Source of the DNA: Candidatus Hydrogenedentota bacterium
GTDB lineage: Bacteria; Hydrogenedentota; Hydrogenedentia; Hydrogenedentales; SLHB01
Direction of reading: 5' to 3'
DNA: 55,281 nt
Assembly: GCA_019695095.1 (NCBI GenBank)
Contig: JAIBAQ010000018.1
Coordinates: 1-55,281 of the forward strand
Part shown: piece by piece, positions 1-55,281 of the stretch
Layout of the letters: each line of letters begins with the position of its first letter
Position numbering within the stretch: the stretch's first letter is position 1
Position numbers and translations under genes: made by a program
The notes under the pieces: generated by a model
Database searches by the model: none
Seen by the model: the letters and a program-made list of their open reading frames with translations, nothing else
Told to the model about the DNA's origin: nothing

Positions 1-2
1 AG

Positions 3-32
3 TTGGCCCGTCAATCCTCAATGTGCTAAACT
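3..32 (+). promoter_or_regulatory. possible sigma70-type promoter of the tRNA-Pro gene
   Basis: A TTGGCC (3-8) and a TAAACT (27-32) are separated by 18 bases and lie 14 bases before the first base of the tRNA. The spacing and the -10 are reasonable for a housekeeping promoter, but the -35 is only a partial match, so this is a guess from position and sequence. Confidence 0.3.
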
Positions 33-1710
33 AACCATCCTCGTGTCGGGGCGTGGCGCAGCCCGGTAGCGCACCTGCTTTGGGAGCAGGGGGCCGCTGG
101 TTCAAATCCAGTCGCCCCGACCATTTATCAAATCCCTGTATCCCCCTAAAACCCGCGTATTTATTGGCCGATCTGCATGTGCGCCTGTTTTGTTCGCTGT
201 TCTGCTTTTGTGTAGCGGAATGGTCTGGAATTGCTTCGATTACACCACAATTGCCTGTGGTTAGTGTAATCGGTGGTGTAATCGAATTGGCTTGCGCAGC
301 CAGTGATTCTTGCCGCTTTTCAGGTGCGGGTAGGCCCGGCAATTTCGCCACCGCCGCCGCGCCGTCTAACACGGTAAGGTGCGTATAGACGCCCGCGGTT
401 AGCTTGGGGTCGCTGTGCCGCATTAGGCGTTGCGTCTGTTGGAGCGGTACGCCCGCTTGCGCAAGCATGGTTGCGTAGGTGTGGCGCAAGCAGTGAATGT
501 CCAATGTGCGCCCGTGCATATCGCGCTTGTGAATTCGCTTTTCCTTGTCGCGGGTTGCCAGTCCCGCCGCCACCAAGTCCAAGTCAAATGCCTTCTTCAT
601 AGAGCGCGGAAGGTCGAATATCGGCGTTGCTGGTGAAAGCGCCAGCGGAATAGGCTTGCCCGCTTCCTGTGCGCCCCGCTGTGCCGCTTTCAGCTTGTCG
701 GCAAGGTGTTCCCGTAATGCCGCAACAAGCTCTTTCCTTAGCGGAATCTGAGCGCCGCGCCGGGCTTTTTCATCCGCCGCGTGCAAGACGATAAGCGGCG
801 GATTCGCTTCGAGCCGCACTTGTCCAACTGTAATGCTCCGTAATTCGCCAAACCGCAACCCTGTAAACGCAAGTACGCGGTATACGGTTGCCCGCTCTTT
901 GCCTTTCGCCGCGTAAACGCCGCGGGTGCGCTCGGACAGTTCTGCCGGTTCTTTCCCACGGTTCCCGTTTTCGCGCCGGTCAAGCGGGCGCTTTTCCGCG
1001 GCGTCAATCAATGCCGCCAATTCTTCGAGCGTAAGAGCGCGCCGTTCCCGCCGCCGGTCCGCCTTTTCATTAGCCGCTCGAATACCAATAAGCGGGTTCT
1101 GTGTCAGTCGGTTTGTTTGCACGAGCCAGTTACAGAATGCCTTGCCCGAAGCAAGCCGCACGTTTAGCGCCCGCGCCCCGGTGTTTTCACTGCGAAGGTG
1201 TCCGATCCATTTCTCGAAGTCGGCCCGGTTCACATCCCTCAGAATGTTCCAGCCGCACCCGTCTTTCATGAAGCCCAGATAGCGCGCCCGCTCATCCGCG
1301 TGATTGCCGGTGACGCCCCGCGCCCTGAGCGCCGCAACGTAATCGTCAATGTGGTCCTGTAGCGGGCGCTTGCCATGTTCGATCATTACCCGTTCTTGTG
1401 GTGACACCGCCCCAATGCGTTGCCGCTCTGCTTCTCGTTCAAGGTCCGCAAGCACGGAGCGCGCCGCGTCCAGCGTCTTGCAGCCGGTGGGACGTTCCAC
1501 GAGCACCCCGTCCGGCCCGCGGAATTTCGCAAACCAGAATGCAGACTCATAAACGAGCCGCCATTCGCCGCCCTTTATCTGCTTTGCGGTTTGCCGCCGG
1601 GTCTTTCCCGCGGTATCGGTCCACACGGCAACCGCTCTATTCTTCGTTCTTTCGATTCGGGCACCGTCGGGTAACGGGCGCGTGAATCGTCGCCGGTAGA
1701 TACTGCCCAT
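31..1710 (-). CDS. tyrosine recombinase / phage-type integrase (tRNA-Pro specific)
   Basis: Site-specific recombinase (559 aa) that should integrate and excise the element at the tRNA-Pro 3' end. The catalytic domain is clear: Arg286 in TGLRFGEL, His406-x-x-Arg409 in HCLRH, His432 in LMRHSDPK and the nucleophile Tyr442 in AGVYTHL. The N-terminal half carries a SAM-like core-binding region (about 115-205). I chose the ATG at 1710, 4 bases after the upstream HTH gene's stop; the frame is open further upstream to 1845 but would overlap that gene. The reading frame runs through attL and ends antisense to the tRNA, so the last roughly 40 residues (SGRLDLNQRPPAPK and on) are tRNA-derived. The C-terminus would therefore differ in the excised circle. 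Confidence 0.93.
   Translation of the reverse strand: MGSIYRRRFTRPLPDGARIERTKNRAVAVWTDTAGKTRRQTAKQIKGGEWRLVYESAFWFAKFRGPDGVLVERPTGCKTLDAARSVLADLEREAERQRIGAVSPQERVMIEHGKRPLQDHIDDYVAALRARGVTGNHADERARYLGFMKDGCGWNILRDVNRADFEKWIGHLRSENTGARALNVRLASGKAFCNWLVQTNRLTQNPLIGIRAANEKADRRRERRALTLEELAALIDAAEKRPLDRRENGNRGKEPAELSERTRGVYAAKGKERATVYRVLAFTGLRFGELRSITVGQVRLEANPPLIVLHAADEKARRGAQIPLRKELVAALREHLADKLKAAQRGAQEAGKPIPLALSPATPIFDLPRSMKKAFDLDLVAAGLATRDKEKRIHKRDMHGRTLDIHCLRHTYATMLAQAGVPLQQTQRLMRHSDPKLTAGVYTHLTVLDGAAAVAKLPGLPAPEKRQESLAAQANSITPPITLTTGNCGVIEAIPDHSATQKQNSEQNRRTCRSANKYAGFRGIQGFDKWSGRLDLNQRPPAPKAGALPGCATPRHEDG
47..123 (+). tRNA. tRNA-Pro (anticodon UGG)
   Basis: The sequence folds as a complete 77-base tRNA. 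The acceptor stem is CGGGGCG/CGCCCCG, the D-arm is GCGC...GCGC, and the anticodon stem is CCTGC/GCAGG around the loop TTTGGGA, giving anticodon TGG (Pro). The T-arm is CTGG TTCAAAT CCAG, and ACCA at 120-123 means CCA is genomically encoded. Its 3' 45 bases (79-123) recur intact or decayed at 7274, 24141 and 26734, so the gene is the attachment site for integrative elements. The 3' end is preserved across the junction, so the gene should still be functional. Confidence 0.97.
79..140 (+). repeat. attachment site copy 1 (attL, inside tRNA-Pro)
   Basis: These 62 bases recur without a mismatch at 24141-24202. The first 45 bases are the anticodon-loop-to-CCA part of the tRNA. The last 17 belong to the integrase 3' region, which is also conserved at the second copy. 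Shorter or mutated copies lie at 7274-7312 (one mismatch) and 26734-26778 (four mismatches). An integrase gene directly abutting a tRNA 3' end is the usual layout of tRNA-targeted tyrosine-recombinase elements. Confidence 0.85.
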
Positions 1711-1714
1711 TGTC

Positions 1715-1924
1715 CTATTCGCCTTTCCTGCGGCATTCAATGCCGAAGAATTCCGCCAGGCGGTCCGCAATATCGAGCCGTAGTGATTGCGTGCCCCGCA
1801 CGAATCGCATGATAGACGCCCGCTGTACGCCGGTTGCAGTTTCAATCGCTCGGTGCGATACGCCCGATTCGACGATTGCCGCCCTGAGTGTCTCTGTAAT
1901 GCTCTGTACTCGTTTCTTTGTCAT
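1715..1924 (-). CDS. small XRE-type HTH regulator upstream of the integrase
   Basis: A 69-residue protein that is essentially one helix-turn-helix domain: TETLRAAIVESGVSHRAIE, then TGVQRASIMRFVRGTQSL as the recognition region, followed by RLDIADRLAEFFGIE, the usual end of Cro/C1-type HTH folds. It is the likely repressor or excision controller of the integrase, which starts 4 bases after its stop. I placed the start at the ATG at 1924; the frame is open to 2218, but the extra residues have no domain character and would cover the operator region. Two matched palindromes at 2037-2053 and 2085-2101 lie upstream and are its likely binding sites (inference). Confidence 0.8.
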   Translation of the reverse strand: MTKKRVQSITETLRAAIVESGVSHRAIETATGVQRASIMRFVRGTQSLRLDIADRLAEFFGIECRRKGE

Positions 1925-2036
1925 GTGATAATTATCTCCGCCGGGTGTTCCAGAGTCAACACTGTTCTGTAGCGGGTGCGCAAGGCGCGTGAGCGCCGCT
2001 GATTGCGCACCCGCCTTATGGTCCCTTATGGGATAT

Positions 2037-2053
2037 GTGCCACCTATTGGCAC
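2037..2053. promoter_or_regulatory. operator-like palindrome O1 (GTGCCA-N5-TGGCAC)
   Basis: Perfect 6+6 inverted repeat GTGCCA/TGGCAC with a 5-base spacer, 113 bases upstream of the HTH gene start. The same half-sites with the same spacer recur at 2085-2101, with centres 48 bp apart. An additional single half-site TGGCACCAGT lies between them at 2071-2080. Confidence 0.65.
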
Positions 2054-2084
2054 CGGTAAATGGCGCGGTTTGGCACCAGTGCTT

Positions 2085-2101
2085 GTGCCACGATATGGCA
2101 C
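2085..2101. promoter_or_regulatory. operator-like palindrome O2 (GTGCCA-N5-TGGCAC)
   Basis: Second identical 6-5-6 palindrome. The rest of the gene-free stretch 1925-2308 between the integrase/HTH pair and the replication operon shows no further gene. The 48-bp centre-to-centre spacing is close to 4.5 helical turns, compatible with cooperative binding of a dimeric regulator. Confidence 0.65.
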
Positions 2102-2308
2102 CAGTGCTACTTGATAATCAATTATCATTCTTGGTTTCATGTGTTGTTTGCTTTGTCGCGCTGTCGGCGGTCTGCTCTGTAGAGATTTGCACCCCCTATC
2201 CCGGTGTGTGCGAGACAAGACAATATCACCTTGAACCGGACGCGCATGAATTGCGCCGTGCCCTCTATCGAAGGTTCCAAGAAAAAAGGGGTTTCAGTCC
2301 AATGCAGA

Positions 2309-2686
2309 CTATTCATTCGGCACCCCTTGGACGCGGTATGCCGAAGGTCCACGGTTGAGGCCACCACGCCGCACCACTCGAAGCAGTCCGCTTGCTTCGA
2401 GCCGTTTGACGGACCGCGCAACCGTGCGAATGCCGACACCGGCGCGCCGGGCAATCGCAGTCTTACTTGTCCGCGCAATACCATCCCGGCGGGTATCTCG
2501 GTATAGCACGAGCCACACCGCGGCGTCTGTACGTTCCACTGTAGCAAGCGCGAAGTCAACAAACGTATTCAGCACCGCGAAGCGGTTCCCGGTGTGGCGT
2601 ATTGCCTTCGAGTTGCTCTTCGGTGGCGGGTTTGCTTCGAGCGGTTCCAGCACGTCCGCCCCTTCGAGAATTGGCGCGCCCTTCAT
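2309..2686 (-). CDS. winged-helix protein, last gene of the replication operon
   Basis: A 125-residue protein with a MarR/replication-initiator-like winged helix. Residues about 33-60 form the first helices (GNRFAVLNTFVDFALATV). SKTAIARRAGVGIRTVARSV (about 75-93) is the HTH, and LEASGLLRVVRRGGLNRGPS resembles the wing. This pattern occurs in phage and plasmid replication or control proteins. It overlaps the ATPase gene by ATGA (2683-2686), indicating translational coupling. Its role, loading the helicase or regulating the operon, cannot be decided from sequence. Confidence 0.7.
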   Translation of the reverse strand: MKGAPILEGADVLEPLEANPPPKSNSKAIRHTGNRFAVLNTFVDFALATVERTDAAVWLVLYRDTRRDGIARTSKTAIARRAGVGIRTVARSVKRLEASGLLRVVRRGGLNRGPSAYRVQGVPNE

Positions 2687-3609
2687 GGTTCCGATTCCTC
2701 ATTTCCCGCCGGTGCCCACATGTTTCGCAGGGTCGATTGCAGCGCGGTCCGCTTCGCTTTCGTCTCCGGCATGGCGTCAATCGTGAGAGATTGACGCTTG
2801 CGGTCAAAGCGTAAGTGAAAGTCCCGCAATTCGCCGTGCCGGTCTTTAAGGTGCCGAAGTGTTACCCCGGCGTCATCGTGCCCGCCGTCCGGCGCAATGA
2901 TGTATGCAGAGTCCGCGCCGAATTCCAACTCGCTTGATTCGCGGAACGATGCAAGACTGAGCGCGTCCGCGTCATAGCTGCTTCGGCCTTGTCTGTCTTT
3001 CCCGCGTCCAACCGCCGAAATCACGAGCACCGCAACGCCCGCGTCCGCGAATTGCCGCAGGTAGTTCATGGTGGCGTCTACAGAGCCGCGCTTGTCCGCA
3101 TGGTCGCCGGGCGGCGCGATTCGCTGAATGTAATCAAGCACGAGCAGGTTAGCCCCGAATGCGTCCGCAGAAGCCGCGGCGTTTCCCAAGTCGAATGGGG
3201 GACGTACAAAGCAAAGCCGGTCCGCCAGCGCCGCCAGCGTGTTGATCGCCTGGTCGAGCCGGTCCGCGTGTTCGGGTCCGAAGCGCCGGTATCGGATCGT
3301 GGTAAGGTCGATTCCCGATAGCCGCGCCAATTGCCGGTCAAGCAGTGCCGCCGGGCGCATCTCGATATTGCACACGAGCGCACGCAACCCCGGCGTTAGC
3401 CGTAAACCGTCAATCACGAATTGCATGGCAAGCGCCGTCTTGCCCGCACCGGGCGCGCCGCCCAGCAACGTGACAAGGCCCGGCCCAATCTCGATTCGTT
3501 CCAGTTCGCCGCGGCCAACGGGGTAAAGCACCGGCGGTGCCCCGGTCAACACGTCATCGCGCCACAATTCGAGCGCGTCCAATGCCGTGCAGTAGTTCGC
3601 CGTGCTCAT
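2683..3609 (-). CDS. DnaB/RepA-like RecA-fold ATPase (putative replicative helicase)
   Basis: A 308-residue P-loop ATPase. Walker A is GGAPGAGKTA (about 50-59), Walker B is NLLVLDY (154-160) followed by IQRI, and VAVLVISAVGRGKDRQGRSSYD resembles the H3/arginine-finger region of DnaB-C/RepA hexameric helicases. It lacks a DnaB N-terminal domain, like short plasmid and satellite helicases. The ATG at 3609 overlaps the primase stop as ATGA; an alternative start eight codons upstream lies inside the primase gene. Coupled to a primase, it most likely unwinds DNA at the element's own origin (inference). Confidence 0.8.
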   Translation of the reverse strand: MSTANYCTALDALELWRDDVLTGAPPVLYPVGRGELERIEIGPGLVTLLGGAPGAGKTALAMQFVIDGLRLTPGLRALVCNIEMRPAALLDRQLARLSGIDLTTIRYRRFGPEHADRLDQAINTLAALADRLCFVRPPFDLGNAAASADAFGANLLVLDYIQRIAPPGDHADKRGSVDATMNYLRQFADAGVAVLVISAVGRGKDRQGRSSYDADALSLASFRESSELEFGADSAYIIAPDGGHDDAGVTLRHLKDRHGELRDFHLRFDRKRQSLTIDAMPETKAKRTALQSTLRNMWAPAGNEESEP

Positions 3610-4577
3610 GCCGCACCCCCATTCAAACCGCATTCGATTTGGCGGCGCACTTCGGTGGGTGTCATCCCCGAATCAAGCGCGCTTTCCGTGAGCAGTGCGT
3701 GTGCCAGCGCCACCGGGCAATTGAATTCCCGCAGGTTTGCCGCGGCGCTATACAGCCGGATATGCCGCTCGCCATTCGCCGCGCCGTCCCGAATGAATTC
3801 AAGGGTTGCCCGGTTCAATCTTTGTGCGCCGTCCGGCGTGTTCCGGCGTTGCTTGGTCCGCTCTGAATTGGCGGATACCTGATTGCGTGCCGCTTCCCAT
3901 TCACCGGCCAGCGCAAACGAGAATGTGCCCGCGTCCGGCGCGGGCATCTCGAAGGGTTCCGGCAACCGCGCCATATCGAGCACCGCCGAAGCAGACAGCG
4001 CAAGCACCGCGTCTGCGTCTATGTGGCGCTTGTGCAGTCCCGTCCGCGGGTGTAGTGAATTCGGTGCGCGAAAGGCCCGCACCCGGTCATAGACGGCGCT
4101 GTCAATCACCACGCCCGCGGAATCCGCAATTGCTTCGCACATGCGGCGCGCCACCGTGTGAAAGTCCGTGCCGGGTTCCGGCGTCCAGAGCGCCGAAGGT
4201 ATGCCCACATGAAAGCCCTTTGCCCCGCTGAAAAACACGAGCAGGGATTCCGGCGTCATGCCATAGTGCCCGGTCAATCGCACCACAAGCCGCCGGGTGT
4301 CATCCAGCGCCCGCGGTAAATCGCTGTCGCGGTCAATGTCGAACCAAAGCCATGCCGTCCAGCACGTCCCGCTGTAGCCCTTGGTGGTGCCGGTGCGGCG
4401 CAATTGTTCTGCGAATTCACCGCCGAATTGAAACGCGGATAGGTACGCTTCGCGGTGTATTTCTGCTCTTGGGTCGCATTGTGCGTAGCCGCCGAAAGCG
4501 GCGGCGTCAACCAAGCGCCGCTCGCCGCTGCACGGTCCGAGAATGCGAAACCCATAACGGTAGGTTTCGTTACTCAT
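3606..4577 (-). CDS. archaeo-eukaryotic-type primase (AEP superfamily)
   Basis: A 323-residue protein with the three AEP primase motifs in order: D80-I-D82 in WLWFDIDRDSD (motif I, metal binding), S117-GAKGF-H123 (motif II, SxxxxxH) and Asp159 in GVVIDSAVYDR (motif III), followed by RAFRAPNSLHPRTG, typical of viral and plasmid PrimPol-like primases. It should make primers for the element's replication. The C-terminal third (about 240-323) may be a helical extension. It overlaps the preceding gene by 8 bp and the ATPase gene by 4 bp. Confidence 0.87.
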   Translation of the reverse strand: MSNETYRYGFRILGPCSGERRLVDAAAFGGYAQCDPRAEIHREAYLSAFQFGGEFAEQLRRTGTTKGYSGTCWTAWLWFDIDRDSDLPRALDDTRRLVVRLTGHYGMTPESLLVFFSGAKGFHVGIPSALWTPEPGTDFHTVARRMCEAIADSAGVVIDSAVYDRVRAFRAPNSLHPRTGLHKRHIDADAVLALSASAVLDMARLPEPFEMPAPDAGTFSFALAGEWEAARNQVSANSERTKQRRNTPDGAQRLNRATLEFIRDGAANGERHIRLYSAAANLREFNCPVALAHALLTESALDSGMTPTEVRRQIECGLNGGAA

Positions 4578-5124
4578 AGCGTGACACCGCTCTTGCCGGG
4601 TCCGGCGGTATCAGGTTTGCTTGAACAGGTGCCCCCGGCGCGCTGGTGTTGCCGTCTTGTACCGCCTGGGTGTCCTGCGGTGCGAAGGGGTCCACGTCCG
4701 GCGCATCGATCCCTAGCACTTCAAACGAGCGCACCCGGTTTCGTTCGGTGCCGTCATCGTCGCGCCGCAGTGCCAGCTTTACCGCGGTGCGCATGCCCTG
4801 CGGTAGCGGTCGCTCCAATTGCACGAGCGCCGAAACGCCCAACCGCGCCAAGTCGCGCTTTGCCATTGGCAAGGCATGCGGGGTGAGCCACACGTCATGC
4901 CAGATCATCCGCCCCGCGTATTCACCTTCGAGTACGCGGAATGTCAGCTTGTAGCCGGGTTTCCCGTTCTTCGATTCAAACAGTTCGCCCGATACGATTC
5001 GGCAAATGTAGGTGCCCGCGGGCAACGGCGCAAAGTCCTGAGCCGCTTCGGTTGTGTCCCAAGCGCGCTGTATGTCTTCGCGGTGCCCTTGCAGGATTTC
5101 GGTCAACGATTTTGGCGTGTTCAT
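4570..5124 (-). CDS. DUF669-like phage protein (probable ssDNA-binding protein)
   Basis: A 184-residue protein. Residues about 30-150 resemble DUF669 proteins of phage replication modules: LPAGTYICRIVSGELFESKN, then GYKLTFRVLEGEYAGRMIWHDVWLT and a late FEVLGID strand, consistent with an OB-like beta-rich fold. DUF669 genes usually lie beside phage primase/helicase or recombinase genes, as here. The last 35 residues are low-complexity and Pro/Ala/Gln-rich, like the acidic or flexible tails of SSBs. An ATGA overlap with the upstream gene marks coupling. Confidence 0.65.
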   Translation of the reverse strand: MNTPKSLTEILQGHREDIQRAWDTTEAAQDFAPLPAGTYICRIVSGELFESKNGKPGYKLTFRVLEGEYAGRMIWHDVWLTPHALPMAKRDLARLGVSALVQLERPLPQGMRTAVKLALRRDDDGTERNRVRSFEVLGIDAPDVDPFAPQDTQAVQDGNTSAPGAPVQANLIPPDPARAVSRYE

Positions 5125-5531
5125 ATCTGGGATTCCTTGCTGTCGGCTTTGGGGGCCGCGTCGGGGTGCGCTGGTTCTGGGAAGTCCCGCAGCCAGCGCG
5201 CCGCGGCGTCATGGTCTGCCAGCTCCCAGACGGCCATATGTGCCCCGTGTCGCTGTCGCCGGGTCGAAGGGGCAAACCCAATACGGCGGATAATCCCCGC
5301 CCGTGCCAGCGCATTGGGGACAGCCCCGAAGAGAACAGGGTCAATATCGGGCGGAAGGGATACCGCATCCCGTACCACGTCCGCCGTGGCTTGCCCGGTG
5401 AGCATCAAATGCCGAAGCAACGCCCGCCGCCCTCGCCGGATGTAGTATTCGCGGGTGACCGAAAGCAACTCGAATTCTTCGTGCTTCAGTCGTTCGCCTT
5501 CTGCCGCGTCTTGCCGTTCCATTGTTGTCAT
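5121..5531 (-). CDS. hypothetical protein of the replication operon
   Basis: A 136-residue protein with no family that I recognise. It is charged, with an N-terminal helical stretch (ERLKHEEFELLSVTREYYIRRGRRALLRHLML) and a middle part that could be a small winged helix (ATADVVRDAV, then ALARAGIIRRIGFAPSTRR). The start at 5531 is set by an ATGA overlap with the AlpA-like gene; an in-frame upstream extension to 5582 would overlap that gene heavily. It is co-transcribed and translationally coupled on both sides. Confidence 0.6.
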   Translation of the reverse strand: MTTMERQDAAEGERLKHEEFELLSVTREYYIRRGRRALLRHLMLTGQATADVVRDAVSLPPDIDPVLFGAVPNALARAGIIRRIGFAPSTRRQRHGAHMAVWELADHDAAARWLRDFPEPAHPDAAPKADSKESQI

Positions 5532-5752
5532 CGGGCACCGCCTTTCGGTACGCGCATCGGCGGGCACCCGTCGGCGAGCCATGCGTCAATGGCGGCGCGT
5601 TGCCACCGTACGAGCGCGCCAATGCGTATCGGCGCGGGCATGCGTCCGGCATCGGACATTCGGTAAATGTGGCGCGGGGAGCAGTCGAGCAGCGCGGCCA
5701 CGCCGCGCACGTCTAGGAGCCTGGGAGATGGGTCTGTCTGTTCGATTCGCAT
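5528..5752 (-). CDS. AlpA/excisionase-type MerR-like HTH protein
   Basis: A 74-residue single-domain DNA-binding protein: RLLDVRGVAALLDCSPRHIYRM is the winged HTH, followed by SDAGRMPAPIRIGALVRWQRAAIDAWLADG, the standard signature of AlpA and excisionase-family proteins (helix, wing with W, then a helix ending in W). It could be the recombination directionality factor or the activator of the operon it heads. I chose the ATG at 5752, preceded by GGAG at a 9-base spacing, over a TTG at 5767. The inverted repeat at 5773-5793 lies immediately upstream. Confidence 0.8.
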   Translation of the reverse strand: MRIEQTDPSPRLLDVRGVAALLDCSPRHIYRMSDAGRMPAPIRIGALVRWQRAAIDAWLADGCPPMRVPKGGAR

Positions 5753-5772
5753 CTGCTGATTCTCCAATCTGT

Positions 5773-5793
5773 CGGCAAGCCCTATGCTTGCCG
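5773..5793. promoter_or_regulatory. 21-bp inverted repeat before the replication operon (CGGCAAGC-N5-GCTTGCCG)
   Basis: A perfect 8-bp dyad with a 5-base centre, 20 bases upstream of the AlpA-like start. The core GCTTGC/GCAAGC recurs in the second dyad at 5863-5876. It could be an operator, an RNA hairpin in the leader, or an initiator-binding site. Confidence 0.6.
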
Positions 5794-5862
5794 TACACAG
5801 ATCATCGATGCGATTCAGACAGATAATTTCTCAAAGATTCTTCCGTTATGATTTATCCGAGT

Positions 5863-5876
5863 GCTTGCACAGCAAG
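5863..5876. promoter_or_regulatory. second dyad sharing the GCTTGC core
   Basis: GCTTGC-ACA-GCAAG, a 5-bp perfect stem with the same core as the 5773-5793 repeat, in the gene-free segment 5753-5964. There is no U-run after it on either strand, so it is not a standard terminator. Confidence 0.45.
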
Positions 5877-5964
5877 TGTCTCTAATGCCAGCTTTTGTAT
5901 GGTTTGGTCTCGCGTCACGGATAAATTGAAAGTACTTGACACGATACCAAAACGGCGAGCGTGC

Positions 5965-6738
5965 CTAGTGCTGTGCTTGCTTTTTCCTCTGTTGCTTTCT
6001 ACCCCAATCGATAGCCTTTCCAACAGTATCCTTTGATACCTTTATCGCTCCCCGGCTTTTGTCCGCGTTCAGAGTATCGACTATGTTGTCGTATGAATAT
6101 CCTTCCTTGCGAAGATTGACAATCTTCATGTAGAGACTGGCCTGTTCAGGGGAAAGCGGCTTTCTTCCCGGTTTGCGCTTCTTAGATGTAGGTGGTAGGG
6201 CTTCAGTAAGCGGGGTTCTTTTGCATAGTTCAAGATATTCTTCGAGCCGGTTTGCTACCACATTTCGGGCCTCCATATGCTCCGGACTCATGCCCTTATC
6301 ATGTATCACCCGCTGATCCCCTTCGACTTCAGCAATCTCCGCTTCGACTTCAGCAATCTCCGCTTCTCGATAGATGAGATGGCGCACCGCATTTTGAAAG
6401 CTCGAATTACCAAGTTCTTTCGCTATTGCGGCAGGGTGCGATTCTCGATAGCTGTTATGCCAAAAGTACATCTTATCGACTTCGTGCCGCTCCGTTTTCT
6501 TCAGTGCTGAGTCATATACATGTGCCTCAGTGAATATGCCGCAGGGTACCCCCGCTTTGGACGGCTTCTTCTCCCCGAAGTGTATCTCCTTCTCTACGAT
6601 CAATGGGACAGGCAACCCCAGTGATCTTGCCATTTCTTCGATTTGCCGTATGAGCGGGTCCAGCTTGTCGAATGGCTGCTCTTCTCTCATGCGTTTGGCA
6701 AGGCACTTCACGGAATGCAGGAATTCGGAATAAGACAT
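5965..6738 (-). CDS. hypothetical protein with C-terminal resolvase-like HTH and internal heptad duplication
   Basis: A 257-residue cargo protein of unknown role. The N-terminal two thirds are mainly helical. EIAEVEA is duplicated back to back, encoded by a near-perfect 21-base tandem repeat at about 6321-6362, and probably lengthens a coiled coil. The last 65 residues begin GRKPLSPEQ and continue through LRKEGYSYDNIVDTLNAD to VSKDTVGKAI, the pattern of a recombinase/Hin-type helix-turn-helix. I chose the ATG at 6738, preceded by AAAGGGG, over a TTG at 6789. It is separated from the replication operon by 212 bases. Confidence 0.6.
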   Translation of the reverse strand: MSYSEFLHSVKCLAKRMREEQPFDKLDPLIRQIEEMARSLGLPVPLIVEKEIHFGEKKPSKAGVPCGIFTEAHVYDSALKKTERHEVDKMYFWHNSYRESHPAAIAKELGNSSFQNAVRHLIYREAEIAEVEAEIAEVEGDQRVIHDKGMSPEHMEARNVVANRLEEYLELCKRTPLTEALPPTSKKRKPGRKPLSPEQASLYMKIVNLRKEGYSYDNIVDTLNADKSRGAIKVSKDTVGKAIDWGRKQQRKKQAQH

Positions 6739-7273
6739 GCATGCAAACCCCTTTAGTTTGCCCTTGAATGAAGCGGGGACAACGGCCAAGGTCGCCGCTT
6801 TCGGTTGCGCTACCTAGTCCCCGCTGAGAGACTATATCGGTACTGTTGTGGTCTGCAAGAACTAATGCAGCATGAATTGAGATTTGGCGATTCGCCGGTC
6901 ATCCATGAAGCATGTTTTCCATAGCAGACCGAGAACCAAGGAAACTCTAACCCTCGCCCTCGTGTTCCGCATTTGCGCGTCGGTCCATTGCATGGCTTTG
7001 GGAGAATCCGATCCCCCTACCCTCATGGTCCCGTTTCGGATGTATTGGTATCCGCATTCCCACCGCTGGGCGCGGGATACTCCCCAAGCATGTGTATCAG
7101 TGCGTTTCGTTCATCCGCAGTCAGACTGCGGAGCGCCGCCGCAAGCACTTCGAGCCGGTTTGATTCGACGTTTCCCGGTGCGTTGGTGTAATCTCCGGTG
7201 TAATCGCAGGAATTCGGTTGTGTAACGTCTTTCGGTTCAACTACTTGTGCGACTGTATCACCTGCTTTTGCTT
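6739..7273. other. right arm of the integrative element, no convincing gene
   Basis: The longest open frames (for example 7023-7292 on the minus strand) show no family I recognise. The one ending at 7292 simply begins inside the partial tRNA copy, so its first residues are an antisense tRNA artefact. This is probably the decayed right end of the element. Confidence 0.4.
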
Positions 7274-7312
7274 CAGGGGGCCGATGGTTCAAATCCAGTC
7301 GCCCCGACCATT
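7274..7312 (+). repeat. attachment site copy 2 (probable attR of the 141-7273 element)
   Basis: CAGGGGGCCG then A, then TGGTTCAAATCCAGTCGCCC and CGACCATT: this matches the tRNA-Pro 3' end (88-126) with one substitution. It has no upstream half of the tRNA and is therefore a target-derived duplicate. It lies in direct orientation with copy 1, which is the arrangement expected for the right boundary of an integrated element. Confidence 0.8.
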
Positions 7313-7612
7313 CTTATGCATTCATTCCAGAATGCTTATAGGTTTCTCACTGAAATCAAATTTACGGTGATTTTGACGTCGTAAGCCCGCCATATGCCCG
7401 ACTCGATGGATTCCTTCTCCAGTCCACACCACACATCGGGCCTTACCTTGTATCGAATTCCAGTTAAGTCTGTACGTTCATCTCGCTGCCAAGTGAGCCT
7501 CACAGTGTCAGCATTGCTCCGTCTCATTCGCCTAAAGACCAGGCTCGATGGTATACGTATCTTCCTAAACAGCTCAGTCTTCATCGAATCAAGAACCATC
7601 AGAATGCAAGAG

Positions 7613-8418
7613 ATGAAACGCTGGATAATTCAAGCCAATCTCGACACGTTCGACATTGATACTTACTTTCGGCAATGTTCGACTATTGTCTCAACAGTTC
7701 GGCAATAGCATCTTGTGGAGAAGATGATGCCTGGAGGCCACGTTGTTATACGGAAGGCGACAGGTTTGCAGATGGCAGTATCTGGGATCGTGGGTCTTGG
7801 TGAACTGACGAGTCGTGCTGAGGCGTTGGAAAAAGACGAAGCCCCAAGAGTCCTGTGGCGTGGAGAGGATTGGTCTGGCAGGGCTTTTCAGGTGCGTGGG
7901 GTGATTCAATATAGATGCCTTACCTCCAAAGAAGAGGTCTGTAAAGACTGGTTGAAGAAGAACCCTATCTCTTTAGACCGTAGAATTCTCAAACTAATGT
8001 AGTAATCGAATTCTCTGATTACGCCTAATAGGCCCCAGCGGCTTACTGAGCTTGTGCGAAATACAGCACTGGACTCTCCCAAAACCACCTAGGTCGACTT
8101 TGAAGATGCTGCAAATGATGCCCTGAGGAACTCCAAGAGTTTGCCGCCAGGGGTCGCCGGGGACAGGCAGCTTTCAGAAGGAACCTACTGGTCGCCTATG
8201 GCAATCGGTGCGTAATCTCCAAGCATGGGCCTTCCGAGGTTCTTGAGGCTGTTCATATCTTGCCGCACGCTGGGTTCGGCATAAATGAACTCGACAACGG
8301 ACTCCTTATGCGTTCGGACTTGCTTACGTTATTTGATGCTGGGCTGATTCGCATAAACCCGGATTCGTTGGTGGTGGTAATTGATACTCGCTTCAAGGCA
8401 CTCCCTATGGGCAATTAG
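7613..8418 (+). pseudogene. EVE-HNH nuclease, broken (in-frame amber plus frameshift)
   Basis: Remnant of a two-domain modification-dependent restriction-type nuclease. From the ATG at 7613 the frame reads MKRWIIQANLDTFDIDTYF (EVE-domain start), hits TAG at 7706-7708, and continues in the same frame as HLVEKMMPGGHVVIRKATG...SGIVGLGELTSRAE, the rest of an EVE fold, to a stop near 8002. From 8161, in another frame, come GQAAFRRNLLVAYGNRCVIS, HILPHAGF and NELDNGLLMRSDLLTLFD, a typical HNH_2 domain ending at TAG 8418. The last conserved His of the HNH (normally LHTLFD) is Leu here, further evidence of decay. EVE domains read modified cytosine in related nucleases (established for the family). It lies just outside attR copy 2, a place where defence cargo is common. 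Nothing recognisable lies in 7313-7612. Confidence 0.78.
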
Positions 8419-8521
8419 ATGGAAAAAGGATTCGACCTAGGGAGGACGGGAAGCAGCCGGGGCTTAAGTTACTGAAACGGCGACGGGATGAGAAGTGTGT
8501 ACATGTCGGTCGATTTGGTGC

Positions 8522-8550
8522 TTGACAAGCGACAATTTAAACTGATAAAA
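8522..8550 (+). promoter_or_regulatory. sigma70-type promoter before the symporter gene
   Basis: A consensus TTGACA (8522-8527) is followed after 16-17 bases by GATAAA/ATAAAA (8544-8550). It is 146 bases upstream of the symporter ATG, in the only sizeable gap before the glycan operon, so it probably drives the operon. A LacI-family gene at the far end of the locus suggests control here, but I see no clear perfect operator palindrome. Confidence 0.55.
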
Positions 8551-8695
8551 CCTTTTAACGCACAGTGAATAGGTCCTCATGCGAGGCGCAAAATCGCAGG
8601 CAGACGTCTTGGGTAGTCTTTTGTTGGCCCGAGAAGCTTTCTTTTTCAGGAACTCTGCGAGGTGCGTGAGGACAGCACAGATAGAGGATGGGGGT

Positions 8696-10504
8696 ATGCA
8701 GGCAACGGGCAAGGCAGAAGCGGTCGATATTGCCGTTATCGTGGCCTATATGGCTGCGGTGTTGGTGCTGGGGTATATTCTCAAGCGTTACTCGGCCAAG
8801 AACATGGAAGGCTACTTTCTTGGAGGCCGCCGGCTGCCGGGCTGGGCCAACGGATTTTCCTACGCGGCGGCGTGCATGAACTCCGACGTGGCCCCCGCTT
8901 ATATCGCATGGACCGTCGGCACGGGTCTTTTCATTGGCTGGTTTTACATCGCTCGGTTCGGGCTGGCATTCATGATTGCCGGTACCCTCTTTGCAATATT
9001 CTGGCGAAAACTGAACCTGTTCACCGCTCCCGAGTTCTATGAGCTTCGCTTTCCTGGCAGGGCGGGGTCCGCAGTCCGGGGTTGGATCGCATTTCGCAGC
9101 GCATTCATCGCTGTGGTGGCCTGGTCGGGAACTGGACTGCTTGGAATGAGTAAGGTCACCGAACCGGTCTTCGGGTGGGACAAAACAGAGACCTTCGCGA
9201 TCGTAATCCCAATGGTACTGGTCTACGTGCTTATGTCGGGGTACTTGGGGGTCGTGGCGACGGACATTCTTCACACGACCGTGATGATTTTCTCCGGAAT
9301 CGCGCTGTGCGTATTCGGGCTAGTGCAAATCGGCGGGCCAGCGGAGCTGCTGGCCAAGCTTACCCAGGCGGCCGGTCCGGATGTGACAGGCAGCCTACCA
9401 CCGTTTGACCACCCCGAACTTGGGATGGCAGCGATTTTGATTCTGTTTCTGGGGACGGGAATTGGCTATGGAGGCGACGTGGCACCGATGGGAAGCGCCA
9501 TGGAAGGACAGCGGGTATTCTCGTGCCGAACATACCGCGACTCCGCCAAGATGTTTGTCTGGACCGAGTGCGTTTTATGGCTTCTACTCGTTACGATAAC
9601 GCTACCCGGTCTTGTAGCCATTGCCAAGTGGCCCGAACTGCATACAGCCACCCGCAGCGTGCGCGAGACCGTATATGGCCTGTTGCTCCAGACGTATTTG
9701 CCGCCCGCTTTTCTCGGACTGGCGGTTGCTGCGCTGATGGCCGCACTGATGTCCACGTTGAGCGCAAACTACAATTTCGGTTCGCAGGTCGCGACAAGCG
9801 ACCTGTATCGCAGGTTCATCCACCGAAAAGGGACCGAGAATCACTATGTTCGCGTTGGGCGCATATTCGTGGTTGCCATTTGTGCGTTGTCCGTGTTCGT
9901 TGCCTACAAAGGTTCCAGCATCATCACGATTGCCATATTCCTCGTAGGCCTGAGCGCGGCCGAATACGCGGCTAACTGGGGACAGTGGTGGTGGTGGCGA
10001 TTTAACGGTTACAGCCGCCTGTCTGCTTCGTTTGGAGGCCCGGTAATCTTCGTCCTCATACGGTTTGTCGTCGCTCCGACCTTTGAGAAGAATGGGTGGG
10101 GAACAATCACAGAGTGGTACGCGATTCTGGCTGCCATGGCCCTCACGACCTTGCTGTGGGTCAGCGTAACACTGCTGACGCCGCCTCAGGACGAGAAGAT
10201 CCTCATGGAATTCTATCGCCGCGCGCAACCCCTCGGATGGTGGGGGCCTATCCGAAAGAAACTTGGTATTCCGGATGAACACGCCCACCGCAGTTTGATT
10301 ATTAAGGGATTCGGGATTGCAGTGCTTGGAACCGCATGGGCGGCGGCGGCAGTTTTTGTCCTCTCGAATCTGTTTGTCGGAAAGTTCATGTTTGCCCTGA
10401 AGATCGGTGCAGTTGGGCTCGTTTTGATGCTTGTTTTCTGGCGAATGTTTGGGCGTTACATGAGTGTGCTTGAGCAGCGGACATTTGGAGACACCAAAGA
10501 ATAG
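8696..10504 (+). CDS. sodium:solute symporter (SSS family)
   Basis: A 602-residue inner-membrane transporter with about 13-14 hydrophobic segments. Family features include GYFLGGRRLPGWANGFSYAA near the N-terminus, CMNSDVAPAYIAWTVG, the FTAPEFYELRFPG loop and the AALMAALMSTLSANYNFGSQ segment typical of SSS porters. It probably imports a sugar or amino-sugar derivative with Na+. The ATG at 8696 is preceded by GAGG and follows a first-helix pattern; the frame is open to 8579 but that leader has no transporter character. It is first in a same-strand run of eight genes to 20694, so it is likely the uptake step for what the secreted hydrolases release. Confidence 0.92.
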   Translation: MQATGKAEAVDIAVIVAYMAAVLVLGYILKRYSAKNMEGYFLGGRRLPGWANGFSYAAACMNSDVAPAYIAWTVGTGLFIGWFYIARFGLAFMIAGTLFAIFWRKLNLFTAPEFYELRFPGRAGSAVRGWIAFRSAFIAVVAWSGTGLLGMSKVTEPVFGWDKTETFAIVIPMVLVYVLMSGYLGVVATDILHTTVMIFSGIALCVFGLVQIGGPAELLAKLTQAAGPDVTGSLPPFDHPELGMAAILILFLGTGIGYGGDVAPMGSAMEGQRVFSCRTYRDSAKMFVWTECVLWLLLVTITLPGLVAIAKWPELHTATRSVRETVYGLLLQTYLPPAFLGLAVAALMAALMSTLSANYNFGSQVATSDLYRRFIHRKGTENHYVRVGRIFVVAICALSVFVAYKGSSIITIAIFLVGLSAAEYAANWGQWWWWRFNGYSRLSASFGGPVIFVLIRFVVAPTFEKNGWGTITEWYAILAAMALTTLLWVSVTLLTPPQDEKILMEFYRRAQPLGWWGPIRKKLGIPDEHAHRSLIIKGFGIAVLGTAWAAAAVFVLSNLFVGKFMFALKIGAVGLVLMLVFWRMFGRYMSVLEQRTFGDTKE

Positions 10505-10547
10505 GTTTTGACCAGCTGGTCGCCAACTGGGGATGGGGAATCGAGGG

Positions 10548-12614
10548 ATGACACGACAGCACGTTGCCGCAGTCTGGCGGTTGGTTTCGGGGTTAGCCAT
10601 TAGGCTGTCCGCTTTGTATATGTCCGTCGCGGCGTTCGCCGCGGACATGGGGCAGCCGAAGGACTCGTTTATGCTTATTGAACAAGGCAAAGTCGTGTCC
10701 TCGGTTGTGGTCCTGGGAGGACAGTCAGGTGACATCCTTGACCGTGCCGCAGATGCCATTGACGCGCCTATTCGGGAGTGGGTGGGTACCGGCCTGAACC
10801 GGGTGCGTGTCTTACCAACGTCTAAAGACCTTCCCGGCGGTGCCTGCGTCGTTTTAGGAACGCTCAAAGCGATTCGCGAATGGCGACCGGACTTCGAGCA
10901 GCTTTATCCCGAAGCCCTGCGTGTGAATGGAGCCGATGAGCACGGTTTTGCGTGTGTTCCATCGAAGAACGGCGATGCTTCCCAATTGGTAGTGGTAGGG
11001 AAGACACCGCGCGGTGTGTACAACGGCGCGATATGGCTGCGAGATATGTGCATCGACGGTCGCGGCACGGCGGTTTGGCTTATGCCCGCGCCGATCTTGC
11101 GAAGCCCGCAAATGGCCATGCGCGGTGTTTACTGTCTCTCCATGTACGGCGTCGTGTCCAAATACTCCCCCGAGGACTGGCGCCGTGTCTTCGAGTCTTT
11201 TGCCCGCGACGGTATGGACCGCGTCTATTTTTGGGTGTCAGGCATGTTTCCCAGTCAGAAGTTCCCGTGGACATTTGACCGTGATGCCTCGACAGGGACC
11301 AACATCCGCACCGTCGCTCAGATCCGTGAGGTGATGCAGGCAGCCCATGACTTTGGCTTAAAGTTCTATCTGGGCAGCGGCGTGTTTGCCTGGTCCACGG
11401 CTTATTACTTGGGCGAAGGCCTACCCAACAATGGAACGGCGACCGGCGCGGGAGGTCTGTGCCCGGCTATTCCGGAGGTGCGCCAGCGGCACAAAGAATA
11501 CTTTACGGAAATGATCGAGGCGCTGCCTGAAGCCGACGGTTTCTTCTTTGAATTACGCGACGAGCACGGTCAATGCATGTGCGAGTACTGCAATAAGGAC
11601 ATCGATACGTTCGGTTCGAAGATGTATGGGCAGTATGAGATTAGCTTTATCCATGAATTCACGCGCGACCTTTGGCAAGAGCATCCCAAGGTCAACATTT
11701 GTGTAAACGTCGGCTATAAAGAACATGAAAGAGACGTTGCTTTCTACAAGGCTATTTCCGAGATGCGTGACCCGCGTTTCGAATTCCTTGATGTGCGCGG
11801 GAGTTGGGAATTCCCTGGTCCTACGGGCGAGCGTTTGCCGGGTTCTTACTTCTCGAGCAAGATGACCCACTGGGATCCGTTTTACTCGAGGCTGCTGGGC
11901 GAGATAGTGCAAGTATCCGAAAAGATTGCCCGTTCGGGCTACGCCGGATATTCACCGGCGTTCGAGCCGGGCTACGCGACGGCCGACTACTATTGCCAGG
12001 AGATCCCCTATCCGACGGACGTCTTACCGTACGCCGCCACAGGATTCGCGTTTCGCGAACTCACTTGGGAGCCCATCCTGGCTGCGTCCAATCTGGAACA
12101 ACGCGCGCAGCAGCGCTTCTTCGGTGTCGATGCATCCAAGGAATTGGCCAAGGACCTCTTTGTGCTACGCGACTGGGTCGTAACGAATGGCAAAACGATT
12201 ACGAAGTACTCCCAGCCTTTGGTTAATTATATTGGGGAGACCTTGAAGCCCCCCGTGCTTGCGGTCGTGGCTGCGGAACAACTGAAGAAATCGGAGTTCG
12301 ATGCGCAGTCGGAGCAGTTTCTGGCGGAGCTTACGCAAATTGCCGGTATCGTGAATGATGGTTTGCCTCTGCTGACGCGCATCGAAGGCAATGTCACCAA
12401 GGCTCAATCGCAAGGTACCTTGAAAACGAAGAGTACGGCGCGGGGCATGCTGAAATTGATTCAGGATTCTCGAGAGAACATCAAACAAGCCCAGTTCGAA
12501 GATGAACGACTCGCCGGATGGATAAATCAGCTTAAGGAGCAGCGTGGCGCACCAAAACCGTCCGCGGAAAAGCCCGTGATAAATGCGCCGGAAGCTTTGC
12601 CAGTAGGGCAGTAG
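10548..12614 (+). CDS. secreted glycoside-hydrolase-like protein A (GH20/GH67-like N-domain + TIM barrel)
   Basis: A 688-residue exported protein: signal peptide (LSALYMSVAAFA|AD), then an alpha/beta domain of the kind preceding GH20/GH67/GH84 barrels (LVVVGKTPRGVYNGAIWLRD, about 150-170), then a TIM barrel starting MAMRGVYCLSMYG. A candidate catalytic stretch ELRDEHGQCMCEYC lies at about residue 335 (11550-11591): an acidic DE pair followed by CxCxxC, probably a metal site. The C-terminal 130 residues are helical. It is a paralogue of the protein at 18694-20694. The most likely role is hydrolysis of an amino-sugar- or uronate-containing glycan; the family assignment is by overall pattern only. 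The ATG at 10548 has GGGGA 8 bases before it; 10533 is an alternative. Confidence 0.7.
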   Translation: MTRQHVAAVWRLVSGLAIRLSALYMSVAAFAADMGQPKDSFMLIEQGKVVSSVVVLGGQSGDILDRAADAIDAPIREWVGTGLNRVRVLPTSKDLPGGACVVLGTLKAIREWRPDFEQLYPEALRVNGADEHGFACVPSKNGDASQLVVVGKTPRGVYNGAIWLRDMCIDGRGTAVWLMPAPILRSPQMAMRGVYCLSMYGVVSKYSPEDWRRVFESFARDGMDRVYFWVSGMFPSQKFPWTFDRDASTGTNIRTVAQIREVMQAAHDFGLKFYLGSGVFAWSTAYYLGEGLPNNGTATGAGGLCPAIPEVRQRHKEYFTEMIEALPEADGFFFELRDEHGQCMCEYCNKDIDTFGSKMYGQYEISFIHEFTRDLWQEHPKVNICVNVGYKEHERDVAFYKAISEMRDPRFEFLDVRGSWEFPGPTGERLPGSYFSSKMTHWDPFYSRLLGEIVQVSEKIARSGYAGYSPAFEPGYATADYYCQEIPYPTDVLPYAATGFAFRELTWEPILAASNLEQRAQQRFFGVDASKELAKDLFVLRDWVVTNGKTITKYSQPLVNYIGETLKPPVLAVVAAEQLKKSEFDAQSEQFLAELTQIAGIVNDGLPLLTRIEGNVTKAQSQGTLKTKSTARGMLKLIQDSRENIKQAQFEDERLAGWINQLKEQRGAPKPSAEKPVINAPEALPVGQ

Positions 12615-12679
12615 CGGCGGACCCCCTTTTGCAACGGCAAGTAATGCGTTTGCAGAAATAATGAATTGAGGAGATAGTC

Positions 12680-13903
12680 ATGGATGTCGTTCTGTCGATG
12701 TTTGGACCAACCGCCCACGGTGAGAGTCCAGCCCAAACCGCAGCAAACCTGAAGAAGGTCGGTGCTACGGGACTCCTCTTTTTTACAAGCTTGTATCACG
12801 GGTATCGGTTGCTCCAACGACGTTATCCTAGCAAAGCGATCTACTCGCTGGAGACGGACCGGATCTGTTTCGAGCCTGACCTTTCGTTCTATGCCGACTG
12901 CTCGATCAGACCGGGCCTTAGCAAGGACTTCGCGGGCAGAGACTGGGTGGCTGAGATGGGCAAGGCCTTGCACGCCGAAGGCTTAGCGTTCAATCCGCTC
13001 ATCCCTGTCTGTGCGGGGGAGCGGTTGGTTCAGGAGATGCCTGAAATCGCGGTGAAGAACCTCTACGGTTCAGCAGATCGTCTGTTCATGTGCTACAACA
13101 ATCCGGATGTGCGCGCTTACCGTCTCGCCATGGTCCGTGACCTTGCCTCCCGCTATGCATTCGACAATCTCATGCTGGACAAGATCCCGCAGATCATGCT
13201 GGAACAGTGCGCGTTTAGCGGCATTTTCGATGCGCCCCTGCGCACTGTCGGCAGTGCGTGTTTCTGTGAGCACTGCAAAGCAGCCGCAGCAGAGAGGAAC
13301 GTGGACCTCGAAGAGATTCGGCTGAAGGCGATCGAGATTGCGAACCAGTCGTTGAGCATTCCTTCACATATCATGGCTGCCCAAGGCACAAAAGTGATGG
13401 GGGACACCGAAGTACCGCTTTTGCTGCTTGAGGAACCGCTGGTTTACCAGCTTCTGCAATTCCGCTTTGAGACGGCGGTGAGCTTTGTCGGCGAGATTCG
13501 GCGCGCGTTGAAATCCTGCAAACCCAAGGCCGGACTTCAGGCCGCCTTCGTGCCGCCCTCGCACTTCGGCCATGACATGACATCGCCGCGCTCTTGGATG
13601 ACGATCCAGAGTTACAAGAAGTATGCGGATGTACTGGATGAAATCTACTGCATTGTTCACTACGAACCAGACGTTGTACGTTTCGAGACTCAGCGTGCGG
13701 TCGCCGCTGCGGGCGGGCGGACAAAGATCGTGACCGGTATGCGCTTCTACGGAAGCACGCGACCGGAGGAGATAGCGCCCTTGGCCGAAGCGGCTCTCGC
13801 GGGCGGTTCGCAAGGCGTCCATTTCCTCGGGTACGACATCACGACGGATGAACTTCTAACTGCACTGCGCGCGTGGGTGGAAGAGAAAGGGATCAACCGA
13901 TGA
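12680..13903 (+). CDS. TIM-barrel glycosyl-hydrolase-like protein, cytoplasmic
   Basis: A 407-residue protein without a signal peptide, preceded by a good ribosome site (GAGGAG, 13640-style spacing of about 6-8 bases before 12680). Repeating beta-strand/helix units (TGLLFFTSLYHGY, LAFNPLIPVC, FDNLMLDKIPQIML, LQAAFVPPSHFG, GVHFLGYDITTDELL) fit a barrel of the glycoside-hydrolase-like superfamily. ACFCEHC (about 194-200) repeats the CxCxxC seen in the two secreted hydrolases. It may act on an imported oligosaccharide, but no known catalytic pair can be named with certainty. It overlaps the DegT gene by ATGA. Confidence 0.6.
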   Translation: MDVVLSMFGPTAHGESPAQTAANLKKVGATGLLFFTSLYHGYRLLQRRYPSKAIYSLETDRICFEPDLSFYADCSIRPGLSKDFAGRDWVAEMGKALHAEGLAFNPLIPVCAGERLVQEMPEIAVKNLYGSADRLFMCYNNPDVRAYRLAMVRDLASRYAFDNLMLDKIPQIMLEQCAFSGIFDAPLRTVGSACFCEHCKAAAAERNVDLEEIRLKAIEIANQSLSIPSHIMAAQGTKVMGDTEVPLLLLEEPLVYQLLQFRFETAVSFVGEIRRALKSCKPKAGLQAAFVPPSHFGHDMTSPRSWMTIQSYKKYADVLDEIYCIVHYEPDVVRFETQRAVAAAGGRTKIVTGMRFYGSTRPEEIAPLAEAALAGGSQGVHFLGYDITTDELLTALRAWVEEKGINR

Positions 13904-15201
13904 GAAAGCTCGCTCTATATGGAGGCGAGCCGGTTCGCCAGATTCCCTATCCACGTTGGCCCGAAGTTTCCCGCGAAGACGAGGAGAGTGTGCTGGAGGT
14001 GGTCCGTAGCGGGAACTGGTGGATGTACAGCTACGGGACGGACGAATTCGCGGGCACGGTCCAAGGCACCTCGCGTGTCATGATGGGGGAAAGGCGCTTT
14101 GCGGAGATGCACAACGCAAAGTTTGCCTATGCGACGGCGAGCGGATCGGCCTGCCTCGAAATCGCGTGCCGCGCACTCGGCCTGAAGCCCGGCGATGAAG
14201 TCATTACCACGCCCTACACATTTATTGCAACGACGACGTGTATCCTCAATGCGGGAGCTATACCGGTTTACGTTGATATCGACCCCGAGACTTATAACCT
14301 GGACGCTGACCGCATCGAAAGCGCCATCACGTCGCGTACGCGCGCGATCATCCCAGTGCATTTCGGCGGATGCATTTGCGACATTGACAGCATCAACACC
14401 ATCGCCCGCAAGCATGGCTTACATGTGATCGAGGATGCCGCGCATGCGCACGGGGCATCGTTGCGCGGTGGTCGGTTTGCGGGGACTCTGGGCGACATCG
14501 GCATTTTCAGTTTACAGCAGTCAAAATTGCTCACGTGCGGCGAAGGCGGCATGATCACGACAAACGACCCCGAGTTGGCGGACGCATCGTGGTCTCTGCG
14601 TCACTATGGGCGCACCAGGACGGGAAAATGGTACGAGCATTTCCGTTTGGGGTGGCATTACCGAATGACGGAGATGCAAGGCGCGCTGCTCCTGTCTCAG
14701 TTGGAGAAATTGCCCGCGCAAAACGAGGTACGTCGCCGCAACGCGAAGGTTCTGCGCAAGGGGCTCGCCGAGGTGCCGGGGATCCTTCCCGTGCGCCAGC
14801 ATCCCGAGGCCGAGCAGGATGTGTACTACGTCCTCTGTCTTCGCTACTTGCCGGAGAAGTGGGAGGGTCTTTCCAAGAGTCTCGTACTCGCGGCTTTGGC
14901 TGCTGAGGGTGTGCCTGTTTTTGGCGGGTACTCGTTCCCATTGTATGAAAACCCTCTATTCCAGAGCATGGACTTCAACAGTCCCGAGTCGATCTATCAG
15001 TTCGGCCGCAACGCGCCCGTAGCTGACTTCCTCCAGTACCGTGAGAAGTGCCCGGTTACGGAGCGGGCCTGCCACACCGAGAGCATGTGGATCACTCACG
15101 ACATGCTTTCCGGGACTAACGAGGACACGCTCGACATTGTGCGCGCATATGAGAAAGTCTGGGAGAATCGGAGTGAACTCCTCAAAAATACCTTCGTCTG
15201 A
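13900..15201 (+). CDS. DegT/DnrJ/EryC1/StrS-family PLP aminotransferase
   Basis: A 433-residue fold-type-I PLP enzyme of the sugar-aminotransferase group. Visible signatures are ATASGSACLEIACRALGLKPG, GDEVITTPYTFIATT, VIEDAAHAHGA (PLP-binding Asp) and SLQQSKLLTCGEGG with the Schiff-base Lys. These enzymes add or remove amino groups on keto-sugars or inositols. In a catabolic setting beside a Gfo/Idh dehydrogenase and a NagB-like enzyme, it may transaminate a keto-amino-sugar intermediate (inference). The start is fixed by the ATGA overlap with the preceding stop (13900-13903); an in-frame extension to 13873 is unnecessary. Confidence 0.88.
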   Translation: MRKLALYGGEPVRQIPYPRWPEVSREDEESVLEVVRSGNWWMYSYGTDEFAGTVQGTSRVMMGERRFAEMHNAKFAYATASGSACLEIACRALGLKPGDEVITTPYTFIATTTCILNAGAIPVYVDIDPETYNLDADRIESAITSRTRAIIPVHFGGCICDIDSINTIARKHGLHVIEDAAHAHGASLRGGRFAGTLGDIGIFSLQQSKLLTCGEGGMITTNDPELADASWSLRHYGRTRTGKWYEHFRLGWHYRMTEMQGALLLSQLEKLPAQNEVRRRNAKVLRKGLAEVPGILPVRQHPEAEQDVYYVLCLRYLPEKWEGLSKSLVLAALAAEGVPVFGGYSFPLYENPLFQSMDFNSPESIYQFGRNAPVADFLQYREKCPVTERACHTESMWITHDMLSGTNEDTLDIVRAYEKVWENRSELLKNTFV

Positions 15202-15225
15202 TGACTTCGCGGAGGTGAGAATCGT

Positions 15226-16611
15226 ATGAACGTCGGTTGTGCGCAAGTCGATATCACTCCACGTCGCGCGTTGACGCTGTGCGGTTTTGCCGCGCGTCGG
15301 AACCTGCCGTTTGCGGAAATCCACGATCCGCTGAGACTGCACGCGCTCATAGTCGCAGAGAAGGAAGAGCGGGTACTCATTCTGTCGTTCGATCTGCTTG
15401 CGCTGGGGCCCGAGGTGACTGAGAGGCTGCACGAGGTCCTGGACGCTGTCGATGGGCTCGATGTTCCGCGCGCGAAGAGGGTGTTTTGCTGCACACACAC
15501 GCACAGTGCACCGGCGGCGGTGAAGCTGATGGGCTGTGGTGTCATCGAGGCCGACTACATCGCCCAACTCAGTGAAGCCGTTGCTTCCGTTGCCGCGCAA
15601 GCCAGTGCGCAGTGCGTCCTTGCCCAAGCGCGCGTAGCGAAAATCGAGCTGTCTGGACATTCCTACAACCGGCGACGCGTTCTCGACGACGGTCGCGTAG
15701 TCATGACCGAACAGCCAAGCACGCCGGTTCGCAAGGCCGGCCCTGTGTTGCCCCGCATGCTTCTTCTTCGCTTCGAGACTGAGGATGGCCTTCCCGTCGC
15801 GGGTCTGGTTCACTGGGCCGCCCATCCCTGCACCGTCTGCGGAAATTGTGTCACCGGAGACTTCCCCGGCGAGTTATGTCGCCAACTGAGCGCGAAGCAT
15901 GGATATCCTTATATGTTTCTTCAGGGAAGCTGCGGCAACATCAATCCGCCGTTAGGCGACATGAGCGTTGAGCAGATGCTGGGCAACGTATCGTCAATCA
16001 TGGAAGAATTGGAGCAACCGGCATGGTCGCCGCCGGTAAACCCGGCCCCATTCCGACTTGCAGGTCGAAGTATTGCGCTTCCCTATGCGGCCGGACTGCC
16101 CCTCTCCGAGCTCATCGCCATGGGCGAAGGCATGAAACAGATCGCCGAGACCGGTCATGGGCCGCAGCGAGAATTGCAGGAACTCTCTAACATTTTGAAC
16201 GTTGAAGTGGGCCGGGAGCCCGACCCGCTCATGCTGCGATACATTGCGGGTGTCTTGCGCAATTGGACCGCTGAGCAGATTGGAGTGGCCGAAGGCAACC
16301 AGGCCCGGACGTGTCCGCTAGACGTCAAGGTACTGCGGATTGGACACGTGGTTCTGTGTTTCGTCGCTGCCGAGGTCTTTGCCGAGACCGCACTGGCTAT
16401 ACAGGAGACCTTCCCCGAGCTTTGCGTCGCGCTCGTCGGTTATGCCTCGCCGATAGTGGGTTACTTGCCGACGGACGAGGCGATGGATGAAGGCGGATAT
16501 GAGGTCGCCTACGCTTTCAAGTTCTATGGTCATCCCGCCGCCTTCGCCAGGGGCGCAGAAGCGCTGACCGTCGCTACGCTCAAGGAGTTGGTCGAGGTGA
16601 CGCAATTATGA
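15226..16611 (+). CDS. neutral ceramidase-like hydrolase (alkaline/neutral ceramidase N-domain)
   Basis: A 461-residue protein without an obvious signal peptide. It opens with MNVGCAQVDITPRRALTLCGF, typical of the neutral-ceramidase-like family, and has LILSFDLLALGPEV and the zinc-site FCCTHTHSAPA, then GLVHWAAHPCTV and FLQGSCGNINPP. True ceramidases are amidases that cut N-acyl sphingosine. Many bacterial relatives of this length sit in sugar operons and lack the C-terminal Ig-like domain, as here, so the substrate is likely another N-acyl compound such as an N-acetyl sugar (inference). Confidence 0.75.
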   Translation: MNVGCAQVDITPRRALTLCGFAARRNLPFAEIHDPLRLHALIVAEKEERVLILSFDLLALGPEVTERLHEVLDAVDGLDVPRAKRVFCCTHTHSAPAAVKLMGCGVIEADYIAQLSEAVASVAAQASAQCVLAQARVAKIELSGHSYNRRRVLDDGRVVMTEQPSTPVRKAGPVLPRMLLLRFETEDGLPVAGLVHWAAHPCTVCGNCVTGDFPGELCRQLSAKHGYPYMFLQGSCGNINPPLGDMSVEQMLGNVSSIMEELEQPAWSPPVNPAPFRLAGRSIALPYAAGLPLSELIAMGEGMKQIAETGHGPQRELQELSNILNVEVGREPDPLMLRYIAGVLRNWTAEQIGVAEGNQARTCPLDVKVLRIGHVVLCFVAAEVFAETALAIQETFPELCVALVGYASPIVGYLPTDEAMDEGGYEVAYAFKFYGHPAAFARGAEALTVATLKELVEVTQL

Positions 16612-16621
16612 GGGCCGCTAC

Positions 16622-17674
16622 ATGCTTAGAATAGGGGTCGTTGGCGCGGGGTTTATGGGACGAGCGCACTGCCAAGCCTATCAGCAGATCCCCGAAGTCG
16701 AGGAGATTCATCTGCTGACGCTGCGGCACACCGTGCCGCAAGCGAAATCATTGGCCGCCGAGTACTCCAAGATAGTTGCCATCGAGACCAGTTTGGACGC
16801 CCTGTTCGAGGCGGGCATTCACGCGCTCGATATTTGCACACCGACGCCCAGTCATGCGTCGCTGCTCCGCGCCGCCATTGCGCAGCAAACACCGGTCTTG
16901 TGCGAGAAGCCCATCGACCTCGATTTTCGAAGGGCCCGAGCGCTTGTGGCCGAGGCGGATTCGGCAGGCGTGCCTCTGATGGTCGCGCAGGTGATCCGCT
17001 TCTGGCCGGAGTATATCTATTTGCGCGACACTATCCGCAGTGGTCGGCTGGGTGCACTGATGCACTTGGCGATGGAGCGCTACTCGCCAATGCCCGGCTG
17101 GAGTGATGGAGACTGGTTTCGCAATCTGGAAGCGTCCGGTGGCGCGCTGTTTGACCTGCATGTTCACGATATCGACTTCGCAAGGGATGTTCTGGGGCTT
17201 CCACGAGCAATTTCCTGCTGCGGGCGAACACGCGACCATAAGGCGTACACGGATGTGTTCACAACGCTGGTGTTCGATGCCCCGTACACGGTAACCGCGT
17301 TTGCAAGCTACGAAATGCCGAGGTCGGTGCCTTTCCGTATGAAATACAGGGCACTGTTCGAGAGCGGAATGTTGGAATACGACATCCAGCAGAAGCCCAC
17401 GCTTGTAGAGTATGACGAGAATGTGAGGAGTGCGATAGACCTGTCCTCGGAAGTGAACGGGTATCGCGCCGAATGCAGCTACTTTGCGCGGTGCGTCGCG
17501 CGTCGGGAGGCGCCCGACGAAGCTTCCGGGTCTTCCGCCGCCGAGACCATCCGTTTGCTTCACCTTGTTCACGATTCCGCCGCAAGGCAGGGATCTTGGA
17601 TTGGCGTTGAACCCTACGCGACGTCGCTATGCGATAGGGAGTCCGCAGCGAAGAGTGACCGCAGCCAGCAATAA
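16622..17674 (+). CDS. Gfo/Idh/MocA-family NAD(P)-dependent oxidoreductase
   Basis: A 350-residue cytoplasmic dehydrogenase. It has the N-terminal Rossmann fold ([17 protein letters not shown]), the catalytic [10 protein letters not shown] with the family EKP lysine, and [20 protein letters not shown] in the C-terminal domain (the conserved Asp/His pair). Members oxidise hydroxyls of sugars, amino-sugars or inositols. It starts 10 bases after the ceramidase-like gene and is followed 20 bases later by the NagB-like gene, so it is one step of the same cytosolic pathway. Confidence 0.9.
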
Positions 17675-17694
17675 CTAGGAAGGTATCGGGTGCC

Positions 17695-18651
17695 ATGAAC
17701 GAAAAGCCAATCCGCCCCGTCGCACACAACCGTATAAGCAAGATCGCTCCCGGTTGGTGGGACTACACGACTCTGAACGAGGAACTGCTTAACGACGCGG
17801 CAAAACTGTCCGCCGAGGACCTCGCGGGGATGTCGCGCGAGGGGTTTCGCATCGTATTTTACGACACTCTTGAGGAATTTTACCTGGCGGAAGCGATGGA
17901 ATACGTCAATGCCTGGCGGCAGAGCTCGGCGGACAATCCTGTGGGTATATGCGGTCCTATTGGTCCAACCGAGCAACTTCCTCTGGTCGCTATGCTGGTC
18001 AATGAACTCGGGTTATCACTGAAGCATGCGCACTTCTGGGGGATGGACGAGTGGGTACTGGGCGGGCGCGAGGTTCCGATTACCCACCCGCTGTCTTTTG
18101 CGCGGGCGGACATGGAGCTTTGCTTCAATCGCATCCGGCCCGAATTGGCGATGCCGAAGGAGCACATCCACTTTCCCAAGGCCAATCCTGCGGAGTACAT
18201 CAAGAGTTGGGAGCACGCGCGGTGCGCGGTGATGCAGGGAGGACAGGGCGAAACCAAGCACTGGGCCTTCAATGATCCACTGCGTCGCGAGGGTGCTTAC
18301 GCCGAGCGAGTGCCGACGCCGGAGGAGTTCCTCGCGCTAAACACGCGCGTAGTCGAGCTTCATCCGCTTACGTTAATCCAAAACGCACGAACTTCGGGTA
18401 ACGGGCATCTCGCGCTTGTCCCGGATCGAGCCGTAACCGTCGGCCCCGTGCAGACTTGGCAAGCGGAGAAAGTCTCCATCTGGCACGCGGGCACGCACGA
18501 CACTCCGTTCGGTATGCGATTGACGACCCTCATGGTAGCCGAGCGCATGGCGAGCGCCGCAGTGCCGATGTCACTACTCGCGTTGCACCCTAACGTGCAA
18601 TTCAACTTCTACCGACCGGCTCTTGCATCATGTACGGTTGAATTGCATTGA
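17695..18651 (+). CDS. glucosamine-6-phosphate isomerase-like (NagB-family) protein, divergent
   Basis: A 318-residue protein with the NagB fold. [12 protein letters not shown] (Asp118) corresponds to the catalytic MDEY region, and [14 protein letters not shown] (about 182-195) to the GxGxDGHIAFNEP loop. His189 (NagB His143) and the AFN-P frame are kept, but the position of NagB Asp141 is Thr187 and the following Gly is Lys. The protein is longer than NagB (about 266) through an N-terminal extension. It therefore probably acts on a related amino sugar or its phosphate rather than simply on glucosamine-6-P. Within this locus it is the best pointer to an amino-sugar substrate. Confidence 0.75.
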
Positions 18652-18693
18652 AAAAGCCTTAAGAGACGCGCCGATCTAAGAAGGAAACATGGC

Positions 18694-20694
18694 ATGAATT
18701 TGAAAATCGACGGAAAGTTTGCGGCTCTGTTCATAGGCTTCTTCGTTTTAATGACGGCACCTAACGCTAGCGCGGAGGAGTTGCCGCCGGGTAGCGCTCC
18801 AGTGGTCATGACTCTGACGGCGCACCATAATCCGCTGGCCCAGATTGTGGTCAGTGATAAAGCGACACCGCTGGAACGATTGGCTGCGGACAAACTCGTA
18901 GAATGGGTAGCCACCTATTGCGGCGCGAGGTTAGCCGTGAGGCCTTGGTCTGAGATGTCGGCGGAACTGGAGGGCAACTTCATTTTGCTGGGCACGCCCG
19001 AGGGTCTCCCGCCTCTCAAAGACTCAAACAGTCAAGTATCGGGTTGCCTGCGGGACGTGGCTCTCCTGGGGCGCGAAGGTTTCGCAATTGCCACGCTGCA
19101 AAGTGGAAAAGCTCAGTTCCTGGCGATTTCTGGGAAGACCGACGCGGGTGTCTTTCATGGCGCGATTTACACCAGGGATTTCCTGCTTGATCTTGTGCCC
19201 CCTAAATGGGACGCGGTCGTGCGGGAGGTGAACTTGGTGCGCAGTCCGGCTCTCGAAGTGCGAGGCCCGTATTTGCTGCCTCAGTACGGCCAACTCCCGC
19301 TGTACACCCTAGACCATTGGAAACATATCATCGACCGCATGGCGGACAACGGCATTAACCAAGTTCATTGGTGGGTAGCCGGCATGTACCCATCGAAGGG
19401 GTATCCCGAGACCTTCACCATTACCACGTCCAAGTTATCGGTTGCCGACATCAACGAGCTCATCGCGTTCGCGCACCAACGCGGCATGAGATTTCTTGTC
19501 GGCGGCGGCGGGTTCTTTTGGCACGGTGTGGACGGCTTTGCGTCGACCCACCCGGATCTCCAAGCGAAAGGAACATCCGGGCTGTGCCCAAGCGCGCCGG
19601 GTTCGCGCACCTTTATGACAGGGTATGCCCTGGAATGGCTTGACACGTTTCCCGAGGCCGATGGTCTCTGGATTGAGCCGCGCGACGAGGGCGGCATATG
19701 CAAGTGCGACGCATGCCAGAAACGCCTAGACAGCTATGAGTCCCGTGTCTATGGACAGGCGGAGATCGACTATCTGGTGACGTTGGCTAAAGGGGCTTGG
19801 GCAAAGAACCCCAATTTGTCGCTGGTCTGGCTGATCGAGCACCTGGATAAACCTGGCACTACATTCCCGCATACTAACGACCCGATGTACTTCGAGCGCA
19901 TCCGCGAGATCAAGGATCCGCGTATCCAGTGGATGGTCGTCTGGGAGGCCTTTCAATTGCCCGGGCCGCGTAACGAAATGAAGCCGGTGCCGTTCTTTTC
20001 GCGAAACGCCCTGCATTGGGACAAGCCGTACTGGCCGAACCTTCAAAACGTGCTCGATCATGCGCGCATCGCCGCCGAGCAAGGTTACCTGGGATACTCC
20101 AACGCTTGGGAAATCGGTTTTGCGAGTAATGACTGGTATATCAACGATGTTCCCTATCCCGTCGATGCGATCCCCGAAGTCATCACCGCATTGGTGTTCC
20201 GCGAAGCATGCTGGGAGCCGGGGCAGACCTGGGACGATATGACCGGTCGTGTCCACCGACGCTTCTTTACGGGTGAAGTGCCGCGGTCCGTCGCGGAGGA
20301 TATGCTCTACCTGCGCCAGTACATTACGCTGGCCAATAATGAGTTCCGTAGCCCCATGGACTACAATGAGTCGCACACGCTGGCGGCGGAGCTTGATCGC
20401 ATCTCTGCGCTGCCCGTGGGCGACGAACGCAAGGTGTCGCTCGATAACATTAGTGCTGTGATCAAGACCCTTGAGTCGACGCGAACGGAAGCTCTACCAA
20501 GAATGAAAGCGATCAAGAAGACGTTGTCCGAGCTTGAGAAGACGGCGTCGCCCAAGAGCAGAGCGTCTTTTGAACTGATGCAGCGTGCGATTTGCGACAG
20601 CATCAAAGTCTATAACAGAGCCGTGCCAAATGACCCCGCTCTGGATAACGCCATTGAGCGAATCAAGGTGCTCGAGGGGCCTGCAAACAAGTAG
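18694..20694 (+). CDS. secreted glycoside-hydrolase-like protein B (paralogue of 10548-12614)
   Basis: A 666-residue exported protein: signal peptide (AALFIGFFVLMTAPNASA|EE), GH20/GH67-type N-terminal domain (LERLAADKLVEWVATYCGARL; FLAISGKTDAGVFHGAIYTRD), then a barrel beginning ALEVRGPYLLPQYG. EPRDEGGICKCDAC at about residue 328 (19675-19716) matches ELRDEHGQCMCEYC of protein A, and HWW(V)AGMYPSKG matches its YFWVSGMFPSQK. The last 130 residues are helical. Order and length match protein A throughout, so the two arose by duplication and probably cut different linkages of the same glycan. It is the last gene of the plus-strand run; a convergent gap of 227 bases follows. Confidence 0.72.
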   Translation: MNLKIDGKFAALFIGFFVLMTAPNASAEELPPGSAPVVMTLTAHHNPLAQIVVSDKATPLERLAADKLVEWVATYCGARLAVRPWSEMSAELEGNFILLGTPEGLPPLKDSNSQVSGCLRDVALLGREGFAIATLQSGKAQFLAISGKTDAGVFHGAIYTRDFLLDLVPPKWDAVVREVNLVRSPALEVRGPYLLPQYGQLPLYTLDHWKHIIDRMADNGINQVHWWVAGMYPSKGYPETFTITTSKLSVADINELIAFAHQRGMRFLVGGGGFFWHGVDGFASTHPDLQAKGTSGLCPSAPGSRTFMTGYALEWLDTFPEADGLWIEPRDEGGICKCDACQKRLDSYESRVYGQAEIDYLVTLAKGAWAKNPNLSLVWLIEHLDKPGTTFPHTNDPMYFERIREIKDPRIQWMVVWEAFQLPGPRNEMKPVPFFSRNALHWDKPYWPNLQNVLDHARIAAEQGYLGYSNAWEIGFASNDWYINDVPYPVDAIPEVITALVFREACWEPGQTWDDMTGRVHRRFFTGEVPRSVAEDMLYLRQYITLANNEFRSPMDYNESHTLAAELDRISALPVGDERKVSLDNISAVIKTLESTRTEALPRMKAIKKTLSELEKTASPKSRASFELMQRAICDSIKVYNRAVPNDPALDNAIERIKVLEGPANK

Positions 20695-20921
20695 ACGGGA
20701 CTGGTAAGCGAGGGAGAAGTGCATAGGTCATTGGGGTGTGGGCGTGAAGGCTTATTGTGTTGGCTTTGGTCTGCTGCGGAAGGACCGTTATCCTTGAGCT
20801 TTCCGAGGACGGCTCACCTGGGCAAGTGTGTTTATCTCGAGAAAGGCACCGCCGCAGCATTTCATTTTGTCCCGCGTTTGCCGTGTGTACGCTGAGATGA
20901 TCCAATACGAACGCCTGCAAG

Positions 20922-22022
20922 TCACTTGTGCGGGCGCGCGGTACTCTCACGCACAACCAGCTCCGGCTTGAGAACGAGACTGGCAGGAGTTGAGTCAAGC
21001 ACGCCCTTCTTGCGTCGGGCAAGCGATTCCAGCAACAGTTCCGCACCCGCCGTCCCAATCTCGGTCATCGGATGGCGAATGGTGGTGAGGGCGGGGTTGT
21101 AGGCTCGCGAGAGAAATATGTCGTCAAACCCTACCACCGAGATATCTTCCGGGACACGATAGCCCTGTCGCACAAGTTCTTGAATTACTCCGTACGCTGA
21201 GTAGTCGTCAAAGGTCAGGACGGCGGTGAAGGGAAGACCGCACGCCAGAATACGTTGAATGGCCCTAACGCCCGTGTCCGACGTCACAGGAACGTCCGTC
21301 ACGTCGTCGGTCAGTCTGTTTGGGCAAGCCAAGCCAAGGCGCTCGAAGTTTTCGAGCGTACGGGCGCGGCGGATTACCGCATCTTCAATCTCGGGCGGAC
21401 CAAATATGCACGCAATTTCCCGATGACCCAATGAGTAGAGGTGGTCCAATGCCAGCCGGACTCCCTCGCCATTGTCCATCGTAACCGAGGGGAAGTCGGT
21501 ACCCGGCACGATCCGTCCAATGGAGACGAACATCGTGTTCTCGTTCAGAAGACTCACGAGCCGCCCCCAGTCACAGGAGATTGTATTTAGTATCGCAATC
21601 GCCCCGTCAACCTGATTGCTGCTTAACGTGAGTAGCGTACTTTCAAGCGCGGTTACACTGTTCTGAATATCTGCCAATTGATAAAAGGCATTCGTCTTAT
21701 TGAGCCGCAACATAATTCCTTGAACGACTTGGGCGCAGAAAGGGTCCGAAATGTCGGTGCATATTATGACGATCTTGCTGACATCCGACTGCCGCAGCAG
21801 CCTTGCGTACGTATTTGGTACGTAGCCGAGCTCCTCAACCGCGGCCAGGATGCGTTGCTTCGTCGCATCGGCAATTCGCTCCGCCATCGGATGCTTATTG
21901 AGTACAAACGAAATCGCCGTCGGCGAATACCCCACGTGACGTGCCACGTCCGTGATTGTCACGTGCTTCCGGCGTGTTTCCCCGGACACCACCTGTCTAT
22001 TCTTTTTCCTATTCATCATCAT
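20922..22022 (-). CDS. LacI-family transcriptional regulator
   Basis: A 366-residue repressor. Its HTH (VTITDVARHVGYSPTAISFVLNKHP) has the hinge-helix region up to ILAAVEELGYVPNTYAR, followed by a periplasmic-binding-protein-like sugar domain (IVIICTDISDPFCAQVVQGI; GVRLALDHLYSLGHREIACI; AVLTFDDYSAYGVIQEL; ISVVGFDDIFLSR; TTIRHPMTEIG). It most likely represses the symporter/hydrolase operon and responds to an imported sugar. It sits at the opposite end of the locus and points toward it. The start is ambiguous among ATGs at 22022, 22019 and 22016 and a GTG at 22028. Confidence 0.9.
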   Translation of the reverse strand: MMMNRKKNRQVVSGETRRKHVTITDVARHVGYSPTAISFVLNKHPMAERIADATKQRILAAVEELGYVPNTYARLLRQSDVSKIVIICTDISDPFCAQVVQGIMLRLNKTNAFYQLADIQNSVTALESTLLTLSSNQVDGAIAILNTISCDWGRLVSLLNENTMFVSIGRIVPGTDFPSVTMDNGEGVRLALDHLYSLGHREIACIFGPPEIEDAVIRRARTLENFERLGLACPNRLTDDVTDVPVTSDTGVRAIQRILACGLPFTAVLTFDDYSAYGVIQELVRQGYRVPEDISVVGFDDIFLSRAYNPALTTIRHPMTEIGTAGAELLLESLARRKKGVLDSTPASLVLKPELVVRESTARPHK

Positions 22023-22043
22023 TCTCACCCGCTAGAACGCATT

Positions 22044-22070
22044 ATTGTACTTGGTGGGCCTGACAAACAA
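22044..22070 (-). promoter_or_regulatory. possible promoter of the LacI-family gene
   Basis: On the minus strand TTGTTT (22070-22065) and TACAAT (22049-22044) are 15 bases apart and lie 22 bases before the ATG at 22022. The -10 is near consensus; the spacing is short. Confidence 0.4.
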
Positions 22071-22649
22071 TAGACTGTGCAGTGCTTCTCGTCGTTCGGT
22101 GTATACTCCATGAACCGCAACGACCTTGCTCACACACGTCACCGTCCCTCTATGCGTTTCAATCGCAGACACGTAAACACACCTCAATCTCTGGGGCGCA
22201 AGACGGATGCTGAGTGAAGGTTCAATCCATTTGGCGAGCGTTAATGTTCCGACAGCGGGAATCTGAACCCATGGCGATGCACAGGACCAAGGGGCCAACC
22301 GCAGATGGTCGTCGCGTTCCCCTAATGGCGTCGGCGCCTCTCCGGCGTATTGCGACCCCTCGCTGACCTGCGCACTCTCGGGTGCGCTGCTCGCGTTCTG
22401 CGTGGTACGCGCCCGTGGATATGGAAAGCCCGACTGATATGGTGCCGAGGCGGTGCTCGGACGACGCGAAGATGTGACTCGCGATACAAGATGTCGTCAA
22501 GGCGGCCCTTGAAGCCGCGAGGGACCTCACGGTGGTATATGTCCGAATGCCACGTGGCGGGAGACAGCACTCCTATCGATCGCAAATTTTCGTGCCGCGT
22601 ACTGCCCTGAGCTACACGCATTTCGCATGATCCAGGATCTGGGGTTCAC
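22071..22649. other. gene-free stretch between the LacI gene and the transposase remnant
   Basis: About 580 bases. Several short frames occur on both strands but none shows a signal, domain or ribosome site that I recognise. It probably belongs to the decayed insertion zone that follows. Confidence 0.4.
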
Positions 22650-23497
22650 GTGAACATCGTTTTCGTTTGCCGGGTCTCTCAGACTTTTCGGTCACTTAGC
22701 CTTGTCGCATACGTGACGACCGCAAACCTTGTTCTCCGACAGCAGCTCCCCGTCCTGAAACGACGTCAGAAACGAATCCGACTCAGGCGATGGGGGCGGC
22801 TGTTCTGGGTTGTGCTCTCTATGCTTTGGTCGTCCTGGAAAGATCACTCCTAATCGTCCAGCCCCTCAGTGTAGTTCGCTGGCATCGGAAGAAGTTCGAG
22901 TTGTTCTGGCGACGCATGTGCCGGGGCTGTATGCCGGGAAGGCGCTCCATACACCCAGCCACGATGGCGCTCGTCGTCAAATTGTGTAATGCCAATCCGG
23001 TATGGGGCGCGCCGAGAATTCACGGAGAATTACGCAAACTCGGCCTGGAGATTTCCGAACGAAGTGTGTCATAGATAATTCGTCGAGATTGTCCCCAATA
23101 GCCGTCACAAACCTGGAAGACGTTCATAAAGAACCACATGTGCGAGACGGTTGCGGCGGATTTTCTGGTTGTGCCCACCACGCGATTCCGGGTGCTATTC
23201 ACATTCATTGTTATGAGCCACATATCCAGGAGGGTCATCCATTTCAACGTCACCGACCATCCAACGGCTGCTTGGACGGCCCAGCAGGTTCGGGAAGCGC
23301 TCACCTGTGAGTCCGCTCCGCGGTTTCTAATCTGGGGCAAGGGACTGCCTTTCAGTAGTGTGTTTAGTGTCGTCGTTGAGGCCATGGGAATCGAGGAGGC
23401 CATCACGGCCCGAAGATGTCCGTGGCAAAATGGTTACCTTGAGCATCTCAATGGCAGTATCCGGCGCGAATGCCTCGACCACGTCCAGGGACTCTAG
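22650..23497 (+). pseudogene. degenerate IS3/IS481-type (rve) transposase
   Basis: Pieces of one integrase-core transposase in successive frames. First comes NLVLRQQLPVLKRRQKR, then LRRWGRLFWVVLSMLWSSWK (stop near 22852). After a frameshift come SLLIVQPLSVVRWHRKKFEL and NPVWGAPRIHGELRKLGLE to a stop at 23072. The catalytic-core pieces, in another frame, are VAADFLVVPTTRFRVLFTF, HFNVTDHPTAAWTAQQVREA and RCPWQNGYLEHLNGSIRREC (the PWQN...E region of the DDE fold), ending CLDHVQGL. The 3' end is missing beyond CLDHV. At least three frame breaks show it is dead. Confidence 0.85.
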
Positions 23498-23515
23498 CTG
23501 AGACTCTAGCTTTGC

Positions 23516-23838
23516 TTTTGGGCTACCTTTTGCCTTATGAACGGTCCCCGGAGCGGGGCAAAAATGAACCAATACTTCTCCTTTACAGCAATCGAATTCC
23601 GGCGCCGGCTGTCCTGCGGCTTTCGTCAGTTCTTGCATCTTAATCTTTCCACGTCTCCATGCCTCGATGATGACTTTCCTGTAGAAGACTTGGGCAATAA
23701 GCGGATTCCAAGGGCGCGATGAATGCCGACGCAAGAGGCAATCAAGCTGAGGTCCAATGGCAAAATGCCCGTGCTTCAGACCTCAACCCTATAGTCGTAG
23801 ATAGCGACACTGACTGCGCCGCCGGAAATGGACATCTG
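23516..23838 (-). pseudogene. fragment of an AlbA_2 (Schlafen-like)/RecG-like ATP-binding protein
   Basis: Read on the minus strand in two frames: SGGAVSVAIYDYRVEV, then a stop where Trp is expected, STGILPLDL, then after a shift LRRHSSRPWNPLIAQVFYRK and IIEAWRRGKIKMQELTKAAG, ending in FDCCKGEVLVHF. This is the C-terminal half of COG2865-type proteins (the usual text is EVWSxGxLPFGLTPEDL...SRPRNPLIAxVFYRRGLIEAWGRGT). Only the end of the gene remains. Such proteins are frequent in mobile and defence contexts. It directly abuts the truncated transposase. Confidence 0.65.
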
Positions 23839-23871
23839 TTGAAAGGAACTTAAGCCTCACTTTGGATGCTA

Positions 23872-23985
23872 TAAATGCGGATGAAGTTGCGAGAAGACTT
23901 CGTATACAAGTGGCAACCCTTCGGGCATCATAACCAAGGCAATGAGCACCAGCGCATTCAACTCGACACCGAAGCTTCTCTTCGC
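23872..23985 (-). pseudogene. short transposase-like fragment (IS4/IS1634 type)
   Basis: The minus strand reads LIALVMMPEGLPLVYEVF, close to the (I/V)ALVVTPEGLPLAYEVF block of IS1634-type transposases. The flanks are out of frame or stopped. Only about 35 residues are recognisable, so the call rests on a single block. Confidence 0.45.
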
Positions 23986-24140
23986 CTCCTGAAATCAATT
24001 AGTCAGACACAGAGCGGTGTAACATTTTGTGGGAAAACTCGACTCTTTCGGCAATTCGTGGCAAATTCCCGTTGACGTAAGTTGTTGAGTTGATAGTCGC
24101 TTACGCTTTCCTGCCATTTGTGGCAAAACGTCCGGGACGT

Positions 24141-24202
24141 TTTGGGAGCAGGGGGCCGCTGGTTCAAATCCAGTCGCCCCGACCATTTATCAAATCCCTG
24201 TA
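24141..24202 (+). repeat. attachment site copy 3 (62-bp perfect match to 79-140)
   Basis: Identical over 62 bases to copy 1, including 17 bases past the tRNA CCA that belong to an integrase 3' end. It is the junction of an older related element, whose integrase stump follows directly (24186-24335). The 5' half of the tRNA is absent. Upstream, ACTCTTTCGGCAATTCGTGG (from 24042) recurs with few changes before copy 4 (from 26697). Confidence 0.85.
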
Positions 24203-24335
24203 ATCCTTGCCCCGCCGCGTATTCATTGCTCGATCTGCGTATGTGTCTGTTTTGGGCGCTGCCCTGCTGCGCAAGCATGGTTGCGTTGGTGTGGCGCAAA
24301 CAGTGAATGTCCAATGTGCGCCCGTGTTGCGCTAT
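24186..24335 (-). pseudogene. integrase remnant of an older tRNA-Pro element
   Basis: The minus strand reads HGRTLDIHCLRHTNATMLAQ, then jumps to SAQNRHIRRSSNEYA and QGLQGFDKWSGRLDLNQRPP. The intact integrase has HGRTLDIHCLRHTYATMLAQ and SEQNRRTCRSANKYAGFRGI at the corresponding places, about 80 residues apart. An internal deletion has removed the catalytic Tyr region, and everything upstream of box II is gone. It shows that a close relative of the present element inserted here earlier. Confidence 0.82.
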
Positions 24336-24355
24336 CATGTTATTAGAATTGGGTA

Positions 24356-24391
24356 ATCGAAGCCGCAGAACCGTAGGGTGCGGCTTCCGAT
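24356..24391. promoter_or_regulatory. strong hairpin in the leader of the glycosyltransferase gene
   Basis: GAAGCCGC (24359-24366) pairs perfectly with GCGGCTTC (24380-24387) around a 13-base loop, and ATC/GAT extends the stem past one bulge. It lies 39 bases before the ATG at 24430. It could be a terminator for the remnant side, an attenuator or a protein site; no U-run follows. Confidence 0.4.
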
Positions 24392-24429
24392 CATAGACGG
24401 TGTCATCCTCGCAGTAAGGGAGGTTTCCA

Positions 24430-25581
24430 ATGGGTACTCCAAAGAAGGTCTTGATTCTATCGGTGACAGCTGGGGCGGGGCATCTCCGAGCAGCTCAGGC
24501 CCTGGAGGAGGCCTTTCGGGAGCGGTATCCGCAGGTGGAGATTGCCCACCTTGATGCGCTGGAGTACACGAACGCGGCGTATCGTAAGGGGTTTTCCGAT
24601 GGCTATGAGAAGCTCATCAAATCGCTTCCTTCCGTGTGGGGCATGATCTATGGGCGGCTGGAGGAACGTCCGCCGCACAGTTCGACGACCCGTCTCGTGA
24701 CCCTATTCGACCGGCTAAATGCGGGAAGACTTCGAAAAGCGGTGCAGGACTTTGCGCCCGATGCAATTGTGTGCACTCATTTCTTGCCCGCCGAGGTGTT
24801 TGGCGCGGCACGGCGAAAGAGGAAGTTGGCGGTCCGTGTGGGGGTGGCGCTGACAGATTACGACATTCATGCCATGTGGGTGCAGGAAGGCGTCGACCAC
24901 TACTTCGTGGCCACGGAGGAAATGGCGGATGCGATGCGGTTGAGGGGCACTCCAGGGGCTAAAGTTCACGTGACCGGCATTCCAATCCTTCCCGTTTTCA
25001 CTCGGAGGCTTCCGGAGCCTTCCGCGATGAGGCAACGGCTGGGGCTGAGGCCGGCGTCCTCAACGGTACTGATCTCGGCGGGTGGTTTCGGCATGATGCG
25101 GGCCGACGAAGTCGTGGGGCTGTTGGCGGAACGCATTCCGGACATCCAGTTGCTGGCGGTGGCAGGCAAGAACCAACGGCTTCACGCCCAGTTGGAGCGG
25201 GTGGCATCGCGGTATCCGGGGAAGATACTGCCCTTTGGTTTCGTGACGAATATGCACGAGCTCATGGCGGCGAGCGATTTCGCGGTTGCCAAGAGCGGCG
25301 GTCTCACGACGAGCGAGTGTCTCGCGTTAGGCCTGCCAATGGTGGTATTCAAACCGATCCCCGGACAGGAAGAGCGCAACGCGACATATCTGCTTGAACA
25401 AGGCGTCGGCGTTTGGGCGCATACAGCCGCACATATGGTGTTCAAGGTGGAGCAGTTGCTCAAGAATCCGGAACGGCTCGCGTGCATGCGGGAAGCCGCC
25501 CGCCGGATTGCGCGGCCGGACGCCGCATACCGAATCACGGATTTAGTGATGGGTGAAATGATGGCACAGACGCATGCTTAG
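24430..25581 (+). CDS. MGDG-synthase/UgtP-type processive diacylglycerol glycosyltransferase
   Basis: A 383-residue GT28-type glycosyltransferase. Its N-terminal domain starts KVLILSVTAGAGHLRAAQAL (MGDG_synth signature TAGxGH). The acceptor-side stretch GMIYGRLEE follows, and the UDP-sugar-binding C-domain has LISAGGFGMM, MAASDFAVAKSGGLTTSECLALGLPMVV and the loop PIPGQEERNATYL. It should transfer a hexose from UDP-sugar to diacylglycerol at the inner face of the membrane, forming glycolipid. The ribosome site GGGAGG is 7 bases before the ATG. It lies between attachment copies 3 and 4, so it could itself have been element cargo, or be core DNA split off by a later insertion. Confidence 0.87.
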   Translation: MGTPKKVLILSVTAGAGHLRAAQALEEAFRERYPQVEIAHLDALEYTNAAYRKGFSDGYEKLIKSLPSVWGMIYGRLEERPPHSSTTRLVTLFDRLNAGRLRKAVQDFAPDAIVCTHFLPAEVFGAARRKRKLAVRVGVALTDYDIHAMWVQEGVDHYFVATEEMADAMRLRGTPGAKVHVTGIPILPVFTRRLPEPSAMRQRLGLRPASSTVLISAGGFGMMRADEVVGLLAERIPDIQLLAVAGKNQRLHAQLERVASRYPGKILPFGFVTNMHELMAASDFAVAKSGGLTTSECLALGLPMVVFKPIPGQEERNATYLLEQGVGVWAHTAAHMVFKVEQLLKNPERLACMREAARRIARPDAAYRITDLVMGEMMAQTHA

Positions 25582-25617
25582 AAAGATATCCATAGGACAG
25601 ACGCGCCATCACCTTAA

Positions 25618-25632
25618 ACCTCACCCTGAGGT
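25618..25632. terminator. possible bidirectional hairpin between convergent genes
   Basis: ACCTCA-CCC-TGAGGT, a perfect 6-bp stem in the 148-base gap between the glycosyltransferase and the PAP2 gene, which converge here. The position suits a terminator, but there is no T-run on either side. Confidence 0.3.
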
Positions 25633-25729
25633 AGCGTAATTATCCAAACCTTGTAGCCGCCACCGCAGCACAGTCGATGCGAGTTTAGGTGCGGCGCCTA
25701 TCCTCTGGAAGGGGGATTGAGATAGGTTC

Positions 25730-26473
25730 TTAGTCCGGCTTCTCGACGGACCCACGTTCCTGCAGATAGCGGGCGGCGAGCCAGCAGAGCATGGCCCAGA
25801 CCAGACCGGCCGTCCACCCGGCCAGCACATCGCTGGGATAATGCACGCCGGCATAGACGCGGCTGGCGCCCACGAGAAAAGTCAGCGTGAGCGCCATTCC
25901 CAAGATGTAGAGCTTGAGCCGCAGCTCCAGAACGAGACGCGCCAGAAGTGTCCCGAGCGCGAGGTAGACAATTGCCGAGAGCATCGAGTGACCGCTGGGG
26001 AAACTTGCCAACGCCGCGTGAGAGAGGTGAGGAACGACGTCGGGGCGCGGCCGGTCAAAGAAGTACTTCAGCACGGTGCTCAGAGCCAACCCGCTCAGCG
26101 TGGACCCAAGGAGGAAGAAAAGCGCGCCCCACCGGCGTCGCATCGCAAGGAATCCCGCCACAAAAACTGTTACGAGGGTCAGCACGGCGACGCCGCCCAA
26201 CGCGCTCAAATCCCGCCCGATCTCCTCGAACCACGGCGGACCCAGTGGATCGGCAGGCTCCTCCGGGTTCCGCAAGAGACGCAGGACGTGCTCGTCAATT
26301 CGCTGGGTCTCTCCTTCCACAACCTCATCGGCCAACTCGATGAAGGCCCACGTTCCCAGCACGGGCATCAGAAACAAGACAAGGATAAGCAAATCTTGCC
26401 GACCACGAATCCAACGCGACCAGCGGCGCCCTGCGACGCTTGTGCGGATCTCTCCACGAACTTCACGTGACAT
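25730..26473 (-). CDS. PAP2-family membrane phosphatase
   Basis: A 247-residue, six-helix membrane protein with the three phosphatase motifs: KYFFDRPRP (motif 1, KxxxxxxRP), PSGHSM (motif 2) and SRVYAGVHYPSDVLAGW (motif 3 with the nucleophilic His). It dephosphorylates a lipid phosphate such as phosphatidate, undecaprenyl-diphosphate or phosphatidylglycerol-phosphate on the outer face of the inner membrane. Its convergent neighbour makes glycolipid from diacylglycerol, so a supply role (phosphatidate to diacylglycerol) is possible. Confidence 0.9.
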   Translation of the reverse strand: MSREVRGEIRTSVAGRRWSRWIRGRQDLLILVLFLMPVLGTWAFIELADEVVEGETQRIDEHVLRLLRNPEEPADPLGPPWFEEIGRDLSALGGVAVLTLVTVFVAGFLAMRRRWGALFFLLGSTLSGLALSTVLKYFFDRPRPDVVPHLSHAALASFPSGHSMLSAIVYLALGTLLARLVLELRLKLYILGMALTLTFLVGASRVYAGVHYPSDVLAGWTAGLVWAMLCWLAARYLQERGSVEKPD

Positions 26474-26733
26474 TGGAGATCAAGCCTTCTTAACCGCAAT
26501 TCTCCACATGAACTTGACCTTTGTTATCGCAAAGGTATCCTTGGCCATTATCGATGCACTTCCCAGGCGTGTCAACGCGGTGCTTACAGCTATCGATTAT
26601 TGGCCCACAATTGCACCCCGTGAAGCTCGGGGTTGTTGGCTGTCAATCAGCCGTACTGCAATTCCGCAATTCGCACACTGGATTTGGGATAAGCTGACTT
26701 TTTCGGCAACTCGTGGCAGAACGCCCGAGGCAC

Positions 26734-26778
26734 TTTGGGAGCAGGGGGCCTCCGGTTCAAACTCAGTCGCCCCGACCA
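26734..26778 (+). repeat. attachment site copy 4 (decayed)
   Basis: Matches tRNA-Pro 79-123 at 41 of 45 positions, ending in GTCGCCCCGACCA. The preceding GTGGCAGAACGCCCGAGGCAC resembles GTGGCAAAACGTCCGGGACG before copy 3, so the flank as well as the core was duplicated. The rest of 26474-26884 holds no gene that I recognise; open frames over it (antisense VGATEFEPEAPCSQ) are tRNA-derived artefacts. Confidence 0.75.
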
Positions 26779-26884
26779 GTCTCTCTACGTATAATCCCGT
26801 TACTAGTTGCGAAGGCAAATGTCGACGCGGTTTTGCTTTTCATAGGGACCGGCAGCGTTTGTCTTTCGTTGTAAGACGGTGGAT

Positions 26885-28150
26885 ATGATGCCGGATATCT
26901 CAATCCCCATCCATGATCAAATTGACGCTCTGTATCGGTCCGATTCTCGCCGCGTGTTCGCCACGTTGGTCCGGTTGCTCAATGACTTCGATCTTGCGGA
27001 TGACGCCATGCATGAGGCGTTCGCGGCCGCTGTGGAGCATTGGCAGCACAACGGGGTCCCGGCAAATCCGCGGACGTGGCTGGTTTCGACAGGGCGATTC
27101 AAAGCGATCGATTTGCTGCGCCGGCGGGGGCGCTTTGACGAGCTTCAACCTGAAATCATCTCGCGGTTGTATGAAGTGGCCGACGAAAACGCCAACCGAG
27201 CGGAGGCAGAAATTGAAGACGATCGATTGCGCCTGATCTTTACATGTTGTCATCCTGCGATTGACCCGAAGTTGCAGGTACCGTTGACGCTTCGCGAAGT
27301 CTGTGGCCTGACGACGGAGGAAATCGCCCGCGCCTTCCTGACGTCGAAGGCGGCGATGGCGCAGCGGATCGTGCGCGGCAAAGCGAAGATTCGGGATGCC
27401 GGGATTCCATTTGTCGTTCCGTCTCTTCAAGATCTCCCCGTACGGCTCGATGCCGTGTTGGCAACCATCTATCTCGTGTTCAATGAAGGGTACGCGGCGT
27501 CGCAGGGCGAGTCACTGATACGGGTCGACCTAACGGCGGAGGCGATCCGTCTGGGCCGTCTGCTGCTCGAACTGTTTCCCGATCCTGAAGTCCAGGGGCT
27601 ACTGGCATTGATGCTGCTGCACGAGTCGCGAAGGGGGGCGCGCGTTTCCGAGGATGGCGAAATCGTCCTGCTTGAAGACCAGGACCGGTCCCGTTGGAAC
27701 CGCAAACTAATATCCGAGGGCACGGCGCTGGTCGAACACGCGCTTCGGTCGCGGCGGTTCGGCGCGTACACGCTGCAAGCCGCCATTTCGGCCATTCACG
27801 CCGAAGCCGCTTCCTTGGCGCAAACGGACTGGAACCAGATTGTGATGTTGTACACCGTTCTGCTCCGAATCGATTCGTCTCCGATTGTTGAACTCAATCG
27901 GGGCGTTGCAGTGGGGATGCGAGACGGTCCCGAGGCGGGGCTGGAGATCATTGATCGCATTCTCGGCAGAGGGGAACTCGGCGAGTATCCCTTCGCCCAC
28001 TCGGCGCGCGGCGAATTCCTCCGGCGGGCCGGTAGAACGGCCGAAGCACTGTCGGCATACCGGAGGGCGCTCGAGCTATCCAAACAGAAGCCCGAGAGAC
28101 GCTTTCTGGCGGCACGCGTAGGTGAGTTAACGGTTTTGGACGGTTCGTAG
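26885..28150 (+). CDS. ECF42-group RNA polymerase sigma factor
   Basis: A 421-residue, unusually long ECF sigma. Region 2 is near residues 8-75 (VFATLVRLLNDFDLADDAMHEAF; NPRTWLVSTGRFKAIDLLRR). Region 4 is at 125-175 (LTLREVCGLTTEEIARAFLTSKAAMAQRIVRGK). The long C-terminal extension (DUF6596/TPR-like: LATIYLVFNEGYAA, ELNRGVAVGM, RRAGRTAEALSAYRRALEL) defines the ECF42 group. These sigmas have no classical anti-sigma; the C-terminal domain is needed for activity, and the gene neighbour is a DGPF protein, as here. The ATG at 26885 follows GGTGG; GTG 26879 and ATG 26888 are alternatives. Confidence 0.92.
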   Translation: MMPDISIPIHDQIDALYRSDSRRVFATLVRLLNDFDLADDAMHEAFAAAVEHWQHNGVPANPRTWLVSTGRFKAIDLLRRRGRFDELQPEIISRLYEVADENANRAEAEIEDDRLRLIFTCCHPAIDPKLQVPLTLREVCGLTTEEIARAFLTSKAAMAQRIVRGKAKIRDAGIPFVVPSLQDLPVRLDAVLATIYLVFNEGYAASQGESLIRVDLTAEAIRLGRLLLELFPDPEVQGLLALMLLHESRRGARVSEDGEIVLLEDQDRSRWNRKLISEGTALVEHALRSRRFGAYTLQAAISAIHAEAASLAQTDWNQIVMLYTVLLRIDSSPIVELNRGVAVGMRDGPEAGLEIIDRILGRGELGEYPFAHSARGEFLRRAGRTAEALSAYRRALELSKQKPERRFLAARVGELTVLDGS

Positions 28151-28166
28151 AAAAAGTTGCCGATGA

Positions 28167-28192
28167 TGTCGATTCCCGCGCGGCCCGTTCGA
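28167..28192 (+). promoter_or_regulatory. putative ECF42-dependent promoter of the DGPF gene
   Basis: TGTCGA (28167-28172), 17 bases, then CGA (28190-28192). This fits my recollection of the ECF42 target motif (TGTCGA at -35, CGA at -10). It lies 68 bases before the DGPF ATG and just after the sigma gene. A TGTCGA also occurs at 26820 before the sigma gene, but no CGA follows at that spacing. Confidence 0.6.
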
Positions 28193-28260
28193 CTATGGGG
28201 TGAAGGCGAAGCTGCAACGCCGAGAAAGTCCGGGTCACTTACCATAGGAGGAAATGTGCC

Positions 28261-28656
28261 ATGAAATATGTCTGTCTAGGGTTCATCGATGAGAAGGAGT
28301 TTGCCAAGGTCCCGCCTGACGAGGCGCAACGCATGATGGAAGAGTGCTTTGCGTATGACGACGAACTGCGACGCGGCGGACATTTCATCGGGGGCGAGGC
28401 CCTCGATACGGTCCGCAATGCCGTCACGTTGCGGATGAAGAACGGAAAGGTCGAGGTGTCCGATGGTCCGTATGCGGAGACCAAGGAAACGCTTGGCGGC
28501 ATCCTTCTGTTGGAGGCCCGCGACCTGAACCACGCAATCGCGTTGATGTCGAAGCACCCCGGGGTGAAGGTGGGTCCTTTCGAGATACGCCCGGCCGATG
28601 AGGAGATTAACAAACTGATCGCCGCGCGGGATGCCGCAATCGCGAAGGAAAAGTGA
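28261..28656 (+). CDS. DGPF/YCII-related domain protein, partner of ECF42
   Basis: A 131-residue ferredoxin-like-fold protein with the family core [20 protein letters not shown] (DGPF motif, here DGPY) and an N-terminal [11 protein letters not shown] strand. DGPF proteins are regulon members and near-universal neighbours of ECF42 sigmas; their biochemical role is unsettled. AGGAGG lies 8 bases before the ATG. Confidence 0.9.
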
Positions 28657-28952
28657 ACGAGTCAACGCGATAGTAGAGTTTGGTCGTGTGCCATATGCTT
28701 AGGGCGTCGTCCTCCTTCGGAGGATTTTGCCCTAGGCTGTTATGTTTTGCGCCTTCGGCGCGGAGGTGATGTGGACGAGATGGACGAGATGGACGTTGTG
28801 CAGGATTGTGGGGTTACAAGTCCCCTGCCATCGGAATAGAATGCTTCTGACGCTTAAGGTCCATGTGTGGCCGGAGCGAAGTCGAAGGAGTTTTCTTTTG
28901 GAAACCTTCCTGTTTGTGCGCAATGGCATGCAATTCACTTTGGAGGCGCGAT
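28657..28952. other. intergenic stretch with two C/G hairpins and a 9-base tandem repeat
   Basis: CCTCC-TTC-GGAGG (28711-28723) is enclosed by AGGGC (28701)/GCCCT (28729), which together could terminate the DGPF transcript, though the T-run after it is weak. GCGCC-TTC-GGCGC (28749-28761) is a second hairpin. TGGACGAGA occurs twice in tandem plus a partial third copy (28772-28798). No gene is seen; the open frame over it is an artefact. Confidence 0.5.
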
Positions 28953-30536
28953 ATGTCTACCCATGCGTCGAATTCGGATGCTAAGAGTACGTCGGCTAAG
29001 GCACCGCAGGCTACCGTTTCGCGGCGGCAGTTTCTGAAGGATGGTGGGGCGGCGGTTGCGGCGGTGTCGATTGTTCCGCGGCATGTGTTGGGAGGGCGCG
29101 GGTATGTAGCGCCGAGCGAGAAGCTCACGCTGGCGTGCATCGGGTTTGGCACACAGGCGATTCGCGAAATCGGCATGATCCTCGCCAGTCCGGAAATTCA
29201 GGTTGTGGCCGTATGCGACGTGGAGAAGGATGGCGCGCATTATCTGGAGTGGGACAAGGGCGAGGTCCGCAACAACATTCGTATGCTTCTGAAGAACCCG
29301 GCGTGGCGCGAGGGGCAGGACTTTCCTCCTGGCGGACGTGACGTGGGCAAGGAGGTCGTCGAGACGTATTACGCGCAGCAGCGCGGCAAGAAGCGGTACA
29401 AGGGATGTGCCACGTACGTCGATTTTCGCGAGTTGCTGGAGAAGGAAAAGGACCTCGACGCGGTGAAGGTGATGACGCCGGATCATCTGCATGCCACGGT
29501 CGCTTTGGCGGCGCTGAAGAAGGGGAAGCATGTGGTGATGCACAAGCCCATCGGCAATCGGTTGCTGGAAGCGAGGAAGGTCATCGAAACCGCGGGCGCG
29601 ATGGATATCGCGACTCATTTCCTGCCCGCGAGCAACGGGGCGCGTCAGCAGCCGGTGTTCGACATGGTCAAGAACGGCGCTATCGGTACGTTGCGCGAGA
29701 TTCACAATTGGTCGAGCCGTCCGATGTGGCCGCAGTTTGCGACGATACCTGCGGACACGCCGCCGGTGCCGGAGGGGTTTGATTGGACGCTGTGGCTGGG
29801 GCCGTCGTTGGATCGTCCGTATCATCCGAACTACACGCACACGAATTTCCGCGGCTGGTATGAGTTTGGCGGCGGGGCTATCGCCGATATGGGACACTAT
29901 AGTTTGTGGCCGTTCTTTCAGCACTTCGATTTGGATTCCCCGTATAGCGTGGAGTCAACGCCGACGCATGTGTGCGCGGTCGCGGATCAGGTCTGTCGCC
30001 GGATCGATAACGACTATTCATTTCCCACTGCGTGCACCGTTCGCATGCGGTTCGCGGCGAAGGGGGAACGCGGTCCCATCGATATCTTCTGGTATGACGG
30101 GGGGATTCGTCCACGCGTGCCAGATGAATTGATGGCCGACGGCGGAGAGTTGCAGTCCGAGGGGATGTTGCTCGTCGGCGATACGGGGATGATACTCGGA
30201 GATTTTCGCTGCGAGATGGCGCGGCTGCTTCCTGAGTCGAAAATGCGCGCGTATGAAGCGGCGAATAAAGCGCCTCAGTCTACTGAGAGCGATGACAATG
30301 ATCAGAAGCGAAAAGACCGAGTCGCCGCTTTGGTCAAGGCATTCAAGGGTGGGCCGCCGACGTTTGGCGATTTCCGGTTGGCGGTTCCGATTTGTGATGC
30401 GATGAATCTTGCGGCTGTGTCGTTGCGTCTAGGCGGGCGGCGGCTTTTGTGGGATTCGGCGAGCGCGAGGATTACCAACAACGAAGATGCAAACGGGTTA
30501 CTGACGCGGGAGTATCGGGCGGGGTGGGAGATGTGA
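28953..30536 (+). CDS. Tat-exported Gfo/Idh/MocA-family oxidoreductase
   Basis: A 527-residue periplasmic dehydrogenase-like protein. The Tat signal is VSRRQFLKDGGAAVAAVSI (about 23-41), then a Rossmann fold from KLTLACIGFGTQAIREIG, VKVMTPDHLHATVALAALKKGKHVVMHKPIGN and GGGAIADMGHYSLWPFF. The family EKP motif is HKP here, as in the secreted long subgroup of Bacteroidetes and Planctomycetes. Such proteins fold with their NAD(P) in the cytoplasm before export. Their substrates are mostly unknown; some of the family are glycosidases. The ATG at 28953 has GGAGG 7 bases upstream. Confidence 0.88.
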   Translation: MSTHASNSDAKSTSAKAPQATVSRRQFLKDGGAAVAAVSIVPRHVLGGRGYVAPSEKLTLACIGFGTQAIREIGMILASPEIQVVAVCDVEKDGAHYLEWDKGEVRNNIRMLLKNPAWREGQDFPPGGRDVGKEVVETYYAQQRGKKRYKGCATYVDFRELLEKEKDLDAVKVMTPDHLHATVALAALKKGKHVVMHKPIGNRLLEARKVIETAGAMDIATHFLPASNGARQQPVFDMVKNGAIGTLREIHNWSSRPMWPQFATIPADTPPVPEGFDWTLWLGPSLDRPYHPNYTHTNFRGWYEFGGGAIADMGHYSLWPFFQHFDLDSPYSVESTPTHVCAVADQVCRRIDNDYSFPTACTVRMRFAAKGERGPIDIFWYDGGIRPRVPDELMADGGELQSEGMLLVGDTGMILGDFRCEMARLLPESKMRAYEAANKAPQSTESDDNDQKRKDRVAALVKAFKGGPPTFGDFRLAVPICDAMNLAAVSLRLGGRRLLWDSASARITNNEDANGLLTREYRAGWEM

Positions 30537-30540
30537 GGTA

Positions 30541-30596
30541 TTTTGGATTTCAGATTTTAGATTTTGGATTTTGGATTCGAGACTCGAGAATCGAGA
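30541..30596 (+). repeat. degenerate heptamer tandem repeat, tract 1
   Basis: Eight consecutive 7-mers of the form NNNNNGA (TTTTGGA, TTTCAGA, TTTTAGA, TTTTGGA twice, TTCGAGA, CTCGAGA, ATCGAGA), beginning 5 bases after the stop of the Tat oxidoreductase. Confidence 0.75.
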
Positions 30597-30688
30597 GAGG
30601 TGATCTGAAATTTGAAATCAAATTTGAGATTTGAGACCGGAGAGAAGAGAAAGAGTCCGAAGTACTAAGTTCGAAGACTCCGGACCAC

Positions 30689-30807
30689 AGATCTCAGATC
30701 TCAGATCTCAGATCTCGGATCTCGGATCTCAGACCCCAGATCCCAGACCTCAGATCTAAGACCTAAGACCTAAGACTTAAGACTTAAGACCTAAGACCTA
30801 AGACATC
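30689..30807 (+). repeat. heptamer tandem repeat, tract 2 (17 copies)
   Basis: Seventeen unbroken 7-base units: AGATCTC four times, GGATCTC twice, AGACCCC, AGATCCC, AGACCTC, AGATCTA, AGACCTA twice, AGACTTA twice, AGACCTA twice, AGACATC. The phase is kept throughout, so the array grew by slippage or duplication and diverged. It resembles short tandemly repeated heptamers (STRR) of cyanobacterial genomes. The stretch 30808-31017 up to the TPR gene shows no gene. Confidence 0.9.
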
Positions 30808-31017
30808 AGGAACTAGTCGGCATGCGGGAGTGGACAATTGAGGAAGCGTAACTCCCTGTGAATCAATAATCGCGGTTGTATTGTGCGCATAATCGCGATT
30901 TACACACTAACCGTGCAACGTGTGGGGAAATAATCGCCGGAGCGAGGCTGTTGCCCACAATGTGAAGCTGCAAGGGATGAGGGCTGGTCTGTATCTACCA
31001 CGGGAGAGGTGTACACG

Positions 31018-32742
31018 ATGCACATACGATCTGCAGTGTCGACTTCCAGTGTAGTAAACGTATCTTCAGTTACACGATTTCGCCGAATTGGCCTGCGTGC
31101 GTTGGCAATCACGTTGTGCTCGGTGATTGTGTCTGCACGTGCCGAAGAGTCTTGGCCGAAACCAGGTGAGTCGGGTTCGAAGTTGGTGGATGGTCTGACG
31201 GTCTATCGGTTTCCCATCACGACATCGTCGAAAGAGGCGCAACAGTGGTTCAACCAAGGGTTGATGTTGCTGTACGGGTTCAATCACGGCGAGGCCATTC
31301 GCAGTTTCCGGGAGGCGGCGGCGCTCGATTGTGATGCTGCAATGCCGTGGTGGGGAATCGCCTATGCCAACGGCATGCACATCAACCGGCCTGAGGTGAC
31401 GGAAGACCAATGGAAGGAAGGCTACGAGGCTTCACAACGCGCGCTTTCGTTGCTGGATAACGAAGCGCCGATCGAGCAGGCGTTGGTGCGGGCCGTGGCG
31501 ACGCGGACCGCGTGGCCCAAACCCGAGAAACAGCGCCCGTATGACGAGGCGTATGCGGAAGCCATGAAACAGGTGTACGCAGAGCACGGAAGCAGTCCGG
31601 ACGTTGCTGTGCTTTACGTCGAGTCGTTGATGAACCTGCAGCCGTGGGATTACTGGACGCCGGAGCTGCAACCCAAGGCGAATTGCGAAGTGATTGTGCG
31701 CGTCCTGGAGGATGCGTTGCGCCTGAATGCCGATCATCCGCAAGCTTGCCATCTGTACATCCATGCGATGGAGGCGGGGCCGTATCCGGCGCGTGCGTTG
31801 GCGGCGGCGGAGGCGCTGCGCGATCGCGTGCCAGCGGCGGGACACCTGGTGCATATGCCGTCGCACCTGTTTGCGCGCGTGGGTCAGTACGACAATGCGG
31901 TGACGGCGAATGAATTTGCGGTGAAAGCGGACGACGCGTTTTTCGCAGTCGGTACGGACGTTGGCTTCTACTACATATATCACGCGCACAACCTGCATTT
32001 CCTTGCGTTTGCGGCGATGATGGAAGGGCAATATGAGGAGGCATTGGCCGCGGCACGCCGGCTTGAGAAGGCGGTACCCGATGCGGCGCTCGATCAGTTC
32101 GCGCCGGTCATCGAAGGTATAATTCCGACGACGCTACACGTCATGATCCGGTTTGGGAAATGGGAAGACATCTTGAAGGAGCCGAAACCGCCTGCCAAAC
32201 GCCCCGTCATGCTTGCGATGCACCATTACACGCGGGGAGTTGCCTTCTCGGCGTTGGGCCGCACAAAGGAGGCGCGGAAAGAGATTAAGCGGTTTGACGC
32301 GCAACTCAAGAATGTGCCAGGCGAGTGGTGGATCTTCGCAAACCGCGTACACGACGTGTTGCCAATTGGCCGCGCGATGCTAGAAGGCGAACTTGCGTAT
32401 CGCGAGGGACGCCTGGATGACGCGTGGGCAGCCCTGGAGCGCGGTATTGCGGCTGAGGACAAGCTGCTGTACGACGAGCCGCCCGGTTGGATGATTCCCG
32501 TGCGGCATGCGATGGGCGCGCTGTTGATGGAATCCGGCGATTATGCGCGCGCCGAGAAACTCTATCGGGAAGACCAGGTGGAGCATCCTGGAAATGGATG
32601 GTCGTTGCTGGGGTTGAAGCAGGCGCTGGCCGCACAGGGCAAGGATGATGAGGCAGCAACGTATGCCAAGAGACTCGAGATTGCGTGGAAGGATGTGAAG
32701 ACGAAGCCGACCAGTTCGTGCGCGTGCGCGCCCTTGTTGTAA
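31018..32742 (+). CDS. secreted tetratricopeptide-repeat protein
   Basis: A 574-residue protein with an N-terminal signal (LRALAITLCSVIVSARA|EE) and TPR/Sel1-like helical pairs throughout: AQQWFNQGLMLLYGFNHGEAIRSFREAAALD, EGQYEEALAAARRLEKAVPD, YREGRLDDAWAALERGI, ESGDYARAEKLYREDQVEHPG. WWGIAYANGMHINRPE and the related blocks match a family of exported bacterial TPR proteins about 550 residues long whose role is unknown. The C-terminus ends SSCACAPLL. The ATG at 31018 follows GGGAGAGG; a GTG at 31009 is possible. Confidence 0.8.
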   Translation: MHIRSAVSTSSVVNVSSVTRFRRIGLRALAITLCSVIVSARAEESWPKPGESGSKLVDGLTVYRFPITTSSKEAQQWFNQGLMLLYGFNHGEAIRSFREAAALDCDAAMPWWGIAYANGMHINRPEVTEDQWKEGYEASQRALSLLDNEAPIEQALVRAVATRTAWPKPEKQRPYDEAYAEAMKQVYAEHGSSPDVAVLYVESLMNLQPWDYWTPELQPKANCEVIVRVLEDALRLNADHPQACHLYIHAMEAGPYPARALAAAEALRDRVPAAGHLVHMPSHLFARVGQYDNAVTANEFAVKADDAFFAVGTDVGFYYIYHAHNLHFLAFAAMMEGQYEEALAAARRLEKAVPDAALDQFAPVIEGIIPTTLHVMIRFGKWEDILKEPKPPAKRPVMLAMHHYTRGVAFSALGRTKEARKEIKRFDAQLKNVPGEWWIFANRVHDVLPIGRAMLEGELAYREGRLDDAWAALERGIAAEDKLLYDEPPGWMIPVRHAMGALLMESGDYARAEKLYREDQVEHPGNGWSLLGLKQALAAQGKDDEAATYAKRLEIAWKDVKTKPTSSCACAPLL

Positions 32743-32838
32743 GAATCGCGCAGCGATCGGTTAGCAGAGTGAATCAGACGGCCCTCGACCATCGGGGGCC
32801 GTTTTCCTGTGGGTGCCCGAATTGAATGCGAGGGTGCG

Positions 32839-33069
32839 CTATTTGTGGGCCTTCTTGCGGGGTGCGGTCTGAGGGGCGGACGGAATACCTGCCCATTGTA
32901 GAATGCCGCCTACGAGTGCGCTGACAGCCGCGACTGTGGCTGCCGCTATGACATGGCTGAGTGGGGCGACCTCGGTGTGTCCGAAGATGAACAGCAGGTA
33001 GATGGTCGAGATCAGCGAGATCGCGAACGATACTCGGCAGATGATGGGCAAGAGTTTGCGCACTTCCAT
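32839..33069 (-). CDS. small two-helix membrane protein
   Basis: A 76-residue protein: VSFAISLISTIYLLFIFG is the first transmembrane helix, SHVIAAATVAAVSALVGGILQ the second, and the basic tail ends RKKAHK. I set the start at 33069, where AAGGAG lies 4 bases upstream; longer frames to 33381 and beyond are low-quality extensions. No family recognised. It is divergent from the next gene. Confidence 0.55.
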   Translation of the reverse strand: MEVRKLLPIICRVSFAISLISTIYLLFIFGHTEVAPLSHVIAAATVAAVSALVGGILQWAGIPSAPQTAPRKKAHK

Positions 33070-33310
33070 CGGCTCCTTCACAGCGCCGGCTAAACGTCCG
33101 GCGCGACCAGGCAATAGGATAGCGGGAACGGCAAGGGTTTGTCTTGTTGGCGGGAAGCGCGAGACAGCGAGTTGGAGCACCGGGAGTCTTTTGGAGCGCG
33201 GGAGTGTTGATTGATTCTGAAGTCGGGTTGATACTGGGCTTCGGTGTAAGCAGGCTGTCTTGCGACTCGGCCGCGATGTGAGCGCAGGACGATATTGGTC
33301 GAGAGGCGAC

Positions 33311-34051
33311 ATGGCAGAACAATTCAGGGTTCCCGAATCCGGCTCGATCCCGTTGCCGACACCGGAGCACCAGCAGCGCATAACGAGGCAGAAGTGGTTC
33401 GAAATCGCGACCGTTATTCTGTTGATAGCCGGCGGTTTGACCTTCCTGGGGTGGCGAGATTATCGGAACCATCACCGACCCGACCCGGCTGCGACATTGG
33501 GTGAGTCGGTGAAGACGGTGGAGGCTGCGGGTTACCGTCCTGCGGGTACGGCGGAGATCCTCGGAAGGCAGTTCGTGTCCTTTGTTCAGCCGCTGGAAGA
33601 CTTCGAGTGTCACGTCGACCTTGTTGGTTTGGGGGCGGAGCATCCGGTGGATACAGCGGTCATTTGGCTGACGCCGCTGTCGGGGAGCGTCGACCCTTCG
33701 GAGCAGTCCCTTCAGAAAGCGGTCAACACGGTTGGTTTTGCGGCGCAGGCATTGGTTGCGGCATCAACTCAGGCGCTTGAGACCGCCTCCAAAACCATGG
33801 AATTCATAAGCGATGCGAAGCGGCCGCACGACAAAGGGGTGGCAGGGACCAACAACGGTTGGAAACTGACGTACGTGACGTATCGTGAGTTTAACGCGGG
33901 TGGTCCACCTGAGCCGATGCTGTGTTTGATTTTGGAACGGCTAGCGTCGGCATCGGATGCCGAGTTGTCGGAACTGAATCGGGGACTTCACAAGGCCGTG
34001 AATGAAGGTGCGGACATCAAAACGGCCTTGCTTGCGGAGGGGGGCAGGTGA
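33311..34051 (+). CDS. membrane-anchored hypothetical protein
   Basis: A 246-residue protein: a cytoplasmic N-tail, one transmembrane helix (FEIATVILLIAGGLTFLGW, about 30-48) and a 200-residue soluble domain outside. I recognise no family. The domain has strand-like blocks (FVSFVQPLEDFECHVDLVG; TAVIWLTPL; WKLTYVTYREF) and a helix-rich middle (QALVAASTQALETASKTMEF). The ATG at 33311 follows GAGAGG. Confidence 0.65.
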   Translation: MAEQFRVPESGSIPLPTPEHQQRITRQKWFEIATVILLIAGGLTFLGWRDYRNHHRPDPAATLGESVKTVEAAGYRPAGTAEILGRQFVSFVQPLEDFECHVDLVGLGAEHPVDTAVIWLTPLSGSVDPSEQSLQKAVNTVGFAAQALVAASTQALETASKTMEFISDAKRPHDKGVAGTNNGWKLTYVTYREFNAGGPPEPMLCLILERLASASDAELSELNRGLHKAVNEGADIKTALLAEGGR

Positions 34052-34408
34052 GCGGGGTCGAATTGCACACGCGGGGCGTTTGAGGATAGGCTTAAGGAGG
34101 TGCTGAGCGGTCAATTGGCGCGCTGATCGCGATCGGAGTAGCGACCGCTCGTTCGTATCTGGAAAGTATGTTGCGTAAGTTGCGGTTTTCGGACAGGTTA
34201 AGCAATTCTACAGGCTGCGGTTCGCGGCAAGTGAACCATTCCCGACGGGCGTACGTTTGGGAATATGAGACGTGCAGCTTTTGTTTCCGATTTGTGCCGA
34301 TGTCAGGTCTCCTTTGGGCCGCCCACGCATTACGCGGCCGACATCCTTCGGTTGTGCCTGCCCGGTTATCGTTGCCCAGAATTTGTCGGGCATGGAGCTA
34401 GCCGCTAC
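34052..34408. other. gene-free leader before the redox operon
   Basis: It contains GAGCGGTC (34105) and its inverse GACCGCTC (34143) 30 bases apart and the palindrome GATCGCGATC (34125). The frame of the next gene is open back to 34265, but the extra residues look random. The operon promoter is likely here; no clear consensus is seen. Confidence 0.35.
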
Positions 34409-35881
34409 ATGATGTCCTTGAGGATAAACCTCGCTACAGTGGGCAGCAATCCACGCACCAGCCGCGCCGTAATCGGCGCAACGACCGCATTCTGTTCGAT
34501 TGTCTCCCTGGTGACCATTGTTGTCTGGCTTTCGAGCAACCCGACTCGCGCATTGGAGGCGCAGATCCCGGGCAAAGATGGGGCGCCGGCGCCAGGTACC
34601 GTCAAGGCTGCGAAGATCAATCTGGCGGGGGTGTTTGAGACGTTCGACGGCCAGCCTTCGCAACTGGGCGGGGCGTGGACCAACTTTCGCGGTCCGGATT
34701 CAAGCAATATCGTTCAAGACGCTCCTAAACTGGCGGAGACATGGGGCGCCGAAGGACCCAAGGTGGTTTGGAGCACTCCGGTGGGCGACGGCTATGCGGC
34801 CCCGGTCGTGCTGGATGGGCGCGTGTTCTTGATGGACTATGACGTCGAAAAGCGGATGGACGCGATTCGGTGCTTTTCGTTGGACGACGGACGGGAGATT
34901 TGGCGGCGTTCGTACGGAATCAATATTAAGCGCAATCACGGCATGTCGCGAACAATTCCAGCCGTGACCAAAGACTATCTCGTTGTTATGGGGCCGAAAT
35001 GTCAGGTTGTCTGTTTGGACACGGCGACGGGCGATTTTCGGTGGGGGATCGATCTTCAGCAGGATTACGGGACCACCGAGCCGTTGTGGTATACGGGGCA
35101 GTGTCCGATTATCGAAGACAACAAGGTGATCCTGGCTCCGTGCGGGAAGGACGTATTGATGATGGCCGTGGATTGTGCCACGGGCGAGGTGGTGTGGAAG
35201 ACGCCGAATCCGCACGGATGGAACATGTCGCATTCGTCAATCGTGCCGATGACGTTGCTGGGTGAGAAGATGTACGTGTACGGCGCGTTAGGCGGCATGG
35301 CTGGAGTATCGGGTGCGCCAGACAAGGCAGGCAAGCTGCTTTGGGAGATTCCGTGGGACGCGAAGGTCGTTGCCCCGTCCCCCGTGAAGGTGGGAGAAGA
35401 CGAGATCTTCGCGACGGCAGGATACGGACGCGGAAGCCGGTTGCTGAAATTGGCGAAGACCGGCGACACGATGAGCGTGAACGTGGTCTACGACAAGCCG
35501 CCAGACCAAGTGCTCTCGTGCGAGCAGCAGACCCCCATCTTTCTCAACGGACTTCTGTACGGCATCATGCCGAAAGACGCGGGTGCGTTGAAGGGGCAGT
35601 TTGTATGCTACAAGCCGGACGGCACGCTGGTCTGGTCGAGCGGGCAGGACAATCGCTTCGGGTTAGGCCCGTTTATGGTTGCCGACAATAAGTTCTTCAT
35701 TTTGGGAGACGACGGCGAACTGACAATGGCCGACGCAACGAAGCAGGAGTATGTGCAACTGGCGCAGGCTCCAGTGCTGAAGGGACACGACGCATGGGGC
35801 CCGCTTGCATTGGCGGGATCCCGGTTGTTGTTGCGTGATATGAACACATTGGCCTGCGTCGAGTTGGGTGCAGCCTCGTAA
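34409..35881 (+). CDS. exported PQQ-like beta-propeller protein 1
   Basis: A 490-residue protein with an N-terminal hydrophobic segment (FCSIVSLVTIVVWLSSN) as signal or anchor and an eight-bladed-type propeller. Signature pieces are WTNFRGPDSSNIV, KVVWSTPVGDGYAAPVVLDGRVFLMD, VVCLDTATGDFRWG, AVDCATGEVVWKTP and CYKPDGTLVWSSG. These PQQ-like proteins of the PVC/Hydrogenedentes type usually have no PQQ; I see no quinoprotein Cys-Cys ring or Ca site. First gene of the eight-gene redox operon; the next start is 18 bases after its stop. Confidence 0.85.
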   Translation: MMSLRINLATVGSNPRTSRAVIGATTAFCSIVSLVTIVVWLSSNPTRALEAQIPGKDGAPAPGTVKAAKINLAGVFETFDGQPSQLGGAWTNFRGPDSSNIVQDAPKLAETWGAEGPKVVWSTPVGDGYAAPVVLDGRVFLMDYDVEKRMDAIRCFSLDDGREIWRRSYGINIKRNHGMSRTIPAVTKDYLVVMGPKCQVVCLDTATGDFRWGIDLQQDYGTTEPLWYTGQCPIIEDNKVILAPCGKDVLMMAVDCATGEVVWKTPNPHGWNMSHSSIVPMTLLGEKMYVYGALGGMAGVSGAPDKAGKLLWEIPWDAKVVAPSPVKVGEDEIFATAGYGRGSRLLKLAKTGDTMSVNVVYDKPPDQVLSCEQQTPIFLNGLLYGIMPKDAGALKGQFVCYKPDGTLVWSSGQDNRFGLGPFMVADNKFFILGDDGELTMADATKQEYVQLAQAPVLKGHDAWGPLALAGSRLLLRDMNTLACVELGAAS

Positions 35882-35899
35882 GAGAAGACTGAGCGCGAG

Positions 35900-36913
35900 A
35901 TGAAAGAACCGGTTCGACAACTGAAACACACGTGGATAGCGGCGGTCGCCATACCGGCGATTGGGGTGGCGTACTTTGTGCTGCTCGGAACGAGTGATTT
36001 TCCGGAGCCCGGCGCGAACACGGTGTACGACATCCAGGAGTTCGAAGACCTCGACAAAATCGAGACCAACTACGACGAGAAGACACCGATCGTTCCTAAT
36101 GTGGAAAATCCGCGCGCGCTAGCGGTTGCGCAGGACAAGTTGTACGTCGGGGCGCAAGACGCAGTGCTTGTGTTTGATGGAAATGATGCCGAGATTGCCC
36201 GCTACGCACTTCCGGGAACGCCGAATTGCATTGCGGTGGCTCCGGACGGCGTTGTATACGCCGGCATCCGCAACAAGGTGCATGTATTGGATGCGAGTGG
36301 CGCTGCGAAGGCGGAGTGGGCGAAAGACTTTGCCGATCGGAGTTATATCACGTCGATAGCGGTTCACGGCGAGGACGTGTACGTCGCCGACGCTGGCAAG
36401 CGAGTGGTTTACCGGTTCAATCGCGAAGGTGTCGTTCAAGCGCGAATCGGAGAGAAGGATCCTGCACGGGACATTCCCGGGCTCGAAGTGCCGAGTCCGT
36501 ATCTTGACCTGGCAATCAATCCAGACGGTGACGTGTGGGTGGTGAATCCAGGCAAGCTCGGCCTGGAGCAGTATCGAAAGGACGGCAGCCTGGTAACGTC
36601 GTGGTACCGGCCTTCATTGAAACTGGAGGGGTTTCCGGGCTGCTGCAATCCGACGCATATTGCCTTCGACGGCAAGGGAGAGTTGTACACCTGCGAGAAG
36701 GGTTTGGTTCGCGTGAAATCGTTCGAGGTCACGTCAGGCGCGTTTGAAGGGCTGGTTGCGGGTTCCAAGTTGTTTCCACAGGAACAATCGCTCCGGGACC
36801 TCGTTGTCGATACGAAGAATCGTCTGCTTGTGTTGGATGGCCAACGGAAGGCGATTCGGGTGTTTGCACTCAAGGAGACTGCACATGTTCCCGCAACACA
36901 TCAGCCGACATGA
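35900..36913 (+). CDS. membrane-anchored NHL/six-bladed beta-propeller protein
   Basis: A 337-residue protein: an uncleaved N-terminal helix (WIAAVAIPAIGVAYFVLLG, 12-30), then NHL-like repeats each with a (V/I)AVxxxxVYVAD-type strand: RALAVAQDKLYVGAQD, CIAVAPDGVVYAGIRN, SIAVHGEDVYVADAGKRVVYRF, DLAINPDGDVWVVNPG, HIAFDGKGELYTCEKGLVRV, DLVVDTKNRLLVLDGQR. It has a CC pair in GFPGCCNPTH. It probably offers a docking surface on the periplasmic side. Its last 29 bases overlap the start of the next small gene. Confidence 0.82.
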   Translation: MKEPVRQLKHTWIAAVAIPAIGVAYFVLLGTSDFPEPGANTVYDIQEFEDLDKIETNYDEKTPIVPNVENPRALAVAQDKLYVGAQDAVLVFDGNDAEIARYALPGTPNCIAVAPDGVVYAGIRNKVHVLDASGAAKAEWAKDFADRSYITSIAVHGEDVYVADAGKRVVYRFNREGVVQARIGEKDPARDIPGLEVPSPYLDLAINPDGDVWVVNPGKLGLEQYRKDGSLVTSWYRPSLKLEGFPGCCNPTHIAFDGKGELYTCEKGLVRVKSFEVTSGAFEGLVAGSKLFPQEQSLRDLVVDTKNRLLVLDGQRKAIRVFALKETAHVPATHQPT

Positions 36914-37088
36914 TTTTCTGCAGGCCCTCGGAAGAGGGGGAATGCTGGCGGGTATTCTGGGCGTGGCGATAGCCGCGCTTCACGGCAAGAAGACCGTGAG
37001 CGAATGCATCAGCGAGAACCATTGCGCTTCGTGCTGGGCATATGACGGGTGCGCGCTGCCTGAAAAGAAGGAGACGACGAATGAGTGA
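36885..37088 (+). CDS. small Cys4 protein with a Tat-like leader
   Basis: A 67-residue protein starting at an ATG with AAGGAG 8 bases upstream. It has ISRHDFLQALGRGGMLAGILGVAIAAL, a Tat-like motif with RH in place of RR, then C41-x5-C47-x2-C50-x5-C56 in a charged tail. The four Cys could hold a zinc or an Fe-S cluster. I know no family. It overlaps the genes on both sides (29 and 8 bp), so it is translated with them and is likely a subunit or chaperone of the complex. Confidence 0.65.
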   Translation: MFPQHISRHDFLQALGRGGMLAGILGVAIAALHGKKTVSECISENHCASCWAYDGCALPEKKETTNE

Positions 37089-37701
37089 AGGACACGGAAT
37101 CGATCGGCGCGACTTCATGCGAGGCGCCGCAGCCGCTGCATTCGTCGGTGGAGCCTACGCGGCCGTTGGCGACAAGGGCGAGGAAATGGTCTGGCAGTTA
37201 GACCCGAACAAGTGTACGCAGTGCGGCCGCTGTTCCACGCACTGCGTGCTGAATCCCTCTGCCGTGAAGTGCATGAATCAGTTCAACATTTGCGGATATT
37301 GCGACCTTTGCTTTGGATATCTGCAGCCGGGGTCGAGAGGCCGCGACACGGGGGCGGAGAACGAGCTGTGCCCGACCGCGGCCATCAAGCGGACCTACAT
37401 CGAAGACCCGTACTACGAATACGTAATTGAAGAAGAGAAGTGCATTGGATGCGCGAAGTGCGTGAAGGCGTGTCTGGTCTTTGGCAATGCCTCGTTCTAC
37501 CTGCAAATCCGCCAGGACATCTGCATCAACTGCAATGAGTGTTCGATAGCAAAGGCCTGTCCGTCCGATTCGTTCAAGCGCGTGCCGAAGTTACAGCCGT
37601 ACATCTATCTGACGGGCGACGTAAGCACGACAAAGTCGCAGCCGTCGTCCGACCCCAATCCACCGCAAACTACACTGGGTCCGCGTAGTGAAAACAGTTA
37701 G
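37081..37701 (+). CDS. Tat-exported polyferredoxin (about three 4Fe-4S sites)
   Basis: A 206-residue protein with the Tat motif DRRDFMRGAAAAAFVGGAYAA, then cysteine groups: CTQCGRCSTHC, CMNQFNICGYCDLCFG with ELCPTAAI, CIGCAKCVKAC and CINCNECSIAKACPSDSF. Each resembles CxxCxxCxxxC(P) cluster binding. It would shuttle electrons at the outer face of the membrane and fits the NapH-like membrane protein encoded next (14-bp overlap), as NapG pairs with NapH in other bacteria. The start at ATG 37081 follows AAGGAG. Confidence 0.85.
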   Translation: MSEGHGIDRRDFMRGAAAAAFVGGAYAAVGDKGEEMVWQLDPNKCTQCGRCSTHCVLNPSAVKCMNQFNICGYCDLCFGYLQPGSRGRDTGAENELCPTAAIKRTYIEDPYYEYVIEEEKCIGCAKCVKACLVFGNASFYLQIRQDICINCNECSIAKACPSDSFKRVPKLQPYIYLTGDVSTTKSQPSSDPNPPQTTLGPRSENS

Positions 37702-38962
37702 GTCATTATTGGTCGTAGGACTGTTTCTTCTGCCCGCGATGCTGAGCGTCGCGGCAGAGATGCGCTTTCCGCCGCCGGACTTTCAGACGGACTACAAGAT
37801 CCCCGATCTGAACTCGCCGGCTCCGGTGAGCAGCAACGGGACCCGGGACGCGATCATATTATTCATCGCGTTGTCGGTGACAACGTGGATGGTGTTCAAA
37901 GCGCGGTCACGGCGGGGCCTGTTCATTATCAGTATCTTCTCGCTGGCCTATTTCGGTTTTTATCGCACGGGGTGTATCTGCCCCGTGGGGTCCACGCAAA
38001 ACGTGATGGCTGCCGTGTTTTTGCCCGACGTGGGTGTATCGGTTGCGGTGCTTTCGTTCTTCGTGATGCCGCTGCTGTTCTCGTTATTCTTTGGCCGGGT
38101 GTTTTGCGCGTCGGTGTGTCCGCTGGGAGCAATTCAAGAGTTGGTGGCGATAGCACCGATACGTATTTCACCTGCGCTGGACCGCACGCTGGGCTTGGGT
38201 CGGTACGTCTACTTGGGTCTCGCTGTGCTGGGCGTTGCCACCGGTTCGGGGTTCTTCATCTGCCGTTGGGATCCGTTTGTCGGGATCTACCGAATGGGGC
38301 ATAGCTTTGGGATGCTCCTCGCGGGTGGCGCGATTCTGACGTTGGGGATTTTTGTGGCTCGGCCGTATTGCCGGTTCTTGTGTCCCTACGGGATCATGCT
38401 GGGATGGATGTCGCGCTTTTCCAAGTGGCACCTCGATATTCCGCCATCGCCGTGTGTGAAATGCAGGTTGTGCGAGAATTCGTGTCCTTACAATGCGATC
38501 AACATGCCGATCCCATCGCATCTTGTGGGCGATCCGGAAGCCGGGAAGCGGAGAATCCGCAGACTGGTGTATGTTTCGCCGCTGATCATTGCGGTTGGCG
38601 CGACGCTGGGATACCTTTCCTACGAGCCTCTTTCGCGGATGCATCCAAAGGTGGCGCTGAGCGAGCGTATTGCCGCCGAGAACATTGGAAAGCTGACGAC
38701 GGATACGCTGGAAACACGAACGTTTCGCGCGGGCAAGCAGACCGTCGATGAATTGAACGCACAAGCGGTACAGATTCGCGAGTACTTTAAGACCGGCGGC
38801 GCGTGGTTTGGCGGGTTTCTCGCGCTGATTATCTGTCTGAAGTTGATCGGTCTTTCCACCGCGCCGAAGCGCGACATCTATACGCCCAACAAAGAGACCT
38901 GTTTCAGTTGCGGGCGCTGTTACCCGTACTGTCCAGTTGAACCCTTACCGAAACGAAGTTGA
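37688..38962 (+). CDS. NapH/CcoG-like membrane 4Fe-4S electron-transfer protein
   Basis: A 424-residue integral membrane protein (GTG start). An N-terminal signal-like helix and about six TM helices carry the NapH-type CxxxCP pairs (GCICPVGS; FCASVCPLGA; YCRFLCPYG) and a 4Fe-4S pair CVKCRLCENSCPYN. A second TM domain follows, then CFSCGRCYPYCPVEP at the C-terminus. This arrangement passes electrons from a quinol or cytoplasmic donor through the membrane. It lies between the periplasmic ferredoxin and the second propeller. Confidence 0.87.
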   Translation: MKTVRSLLVVGLFLLPAMLSVAAEMRFPPPDFQTDYKIPDLNSPAPVSSNGTRDAIILFIALSVTTWMVFKARSRRGLFIISIFSLAYFGFYRTGCICPVGSTQNVMAAVFLPDVGVSVAVLSFFVMPLLFSLFFGRVFCASVCPLGAIQELVAIAPIRISPALDRTLGLGRYVYLGLAVLGVATGSGFFICRWDPFVGIYRMGHSFGMLLAGGAILTLGIFVARPYCRFLCPYGIMLGWMSRFSKWHLDIPPSPCVKCRLCENSCPYNAINMPIPSHLVGDPEAGKRRIRRLVYVSPLIIAVGATLGYLSYEPLSRMHPKVALSERIAAENIGKLTTDTLETRTFRAGKQTVDELNAQAVQIREYFKTGGAWFGGFLALIICLKLIGLSTAPKRDIYTPNKETCFSCGRCYPYCPVEPLPKRS

Positions 38963-38965
38963 GCC

Positions 38966-40747
38966 ATGCTGGAAAAGAAAGAATTCGAGACCAACGATTT
39001 TTTGTGGCGGTTGTCAAGTGCGGTAGCCGTAGTATCGGGGTTGTTTTCTCTGATCGTATTTCTACTGCTCATTTTCAACTACGTGCAGATTCGAAACATT
39101 GACCCGATCGACAATCTGTTGATAACGCAGATGCGCCAGGAATACGCGTCGCTTCCCGAGAAAGACGATGCGTTGGCGCAGCGCATCCGCGATCTCGACT
39201 TGTTGAATCGCAAAGCGTTCTTCACGAGCCAGCATCATCTGCGTACCGGGGCCGTTTTGCTATTCATCGGTGTTTCAATATTCATGATCTCCTTCAAGGG
39301 AGCGTTTCGCTGGAAGCGCGAGCTGCCCAAGCTGGACGAAACGCCGACTGCGGACAAGGAATTTCTCGCGTTTGCACAGTCACGGCAATTGATAACGTGG
39401 GCCGGGGTAGGGATCTTGGCGTTAGGCATGGCTTCCGCGCTGCTGACGGAAAGCCTCGTGATGAAGAACGCGAACGCTAGCGTTGCGCCAGAGGGAGGCG
39501 ATGCCGCGAAAGCGGGCGATGGAAAAGAACCTATACAAGTCGCGAAAGCGGAGATCGCGCTTCCTACGTGGGATTCGATGGAAAAGAACTGGCCGAGTTT
39601 CCGGGGACCAGGCTCGTTGGCGACAGCGCATTTCACGACGGCGCCGGTGGATTGGGACATAGCGACGGGGAGCGGGGTGCGTTGGAAAGTGGAGATACCG
39701 CTGCCTGGCGCAAATTCGCCGGTGATCTGGGAAAACAAGTTGTTTGTATCGGGTGCGGACAAGGACAAGCGGGAGATCTACTGCTTCGATATCAACGAGG
39801 GAAAGGTTCTGTGGTCGAAGACGGTTGAGGATCTGCCGGGCGGATCGCAAGCGCCGCCGAAAGTGAGCGAAGACACGGGTTACGCCGCGCCGAGCATGGT
39901 CGCTCATGGCGGACGTGTGTTCGCAATCTTCGCCGAAGGGGACTTGGTCGCGTACGACCTTGATGGGAACCGTTTATGGGGAATCAACGTCGGCGTGCCG
40001 CAGAACCACTATGGACATTCGTCGTCGTTGTTGGCGTACGACAAGTTCTTGTACGTGCAGCTCGATCAGAAGGTCGATCCGAAGCTGATGGCGCTTGATG
40101 TGGCCACCGGGAAGCAGTTGTGGATGGCGAAGCGCTCAACGATTTCGTGGGCCTCGCCGATTCTTGCACAGACGGATTTTGGCCCGCAACTTATACTGAA
40201 TTCCGAGGAGACGGTGGACGCGTATGACCCGATTACGGGCACACAGTTGTGGAGTCAGGTATGTCTGAGCGGAGAAGTCGCGCCGTCTCCGTGTTACAAG
40301 AACGGGATTGTCTTCGCGGCGAACGAATACGCGGTCGCTACTGCGATCCAACTGGAGAAGCCAGGCGACGCGATAGAACCGAAGGTGCTCTGGGAGTATG
40401 ACGAGTACTTGCCGGAAGTTGCGAGCCCCGTGGGTGATGGAGAGCGCTTTTACTTCGGCACGAGCGGAGGGACGCTGGTCTGTCTCAACGCAAAGACCGG
40501 AGAGAAACTCTGGTCAGAAGATATGTCGGACGGATTCTATTCCTCGCCGGTGTTGGTGGGCGACCGCATCTACGTAGCGGATACCGGGGGGAAGATGTAC
40601 ATCGTCAAGGCGAGTTCCACGTTTGAATTGATCGCTACGCGCGATATGGGCGAACAGGTATTTGCGACTCCCGCGTTTATGGACGGGCGCATGTACGTGC
40701 GTACACAGAAACACTTGTATTGTATAGAGCAGAAGGCCAATGCATGA
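38966..40747 (+). CDS. membrane-anchored PQQ-like beta-propeller protein 2
   Basis: A 593-residue protein with three predicted TM helices (VAVVSGLFSLIVFLLLIFNY; GAVLLFIGVSIFMISF; LITWAGVGILALGMASALL) before a PQQ-like propeller: WPSFRGPGSLATAHF, YCFDINEGKVLWSK, AYDLDGNRLWGI, ALDVATGKQLWMAKR, AYDPITGTQLWSQV, CLNAKTGEKLWSE. Between TM1 and TM2 is a charged loop of 70 residues. The gene begins 3 bases after the NapH-like gene and overlaps the Nuo fusion by 8 bp, which ties the propeller to the electron-transfer genes. Confidence 0.85.
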   Translation: MLEKKEFETNDFLWRLSSAVAVVSGLFSLIVFLLLIFNYVQIRNIDPIDNLLITQMRQEYASLPEKDDALAQRIRDLDLLNRKAFFTSQHHLRTGAVLLFIGVSIFMISFKGAFRWKRELPKLDETPTADKEFLAFAQSRQLITWAGVGILALGMASALLTESLVMKNANASVAPEGGDAAKAGDGKEPIQVAKAEIALPTWDSMEKNWPSFRGPGSLATAHFTTAPVDWDIATGSGVRWKVEIPLPGANSPVIWENKLFVSGADKDKREIYCFDINEGKVLWSKTVEDLPGGSQAPPKVSEDTGYAAPSMVAHGGRVFAIFAEGDLVAYDLDGNRLWGINVGVPQNHYGHSSSLLAYDKFLYVQLDQKVDPKLMALDVATGKQLWMAKRSTISWASPILAQTDFGPQLILNSEETVDAYDPITGTQLWSQVCLSGEVAPSPCYKNGIVFAANEYAVATAIQLEKPGDAIEPKVLWEYDEYLPEVASPVGDGERFYFGTSGGTLVCLNAKTGEKLWSEDMSDGFYSSPVLVGDRIYVADTGGKMYIVKASSTFELIATRDMGEQVFATPAFMDGRMYVRTQKHLYCIEQKANA

Positions 40748-43226
40748 GACAGCCACGATAGCGGCGGACATCGAACTCGCCGAGATTGACCGGATCGTAG
40801 AGGAGAACGGACGCGGACCGGAAGCTGTGATTCCGATTCTTCAGGCGATTCAGTCGAAGTATCGCTACTTGCCGACGCCCGCGCTGATGCGCGTATGCGA
40901 ACTGACGGAGATTACACCGGCCAGTATCGAAGGCGTCGCGACGTTCTACTCGCAATTCCGCCGAGACCCGGTCGGCAAGCACGTTGTCAGCCTGTGCGAC
41001 GGAACCGCGTGTCACGTCAAGGGCGCGGAAGACGTGCACGAAGCGATGAATCTTGAGCTGGGCATGGAGAAGGGGAAGGACACCGACCCGGACGGAAGAT
41101 ACACAATTCGCAAGGTCGCGTGCCTGGGATGCTGCTCGCTTGCGCCCGCGATGCAGATCGACGGGGTAACGTATGCCCATGTGAGTTCGGAGACGATTCC
41201 CAGTGTCCTGCTCGATTTCGAGAAGAGGCAGGCGGAAGAGTCGCGCCAGAACGGCGAAAAGAAGCGCGAGGTTAAAGAGACCGGAGCGGAGATCCGGATC
41301 GGTTTGGACTCCTGCTGCGTGGCGAGCGGAACCGATCGCATCGAGTTGGCCATTCAGCGCGCGCTGGCAGAAATCGAATCGGACGTACCGATTAAGCACG
41401 TGAGCTGTGTGCATATGTGCCATTCGGTGCCTGTTATCGAAGTAATCGAGCCGAACAAGAAGCCGACACTGTACACGAAGGTTAAAGAAGAAGATGTGTC
41501 CGCGATTGTCGCGCGGCACTTCAAGCCGCGCAATCCCTTCCGTTGGGTGCAATCATCATTACTGCGATGGACAGAGCACCTGTACGGCGGCGTGGACGAC
41601 GGTGAAATACTCGAACGTCACGAAGGTGAAATTCGGGAAGACGTGGTCTCCACTTTCTTGGGTGGACAGTATCACATTGCGACGGAACACCGAGGAGATC
41701 TAAATCCTGGCGATCTGGGTGAGTACTTGCGCCGGGGCGGGTTTATGGCGGTGGAGAAGTGTCTGTTCGGAAAAGCGAACGGACGTGCTTTGATGACGTT
41801 CCATCGCGGGAACGGTCATGGCGAGCCTCCATCCGGAACTCCGTGGACCCAGCAGCAGATCATCGATGAGATTACGGCAAGTGGTTTGCGCGGTCGCGGC
41901 GGAGCAGGTTTCCCCACGGGCAAAAAGCTTCAGTTTGTGCATGACGCTCCGGGCGACAAGAAGTACATCATCTGCAACGGGGACGAAGGCGATCCTGGCG
42001 CGTTCATGGACCGGATGATTTTGGAGTCGTACTCCTACCGAGTGCTTGAAGGGATGATCATTGCGTCGCTTGCCGTGGGCGCAGATGAAGGGTATCTGTA
42101 CATTCGCGCCGAGTATCCACTGGCGACGAAACGCATGCGCAGTTCCATTCTCGAATGCGAGGCAGCGGGGCTGTTGGGAGACAACATCCTGGGAAGCGGG
42201 AAGTCACTCCGGCTGCATGTGAAGGAAGGCGCCGGCGCGTTCGTCTGCGGAGAAGAGACGGCGCTGATCGCGTCGCTGGAAGGCAAGCGGGGAATGCCGA
42301 CGATACGGCCGCCGTATCCGGCGCAGTGCGGGCTGCACGGGTGTCCCACGCTAATCAACAACACCGAAACGCTTTCGATGATCCCGTGGATTGTTCGCAA
42401 TGGAGCGTCGAAGTTTGCCGCGTTGGGCACCGAACGCAGCAAGGGGACCAAAGTCTTCTCGCTGGCGGGCAAGATCCGGCATGGCGGACTAATCGAAGTG
42501 CCAATGGGGATCACCATCAATGAGATCGTGAACGGCATTGGCGGTGGAATTGCCAACGGACGGAAGTTTAAGGCAATCCTCGTGGGCGGGCCTTCGGGCG
42601 GTTGCATCCCCGCATCGATGGGCGATACGCCCGTAGACTACGAGGCCCTGTCGCAAGCGGGAGCTATGATGGGGTCCGGAGGCATGGTCGTCTTGGACGA
42701 CTCGGACTGTATCGTCGAAATGTGCCGTTACTTCCTGTCGTTCACGCAACATGAGTCGTGCGGGAAGTGTTCGCCGTGCCGCATTGGAACGATGCGACTG
42801 AAAGAGATGCTCACGCGCCTGACCATGGGAAAGGGACAGGCCAGCGATTTGGACTTGTTGGAGCAGTTGAGTCGCGTGGTGAAGGACCAGAGCCTGTGCG
42901 GTCTCGGCAAGACGGCTCCAAATCCGGTGCTTACCGCATTGAAGTATTTCAAGGAAGAGTTCGAGGCGCACGTGAAGGGGTACTGCCCCGCGGGCAAGTG
43001 CAAAGCCCTGATTGACTACTGGGTCGAGGACAACTGCATTGGGTGCACGAAGTGTGCGCAGGTGTGTCCGGTCGACTGCATCGATACAGCGCCGTTCAAA
43101 ATGCACTTCATTCAATTGGATACGTGTACGCGATGCGACGCGTGCCTGGTTGCGTGCCCGGTGGACGCGATCAAGGCGGGTTCGCGCACGAAAGAGCAAC
43201 GGGAGAAGGCTCTGTGCCCACAATAG
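40740..43226 (+). CDS. NuoE-NuoF-ferredoxin fusion (NAD(H)-dependent diaphorase subunit)
   Basis: An 828-residue cytosolic protein with fused domains: NuoE-type 2Fe-2S thioredoxin fold (Cys86, Cys91, Cys128, Cys132), a second thioredoxin-like 2Fe-2S domain (Cys192/193, Cys223, Cys227), a NuoF FMN/NADH domain (GRGGAGFPTGKK, 385-396; CNGDEGDPGAFMDR), the NuoF 4Fe-4S site (ESCGKCSPCRIGT, about 671-683) and a C-terminal 2x4Fe-4S ferredoxin (CIGCTKCAQVCP; CTRCDACLVACP). This is the layout of HydB/HymB-type subunits of electron-bifurcating complexes with NuoE fused in front. No hydrogenase gene is nearby. It should exchange electrons between NAD(H) and the Fe-S proteins of the operon. Confidence 0.9.
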   Translation: MHETATIAADIELAEIDRIVEENGRGPEAVIPILQAIQSKYRYLPTPALMRVCELTEITPASIEGVATFYSQFRRDPVGKHVVSLCDGTACHVKGAEDVHEAMNLELGMEKGKDTDPDGRYTIRKVACLGCCSLAPAMQIDGVTYAHVSSETIPSVLLDFEKRQAEESRQNGEKKREVKETGAEIRIGLDSCCVASGTDRIELAIQRALAEIESDVPIKHVSCVHMCHSVPVIEVIEPNKKPTLYTKVKEEDVSAIVARHFKPRNPFRWVQSSLLRWTEHLYGGVDDGEILERHEGEIREDVVSTFLGGQYHIATEHRGDLNPGDLGEYLRRGGFMAVEKCLFGKANGRALMTFHRGNGHGEPPSGTPWTQQQIIDEITASGLRGRGGAGFPTGKKLQFVHDAPGDKKYIICNGDEGDPGAFMDRMILESYSYRVLEGMIIASLAVGADEGYLYIRAEYPLATKRMRSSILECEAAGLLGDNILGSGKSLRLHVKEGAGAFVCGEETALIASLEGKRGMPTIRPPYPAQCGLHGCPTLINNTETLSMIPWIVRNGASKFAALGTERSKGTKVFSLAGKIRHGGLIEVPMGITINEIVNGIGGGIANGRKFKAILVGGPSGGCIPASMGDTPVDYEALSQAGAMMGSGGMVVLDDSDCIVEMCRYFLSFTQHESCGKCSPCRIGTMRLKEMLTRLTMGKGQASDLDLLEQLSRVVKDQSLCGLGKTAPNPVLTALKYFKEEFEAHVKGYCPAGKCKALIDYWVEDNCIGCTKCAQVCPVDCIDTAPFKMHFIQLDTCTRCDACLVACPVDAIKAGSRTKEQREKALCPQ

Positions 43227-44716
43227 TCATCAATAACCGCAGCATTGAGGTAGCCCCCGGCACCACCATCCTTCAGGCGGCGCGCTCGCTGGAAATCGAT
43301 ATCCCCACGCTGTGTTATTGGGAAGGCGTGCGCGCGATGAACTCGTGCATGTTGTGCGTGGTGCGGAACACGAAGACCGGGCAGTTGCTGCCTTCCTGTT
43401 CGTCGTTGGTTCAGGACGGCATGACGGTCGAGACCGACACGGGAGACGTTTGCTCTTCGCGCAAGGAAGTGCTGGAACTCATCATCAGTGAACACATCGG
43501 CGACTGTGAGGCTCCTTGCACGCACACGTGCCCCGCTTCGATGAACATTCCGGTGATGATGCGGCAAATCTACGAAGGCGATTTCGATGCCGCGGCATAC
43601 ACGGTCACCAACGGACTCGTGTTTCCGGGCACGCTCGGACACGTGTGCCCGGCCCCGTGCGAAAACCCGTGCAGGCGCAAATCGTACGACCAGACCATGG
43701 AAATACGTTTCCTTCACAGGAATGTTGCGGAGAAGGCGCGTAAAGAGAATCCCGAGTTGTTGGAGTGTCCGCCGGATACAGGGCGGCGGATTGCAATCGT
43801 CGGTGGTGGCATGGCGGGGATGGCGGCGGCGTGGGTGCTCCGTAAAAGGGGCCACGCCGTGGTGCTCTTCGAGAAGGAGGCTGTGGCGGGCGGCAAGTTG
43901 CGCAAGCTCACGGAAGAAGAGTTGCCGAAAGAAGTGCTCGACGCCGAGATTGAGAATGTGCGGCGCCTGGGTGTGGAGTTCCGCTACGGGCAGGAAGTGA
44001 ATGGCGAGTTGGCCGACATTCAGGCGGAATTCGACGCGGTAATACTCGCGTGTAACGGCGTTGGCAAGCCGGGCGGGAAGATATTCGAGGCGAAGGAGCA
44101 CAAGCTGAATGTACGCGCGGTTGGCAATGGAAAGACCGCGGCGGTTTGGGTGGACAAGTATCTGAACAGTATCGAGGGCCCCGCCGAACCGGAGTTGTTC
44201 GAGAGCAAGATCGGAAAGATGGAGAAGTTCGAGCTCGAGAATTTGCGGGTGCACAACGAAAACAAAGAATCCATGCCGGTTGCCACTATCGACGGACCGC
44301 GTGTCGATTTGCGGAAGGAAGCGGGACGTTGCCTGCACTGCGATTGCCGGAAGCGCGTGTCGTGCGGACTACGGAAATGGTCCTCTTTCTACGGCGCAGA
44401 GAAGCGCAAGTACAACACCACCGAGGAGCGCGATTTCCGAATCATCGGCAAAGGGAATGTGATGTTCGAGCCGGGCAAGTGCATCCGCTGCGGTCTATGC
44501 GTGGCGATTGCCGAAAAGCACGGCGAGGATATCGGTCTCGCGTTCATCGGGCGCGGATTCGACCTGGAGATTCGCGTACCGTTCGATCACAGCTTCGACG
44601 AAGCGCTGGTGAAATCTGCCGAAGAATGCGTAGCCGCATGTCCGACGGCTGCTATTTCATTCCGCAACAAGGAAGACATCGTAGGCTGTCACACCACGAC
44701 GTGGATCGAGCTTTGA
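43214..44716 (+). CDS. 2Fe-2S ferredoxin / GltD-like FAD protein with shortened flavin module
   Basis: A 500-residue protein starting at GTG 43214 (GAGAAGG 5 bases before). Its N-terminal plant-type/NuoG-type 2Fe-2S site is Cys34, Cys45, Cys48 and Cys62. A GltD-type Fe-S N-domain follows (GDCEAPCTHTCPA; GHVCPAPCENPCRR), then one FAD Rossmann motif (IAIVGGGMAGMAAAWVLRKRG, about 193-213). The usual second NAD(P)H Rossmann domain is not visible. Instead, the remainder runs to GRCLHCDCRKRVSCG and a ferredoxin-like CIRCGLCVAI...ECVAACPTAAI. Together with the Nuo fusion it may form a flavin-based electron-transfer pair. It overlaps the preceding gene by 13 bp. Confidence 0.85.
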   Translation: MPTIVINNRSIEVAPGTTILQAARSLEIDIPTLCYWEGVRAMNSCMLCVVRNTKTGQLLPSCSSLVQDGMTVETDTGDVCSSRKEVLELIISEHIGDCEAPCTHTCPASMNIPVMMRQIYEGDFDAAAYTVTNGLVFPGTLGHVCPAPCENPCRRKSYDQTMEIRFLHRNVAEKARKENPELLECPPDTGRRIAIVGGGMAGMAAAWVLRKRGHAVVLFEKEAVAGGKLRKLTEEELPKEVLDAEIENVRRLGVEFRYGQEVNGELADIQAEFDAVILACNGVGKPGGKIFEAKEHKLNVRAVGNGKTAAVWVDKYLNSIEGPAEPELFESKIGKMEKFELENLRVHNENKESMPVATIDGPRVDLRKEAGRCLHCDCRKRVSCGLRKWSSFYGAEKRKYNTTEERDFRIIGKGNVMFEPGKCIRCGLCVAIAEKHGEDIGLAFIGRGFDLEIRVPFDHSFDEALVKSAEECVAACPTAAISFRNKEDIVGCHTTTWIEL

Positions 44717-44781
44717 GATGCAGTGCCGCTCGCTGATCTACTGACAGCGGACGTTCTCCGCCAGTTTATTTCAGCTTCCTG

Positions 44782-45471
44782 TCAGACGAGGCCGAGCGTA
44801 AACGCGAGCGTGAAGTAGATTCCCACAATCAAGAAGATGCTTCCGGTGGCATAGCGTGCCCAGCGCTCGGCGCGACCGACTTGAGCGAAGATGGCAGCCA
44901 CCTTGTGGGCCATTGTCGCGATGAGAATGCTGAATAGCATCACCGGCAGTGCAACACCGACGGCATAGGCTGCGGGCAGAATCAAAGCGGACTCATTCGC
45001 TATCGCGAGCGGCAAGAGACTGAAGAAGAAGAGGGCGGCTGTGGTCGGGCAGAAGGACATGGCAAAGACAATGCCAAGCAAGGCCGCAATCCAGAATCCC
45101 CCCGCGTTGGAATGCCGGTGCGCCCACGCTTTCAGCCTGCCTGAGCCGAATTGGACGCTGATTAGTTCCAGCAGAAAGAGAGCGCAGAGAATGAGAATAG
45201 GGCCCAACAGTCGAAACATATACTTCTGAAGCCAGTGCGACACGAGCGGAGCCGAAAGAAGACTGTTCACGAGGCACATCGCGAGAATCACGAAGGCCGC
45301 CGCTTGCCCGACGATATAGCAGAGGGACGAGAACAAAACGTGGCGCAGGCTGTTCATTCTGCGCGCGAGAAACGAGATGGCGGCAACGTTGGTGGCGAGA
45401 AGGCAGGGGCTGATCGAGGTGAGAAAGCCGAACCAGAACGCGGCGCCAATTGCGAACGCGAATTCCCTCAT
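44782..45471 (-). CDS. ArsG-like/CcdA-DsbD-family membrane transporter
   Basis: A 229-residue, six-helix protein of the CcdA/DsbD transmembrane superfamily: FWFGFLTSISPCLLATNVAAISFL carries the first SPC motif, and GIVFAMSFCPTTAALFF the second (FCP). This is the form annotated as aromatic aminobenzylarsenical efflux permease, ArsG family. Redox carriage of reducing power is the ancestral role; in the ars context it exports trivalent aromatic arsenicals. It overlaps the ArsF-like gene by ATGA. Confidence 0.78.
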   Translation of the reverse strand: MREFAFAIGAAFWFGFLTSISPCLLATNVAAISFLARRMNSLRHVLFSSLCYIVGQAAAFVILAMCLVNSLLSAPLVSHWLQKYMFRLLGPILILCALFLLELISVQFGSGRLKAWAHRHSNAGGFWIAALLGIVFAMSFCPTTAALFFFSLLPLAIANESALILPAAYAVGVALPVMLFSILIATMAHKVAAIFAQVGRAERWARYATGSIFLIVGIYFTLAFTLGLV

Positions 45472-45986
45472 GGCGGAGTGTCCAAGTCTTCGCGCACTTG
45501 TTCACGAATGTAGTCAAGAAACGCGGGCTTGTCGTAGACGAGGTCCCACACCTTGTCGAGATTCTTCCATCTGACTTGCTTTCCGTCATTGACGCGCACG
45601 AGAACTACCGATTTTGTGTAGAGGCTGTAGTCGGTGATGAAGTGCGCATTTCGAGATTCTTCGACATCGACCGCGCGCCATACGATATCGCCGGACGACA
45701 ACTCGTTTTTGAAGTGCGTGTCGAGCGCGTCCTTTGTGAACTCCGGGATGTTGAGACAGGTGGAGCAGTCCTTGCCTTCGTCGAAGTAATAGACAATGAG
45801 CTTCGCCGAAACGGGGAGATCGTCTGTGGAAATATCGGACGGATTGTTCATCTTGCGGGTAGTCTGCCGGTCCACAGCTTCGCGCCCCAGGAAAACGAAC
45901 ACGCTTCCCACCGCAAAGAGGAGAAGCAGATTCCGTATCCAGTTCCGTGCGTTCATGGGGCTCTCGTTATTGGTGTCGACTGGCAT
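45468..45986 (-). CDS. ArsF-like thioredoxin-fold protein (nitrophenyl-compound reductase subunit type)
   Basis: A 172-residue exported or anchored protein: hydrophobic N-terminus (IRNLLLLFAVGSVFVFLG), then KLIVYYFDEGKDCSTCLNIP with Cys74-x-x-Cys77. It ends in RVNDGKQVRWKNLDKVWDLVYDKPAFLDYIREQVRE, the closing block typical of ArsF-family proteins. With the ArsG-like permease (4-bp overlap) and the small thioredoxin upstream it forms a three-gene operon like arsEFG. The substrate, arsenical or other, is unproven here. An alternative start is the ATG at 45956. Confidence 0.78.
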   Translation of the reverse strand: MPVDTNNESPMNARNWIRNLLLLFAVGSVFVFLGREAVDRQTTRKMNNPSDISTDDLPVSAKLIVYYFDEGKDCSTCLNIPEFTKDALDTHFKNELSSGDIVWRAVDVEESRNAHFITDYSLYTKSVVLVRVNDGKQVRWKNLDKVWDLVYDKPAFLDYIREQVREDLDTPP

Positions 45987-46017
45987 GCGACATCCTGGTT
46001 TGCGATAGCTCGCAAGA

Positions 46018-46251
46018 TTACTTAATCAGCTCCTTGAGTTCGTTAAAGGATGGTACACGGCCAACAACTCGCACTTCGCCGTCCACAACAAGGGCCGGAG
46101 TGCCGGGAACGTCAAATGCGAGAATGCGGTCAATTTCAGAGACCTTCTCCAATTCGAATTCGAGTTCTAACTCGGTAGCCGCCAGGGTCGCCAATTCCGC
46201 AAGCCTGTTGCAGGAAGGGCAGCCCGTACCGAGCACCTGCAGCTTCTTCAT
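46018..46251 (-). CDS. small thioredoxin-like redox protein (CxxC)
   Basis: A 77-residue thioredoxin_3/TM1290-type protein: MKKLQVLGTGCPSCNRLAEL (Cys11, Cys14), then VSEIDRILAFDVPGTPALVVDGE with the cis-Pro block. GGAGGTG precedes the ATG at 46251 by 6 bases; upstream in-frame residues are not needed. First gene of the ArsF/ArsG-like operon, probably delivering electrons to the ArsF-like protein, in the position expected for ArsE. Confidence 0.82.
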   Translation of the reverse strand: MKKLQVLGTGCPSCNRLAELATLAATELELEFELEKVSEIDRILAFDVPGTPALVVDGEVRVVGRVPSFNELKELIK

Positions 46252-46394
46252 AGAAACACCTCCGACTGGTGGAATTCTTTCAGGTCCAGGACGTTTAAGG
46301 CCCAAATACGTGGGCAAGGCCGCTGGCGGAGGGAATAGTCATTCGCCGGGTTTATGTTATGGAATTGGGCTACGCTAAACAAGGGCAACTCGCC

Positions 46395-46652
46395 ATGGAA
46401 GATGAGATTCTAACGATAGAAGAAGCGGCCAAGCTCTTGAAAGTCTCCCCGGAAATCGTAGCGGACTTGCTGAAGTCCAGCGACCTTGTCGGCCGGACTA
46501 TTGGCGGTCAGTGGCGCACGACCAAACGGGCGTTGTTGAGTTTTGTGGATGGCGCGCCGCTGGCCATGTCATGTTGCCCGCCTGAGATGTGTTGCAGTCC
46601 GGGTTCGCCTGCAGCCGATGGTTCAGGGTCGCGGCGAGGTTGTTGCTGTTAG
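46395..46652 (+). CDS. excisionase-type HTH protein with Cys-rich C-terminal tail (candidate metalloid sensor)
   Basis: An 85-residue protein. Residues 5-52 are a MerR/AlpA-like winged HTH (LTIEEAAKLLKVSPEIVADL, then GGQWRTTKRALLSFVDG). The rest is a short tail holding seven Cys in vicinal groups: Cys60-61, Cys66-67 and Cys83-84-85 at the very C-terminus. It is transcribed divergently from the thioredoxin/ArsF/ArsG operon, sharing a 143-base gap. Vicinal Cys pairs bind As(III) or Sb(III) in ArsD and ArsR-type proteins, so an inducer-binding tail is plausible (inference). AAGGGC precedes the ATG at 46395. Confidence 0.7.
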   Translation: MEDEILTIEEAAKLLKVSPEIVADLLKSSDLVGRTIGGQWRTTKRALLSFVDGAPLAMSCCPPEMCCSPGSPAADGSGSRRGCCC

Positions 46653-46753
46653 GACTCCCGCGTACCATAATCCGGATTGTCGGCCCCGTGGAAGGCTGAC
46701 TGCGCAGTGGCCATCGAGATCGCAAGTGACGTGGGGACCCCCTTGGTTCCAAT

Positions 46754-48055
46754 ATGATTCGGATTAAGAAACTCAGTACCTATGCGCCCTTTGCCGCAAT
46801 CGGCATCATCACGCTCTCTTACTTGGCAGCGCAGCAGTGGCTCTTTCCCGCCGATGAAGAAACCCCATCGCCGCCCATTGCGCTCCCCGAAGAAAAGACC
46901 GCTGCACCCCCCGCCAATGTTCAGGCGCCTGTTCAAGAGACCAATGCTACGGATACGTGGCCACTTTATCATGGAAGCTATGACCTGCGAGGAACGTCAA
47001 GTGCTGTGCTACCGGAAAAACCCATGCGCGTCTGGCAATATCTTGGCGAGGGTGCGATAAGGCAGCCTCCCGTGGGTGACGCGCGTGGAGTCTATGTCGC
47101 TACCCGGACCGGCTCAGTCGTCGGTCTCGATTTCAGCGGCAACGTGCGTTGGACCAAGCAGGTAATGCGGCGCAACCCGGCCGACGGGGCAGAAATGCCC
47201 GAACGCTTCGAAGCACCAGTGGCCTGCATCCGTTCAACTGTCCTAATCGGGTCCACGGCGGGCATTGTCTACGCGCTGGATAGCGAGACCGGCGCGGAAC
47301 GATGGAAGTACGACGTAGGTGGCGAAGTGCTTGGGACGGTGACCGCGTACGAGCCTGCGAACGAGGCCGACCCCGTGCGACTTTTTGTTATCGAGCGCGC
47401 GGAAGGTGCGTTGCACTGCATCGACTTCGAAACCGGGAGTAGGGTATGGCGTACGGACCCCATCAACCGGACAGATGGGTCGGCCGTGGTGGGAAACGAT
47501 ATGGTCGTTTTTGGAAGCTGCGAAGCGGCCATACATGTCTACTCCATTTACGACGGACGCCTCATGCGAAGCGTGGCTCTGTGTGGAGACTGTCAGGTCG
47601 CGGCGGGGATTGCGCTTGTGGGCGATGAAGTGTTTTCCGGTTGCCGCAGCGGACATTTCTATCGAGTTAACGCTCGGGTGGGAAGTGTAGTCTGGCAGAA
47701 CGAAGATAGCGAGAAGGACATATTCAGTACGCCGACGCTGTGCTCTGGCGTGGTCGTCTTTGGGTCCGAGGATGGCACTGTCTACGCATTGGACCCAGAG
47801 ACGGGCAAGCAGAAGTGGCAATTCAAAACTGACGGTAATCCATTGTCACCCGTGTCGGCGGGAGACAAGATAGCCGTGAGTGTAAATGGAACGCTTCATT
47901 TCTTGAGCGCAAAAACCGGCGAGTCAATCTGGAGCTACGAAGTGAGCGACGCAATCACGTCGCCTTCTCTAATCAACGGCATGGTCATTGTAGGTGGCGA
48001 AGACGGGTCCGTGACAGCGTTTGGATCCAGTCCGCCGGAGCAGGGCGCATCGTGA
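46754..48055 (+). CDS. membrane-anchored PQQ-like beta-propeller protein 3
   Basis: A 433-residue protein with an N-terminal anchor (FAAIGIITLSYLAAQQWLF), a Pro/Ala linker (about 35-66) and WD40/PQQ-like blades: VVGLDFSGNVRWTK, VYALDSETGAERWKYDVGG, IHVYSIYDGRLMRSV, FYRVNARVGSVVWQN, VYALDPETGKQKWQFKTDG, FLSAKTGESIWSYE. It contains CGDC at about residue 278. BamB-like assembly or substrate display are alternatives. Its stop overlaps the next gene (GTGA). Confidence 0.82.
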   Translation: MIRIKKLSTYAPFAAIGIITLSYLAAQQWLFPADEETPSPPIALPEEKTAAPPANVQAPVQETNATDTWPLYHGSYDLRGTSSAVLPEKPMRVWQYLGEGAIRQPPVGDARGVYVATRTGSVVGLDFSGNVRWTKQVMRRNPADGAEMPERFEAPVACIRSTVLIGSTAGIVYALDSETGAERWKYDVGGEVLGTVTAYEPANEADPVRLFVIERAEGALHCIDFETGSRVWRTDPINRTDGSAVVGNDMVVFGSCEAAIHVYSIYDGRLMRSVALCGDCQVAAGIALVGDEVFSGCRSGHFYRVNARVGSVVWQNEDSEKDIFSTPTLCSGVVVFGSEDGTVYALDPETGKQKWQFKTDGNPLSPVSAGDKIAVSVNGTLHFLSAKTGESIWSYEVSDAITSPSLINGMVIVGGEDGSVTAFGSSPPEQGAS

Positions 48056-48516
48056 GCACGTTCACCGTACAACACACCTGCGGCCATGAATCGAAACACG
48101 CCTACACGGGACCTGAGGAGGCACTTCAGCAGCGCAAGGAGTGGCTGCAAGGACGCCCTTGTCAGGCCTGCTGGCGAGCACAGGAGTCAACCCTAGCCGC
48201 GGATCAAAGCCAGGAATTGAATCTTCCAGAGCTGGAGGGATCTGAACAAGACAAGCCGTGGGCGGCCGTCATCCGGCTGAAGGTTGTGGAGCATAACCGT
48301 GACTACGTCAAAAAACTTGTTGGGAGCAAGAAAGTCGCCGCCGAAGAAGAGACTATGAGAACGGCGATAATCACGTCCGCTAACGAGGCGCTGCGTGAAC
48401 TCGAGAGCCAGCGCGACGCAGGTTGGTGGATTGCGAATCGTTTTGACGCGTTGACCTTTGTGAAGGCAAAGGTCGTGAAAGCGGTGACGCCAATACTAGA
48501 TGCGAGGTCAGAGTAA
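48052..48516 (+). CDS. hypothetical protein with N-terminal Cys/His knuckle
   Basis: A 154-residue protein starting at GTG within the GTGA overlap with the propeller gene. The N-terminus HTCGHESKH followed by RPCQACW (residues about 8-42) looks like a small zinc-binding finger; the rest is helical with a charged centre. I recognise no larger family. Translational coupling to the propeller gene suggests a common expression need. Confidence 0.6.
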   Translation: MSTFTVQHTCGHESKHAYTGPEEALQQRKEWLQGRPCQACWRAQESTLAADQSQELNLPELEGSEQDKPWAAVIRLKVVEHNRDYVKKLVGSKKVAAEEETMRTAIITSANEALRELESQRDAGWWIANRFDALTFVKAKVVKAVTPILDARSE

Positions 48517-48792
48517 CGCCATTTGGGACACTTGTACACCGAATGGCCCCCAAAAGACAGTCTTGCCCCTTTGACAAGAAAGTCGGTCAGTGGCAGACTA
48601 TATTGAAGGGGGGGGCTGCCATGGCTTACTCAGTGAGAAAGTGAATGCCACACGTTTGATCTTGGGGGCAAGAGAGCCGGGGGCAAGTCTCAAGTCGAGG
48701 TAGTGATCGCGTAATGTCTCTAGATGCAAGCATCACAGCGGTCCATCAGGAGAGGCGAAGTCTGAAATAGGCCTCGGAATCAGGGGGAATCA
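48517..48792. other. intergenic stretch before the Tat lipoprotein
   Basis: 276 bases with a run of eight G near 48607-48614 and no gene; the promoter of the next gene is presumably here but no consensus is clear. Confidence 0.35.
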
Positions 48793-50268
48793 ATGTGTAC
48801 ATGTCATGACAAGCATGCTTGTGGCGGTTGTCGTATGTCGCGCCGCCGTTTCATGAAATCAGCGTCGGCGGCGGTTCTGGCCGGATCGTTGGCCGCTTGT
48901 TCATCAAATGACCGTGAAGACTACGTTGACCTTTCGAGTTTTCGAATCCGACCTAAAGTCCGAATAGTGGGAGCTGTAGTACTTCCAAAAGCTCGGTCGG
49001 GATGGCCTGGACTTGGGTACGATTTCGCTGGCAAACAGAAAGCATACGAGAAAGCGTTCATGGACATAGCGCGCAAGGTGGGCGTGGGATTGGAGATGTC
49101 GCCTGACTTGTTGACTGATGAAGACAGCGTTACCGCGTTTGCGAAGCGGATGGCGAGCGAGAAACCCCATGCCATACTGTTGCATCTTCAGGACATTTGG
49201 GCTTGGAGCTCAGCAGGAATCATCGCAGATACCGGAATACCCACTATTGCCTTTGCGCCGATTGGCACGGCTGTGACGGCACTCATGCAGGGATTCTCGA
49301 TGCGGCCGGGGGCCCATGCGATATCTTCTTCGGAAGCGGCGCCAATGGAACATGCCTTTCGAATGGTCCAGTCCAAGCGGCTCTATGAAGAGTCGCGATT
49401 TTTGTTGCTCGAGGGTAAGGAGGAAAAAGAGGAGACCGTCGAATCACTTGGCGCGAAGGTTCTCCACCAGCCGCTAACCGAGCTTTCTCAGAGTTACTTG
49501 GCCTTGTCAAATTCGCGAGAAGCCAAGGATGTGGCGCATTCCATTTGGAAAAACGCGGCAAAAGTTGTAGAGCCTTCCAGGAAAGATGTACTCGATGCGG
49601 CCAGATTCTTCGTGGCATGCAAGAAAGTCATGCAGAAGAATTCGGCGAATGCTATAGCACCATATTGTCTCGAAATGTTGAACGATTGGAGGCAAGCTAT
49701 GGAGGCGCTCCCATGCTTGGCCTCTACAATCTTTCTGGACAATGGAATCTCGTTTGCCTGCGATAAGGATTTGCTCAGCGCTCTTTCGCTCATGCTTGGA
49801 ATCTCCCTGCTCGAGAGACCTGGCTACATATGCAATACCATTCCCGAGACCTACAAGAACCAACTCATCTTGGCGCATTGCACTTGTGCAACGCGTCTGA
49901 ACGGGTTCAATTCGCCACCGGAGCCGTTAATCATAAGATCGCATGCGGAAACGAGTTCCGCCGTAGCGACACAAGTCATTTGGCGCAAAGGTCAGCCAGT
50001 CACGGTAGCGCAGTTCCTGAGTCCCACGGAAATGCTTATCGATTCGGGCACGGTAGTGGATAATATAGACACAACCACGGACGGCGGATGCAGGACAAGC
50101 GTAGCGTTGACTATGGATAGAATGCAGGATGTTCGCACAAAGCTTGGCACTCACCAAGTGATGTACTATGGTGATCACCGGGCCATTCTGGAAGCATTTT
50201 GCCAATTGTACCGAATCAAAGTGATCCATTCGCCCGAACGATTTGAGCCTTCCGTCGAGGCGACCTAG
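48793..50268 (+). CDS. Tat-exported lipoprotein with L-fucose-isomerase-like fold
   Basis: A 491-residue protein with SRRRFMKSASAAVLAGSLAAC (Tat motif merging with a lipobox, Cys at about 36). This is preceded by an unusual CTCHDKHACGGC leader. The mature part shows the fucose/arabinose isomerase superfamily layout: VGLEMSPDLLTDEDSV..., HAILLHLQDIWAWSSAG, GIPTIAFAPIGTAVTAL, later SFACDKDLLSALSLMLGI, TCATRLNGFN and the C-terminal GGCRTSVALTMD. Metal-ligand positions cannot be verified. An exported isomerase would be odd, so it may be a binding protein or pseudo-enzyme. The ATG at 48793 has GGGGGAA 5 bases before; 48835 is an alternative that removes the Cys leader. Confidence 0.7.
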   Translation: MCTCHDKHACGGCRMSRRRFMKSASAAVLAGSLAACSSNDREDYVDLSSFRIRPKVRIVGAVVLPKARSGWPGLGYDFAGKQKAYEKAFMDIARKVGVGLEMSPDLLTDEDSVTAFAKRMASEKPHAILLHLQDIWAWSSAGIIADTGIPTIAFAPIGTAVTALMQGFSMRPGAHAISSSEAAPMEHAFRMVQSKRLYEESRFLLLEGKEEKEETVESLGAKVLHQPLTELSQSYLALSNSREAKDVAHSIWKNAAKVVEPSRKDVLDAARFFVACKKVMQKNSANAIAPYCLEMLNDWRQAMEALPCLASTIFLDNGISFACDKDLLSALSLMLGISLLERPGYICNTIPETYKNQLILAHCTCATRLNGFNSPPEPLIIRSHAETSSAVATQVIWRKGQPVTVAQFLSPTEMLIDSGTVVDNIDTTTDGGCRTSVALTMDRMQDVRTKLGTHQVMYYGDHRAILEAFCQLYRIKVIHSPERFEPSVEAT

Positions 50269-50502
50269 TACCTGTCGCATATCGGCGTGGATGCTTGTGA
50301 TACGACGTTGCCCGCAGCATATTGGGTAATTCAATTGTCGTCTCGTGTACTATATCGCGTGGTGATTCGGCATTGTCGTTTCGAGAACCCTCGGTCTGTA
50401 TTGACTCTTCATCCGGCTCAACGCATATCATGGGGACGGTTGCTGCGGGCTTTCCCCGATGCAAATAGGTCCTTCTTACATACCTCGCGAAAGGATGGAT
50501 GA

Positions 50503-52317
50503 ATGAGAGCGAATCGCTATCGCTTGGGCGTGTCGGCCCTAATGGCTGCAACGGTTCTTGCCTCCATGGCATGGGGCGAAAAGACATTGATCGAGAAATC
50601 GATGGATAAGATCAAAGCGTCGCCGCCGATATCGCCAGATAGCTTTGATTTCATCATTGTCGGTGACTCGAACACGCTGGAGCCGGTAGAGCAGTCGGAA
50701 GTGTTCCGGCAGTGCATCCGCGAGTTCAATATCTTGCAGCCGAGTCTCGTGATGCATGTGGGGGACATGATCTTGGGCGGCGCCGCGGAGGATCTGTCCG
50801 TGCAGTGGGACGAATTCGACAAGACGATTTCGGAGCTTCAGCCGCCGTTCTTTCCGAATCCGGGTAACCACGATATCACGGACGCGGCAACGGAACGGAT
50901 CTGGGAAGAACGAATCGGACCTACACATTACGCATTCCGGTACGGGAATTCGTTGTTTCTTCTGCTGAATAGCGAAGAGCAGGGAGCGCTATCGCGGATT
51001 TCGGACGGTCAGGCCGCGTGGGCGAAAGAGCAGTTGGATAAATCGGATGCCGCAAACGTATTCGTGTTCGTGCACAAGCCATACTTCGCTCACGAGGGCG
51101 ATCCCGACAAGGCGGAAGAAACGTGGGAGAAGCAGTGGTCGAATATGGCGGAAGTGTTTCGTGGACATCCAGTACGCGGGGTCTTTTCGGGGCACTGGCA
51201 TTTGTATCGCGATTGCGGAACGCGCGACGGTGTGAGATACACAATCTGTGGCGGGTCGTCGGTGTACAAGATGGACGGTTCGGAAGAAGAAGGGTACTTC
51301 AATCACTATTTGCTCGTACGAGTTCGCGGCACGAACGTGGACTGGTCGGTGATTCGTCCGAAGTCGGTGTTTTCGTCACGTGTTGCCACGGCGGCTCGTG
51401 TCGACGAGTTGTACAACATTCGCAACAAGTGGATACATGCGGCGGAATTGCCGGTGCCTGTGAGAGGCGCGGCCGATCAAGAGCTTGTTGTGACGGTCTC
51501 GAATCCGTTTGACAACCCTCTGAAATCCTCGTTGTCGTGGGAGATGACCCCGGGGTGGAGTGTAAGCCCCGCGCAGTTGGAGTATGAGGTGGCCGGAAAG
51601 TCCTCGCAGGAACTGCGTTTTCGCGTGAAATCGGAGGAGACGCAGTTCCCCGTCCCATTCTTCACTACGCAGTATGCTAATGCGAAGGAAGGTCCCGCCG
51701 TGGACGTGAAGCAGGATATGCGGCTGGTGCCGACGGCAAAAGCCATTCGCGCGAAAGCCACGGTGAATATCGATGCCGACCTTGGAGAGTGGGGCGATGC
51801 GCAGATGGTGCGCATGGTATATCCGGCCCAATTCGATGGGAAAAACAAGAAGGACCTCGACAGCGAGCTTGGCTTCATGTGGGATGAGGACTGGCTATAT
51901 CTGGCAGTGCGCGCCGAGGACAACGAGCATTATCAGCCGTTTGCGGGCGACACGGTGTGGTCGGCGGACAACGTGGAAATGTTCCTTAACGATTGGAGTT
52001 GGGGCATTACACTCACGCAAAAGGGTCCGGAAGTCTTCTTGTACTGGGGCGTGGACATGGGCGGCACAGAAGTCAGTACGGAAGTGAAACTGGCGGTAAA
52101 ACGCGAGGGAACGCAGACCGTCTACGAAGCCGCCTTTCCTAAGAATCGTCTTACGCCGCTGATGCTGAAAACCGGAGAACGCTTCCGATACAACGCGCTC
52201 ATGAATGACTTCGATAAATCGGGGCCTGAAGCGAAGCGGCATTGGCTACAACTCGTGCCAGAGAAGCCCGTTAACGGCGGGCCGAAGCCGAAGATGGAGT
52301 TTGAACTGGTAGAATAA
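50503..52317 (+). CDS. secreted calcineurin-like metallophosphoesterase with C-terminal CBM9-like domain
   Basis: A 604-residue exported protein: signal peptide (GVSALMAATVLASMAWG), metallophosphoesterase core with IIVGDSNT (53-58; normally DxH, here Asp55-x-Asn57), LVMHVGDM, PNPGNHDIT, VFVHKPYF and VFSGHWHLYRDCG, to about 270. A beta-sandwich linker follows (about 320-410), then a CBM9-like domain from ATVNIDADLGEWGDAQMVRM to the end (SELGFMWDEDWLYLAVRAED; WSADNVEMFLND). It probably dephosphorylates a phosphorylated polymer or nucleotide outside the cell while binding carbohydrate. The Asn in place of His in the first metal motif is noted. Confidence 0.87.
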   Translation: MRANRYRLGVSALMAATVLASMAWGEKTLIEKSMDKIKASPPISPDSFDFIIVGDSNTLEPVEQSEVFRQCIREFNILQPSLVMHVGDMILGGAAEDLSVQWDEFDKTISELQPPFFPNPGNHDITDAATERIWEERIGPTHYAFRYGNSLFLLLNSEEQGALSRISDGQAAWAKEQLDKSDAANVFVFVHKPYFAHEGDPDKAEETWEKQWSNMAEVFRGHPVRGVFSGHWHLYRDCGTRDGVRYTICGGSSVYKMDGSEEEGYFNHYLLVRVRGTNVDWSVIRPKSVFSSRVATAARVDELYNIRNKWIHAAELPVPVRGAADQELVVTVSNPFDNPLKSSLSWEMTPGWSVSPAQLEYEVAGKSSQELRFRVKSEETQFPVPFFTTQYANAKEGPAVDVKQDMRLVPTAKAIRAKATVNIDADLGEWGDAQMVRMVYPAQFDGKNKKDLDSELGFMWDEDWLYLAVRAEDNEHYQPFAGDTVWSADNVEMFLNDWSWGITLTQKGPEVFLYWGVDMGGTEVSTEVKLAVKREGTQTVYEAAFPKNRLTPLMLKTGERFRYNALMNDFDKSGPEAKRHWLQLVPEKPVNGGPKPKMEFELVE

Positions 52318-52488
52318 GCGCCGCAGAGTTGCCGAAATAGAACACAAGAAGCACAGGCTGTTCTCACGGTGCGTCCGCTCTCGCGCGGCCACTACCAGTC
52401 CTTCGTGGATTGAAAAAGGCAGCAGGCAGGAGATGTCTGAATTGGTTTTTCTGGGTATTGAATTCAAATAGACGATGGAGACGTGCTG

Positions 52489-53721
52489 ATGAGAGCGTTC
52501 ATGTGTGTAGCAGGCGTGTTGGTGTTGATGGTGACCGCCGCTTACGCGGGCGATTCGCCGCAGTTCCGAGGCCCTCATCGGGACGGTAACTTCGATGAGA
52601 CGGGCCTCTTAAAAACGTGGCCTGAAGGAGGACCGGCTAAAGCGTGGGTCGCGACAGGCCTGGGTCGAGGCTTCTCCTCGGCTTCGGTCGTCGGGGAAAA
52701 GATCTACGTCACAGGAATGTTGGACGACAAGACCGGCTACGTGTTCGTGCTCAACAACGACGGCGTCATTGAGAAGAAGATACCCTTTGGGCCGGAGACG
52801 GAAGAAAAGCAGGCCCCGGGTACGCGGTCAACACCGACCATCGACGGAGACAGGCTGTACGTCATTTCGGGCCTGGGTTTGTTGTGCTGCATCGATCTCG
52901 TCAAGGGCGAGAAGATGTGGGACGTGAACGTGCTGGAGCGGTTCGGGGCCGAGAACAACATCTGGAATGTCGCGGAGTCGGTCTTGGTTGACGGCAACCG
53001 CATCATCTGCACGCCGGGAGGCAAGGATGGTCTTCTGGTGGCGCTCGACAAGATGACGGGCGAAACCATCTGGGCGACGAAAGGACCTGAGGACAAAACG
53101 TCGTACTGTTCGCCAACGATTATCGTTCATAACGGCCGTCGCATTGTGACGACGGCGCTTGGGCTGCACTTTATTGGCGCGGATGCAGAAACGGGCGCGC
53201 TATTGTGGTCGTTCGCGCAGAAAGCCCCCTACGACATTCACGGGGTGACGCCGATCTACAAGGATGGACTGCTCTACTATGTGGCCGGCGACGGTTATGG
53301 CGGCGGGGCATTGGAGCTTTCGGCGGATGGCACATCGGTGACTCCGAAGTGGACGGACACCAGCCTTGATTGCCTGCATCACGGAGTCGTGCTCGTAGAT
53401 GGATACCTTTATGGAGCCGGCTACAAAGGCGGTGGCAAGCTGGTGTGTCTGGAAATGGCGACGGGAAAGCTGGTGTGGAGTACGGAAGAAGTGAAGCTTT
53501 CGTCCGTTGTCTACGCCGACGGCATGCTGTACGCCTACGAAGGGCCGAAGGCGGGCGTGATGAATCTCGTGAAGGCGACACCCAGCGCGTTTGAACGTAC
53601 CGGCCGGTTCGACGTGACGGACGGCACCGACCAGCACTGGGCCCATCCAACGATAGCCAACGGGCGTCTGTACGTCCGCCACGGCGATGCACTGATAGCC
53701 TACGACGTCAAGGCCAAGTAG
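52489..53721 (+). CDS. secreted PQQ-like beta-propeller protein 4
   Basis: A 410-residue exported protein with a cleavable signal (FMCVAGVLVLMVTAAYA|GD) and the PQQ-like entry PQFRGPHRDGNFDETGLLKTW, followed by blades VYVFVLNNDG-type, LLCCIDLVKGEKMWDVN, LVALDKMTGETIWATKG, IGADAETGALLWSF and CLEMATGKLVWSTE. This is the common alcohol-dehydrogenase-like propeller of PVC and related bacteria, without the quinoprotein catalytic residues that I can see. The ATG at 52489 has GGAG 8 bases before; the GTG at 52483 is an alternative. Confidence 0.85.
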   Translation: MRAFMCVAGVLVLMVTAAYAGDSPQFRGPHRDGNFDETGLLKTWPEGGPAKAWVATGLGRGFSSASVVGEKIYVTGMLDDKTGYVFVLNNDGVIEKKIPFGPETEEKQAPGTRSTPTIDGDRLYVISGLGLLCCIDLVKGEKMWDVNVLERFGAENNIWNVAESVLVDGNRIICTPGGKDGLLVALDKMTGETIWATKGPEDKTSYCSPTIIVHNGRRIVTTALGLHFIGADAETGALLWSFAQKAPYDIHGVTPIYKDGLLYYVAGDGYGGGALELSADGTSVTPKWTDTSLDCLHHGVVLVDGYLYGAGYKGGGKLVCLEMATGKLVWSTEEVKLSSVVYADGMLYAYEGPKAGVMNLVKATPSAFERTGRFDVTDGTDQHWAHPTIANGRLYVRHGDALIAYDVKAK

Positions 53722-54463
53722 TACTCGCTGTCCTAATCTCTACTGCGGGTATGTGTCGCGAAGGAAGAAGCACGGCAAGTAGAAAGCCGTGTCGCTTGGC
53801 AACCAGACTGTCATCCTGAGCCGGGAACCGCGCGAGCGCGGGTTTCAGTTGTATAAACAAAAGACAACTGGACAGCCTTCACAAGGCATTGGGCAATATT
53901 CCCTGTACTTCGTTCACAATCTCTCAGACAACCTCTTCTCTGGAGTGCCGTAGGCACGGTAGACTCCAGACTGGGGTGAGATTCGCGTTCGAAACGAGAA
54001 TCGACACACCAGGACCCGGCTTGAGGTCTATCAAGTCCCAGATCGGTACACAATACCGATTCACGCAGCTTTGAGCCGCTCCAGAAATGCTGAATGAACT
54101 CAACAGCCTGCCCATTTCGTCGCCAACCCAATTGGATATGGACGTCTAAAGCTACCTGGCCTTAATCGTCGATTCCGCATTTATAACGTACACCCCTCTG
54201 CGTAGGAATTGACAATTCACCTAGAATTATCCAAAAATGGTACTCATTCACGTCGTAATGATGGGGGAAGCCAGGTGTAGTCGTGACGTGGTAGCCGATT
54301 GCAGAAGTATGTCCGCGATGTTGGGCATCTACTTGGGATGAATCGCCCGACGCCATAGTGGCTCTGCGTACGGCATGGGGCGCTGCAAGTTGTCGCGCAA
54401 AGCAGATGAGGCTTTCGCGGGACTGAAAGGCCATGGTTACTTCCATCGCAAGAGGGGTAGGCC
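53722..54463. other. 742-base gene-free stretch
   Basis: Neither strand carries a frame with a signal, domain or good ribosome site. TTGACA occurs at about 54209 without a convincing -10 on the plus strand. The last part should hold the promoter of the Kelch gene. Confidence 0.45.
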
Positions 54464-55281
54464 ATGCGATTCTCATTCCGAACCTTTCTCAGTCTTTTCG
54501 TTGTGGTGTTCAGTGTGTTTGCGATGGTATGTGGTTCTGCGGAGGGCCTGGATGCTCCTGAAGCAAGATCTTTGGGTAAAGCGTCGTCGGCCGCGCAATG
54601 GACTTGGATGCACGGATCCAATTCCGTCAATGCCTACGGTAGCTACGGGACGCTGGGGGAGAGCAGTGCAACGACCACACCCGGAGCCCGCCGCGGGGCT
54701 GCCACGTGGCGAGATGCTACGGGCGCACTGTGGTTGTTCGGCGGATTCGGTTATGGAGCGAGCGGAGGCACGGGATATCTCAACGATCTGTGGAAGTTTG
54801 ATCCGGCAAGCGGAAGATGGACATGGATTAAGGGCAGTTCGTCGATCAATCAACCCGGCGTCTATGGTACTCAGGGCGTCGCCGCAACGGGCAATCGTCC
54901 AGGTGGACGCGTGGACGCGGTGACCTGGTTTGACGAAAGCGGTCGCCTGTGGCTATTCGGAGGGACTGGATACGGATCGACGACTCAACACCTCCTCAAC
55001 GACCTGTGGCGTTACGATCCGGATAGCGGCAACTGGGCGTGGATGAAGGGGAGGAGCAACGCGGAACAAGCTGGGGTCTACGGTGAATTGGGTGAGGCCG
55101 GTGAAACGAACACGCCCGGCTCACGTCGGGGCGCCGTATCCTGGACTGATGGAGCGGACGTTTTCTGGATCTTCGGTGGGTATGGCATCGACGAGAACAG
55201 CCAAATGGGCGCGCTTAACGACGTATGGAAATATGACTGTTCGACTGGCGATTGGACGTGGATGAAAGGGGCAAAGCAGTT
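54464..55281 (+). CDS. secreted Kelch-repeat protein (3' end beyond the window)
   Basis: At least 272 residues, open to the window end. Signal peptide FLSLFVVVFSVFAMVCGSAEG, then Kelch blades. Each has a (R/N/D/Q)W(T/A)W(M/I)(K/H)G start, a TPGARRGA(A)TW strand, LWLFGG(F/T)GYG and LNDLWKFDPASG. Four W-x-W-(M/I) blade marks occur at 54599, 54818, 55034 and 55253, 216-219 bases (72-73 residues) apart. Kelch propellers bind protein or glycan; bacterial exported ones are usually of unknown function. The ATG at 54464 follows AGAGGGG. Confidence 0.85.
   Translation, partial: MRFSFRTFLSLFVVVFSVFAMVCGSAEGLDAPEARSLGKASSAAQWTWMHGSNSVNAYGSYGTLGESSATTTPGARRGAATWRDATGALWLFGGFGYGASGGTGYLNDLWKFDPASGRWTWIKGSSSINQPGVYGTQGVAATGNRPGGRVDAVTWFDESGRLWLFGGTGYGSTTQHLLNDLWRYDPDSGNWAWMKGRSNAEQAGVYGELGEAGETNTPGSRRGAVSWTDGADVFWIFGGYGIDENSQMGALNDVWKYDCSTGDWTWMKGAKQ

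Follow-up and report, generated by a model that had tools for sequence, protein, structure and literature searches.

A conserved four-cysteine mini-protein encoded beside a NapG-like polyferredoxin, probably a small metal-binding subunit of an electron-transfer complex

Cys4 is a 67-residue protein with four invariant cysteines that is encoded directly upstream of a Tat-type polyferredoxin, or fused to it, and it is probably a small metal-binding subunit of an electron-transfer complex. The gene was analysed in a 55,281-nucleotide stretch of DNA from a Candidatus Hydrogenedentota bacterium (the window, meaning the whole of that stretch), where the surrounding system is clearly NapGH-like and the operon as a whole seems to encode a so far undescribed NAD(H)-linked complex for electron transfer across the membrane. 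The protein represents an unclassified family that has no model in Pfam or NCBIfam and whose conservation spans phyla, and its fusions mark a complete eight-gene electron-transfer operon; no description of the operon or of the protein was found in open-access papers. The operon is present in cultured species, namely Labilibaculum filiforme and its relatives and Pontiella sulfatireligans, and its function is therefore testable.

The Cys4 gene and its conservation

The Cys4 gene occupies positions 36885..37088 of the forward strand, with the TGA stop counted in, an assignment that rests on translation, orthologs and purifying selection, and its product is MFPQHISRHDFLQALGRGGMLAGILGVAIAALHGKKTVSECISENHCASCWAYDGCALPEKKETTNE. 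Cysteines 41, 47, 50 and 56 form a C-x5-C-x2-C-x5-C pattern (37005..37052, forward strand) that is a candidate metal site. The gene overlaps the NHL reading frame, whose stop ends at 36913, by 29 nt, and the ferredoxin reading frame, whose ATG is at 37081, by 8 nt. A Shine-Dalgarno-like AAGGAG (36871..36877, forward strand) lies inside the NHL gene about 7 nt ahead of the Cys4 ATG, and a second AAGGAG, within the Cys4 gene and about 7 nt ahead of the ferredoxin start, serves the ferredoxin. AGG- or AGGAG-like sites are found at the equivalent place in most orthologs, and many members of the window's clade share the overlaps, although four genomes have a gap of 58-183 nt downstream of the NHL gene. 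The coordinates, length, cysteine spacing, overlaps with both neighbours and ribosome site given by the initial annotation all agree with the sequence and its translation.

Orthologs of Cys4 are present in 16 other Hydrogenedentota genomes (60 searched), with 42-70% identity and E-values from 3e-28 to 3e-12. Synonymous changes outnumber non-synonymous ones among these orthologs, the pN/pS ratio being 0.11-0.37 in the closer pairs and 0.25-0.63 against the window sequence, and residues M1, R8, F11, R17, A31, G34, E40, C41, C47, C50, C56, L58, P59 and E60 are invariant in their alignment. A broader alignment of 62 members was assembled by using the ferredoxin as bait in named genomes and then inspecting the DNA upstream of it; it covers Hydrogenedentota, Kiritimatiellota/Verrucomicrobiota, Lentisphaerota, Planctomycetota/Phycisphaerae and Bacteroidales, including the cultured Labilibaculum and Pontiella. 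Across these phyla R8 and all four cysteines are invariant, and F11 and R17 are conserved in at least 90% of members. The initial annotation had staked its claim on the cysteine spacing at orthologous loci, and this spacing is kept. Its description of an unrecognised, easily missed but real protein is likewise borne out by the orthologs, the low pN/pS, the invariant cysteines and the lack of a matching Pfam, NCBIfam or PDB family; the reading frame is a real gene, far beyond chance. No real paralog was found in the window's own genome, a 31% match there (L002) being an unrelated longer protein.

Judged by sequence matches, Cys4 is widespread and spans phyla. Of the genomes sampled, a Cys4 profile matched 24 of 294 in the phylum of a Planctomycetota locus, 33 of 289 in the phylum of Pontiella and a single one of 296 in Bacteroidota, the last set doubling as specificity control. 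The 5-2-5 spacing is the commonest, and variants fall mainly in the first gap (3, 4, 6, 7 or 11 residues): one Kiritimatiellota clade has a 3-2-7 spacing, while some fused forms read C-x11-C-x2-C-x5-C and still have four cysteines. One Kiritimatiellales locus (L068) carries a degenerate version. A locus labelled 'Nitrospiraceae' (L071) was rejected as an extension of the range, since it appears to be a contig identical to one in a Hydrogenedentota genome (G010/G072, same coordinates).

Operon context

The operon lies entirely on the forward strand and opens with a PQQ-type propeller protein (34265..35881; Pfam and tblastn of loci) and an NHL propeller protein (35900..36913; Pfam NHL), which adjoins Cys4 upstream and has a conserved GCCNP motif. 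Cys4 is followed by a Tat-type NapG-like polyferredoxin with an RRDFMRG leader (37081..37701), which was identified by its Fer4 domains and is the Cys4 fusion partner in some genomes. Next come a NapH-like membrane iron-sulfur protein with Fer4_5 and Fer4 domains (37688..38962; Pfam, NCBIfam and loci), a second, membrane-anchored PQQ-type propeller protein (38966..40747; Pfam and loci), a NuoE-NuoF-like NAD(H)/FMN module with a C-terminal Fer4 pair (40740..43226) and a NuoG N-terminal/GltD-like Fe-S flavoprotein (43043..44716), the last two assigned from Pfam, NCBIfam and loci. The listed start of the final gene falls inside the preceding one, and its true start is probably later than 43043.

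This eight-gene order (34265-44716 in the window), in which Cys4 is optional, recurs in Hydrogenedentota, the PVC group, Bacteroidales and one Sumerlaeota genome. By tblastn of 80 ferredoxin loci, the NapH-like protein was found in 77, each of the two PQQ propellers in 76, the NHL protein in 73, the NuoEF-like module in 61 and the NuoG/GltD-like protein in 54, with contig ends cutting some loci. The NHL protein, itself probably periplasmic, has a conserved double-cysteine motif, F-x-GCCNP (about 36635-36660 in the window), that is present in 73 of the 80 loci, the same number as the NHL matches. Convergent with the operon, a DsbD/CcdA-like membrane protein (recognised by eye) is encoded at 44782-45471 on the reverse strand, and three other Hydrogenedentota loci have it in the same position.

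One of the 80 loci cannot be judged for Cys4. Among the remaining 79 testable named loci, 52 carry Cys4 as an independent gene directly upstream of the ferredoxin, 12 carry it fused to the ferredoxin (64 of 79 together), and 15 lack it; the fixed operon position that had been proposed is thus nearly fixed. Within Hydrogenedentota the ferredoxin is present in 41 of 68 genomes, and the A1 profile matched in 18 genomes, all of which also carry the ferredoxin, and in none of the 27 that lack it. Among profile hits in other phyla, only L177 and L196 have no adjoining ferredoxin despite a contig that continues; in both, Cys4 is still downstream of the NHL gene and the ferredoxin is elsewhere in the same genome, which hints that the NHL protein may be a partner of Cys4 as well. 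At L173 the Cys4 gene comes first, and the NHL gene lies between it and the ferredoxin. Several Hydrogenedentota loci with a closely similar ferredoxin (L074, L076, L080, L151-L153, L155 and L158-L160) have no Cys4 gene between the NHL and ferredoxin genes, implying that those families either lost the subunit or never acquired it.

Fusions to the ferredoxin are the strongest functional clue for Cys4. In eight fused loci (L111, L113, L118, L119, L128, L129, L130 and L085) one RR-x-F leader comes first, the Cys4 unit next and, immediately after it, the ferredoxin, which has no leader of its own, so that one leader is common to both parts. One locus goes further, with Cys4 unit, ferredoxin and NapH-like protein joined in a single 649-residue reading frame (L113:7791-9737). 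The fused loci come from metagenome assemblies; nevertheless, the fused form occurs in many separate genomes. The initial annotation was right about the gene and its position and had overlooked both these fusions and the conserved operon.

Leader and predicted topology

The N-terminus of the window protein has a Tat-like motif without its second arginine, R8-H-D-F11 (36906..36917, forward strand; defined on the 62-member alignment), followed by R17 and a Gly/Ala-rich hydrophobic stretch (residues 18-34; 36933..36986, forward strand) that is a predicted membrane anchor by AlphaFold2 and hydropathy. The only confident element of the AlphaFold2 model is a helix of residues 8-32, with a block of pLDDT >90 at residues 11-30. 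The hydrophobic part reaches a hydropathy of 1.81 over 16 residues, a mild value of the kind typical of Tat signals (PMC10924467). An RR pair occupies positions 8-9 in 42 of the 62 members (about two thirds); the window's clade has R-H, R-Q, R-L or R-E there (RR in none of 17 A1 sequences), and some Kiritimatiellales have R-K, R-Q or R-H. The leader first described as Tat-like with RH in place of RR can therefore be read as the form that a true twin-arginine leader takes in this particular clade.

The N-terminus would act as a signal anchor that places the Cys4 part outside. In the window's clade the motif is reduced to a single arginine while the partner ferredoxin retains the pair (RRDF), and, with the second arginine missing, the Cys4 protein is probably carried out by the RR-bearing ferredoxin. 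Such hitchhiker export by the Tat pathway is established for hydrogenase subunits and for PaoABC (PMC10924467, PMC4273604).

The cysteine site

Scans of the window protein alone and of the 62 members against Pfam and NCBIfam returned isolated weak hits only, to zinc-ribbon and FeoB-associated Cys-rich models among others. A PDB profile search of the family found no family and one chance match, to a ribosomal protein; the statement that no family is known for the protein thus holds for Pfam, NCBIfam and the PDB. Membership of the NapG/MauM family was judged by Fer4 C-x2-C-x2-C-x3-C cluster motifs together with a profile match, and since Fer4, NapG and MauM models matched none of the 62 members in Pfam or NCBIfam, Cys4 is not of that family by sequence. 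By gene context it does fit as a subunit of a NapG/NapH system, with the NapH-like protein in 77 of 80 loci.

The closest motif found for the Cys4 site is that of the NuoG N5 [4Fe-4S] cluster, H-x3-C-x2-C-x5-C-x-LQ. Alignment of the two by hhalign gave 32% probability over 15 columns, whereas segments taken from the neighbouring ferredoxin scored 1-10%, and PF10588 matched one of 62 members (E 0.006). With a first ligand of Cys-x5, so short an alignment and a single matching member, membership in the N5 site family was rejected; the likeness is a motif analogy and not homology, and it may reflect cysteine spacing only. The suggestion that the spacing resembles small high-potential iron-sulfur sites did not stand, because HiPIPs have a C-x2-C-x16-C-x13-C spacing, the dominant one here is 5-2-5, and neither Pfam nor the PDB gave a match. 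AlphaFold2 yields no confident fold for the cysteine part (pLDDT about 55-64), and its model of one fusion (L111) is poor (mean pLDDT 51). The site most probably holds a metal centre, for which a [4Fe-4S] cluster is favoured and zinc or disulfides are possible.

Proposed role and alternatives

There is an even chance that Cys4 is a dedicated, membrane-anchored, periplasm-facing small subunit of the NapGH-like complex, with a putative metal centre that relays electrons. The R-x-x-F motif and weakly hydrophobic helix would form an uncleaved Tat-type signal anchor, placing the Cys4 domain at the periplasmic face beside the NapG-like polyferredoxin, with which it would be exported in the window's clade. 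As an electron relay, the metal centre, favoured to be [4Fe-4S], could then connect the polyferredoxin with the NapH-like membrane protein or the quinone pool, while the cytosolic side of the complex would be linked to NAD(H) through the NuoEF/NuoG-like modules. The Cys4 unit would serve as an extra relay or anchor. A role as a subunit is supported by the fusions, where the unit sits exactly between the shared leader and the ferredoxin, by the invariant cysteines and the link to the ferredoxin in 64 of 79 loci, and by the confinement of A1 matches to ferredoxin-bearing Hydrogenedentota. It also draws on the true RR-x-F leader of most members and the RRDF of the partner, on the precedent of hitchhiker export in other complexes, and on a C-x2-C-x5-C-x-L core that is closer to NuoG N5 than to the ferredoxin controls. 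Counting against it are the first cysteine gap of 3 to 11 residues, unusual for a tightly built cluster, and the lack of a confident AlphaFold2 fold for the cysteine part or a good fusion model; moreover, the absence of Cys4 from 15 otherwise similar operons means that the electron path can run without it. A broader proposal, to which somewhat less than even weight is given, is that proteins of the Cys4 kind, with one helix, a periplasm-facing orientation and a C-x5-C-x2-C-x5-C site, make up a new Fe-S family in PVC, Hydrogenedentota and Bacteroidales genomes, as a dedicated subunit of an undescribed NAD(H)-linked complex for transmembrane electron transfer composed of the NuoEF/NuoG-like, NapH-like and NapG-like proteins and the NHL and PQQ propellers.

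Cys4 could instead be a structural tether that binds zinc or forms two disulfides, transfers no electrons and does no more than attach the ferredoxin to the membrane or the NHL/PQQ propellers. The very small size, the unpredicted fold, the variable first spacing and the weak zinc-ribbon and FeoB-associated hits would suit this role, as would the two genomes that keep Cys4 by the NHL gene with the ferredoxin elsewhere and a single-arginine leader that could be a Sec signal anchor. It is nonetheless unlikely, given that the Tat-type RR of most members suggests that the unit is exported already folded and loaded with its cofactor and that the ferredoxin of non-fused operons has its own leader and would not obviously need a mere tether. 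Rather improbable is an assembly factor on the model of NqrM, a one-helix membrane protein, with cysteines that would deliver iron or an Fe-S cluster to the partner without staying in the complex. Tat substrates such as the ferredoxin are normally loaded with clusters in the cytoplasm ahead of export, and a covalent 1:1 union with the ferredoxin in 12 named loci suits a permanent domain better, even though an exchangeable accessory could be missing from some operons, as Cys4 is, and its shape and setting resemble those of NqrM, which is small, membrane-bound and encoded beside the complex that it matures (PMC6209661, PMC12174285). That the short reading frame, overlapping both neighbours, is a chance product or a translational coupler between the NHL and ferredoxin genes with no consequential protein is refuted by a pN/pS well below 1, cysteines invariant across phyla and the ferredoxin fusions.

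Comparison with known systems

HiPIPs share with Cys4 four cysteines and a small periplasmic redox setting, and differ entirely in spacing and in the lack of a profile match. The NuoG N5 segment (PF10588) has the C-x2-C-x5-C-x-L core in common with Cys4; it differs in its first ligand (His-x3 versus Cys-x5) and in being cytosolic and part of a large subunit, and the Cys4 profile match does not amount to significant homology. TIGR02811 (formate dehydrogenase region TAT target) is likewise a very small Tat-leader protein encoded by redox genes, and it matched one of 62 members weakly (E 0.005), probably through the leader; to our knowledge, no Cys4 site is found there.

NqrM is cysteine-rich, and we know of no fusion of it to a periplasmic ferredoxin, such as Cys4 has; Cys4 also differs in having no NqrM/DUF539 match among the Pfam and NCBIfam matches of the 62 members. 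The two are alike in being small, membrane-associated (by prediction for Cys4) and encoded beside a partner complex, NqrM being involved in Na+-NQR maturation and linked to Fe-S insertion (PMC6209661, PMC12174285).

NapG and NapH likewise pair a Tat-type multi-[4Fe-4S] ferredoxin with a polytopic NapH-like Fe-S protein, and excerpts of the literature describe NapH-like systems as modular and as carrying electrons between membrane and periplasm (PMC8238504) and report natural NapH-NapG fusions (PMC5449189), which the 649-residue fusion described above resembles. The same excerpts mention no Cys4 mini-subunit for NapGH (PMC5449189, PMC8238504), and the window operon further differs from NapGH in adding NHL and PQQ propellers and NuoEF/NuoG-like modules.
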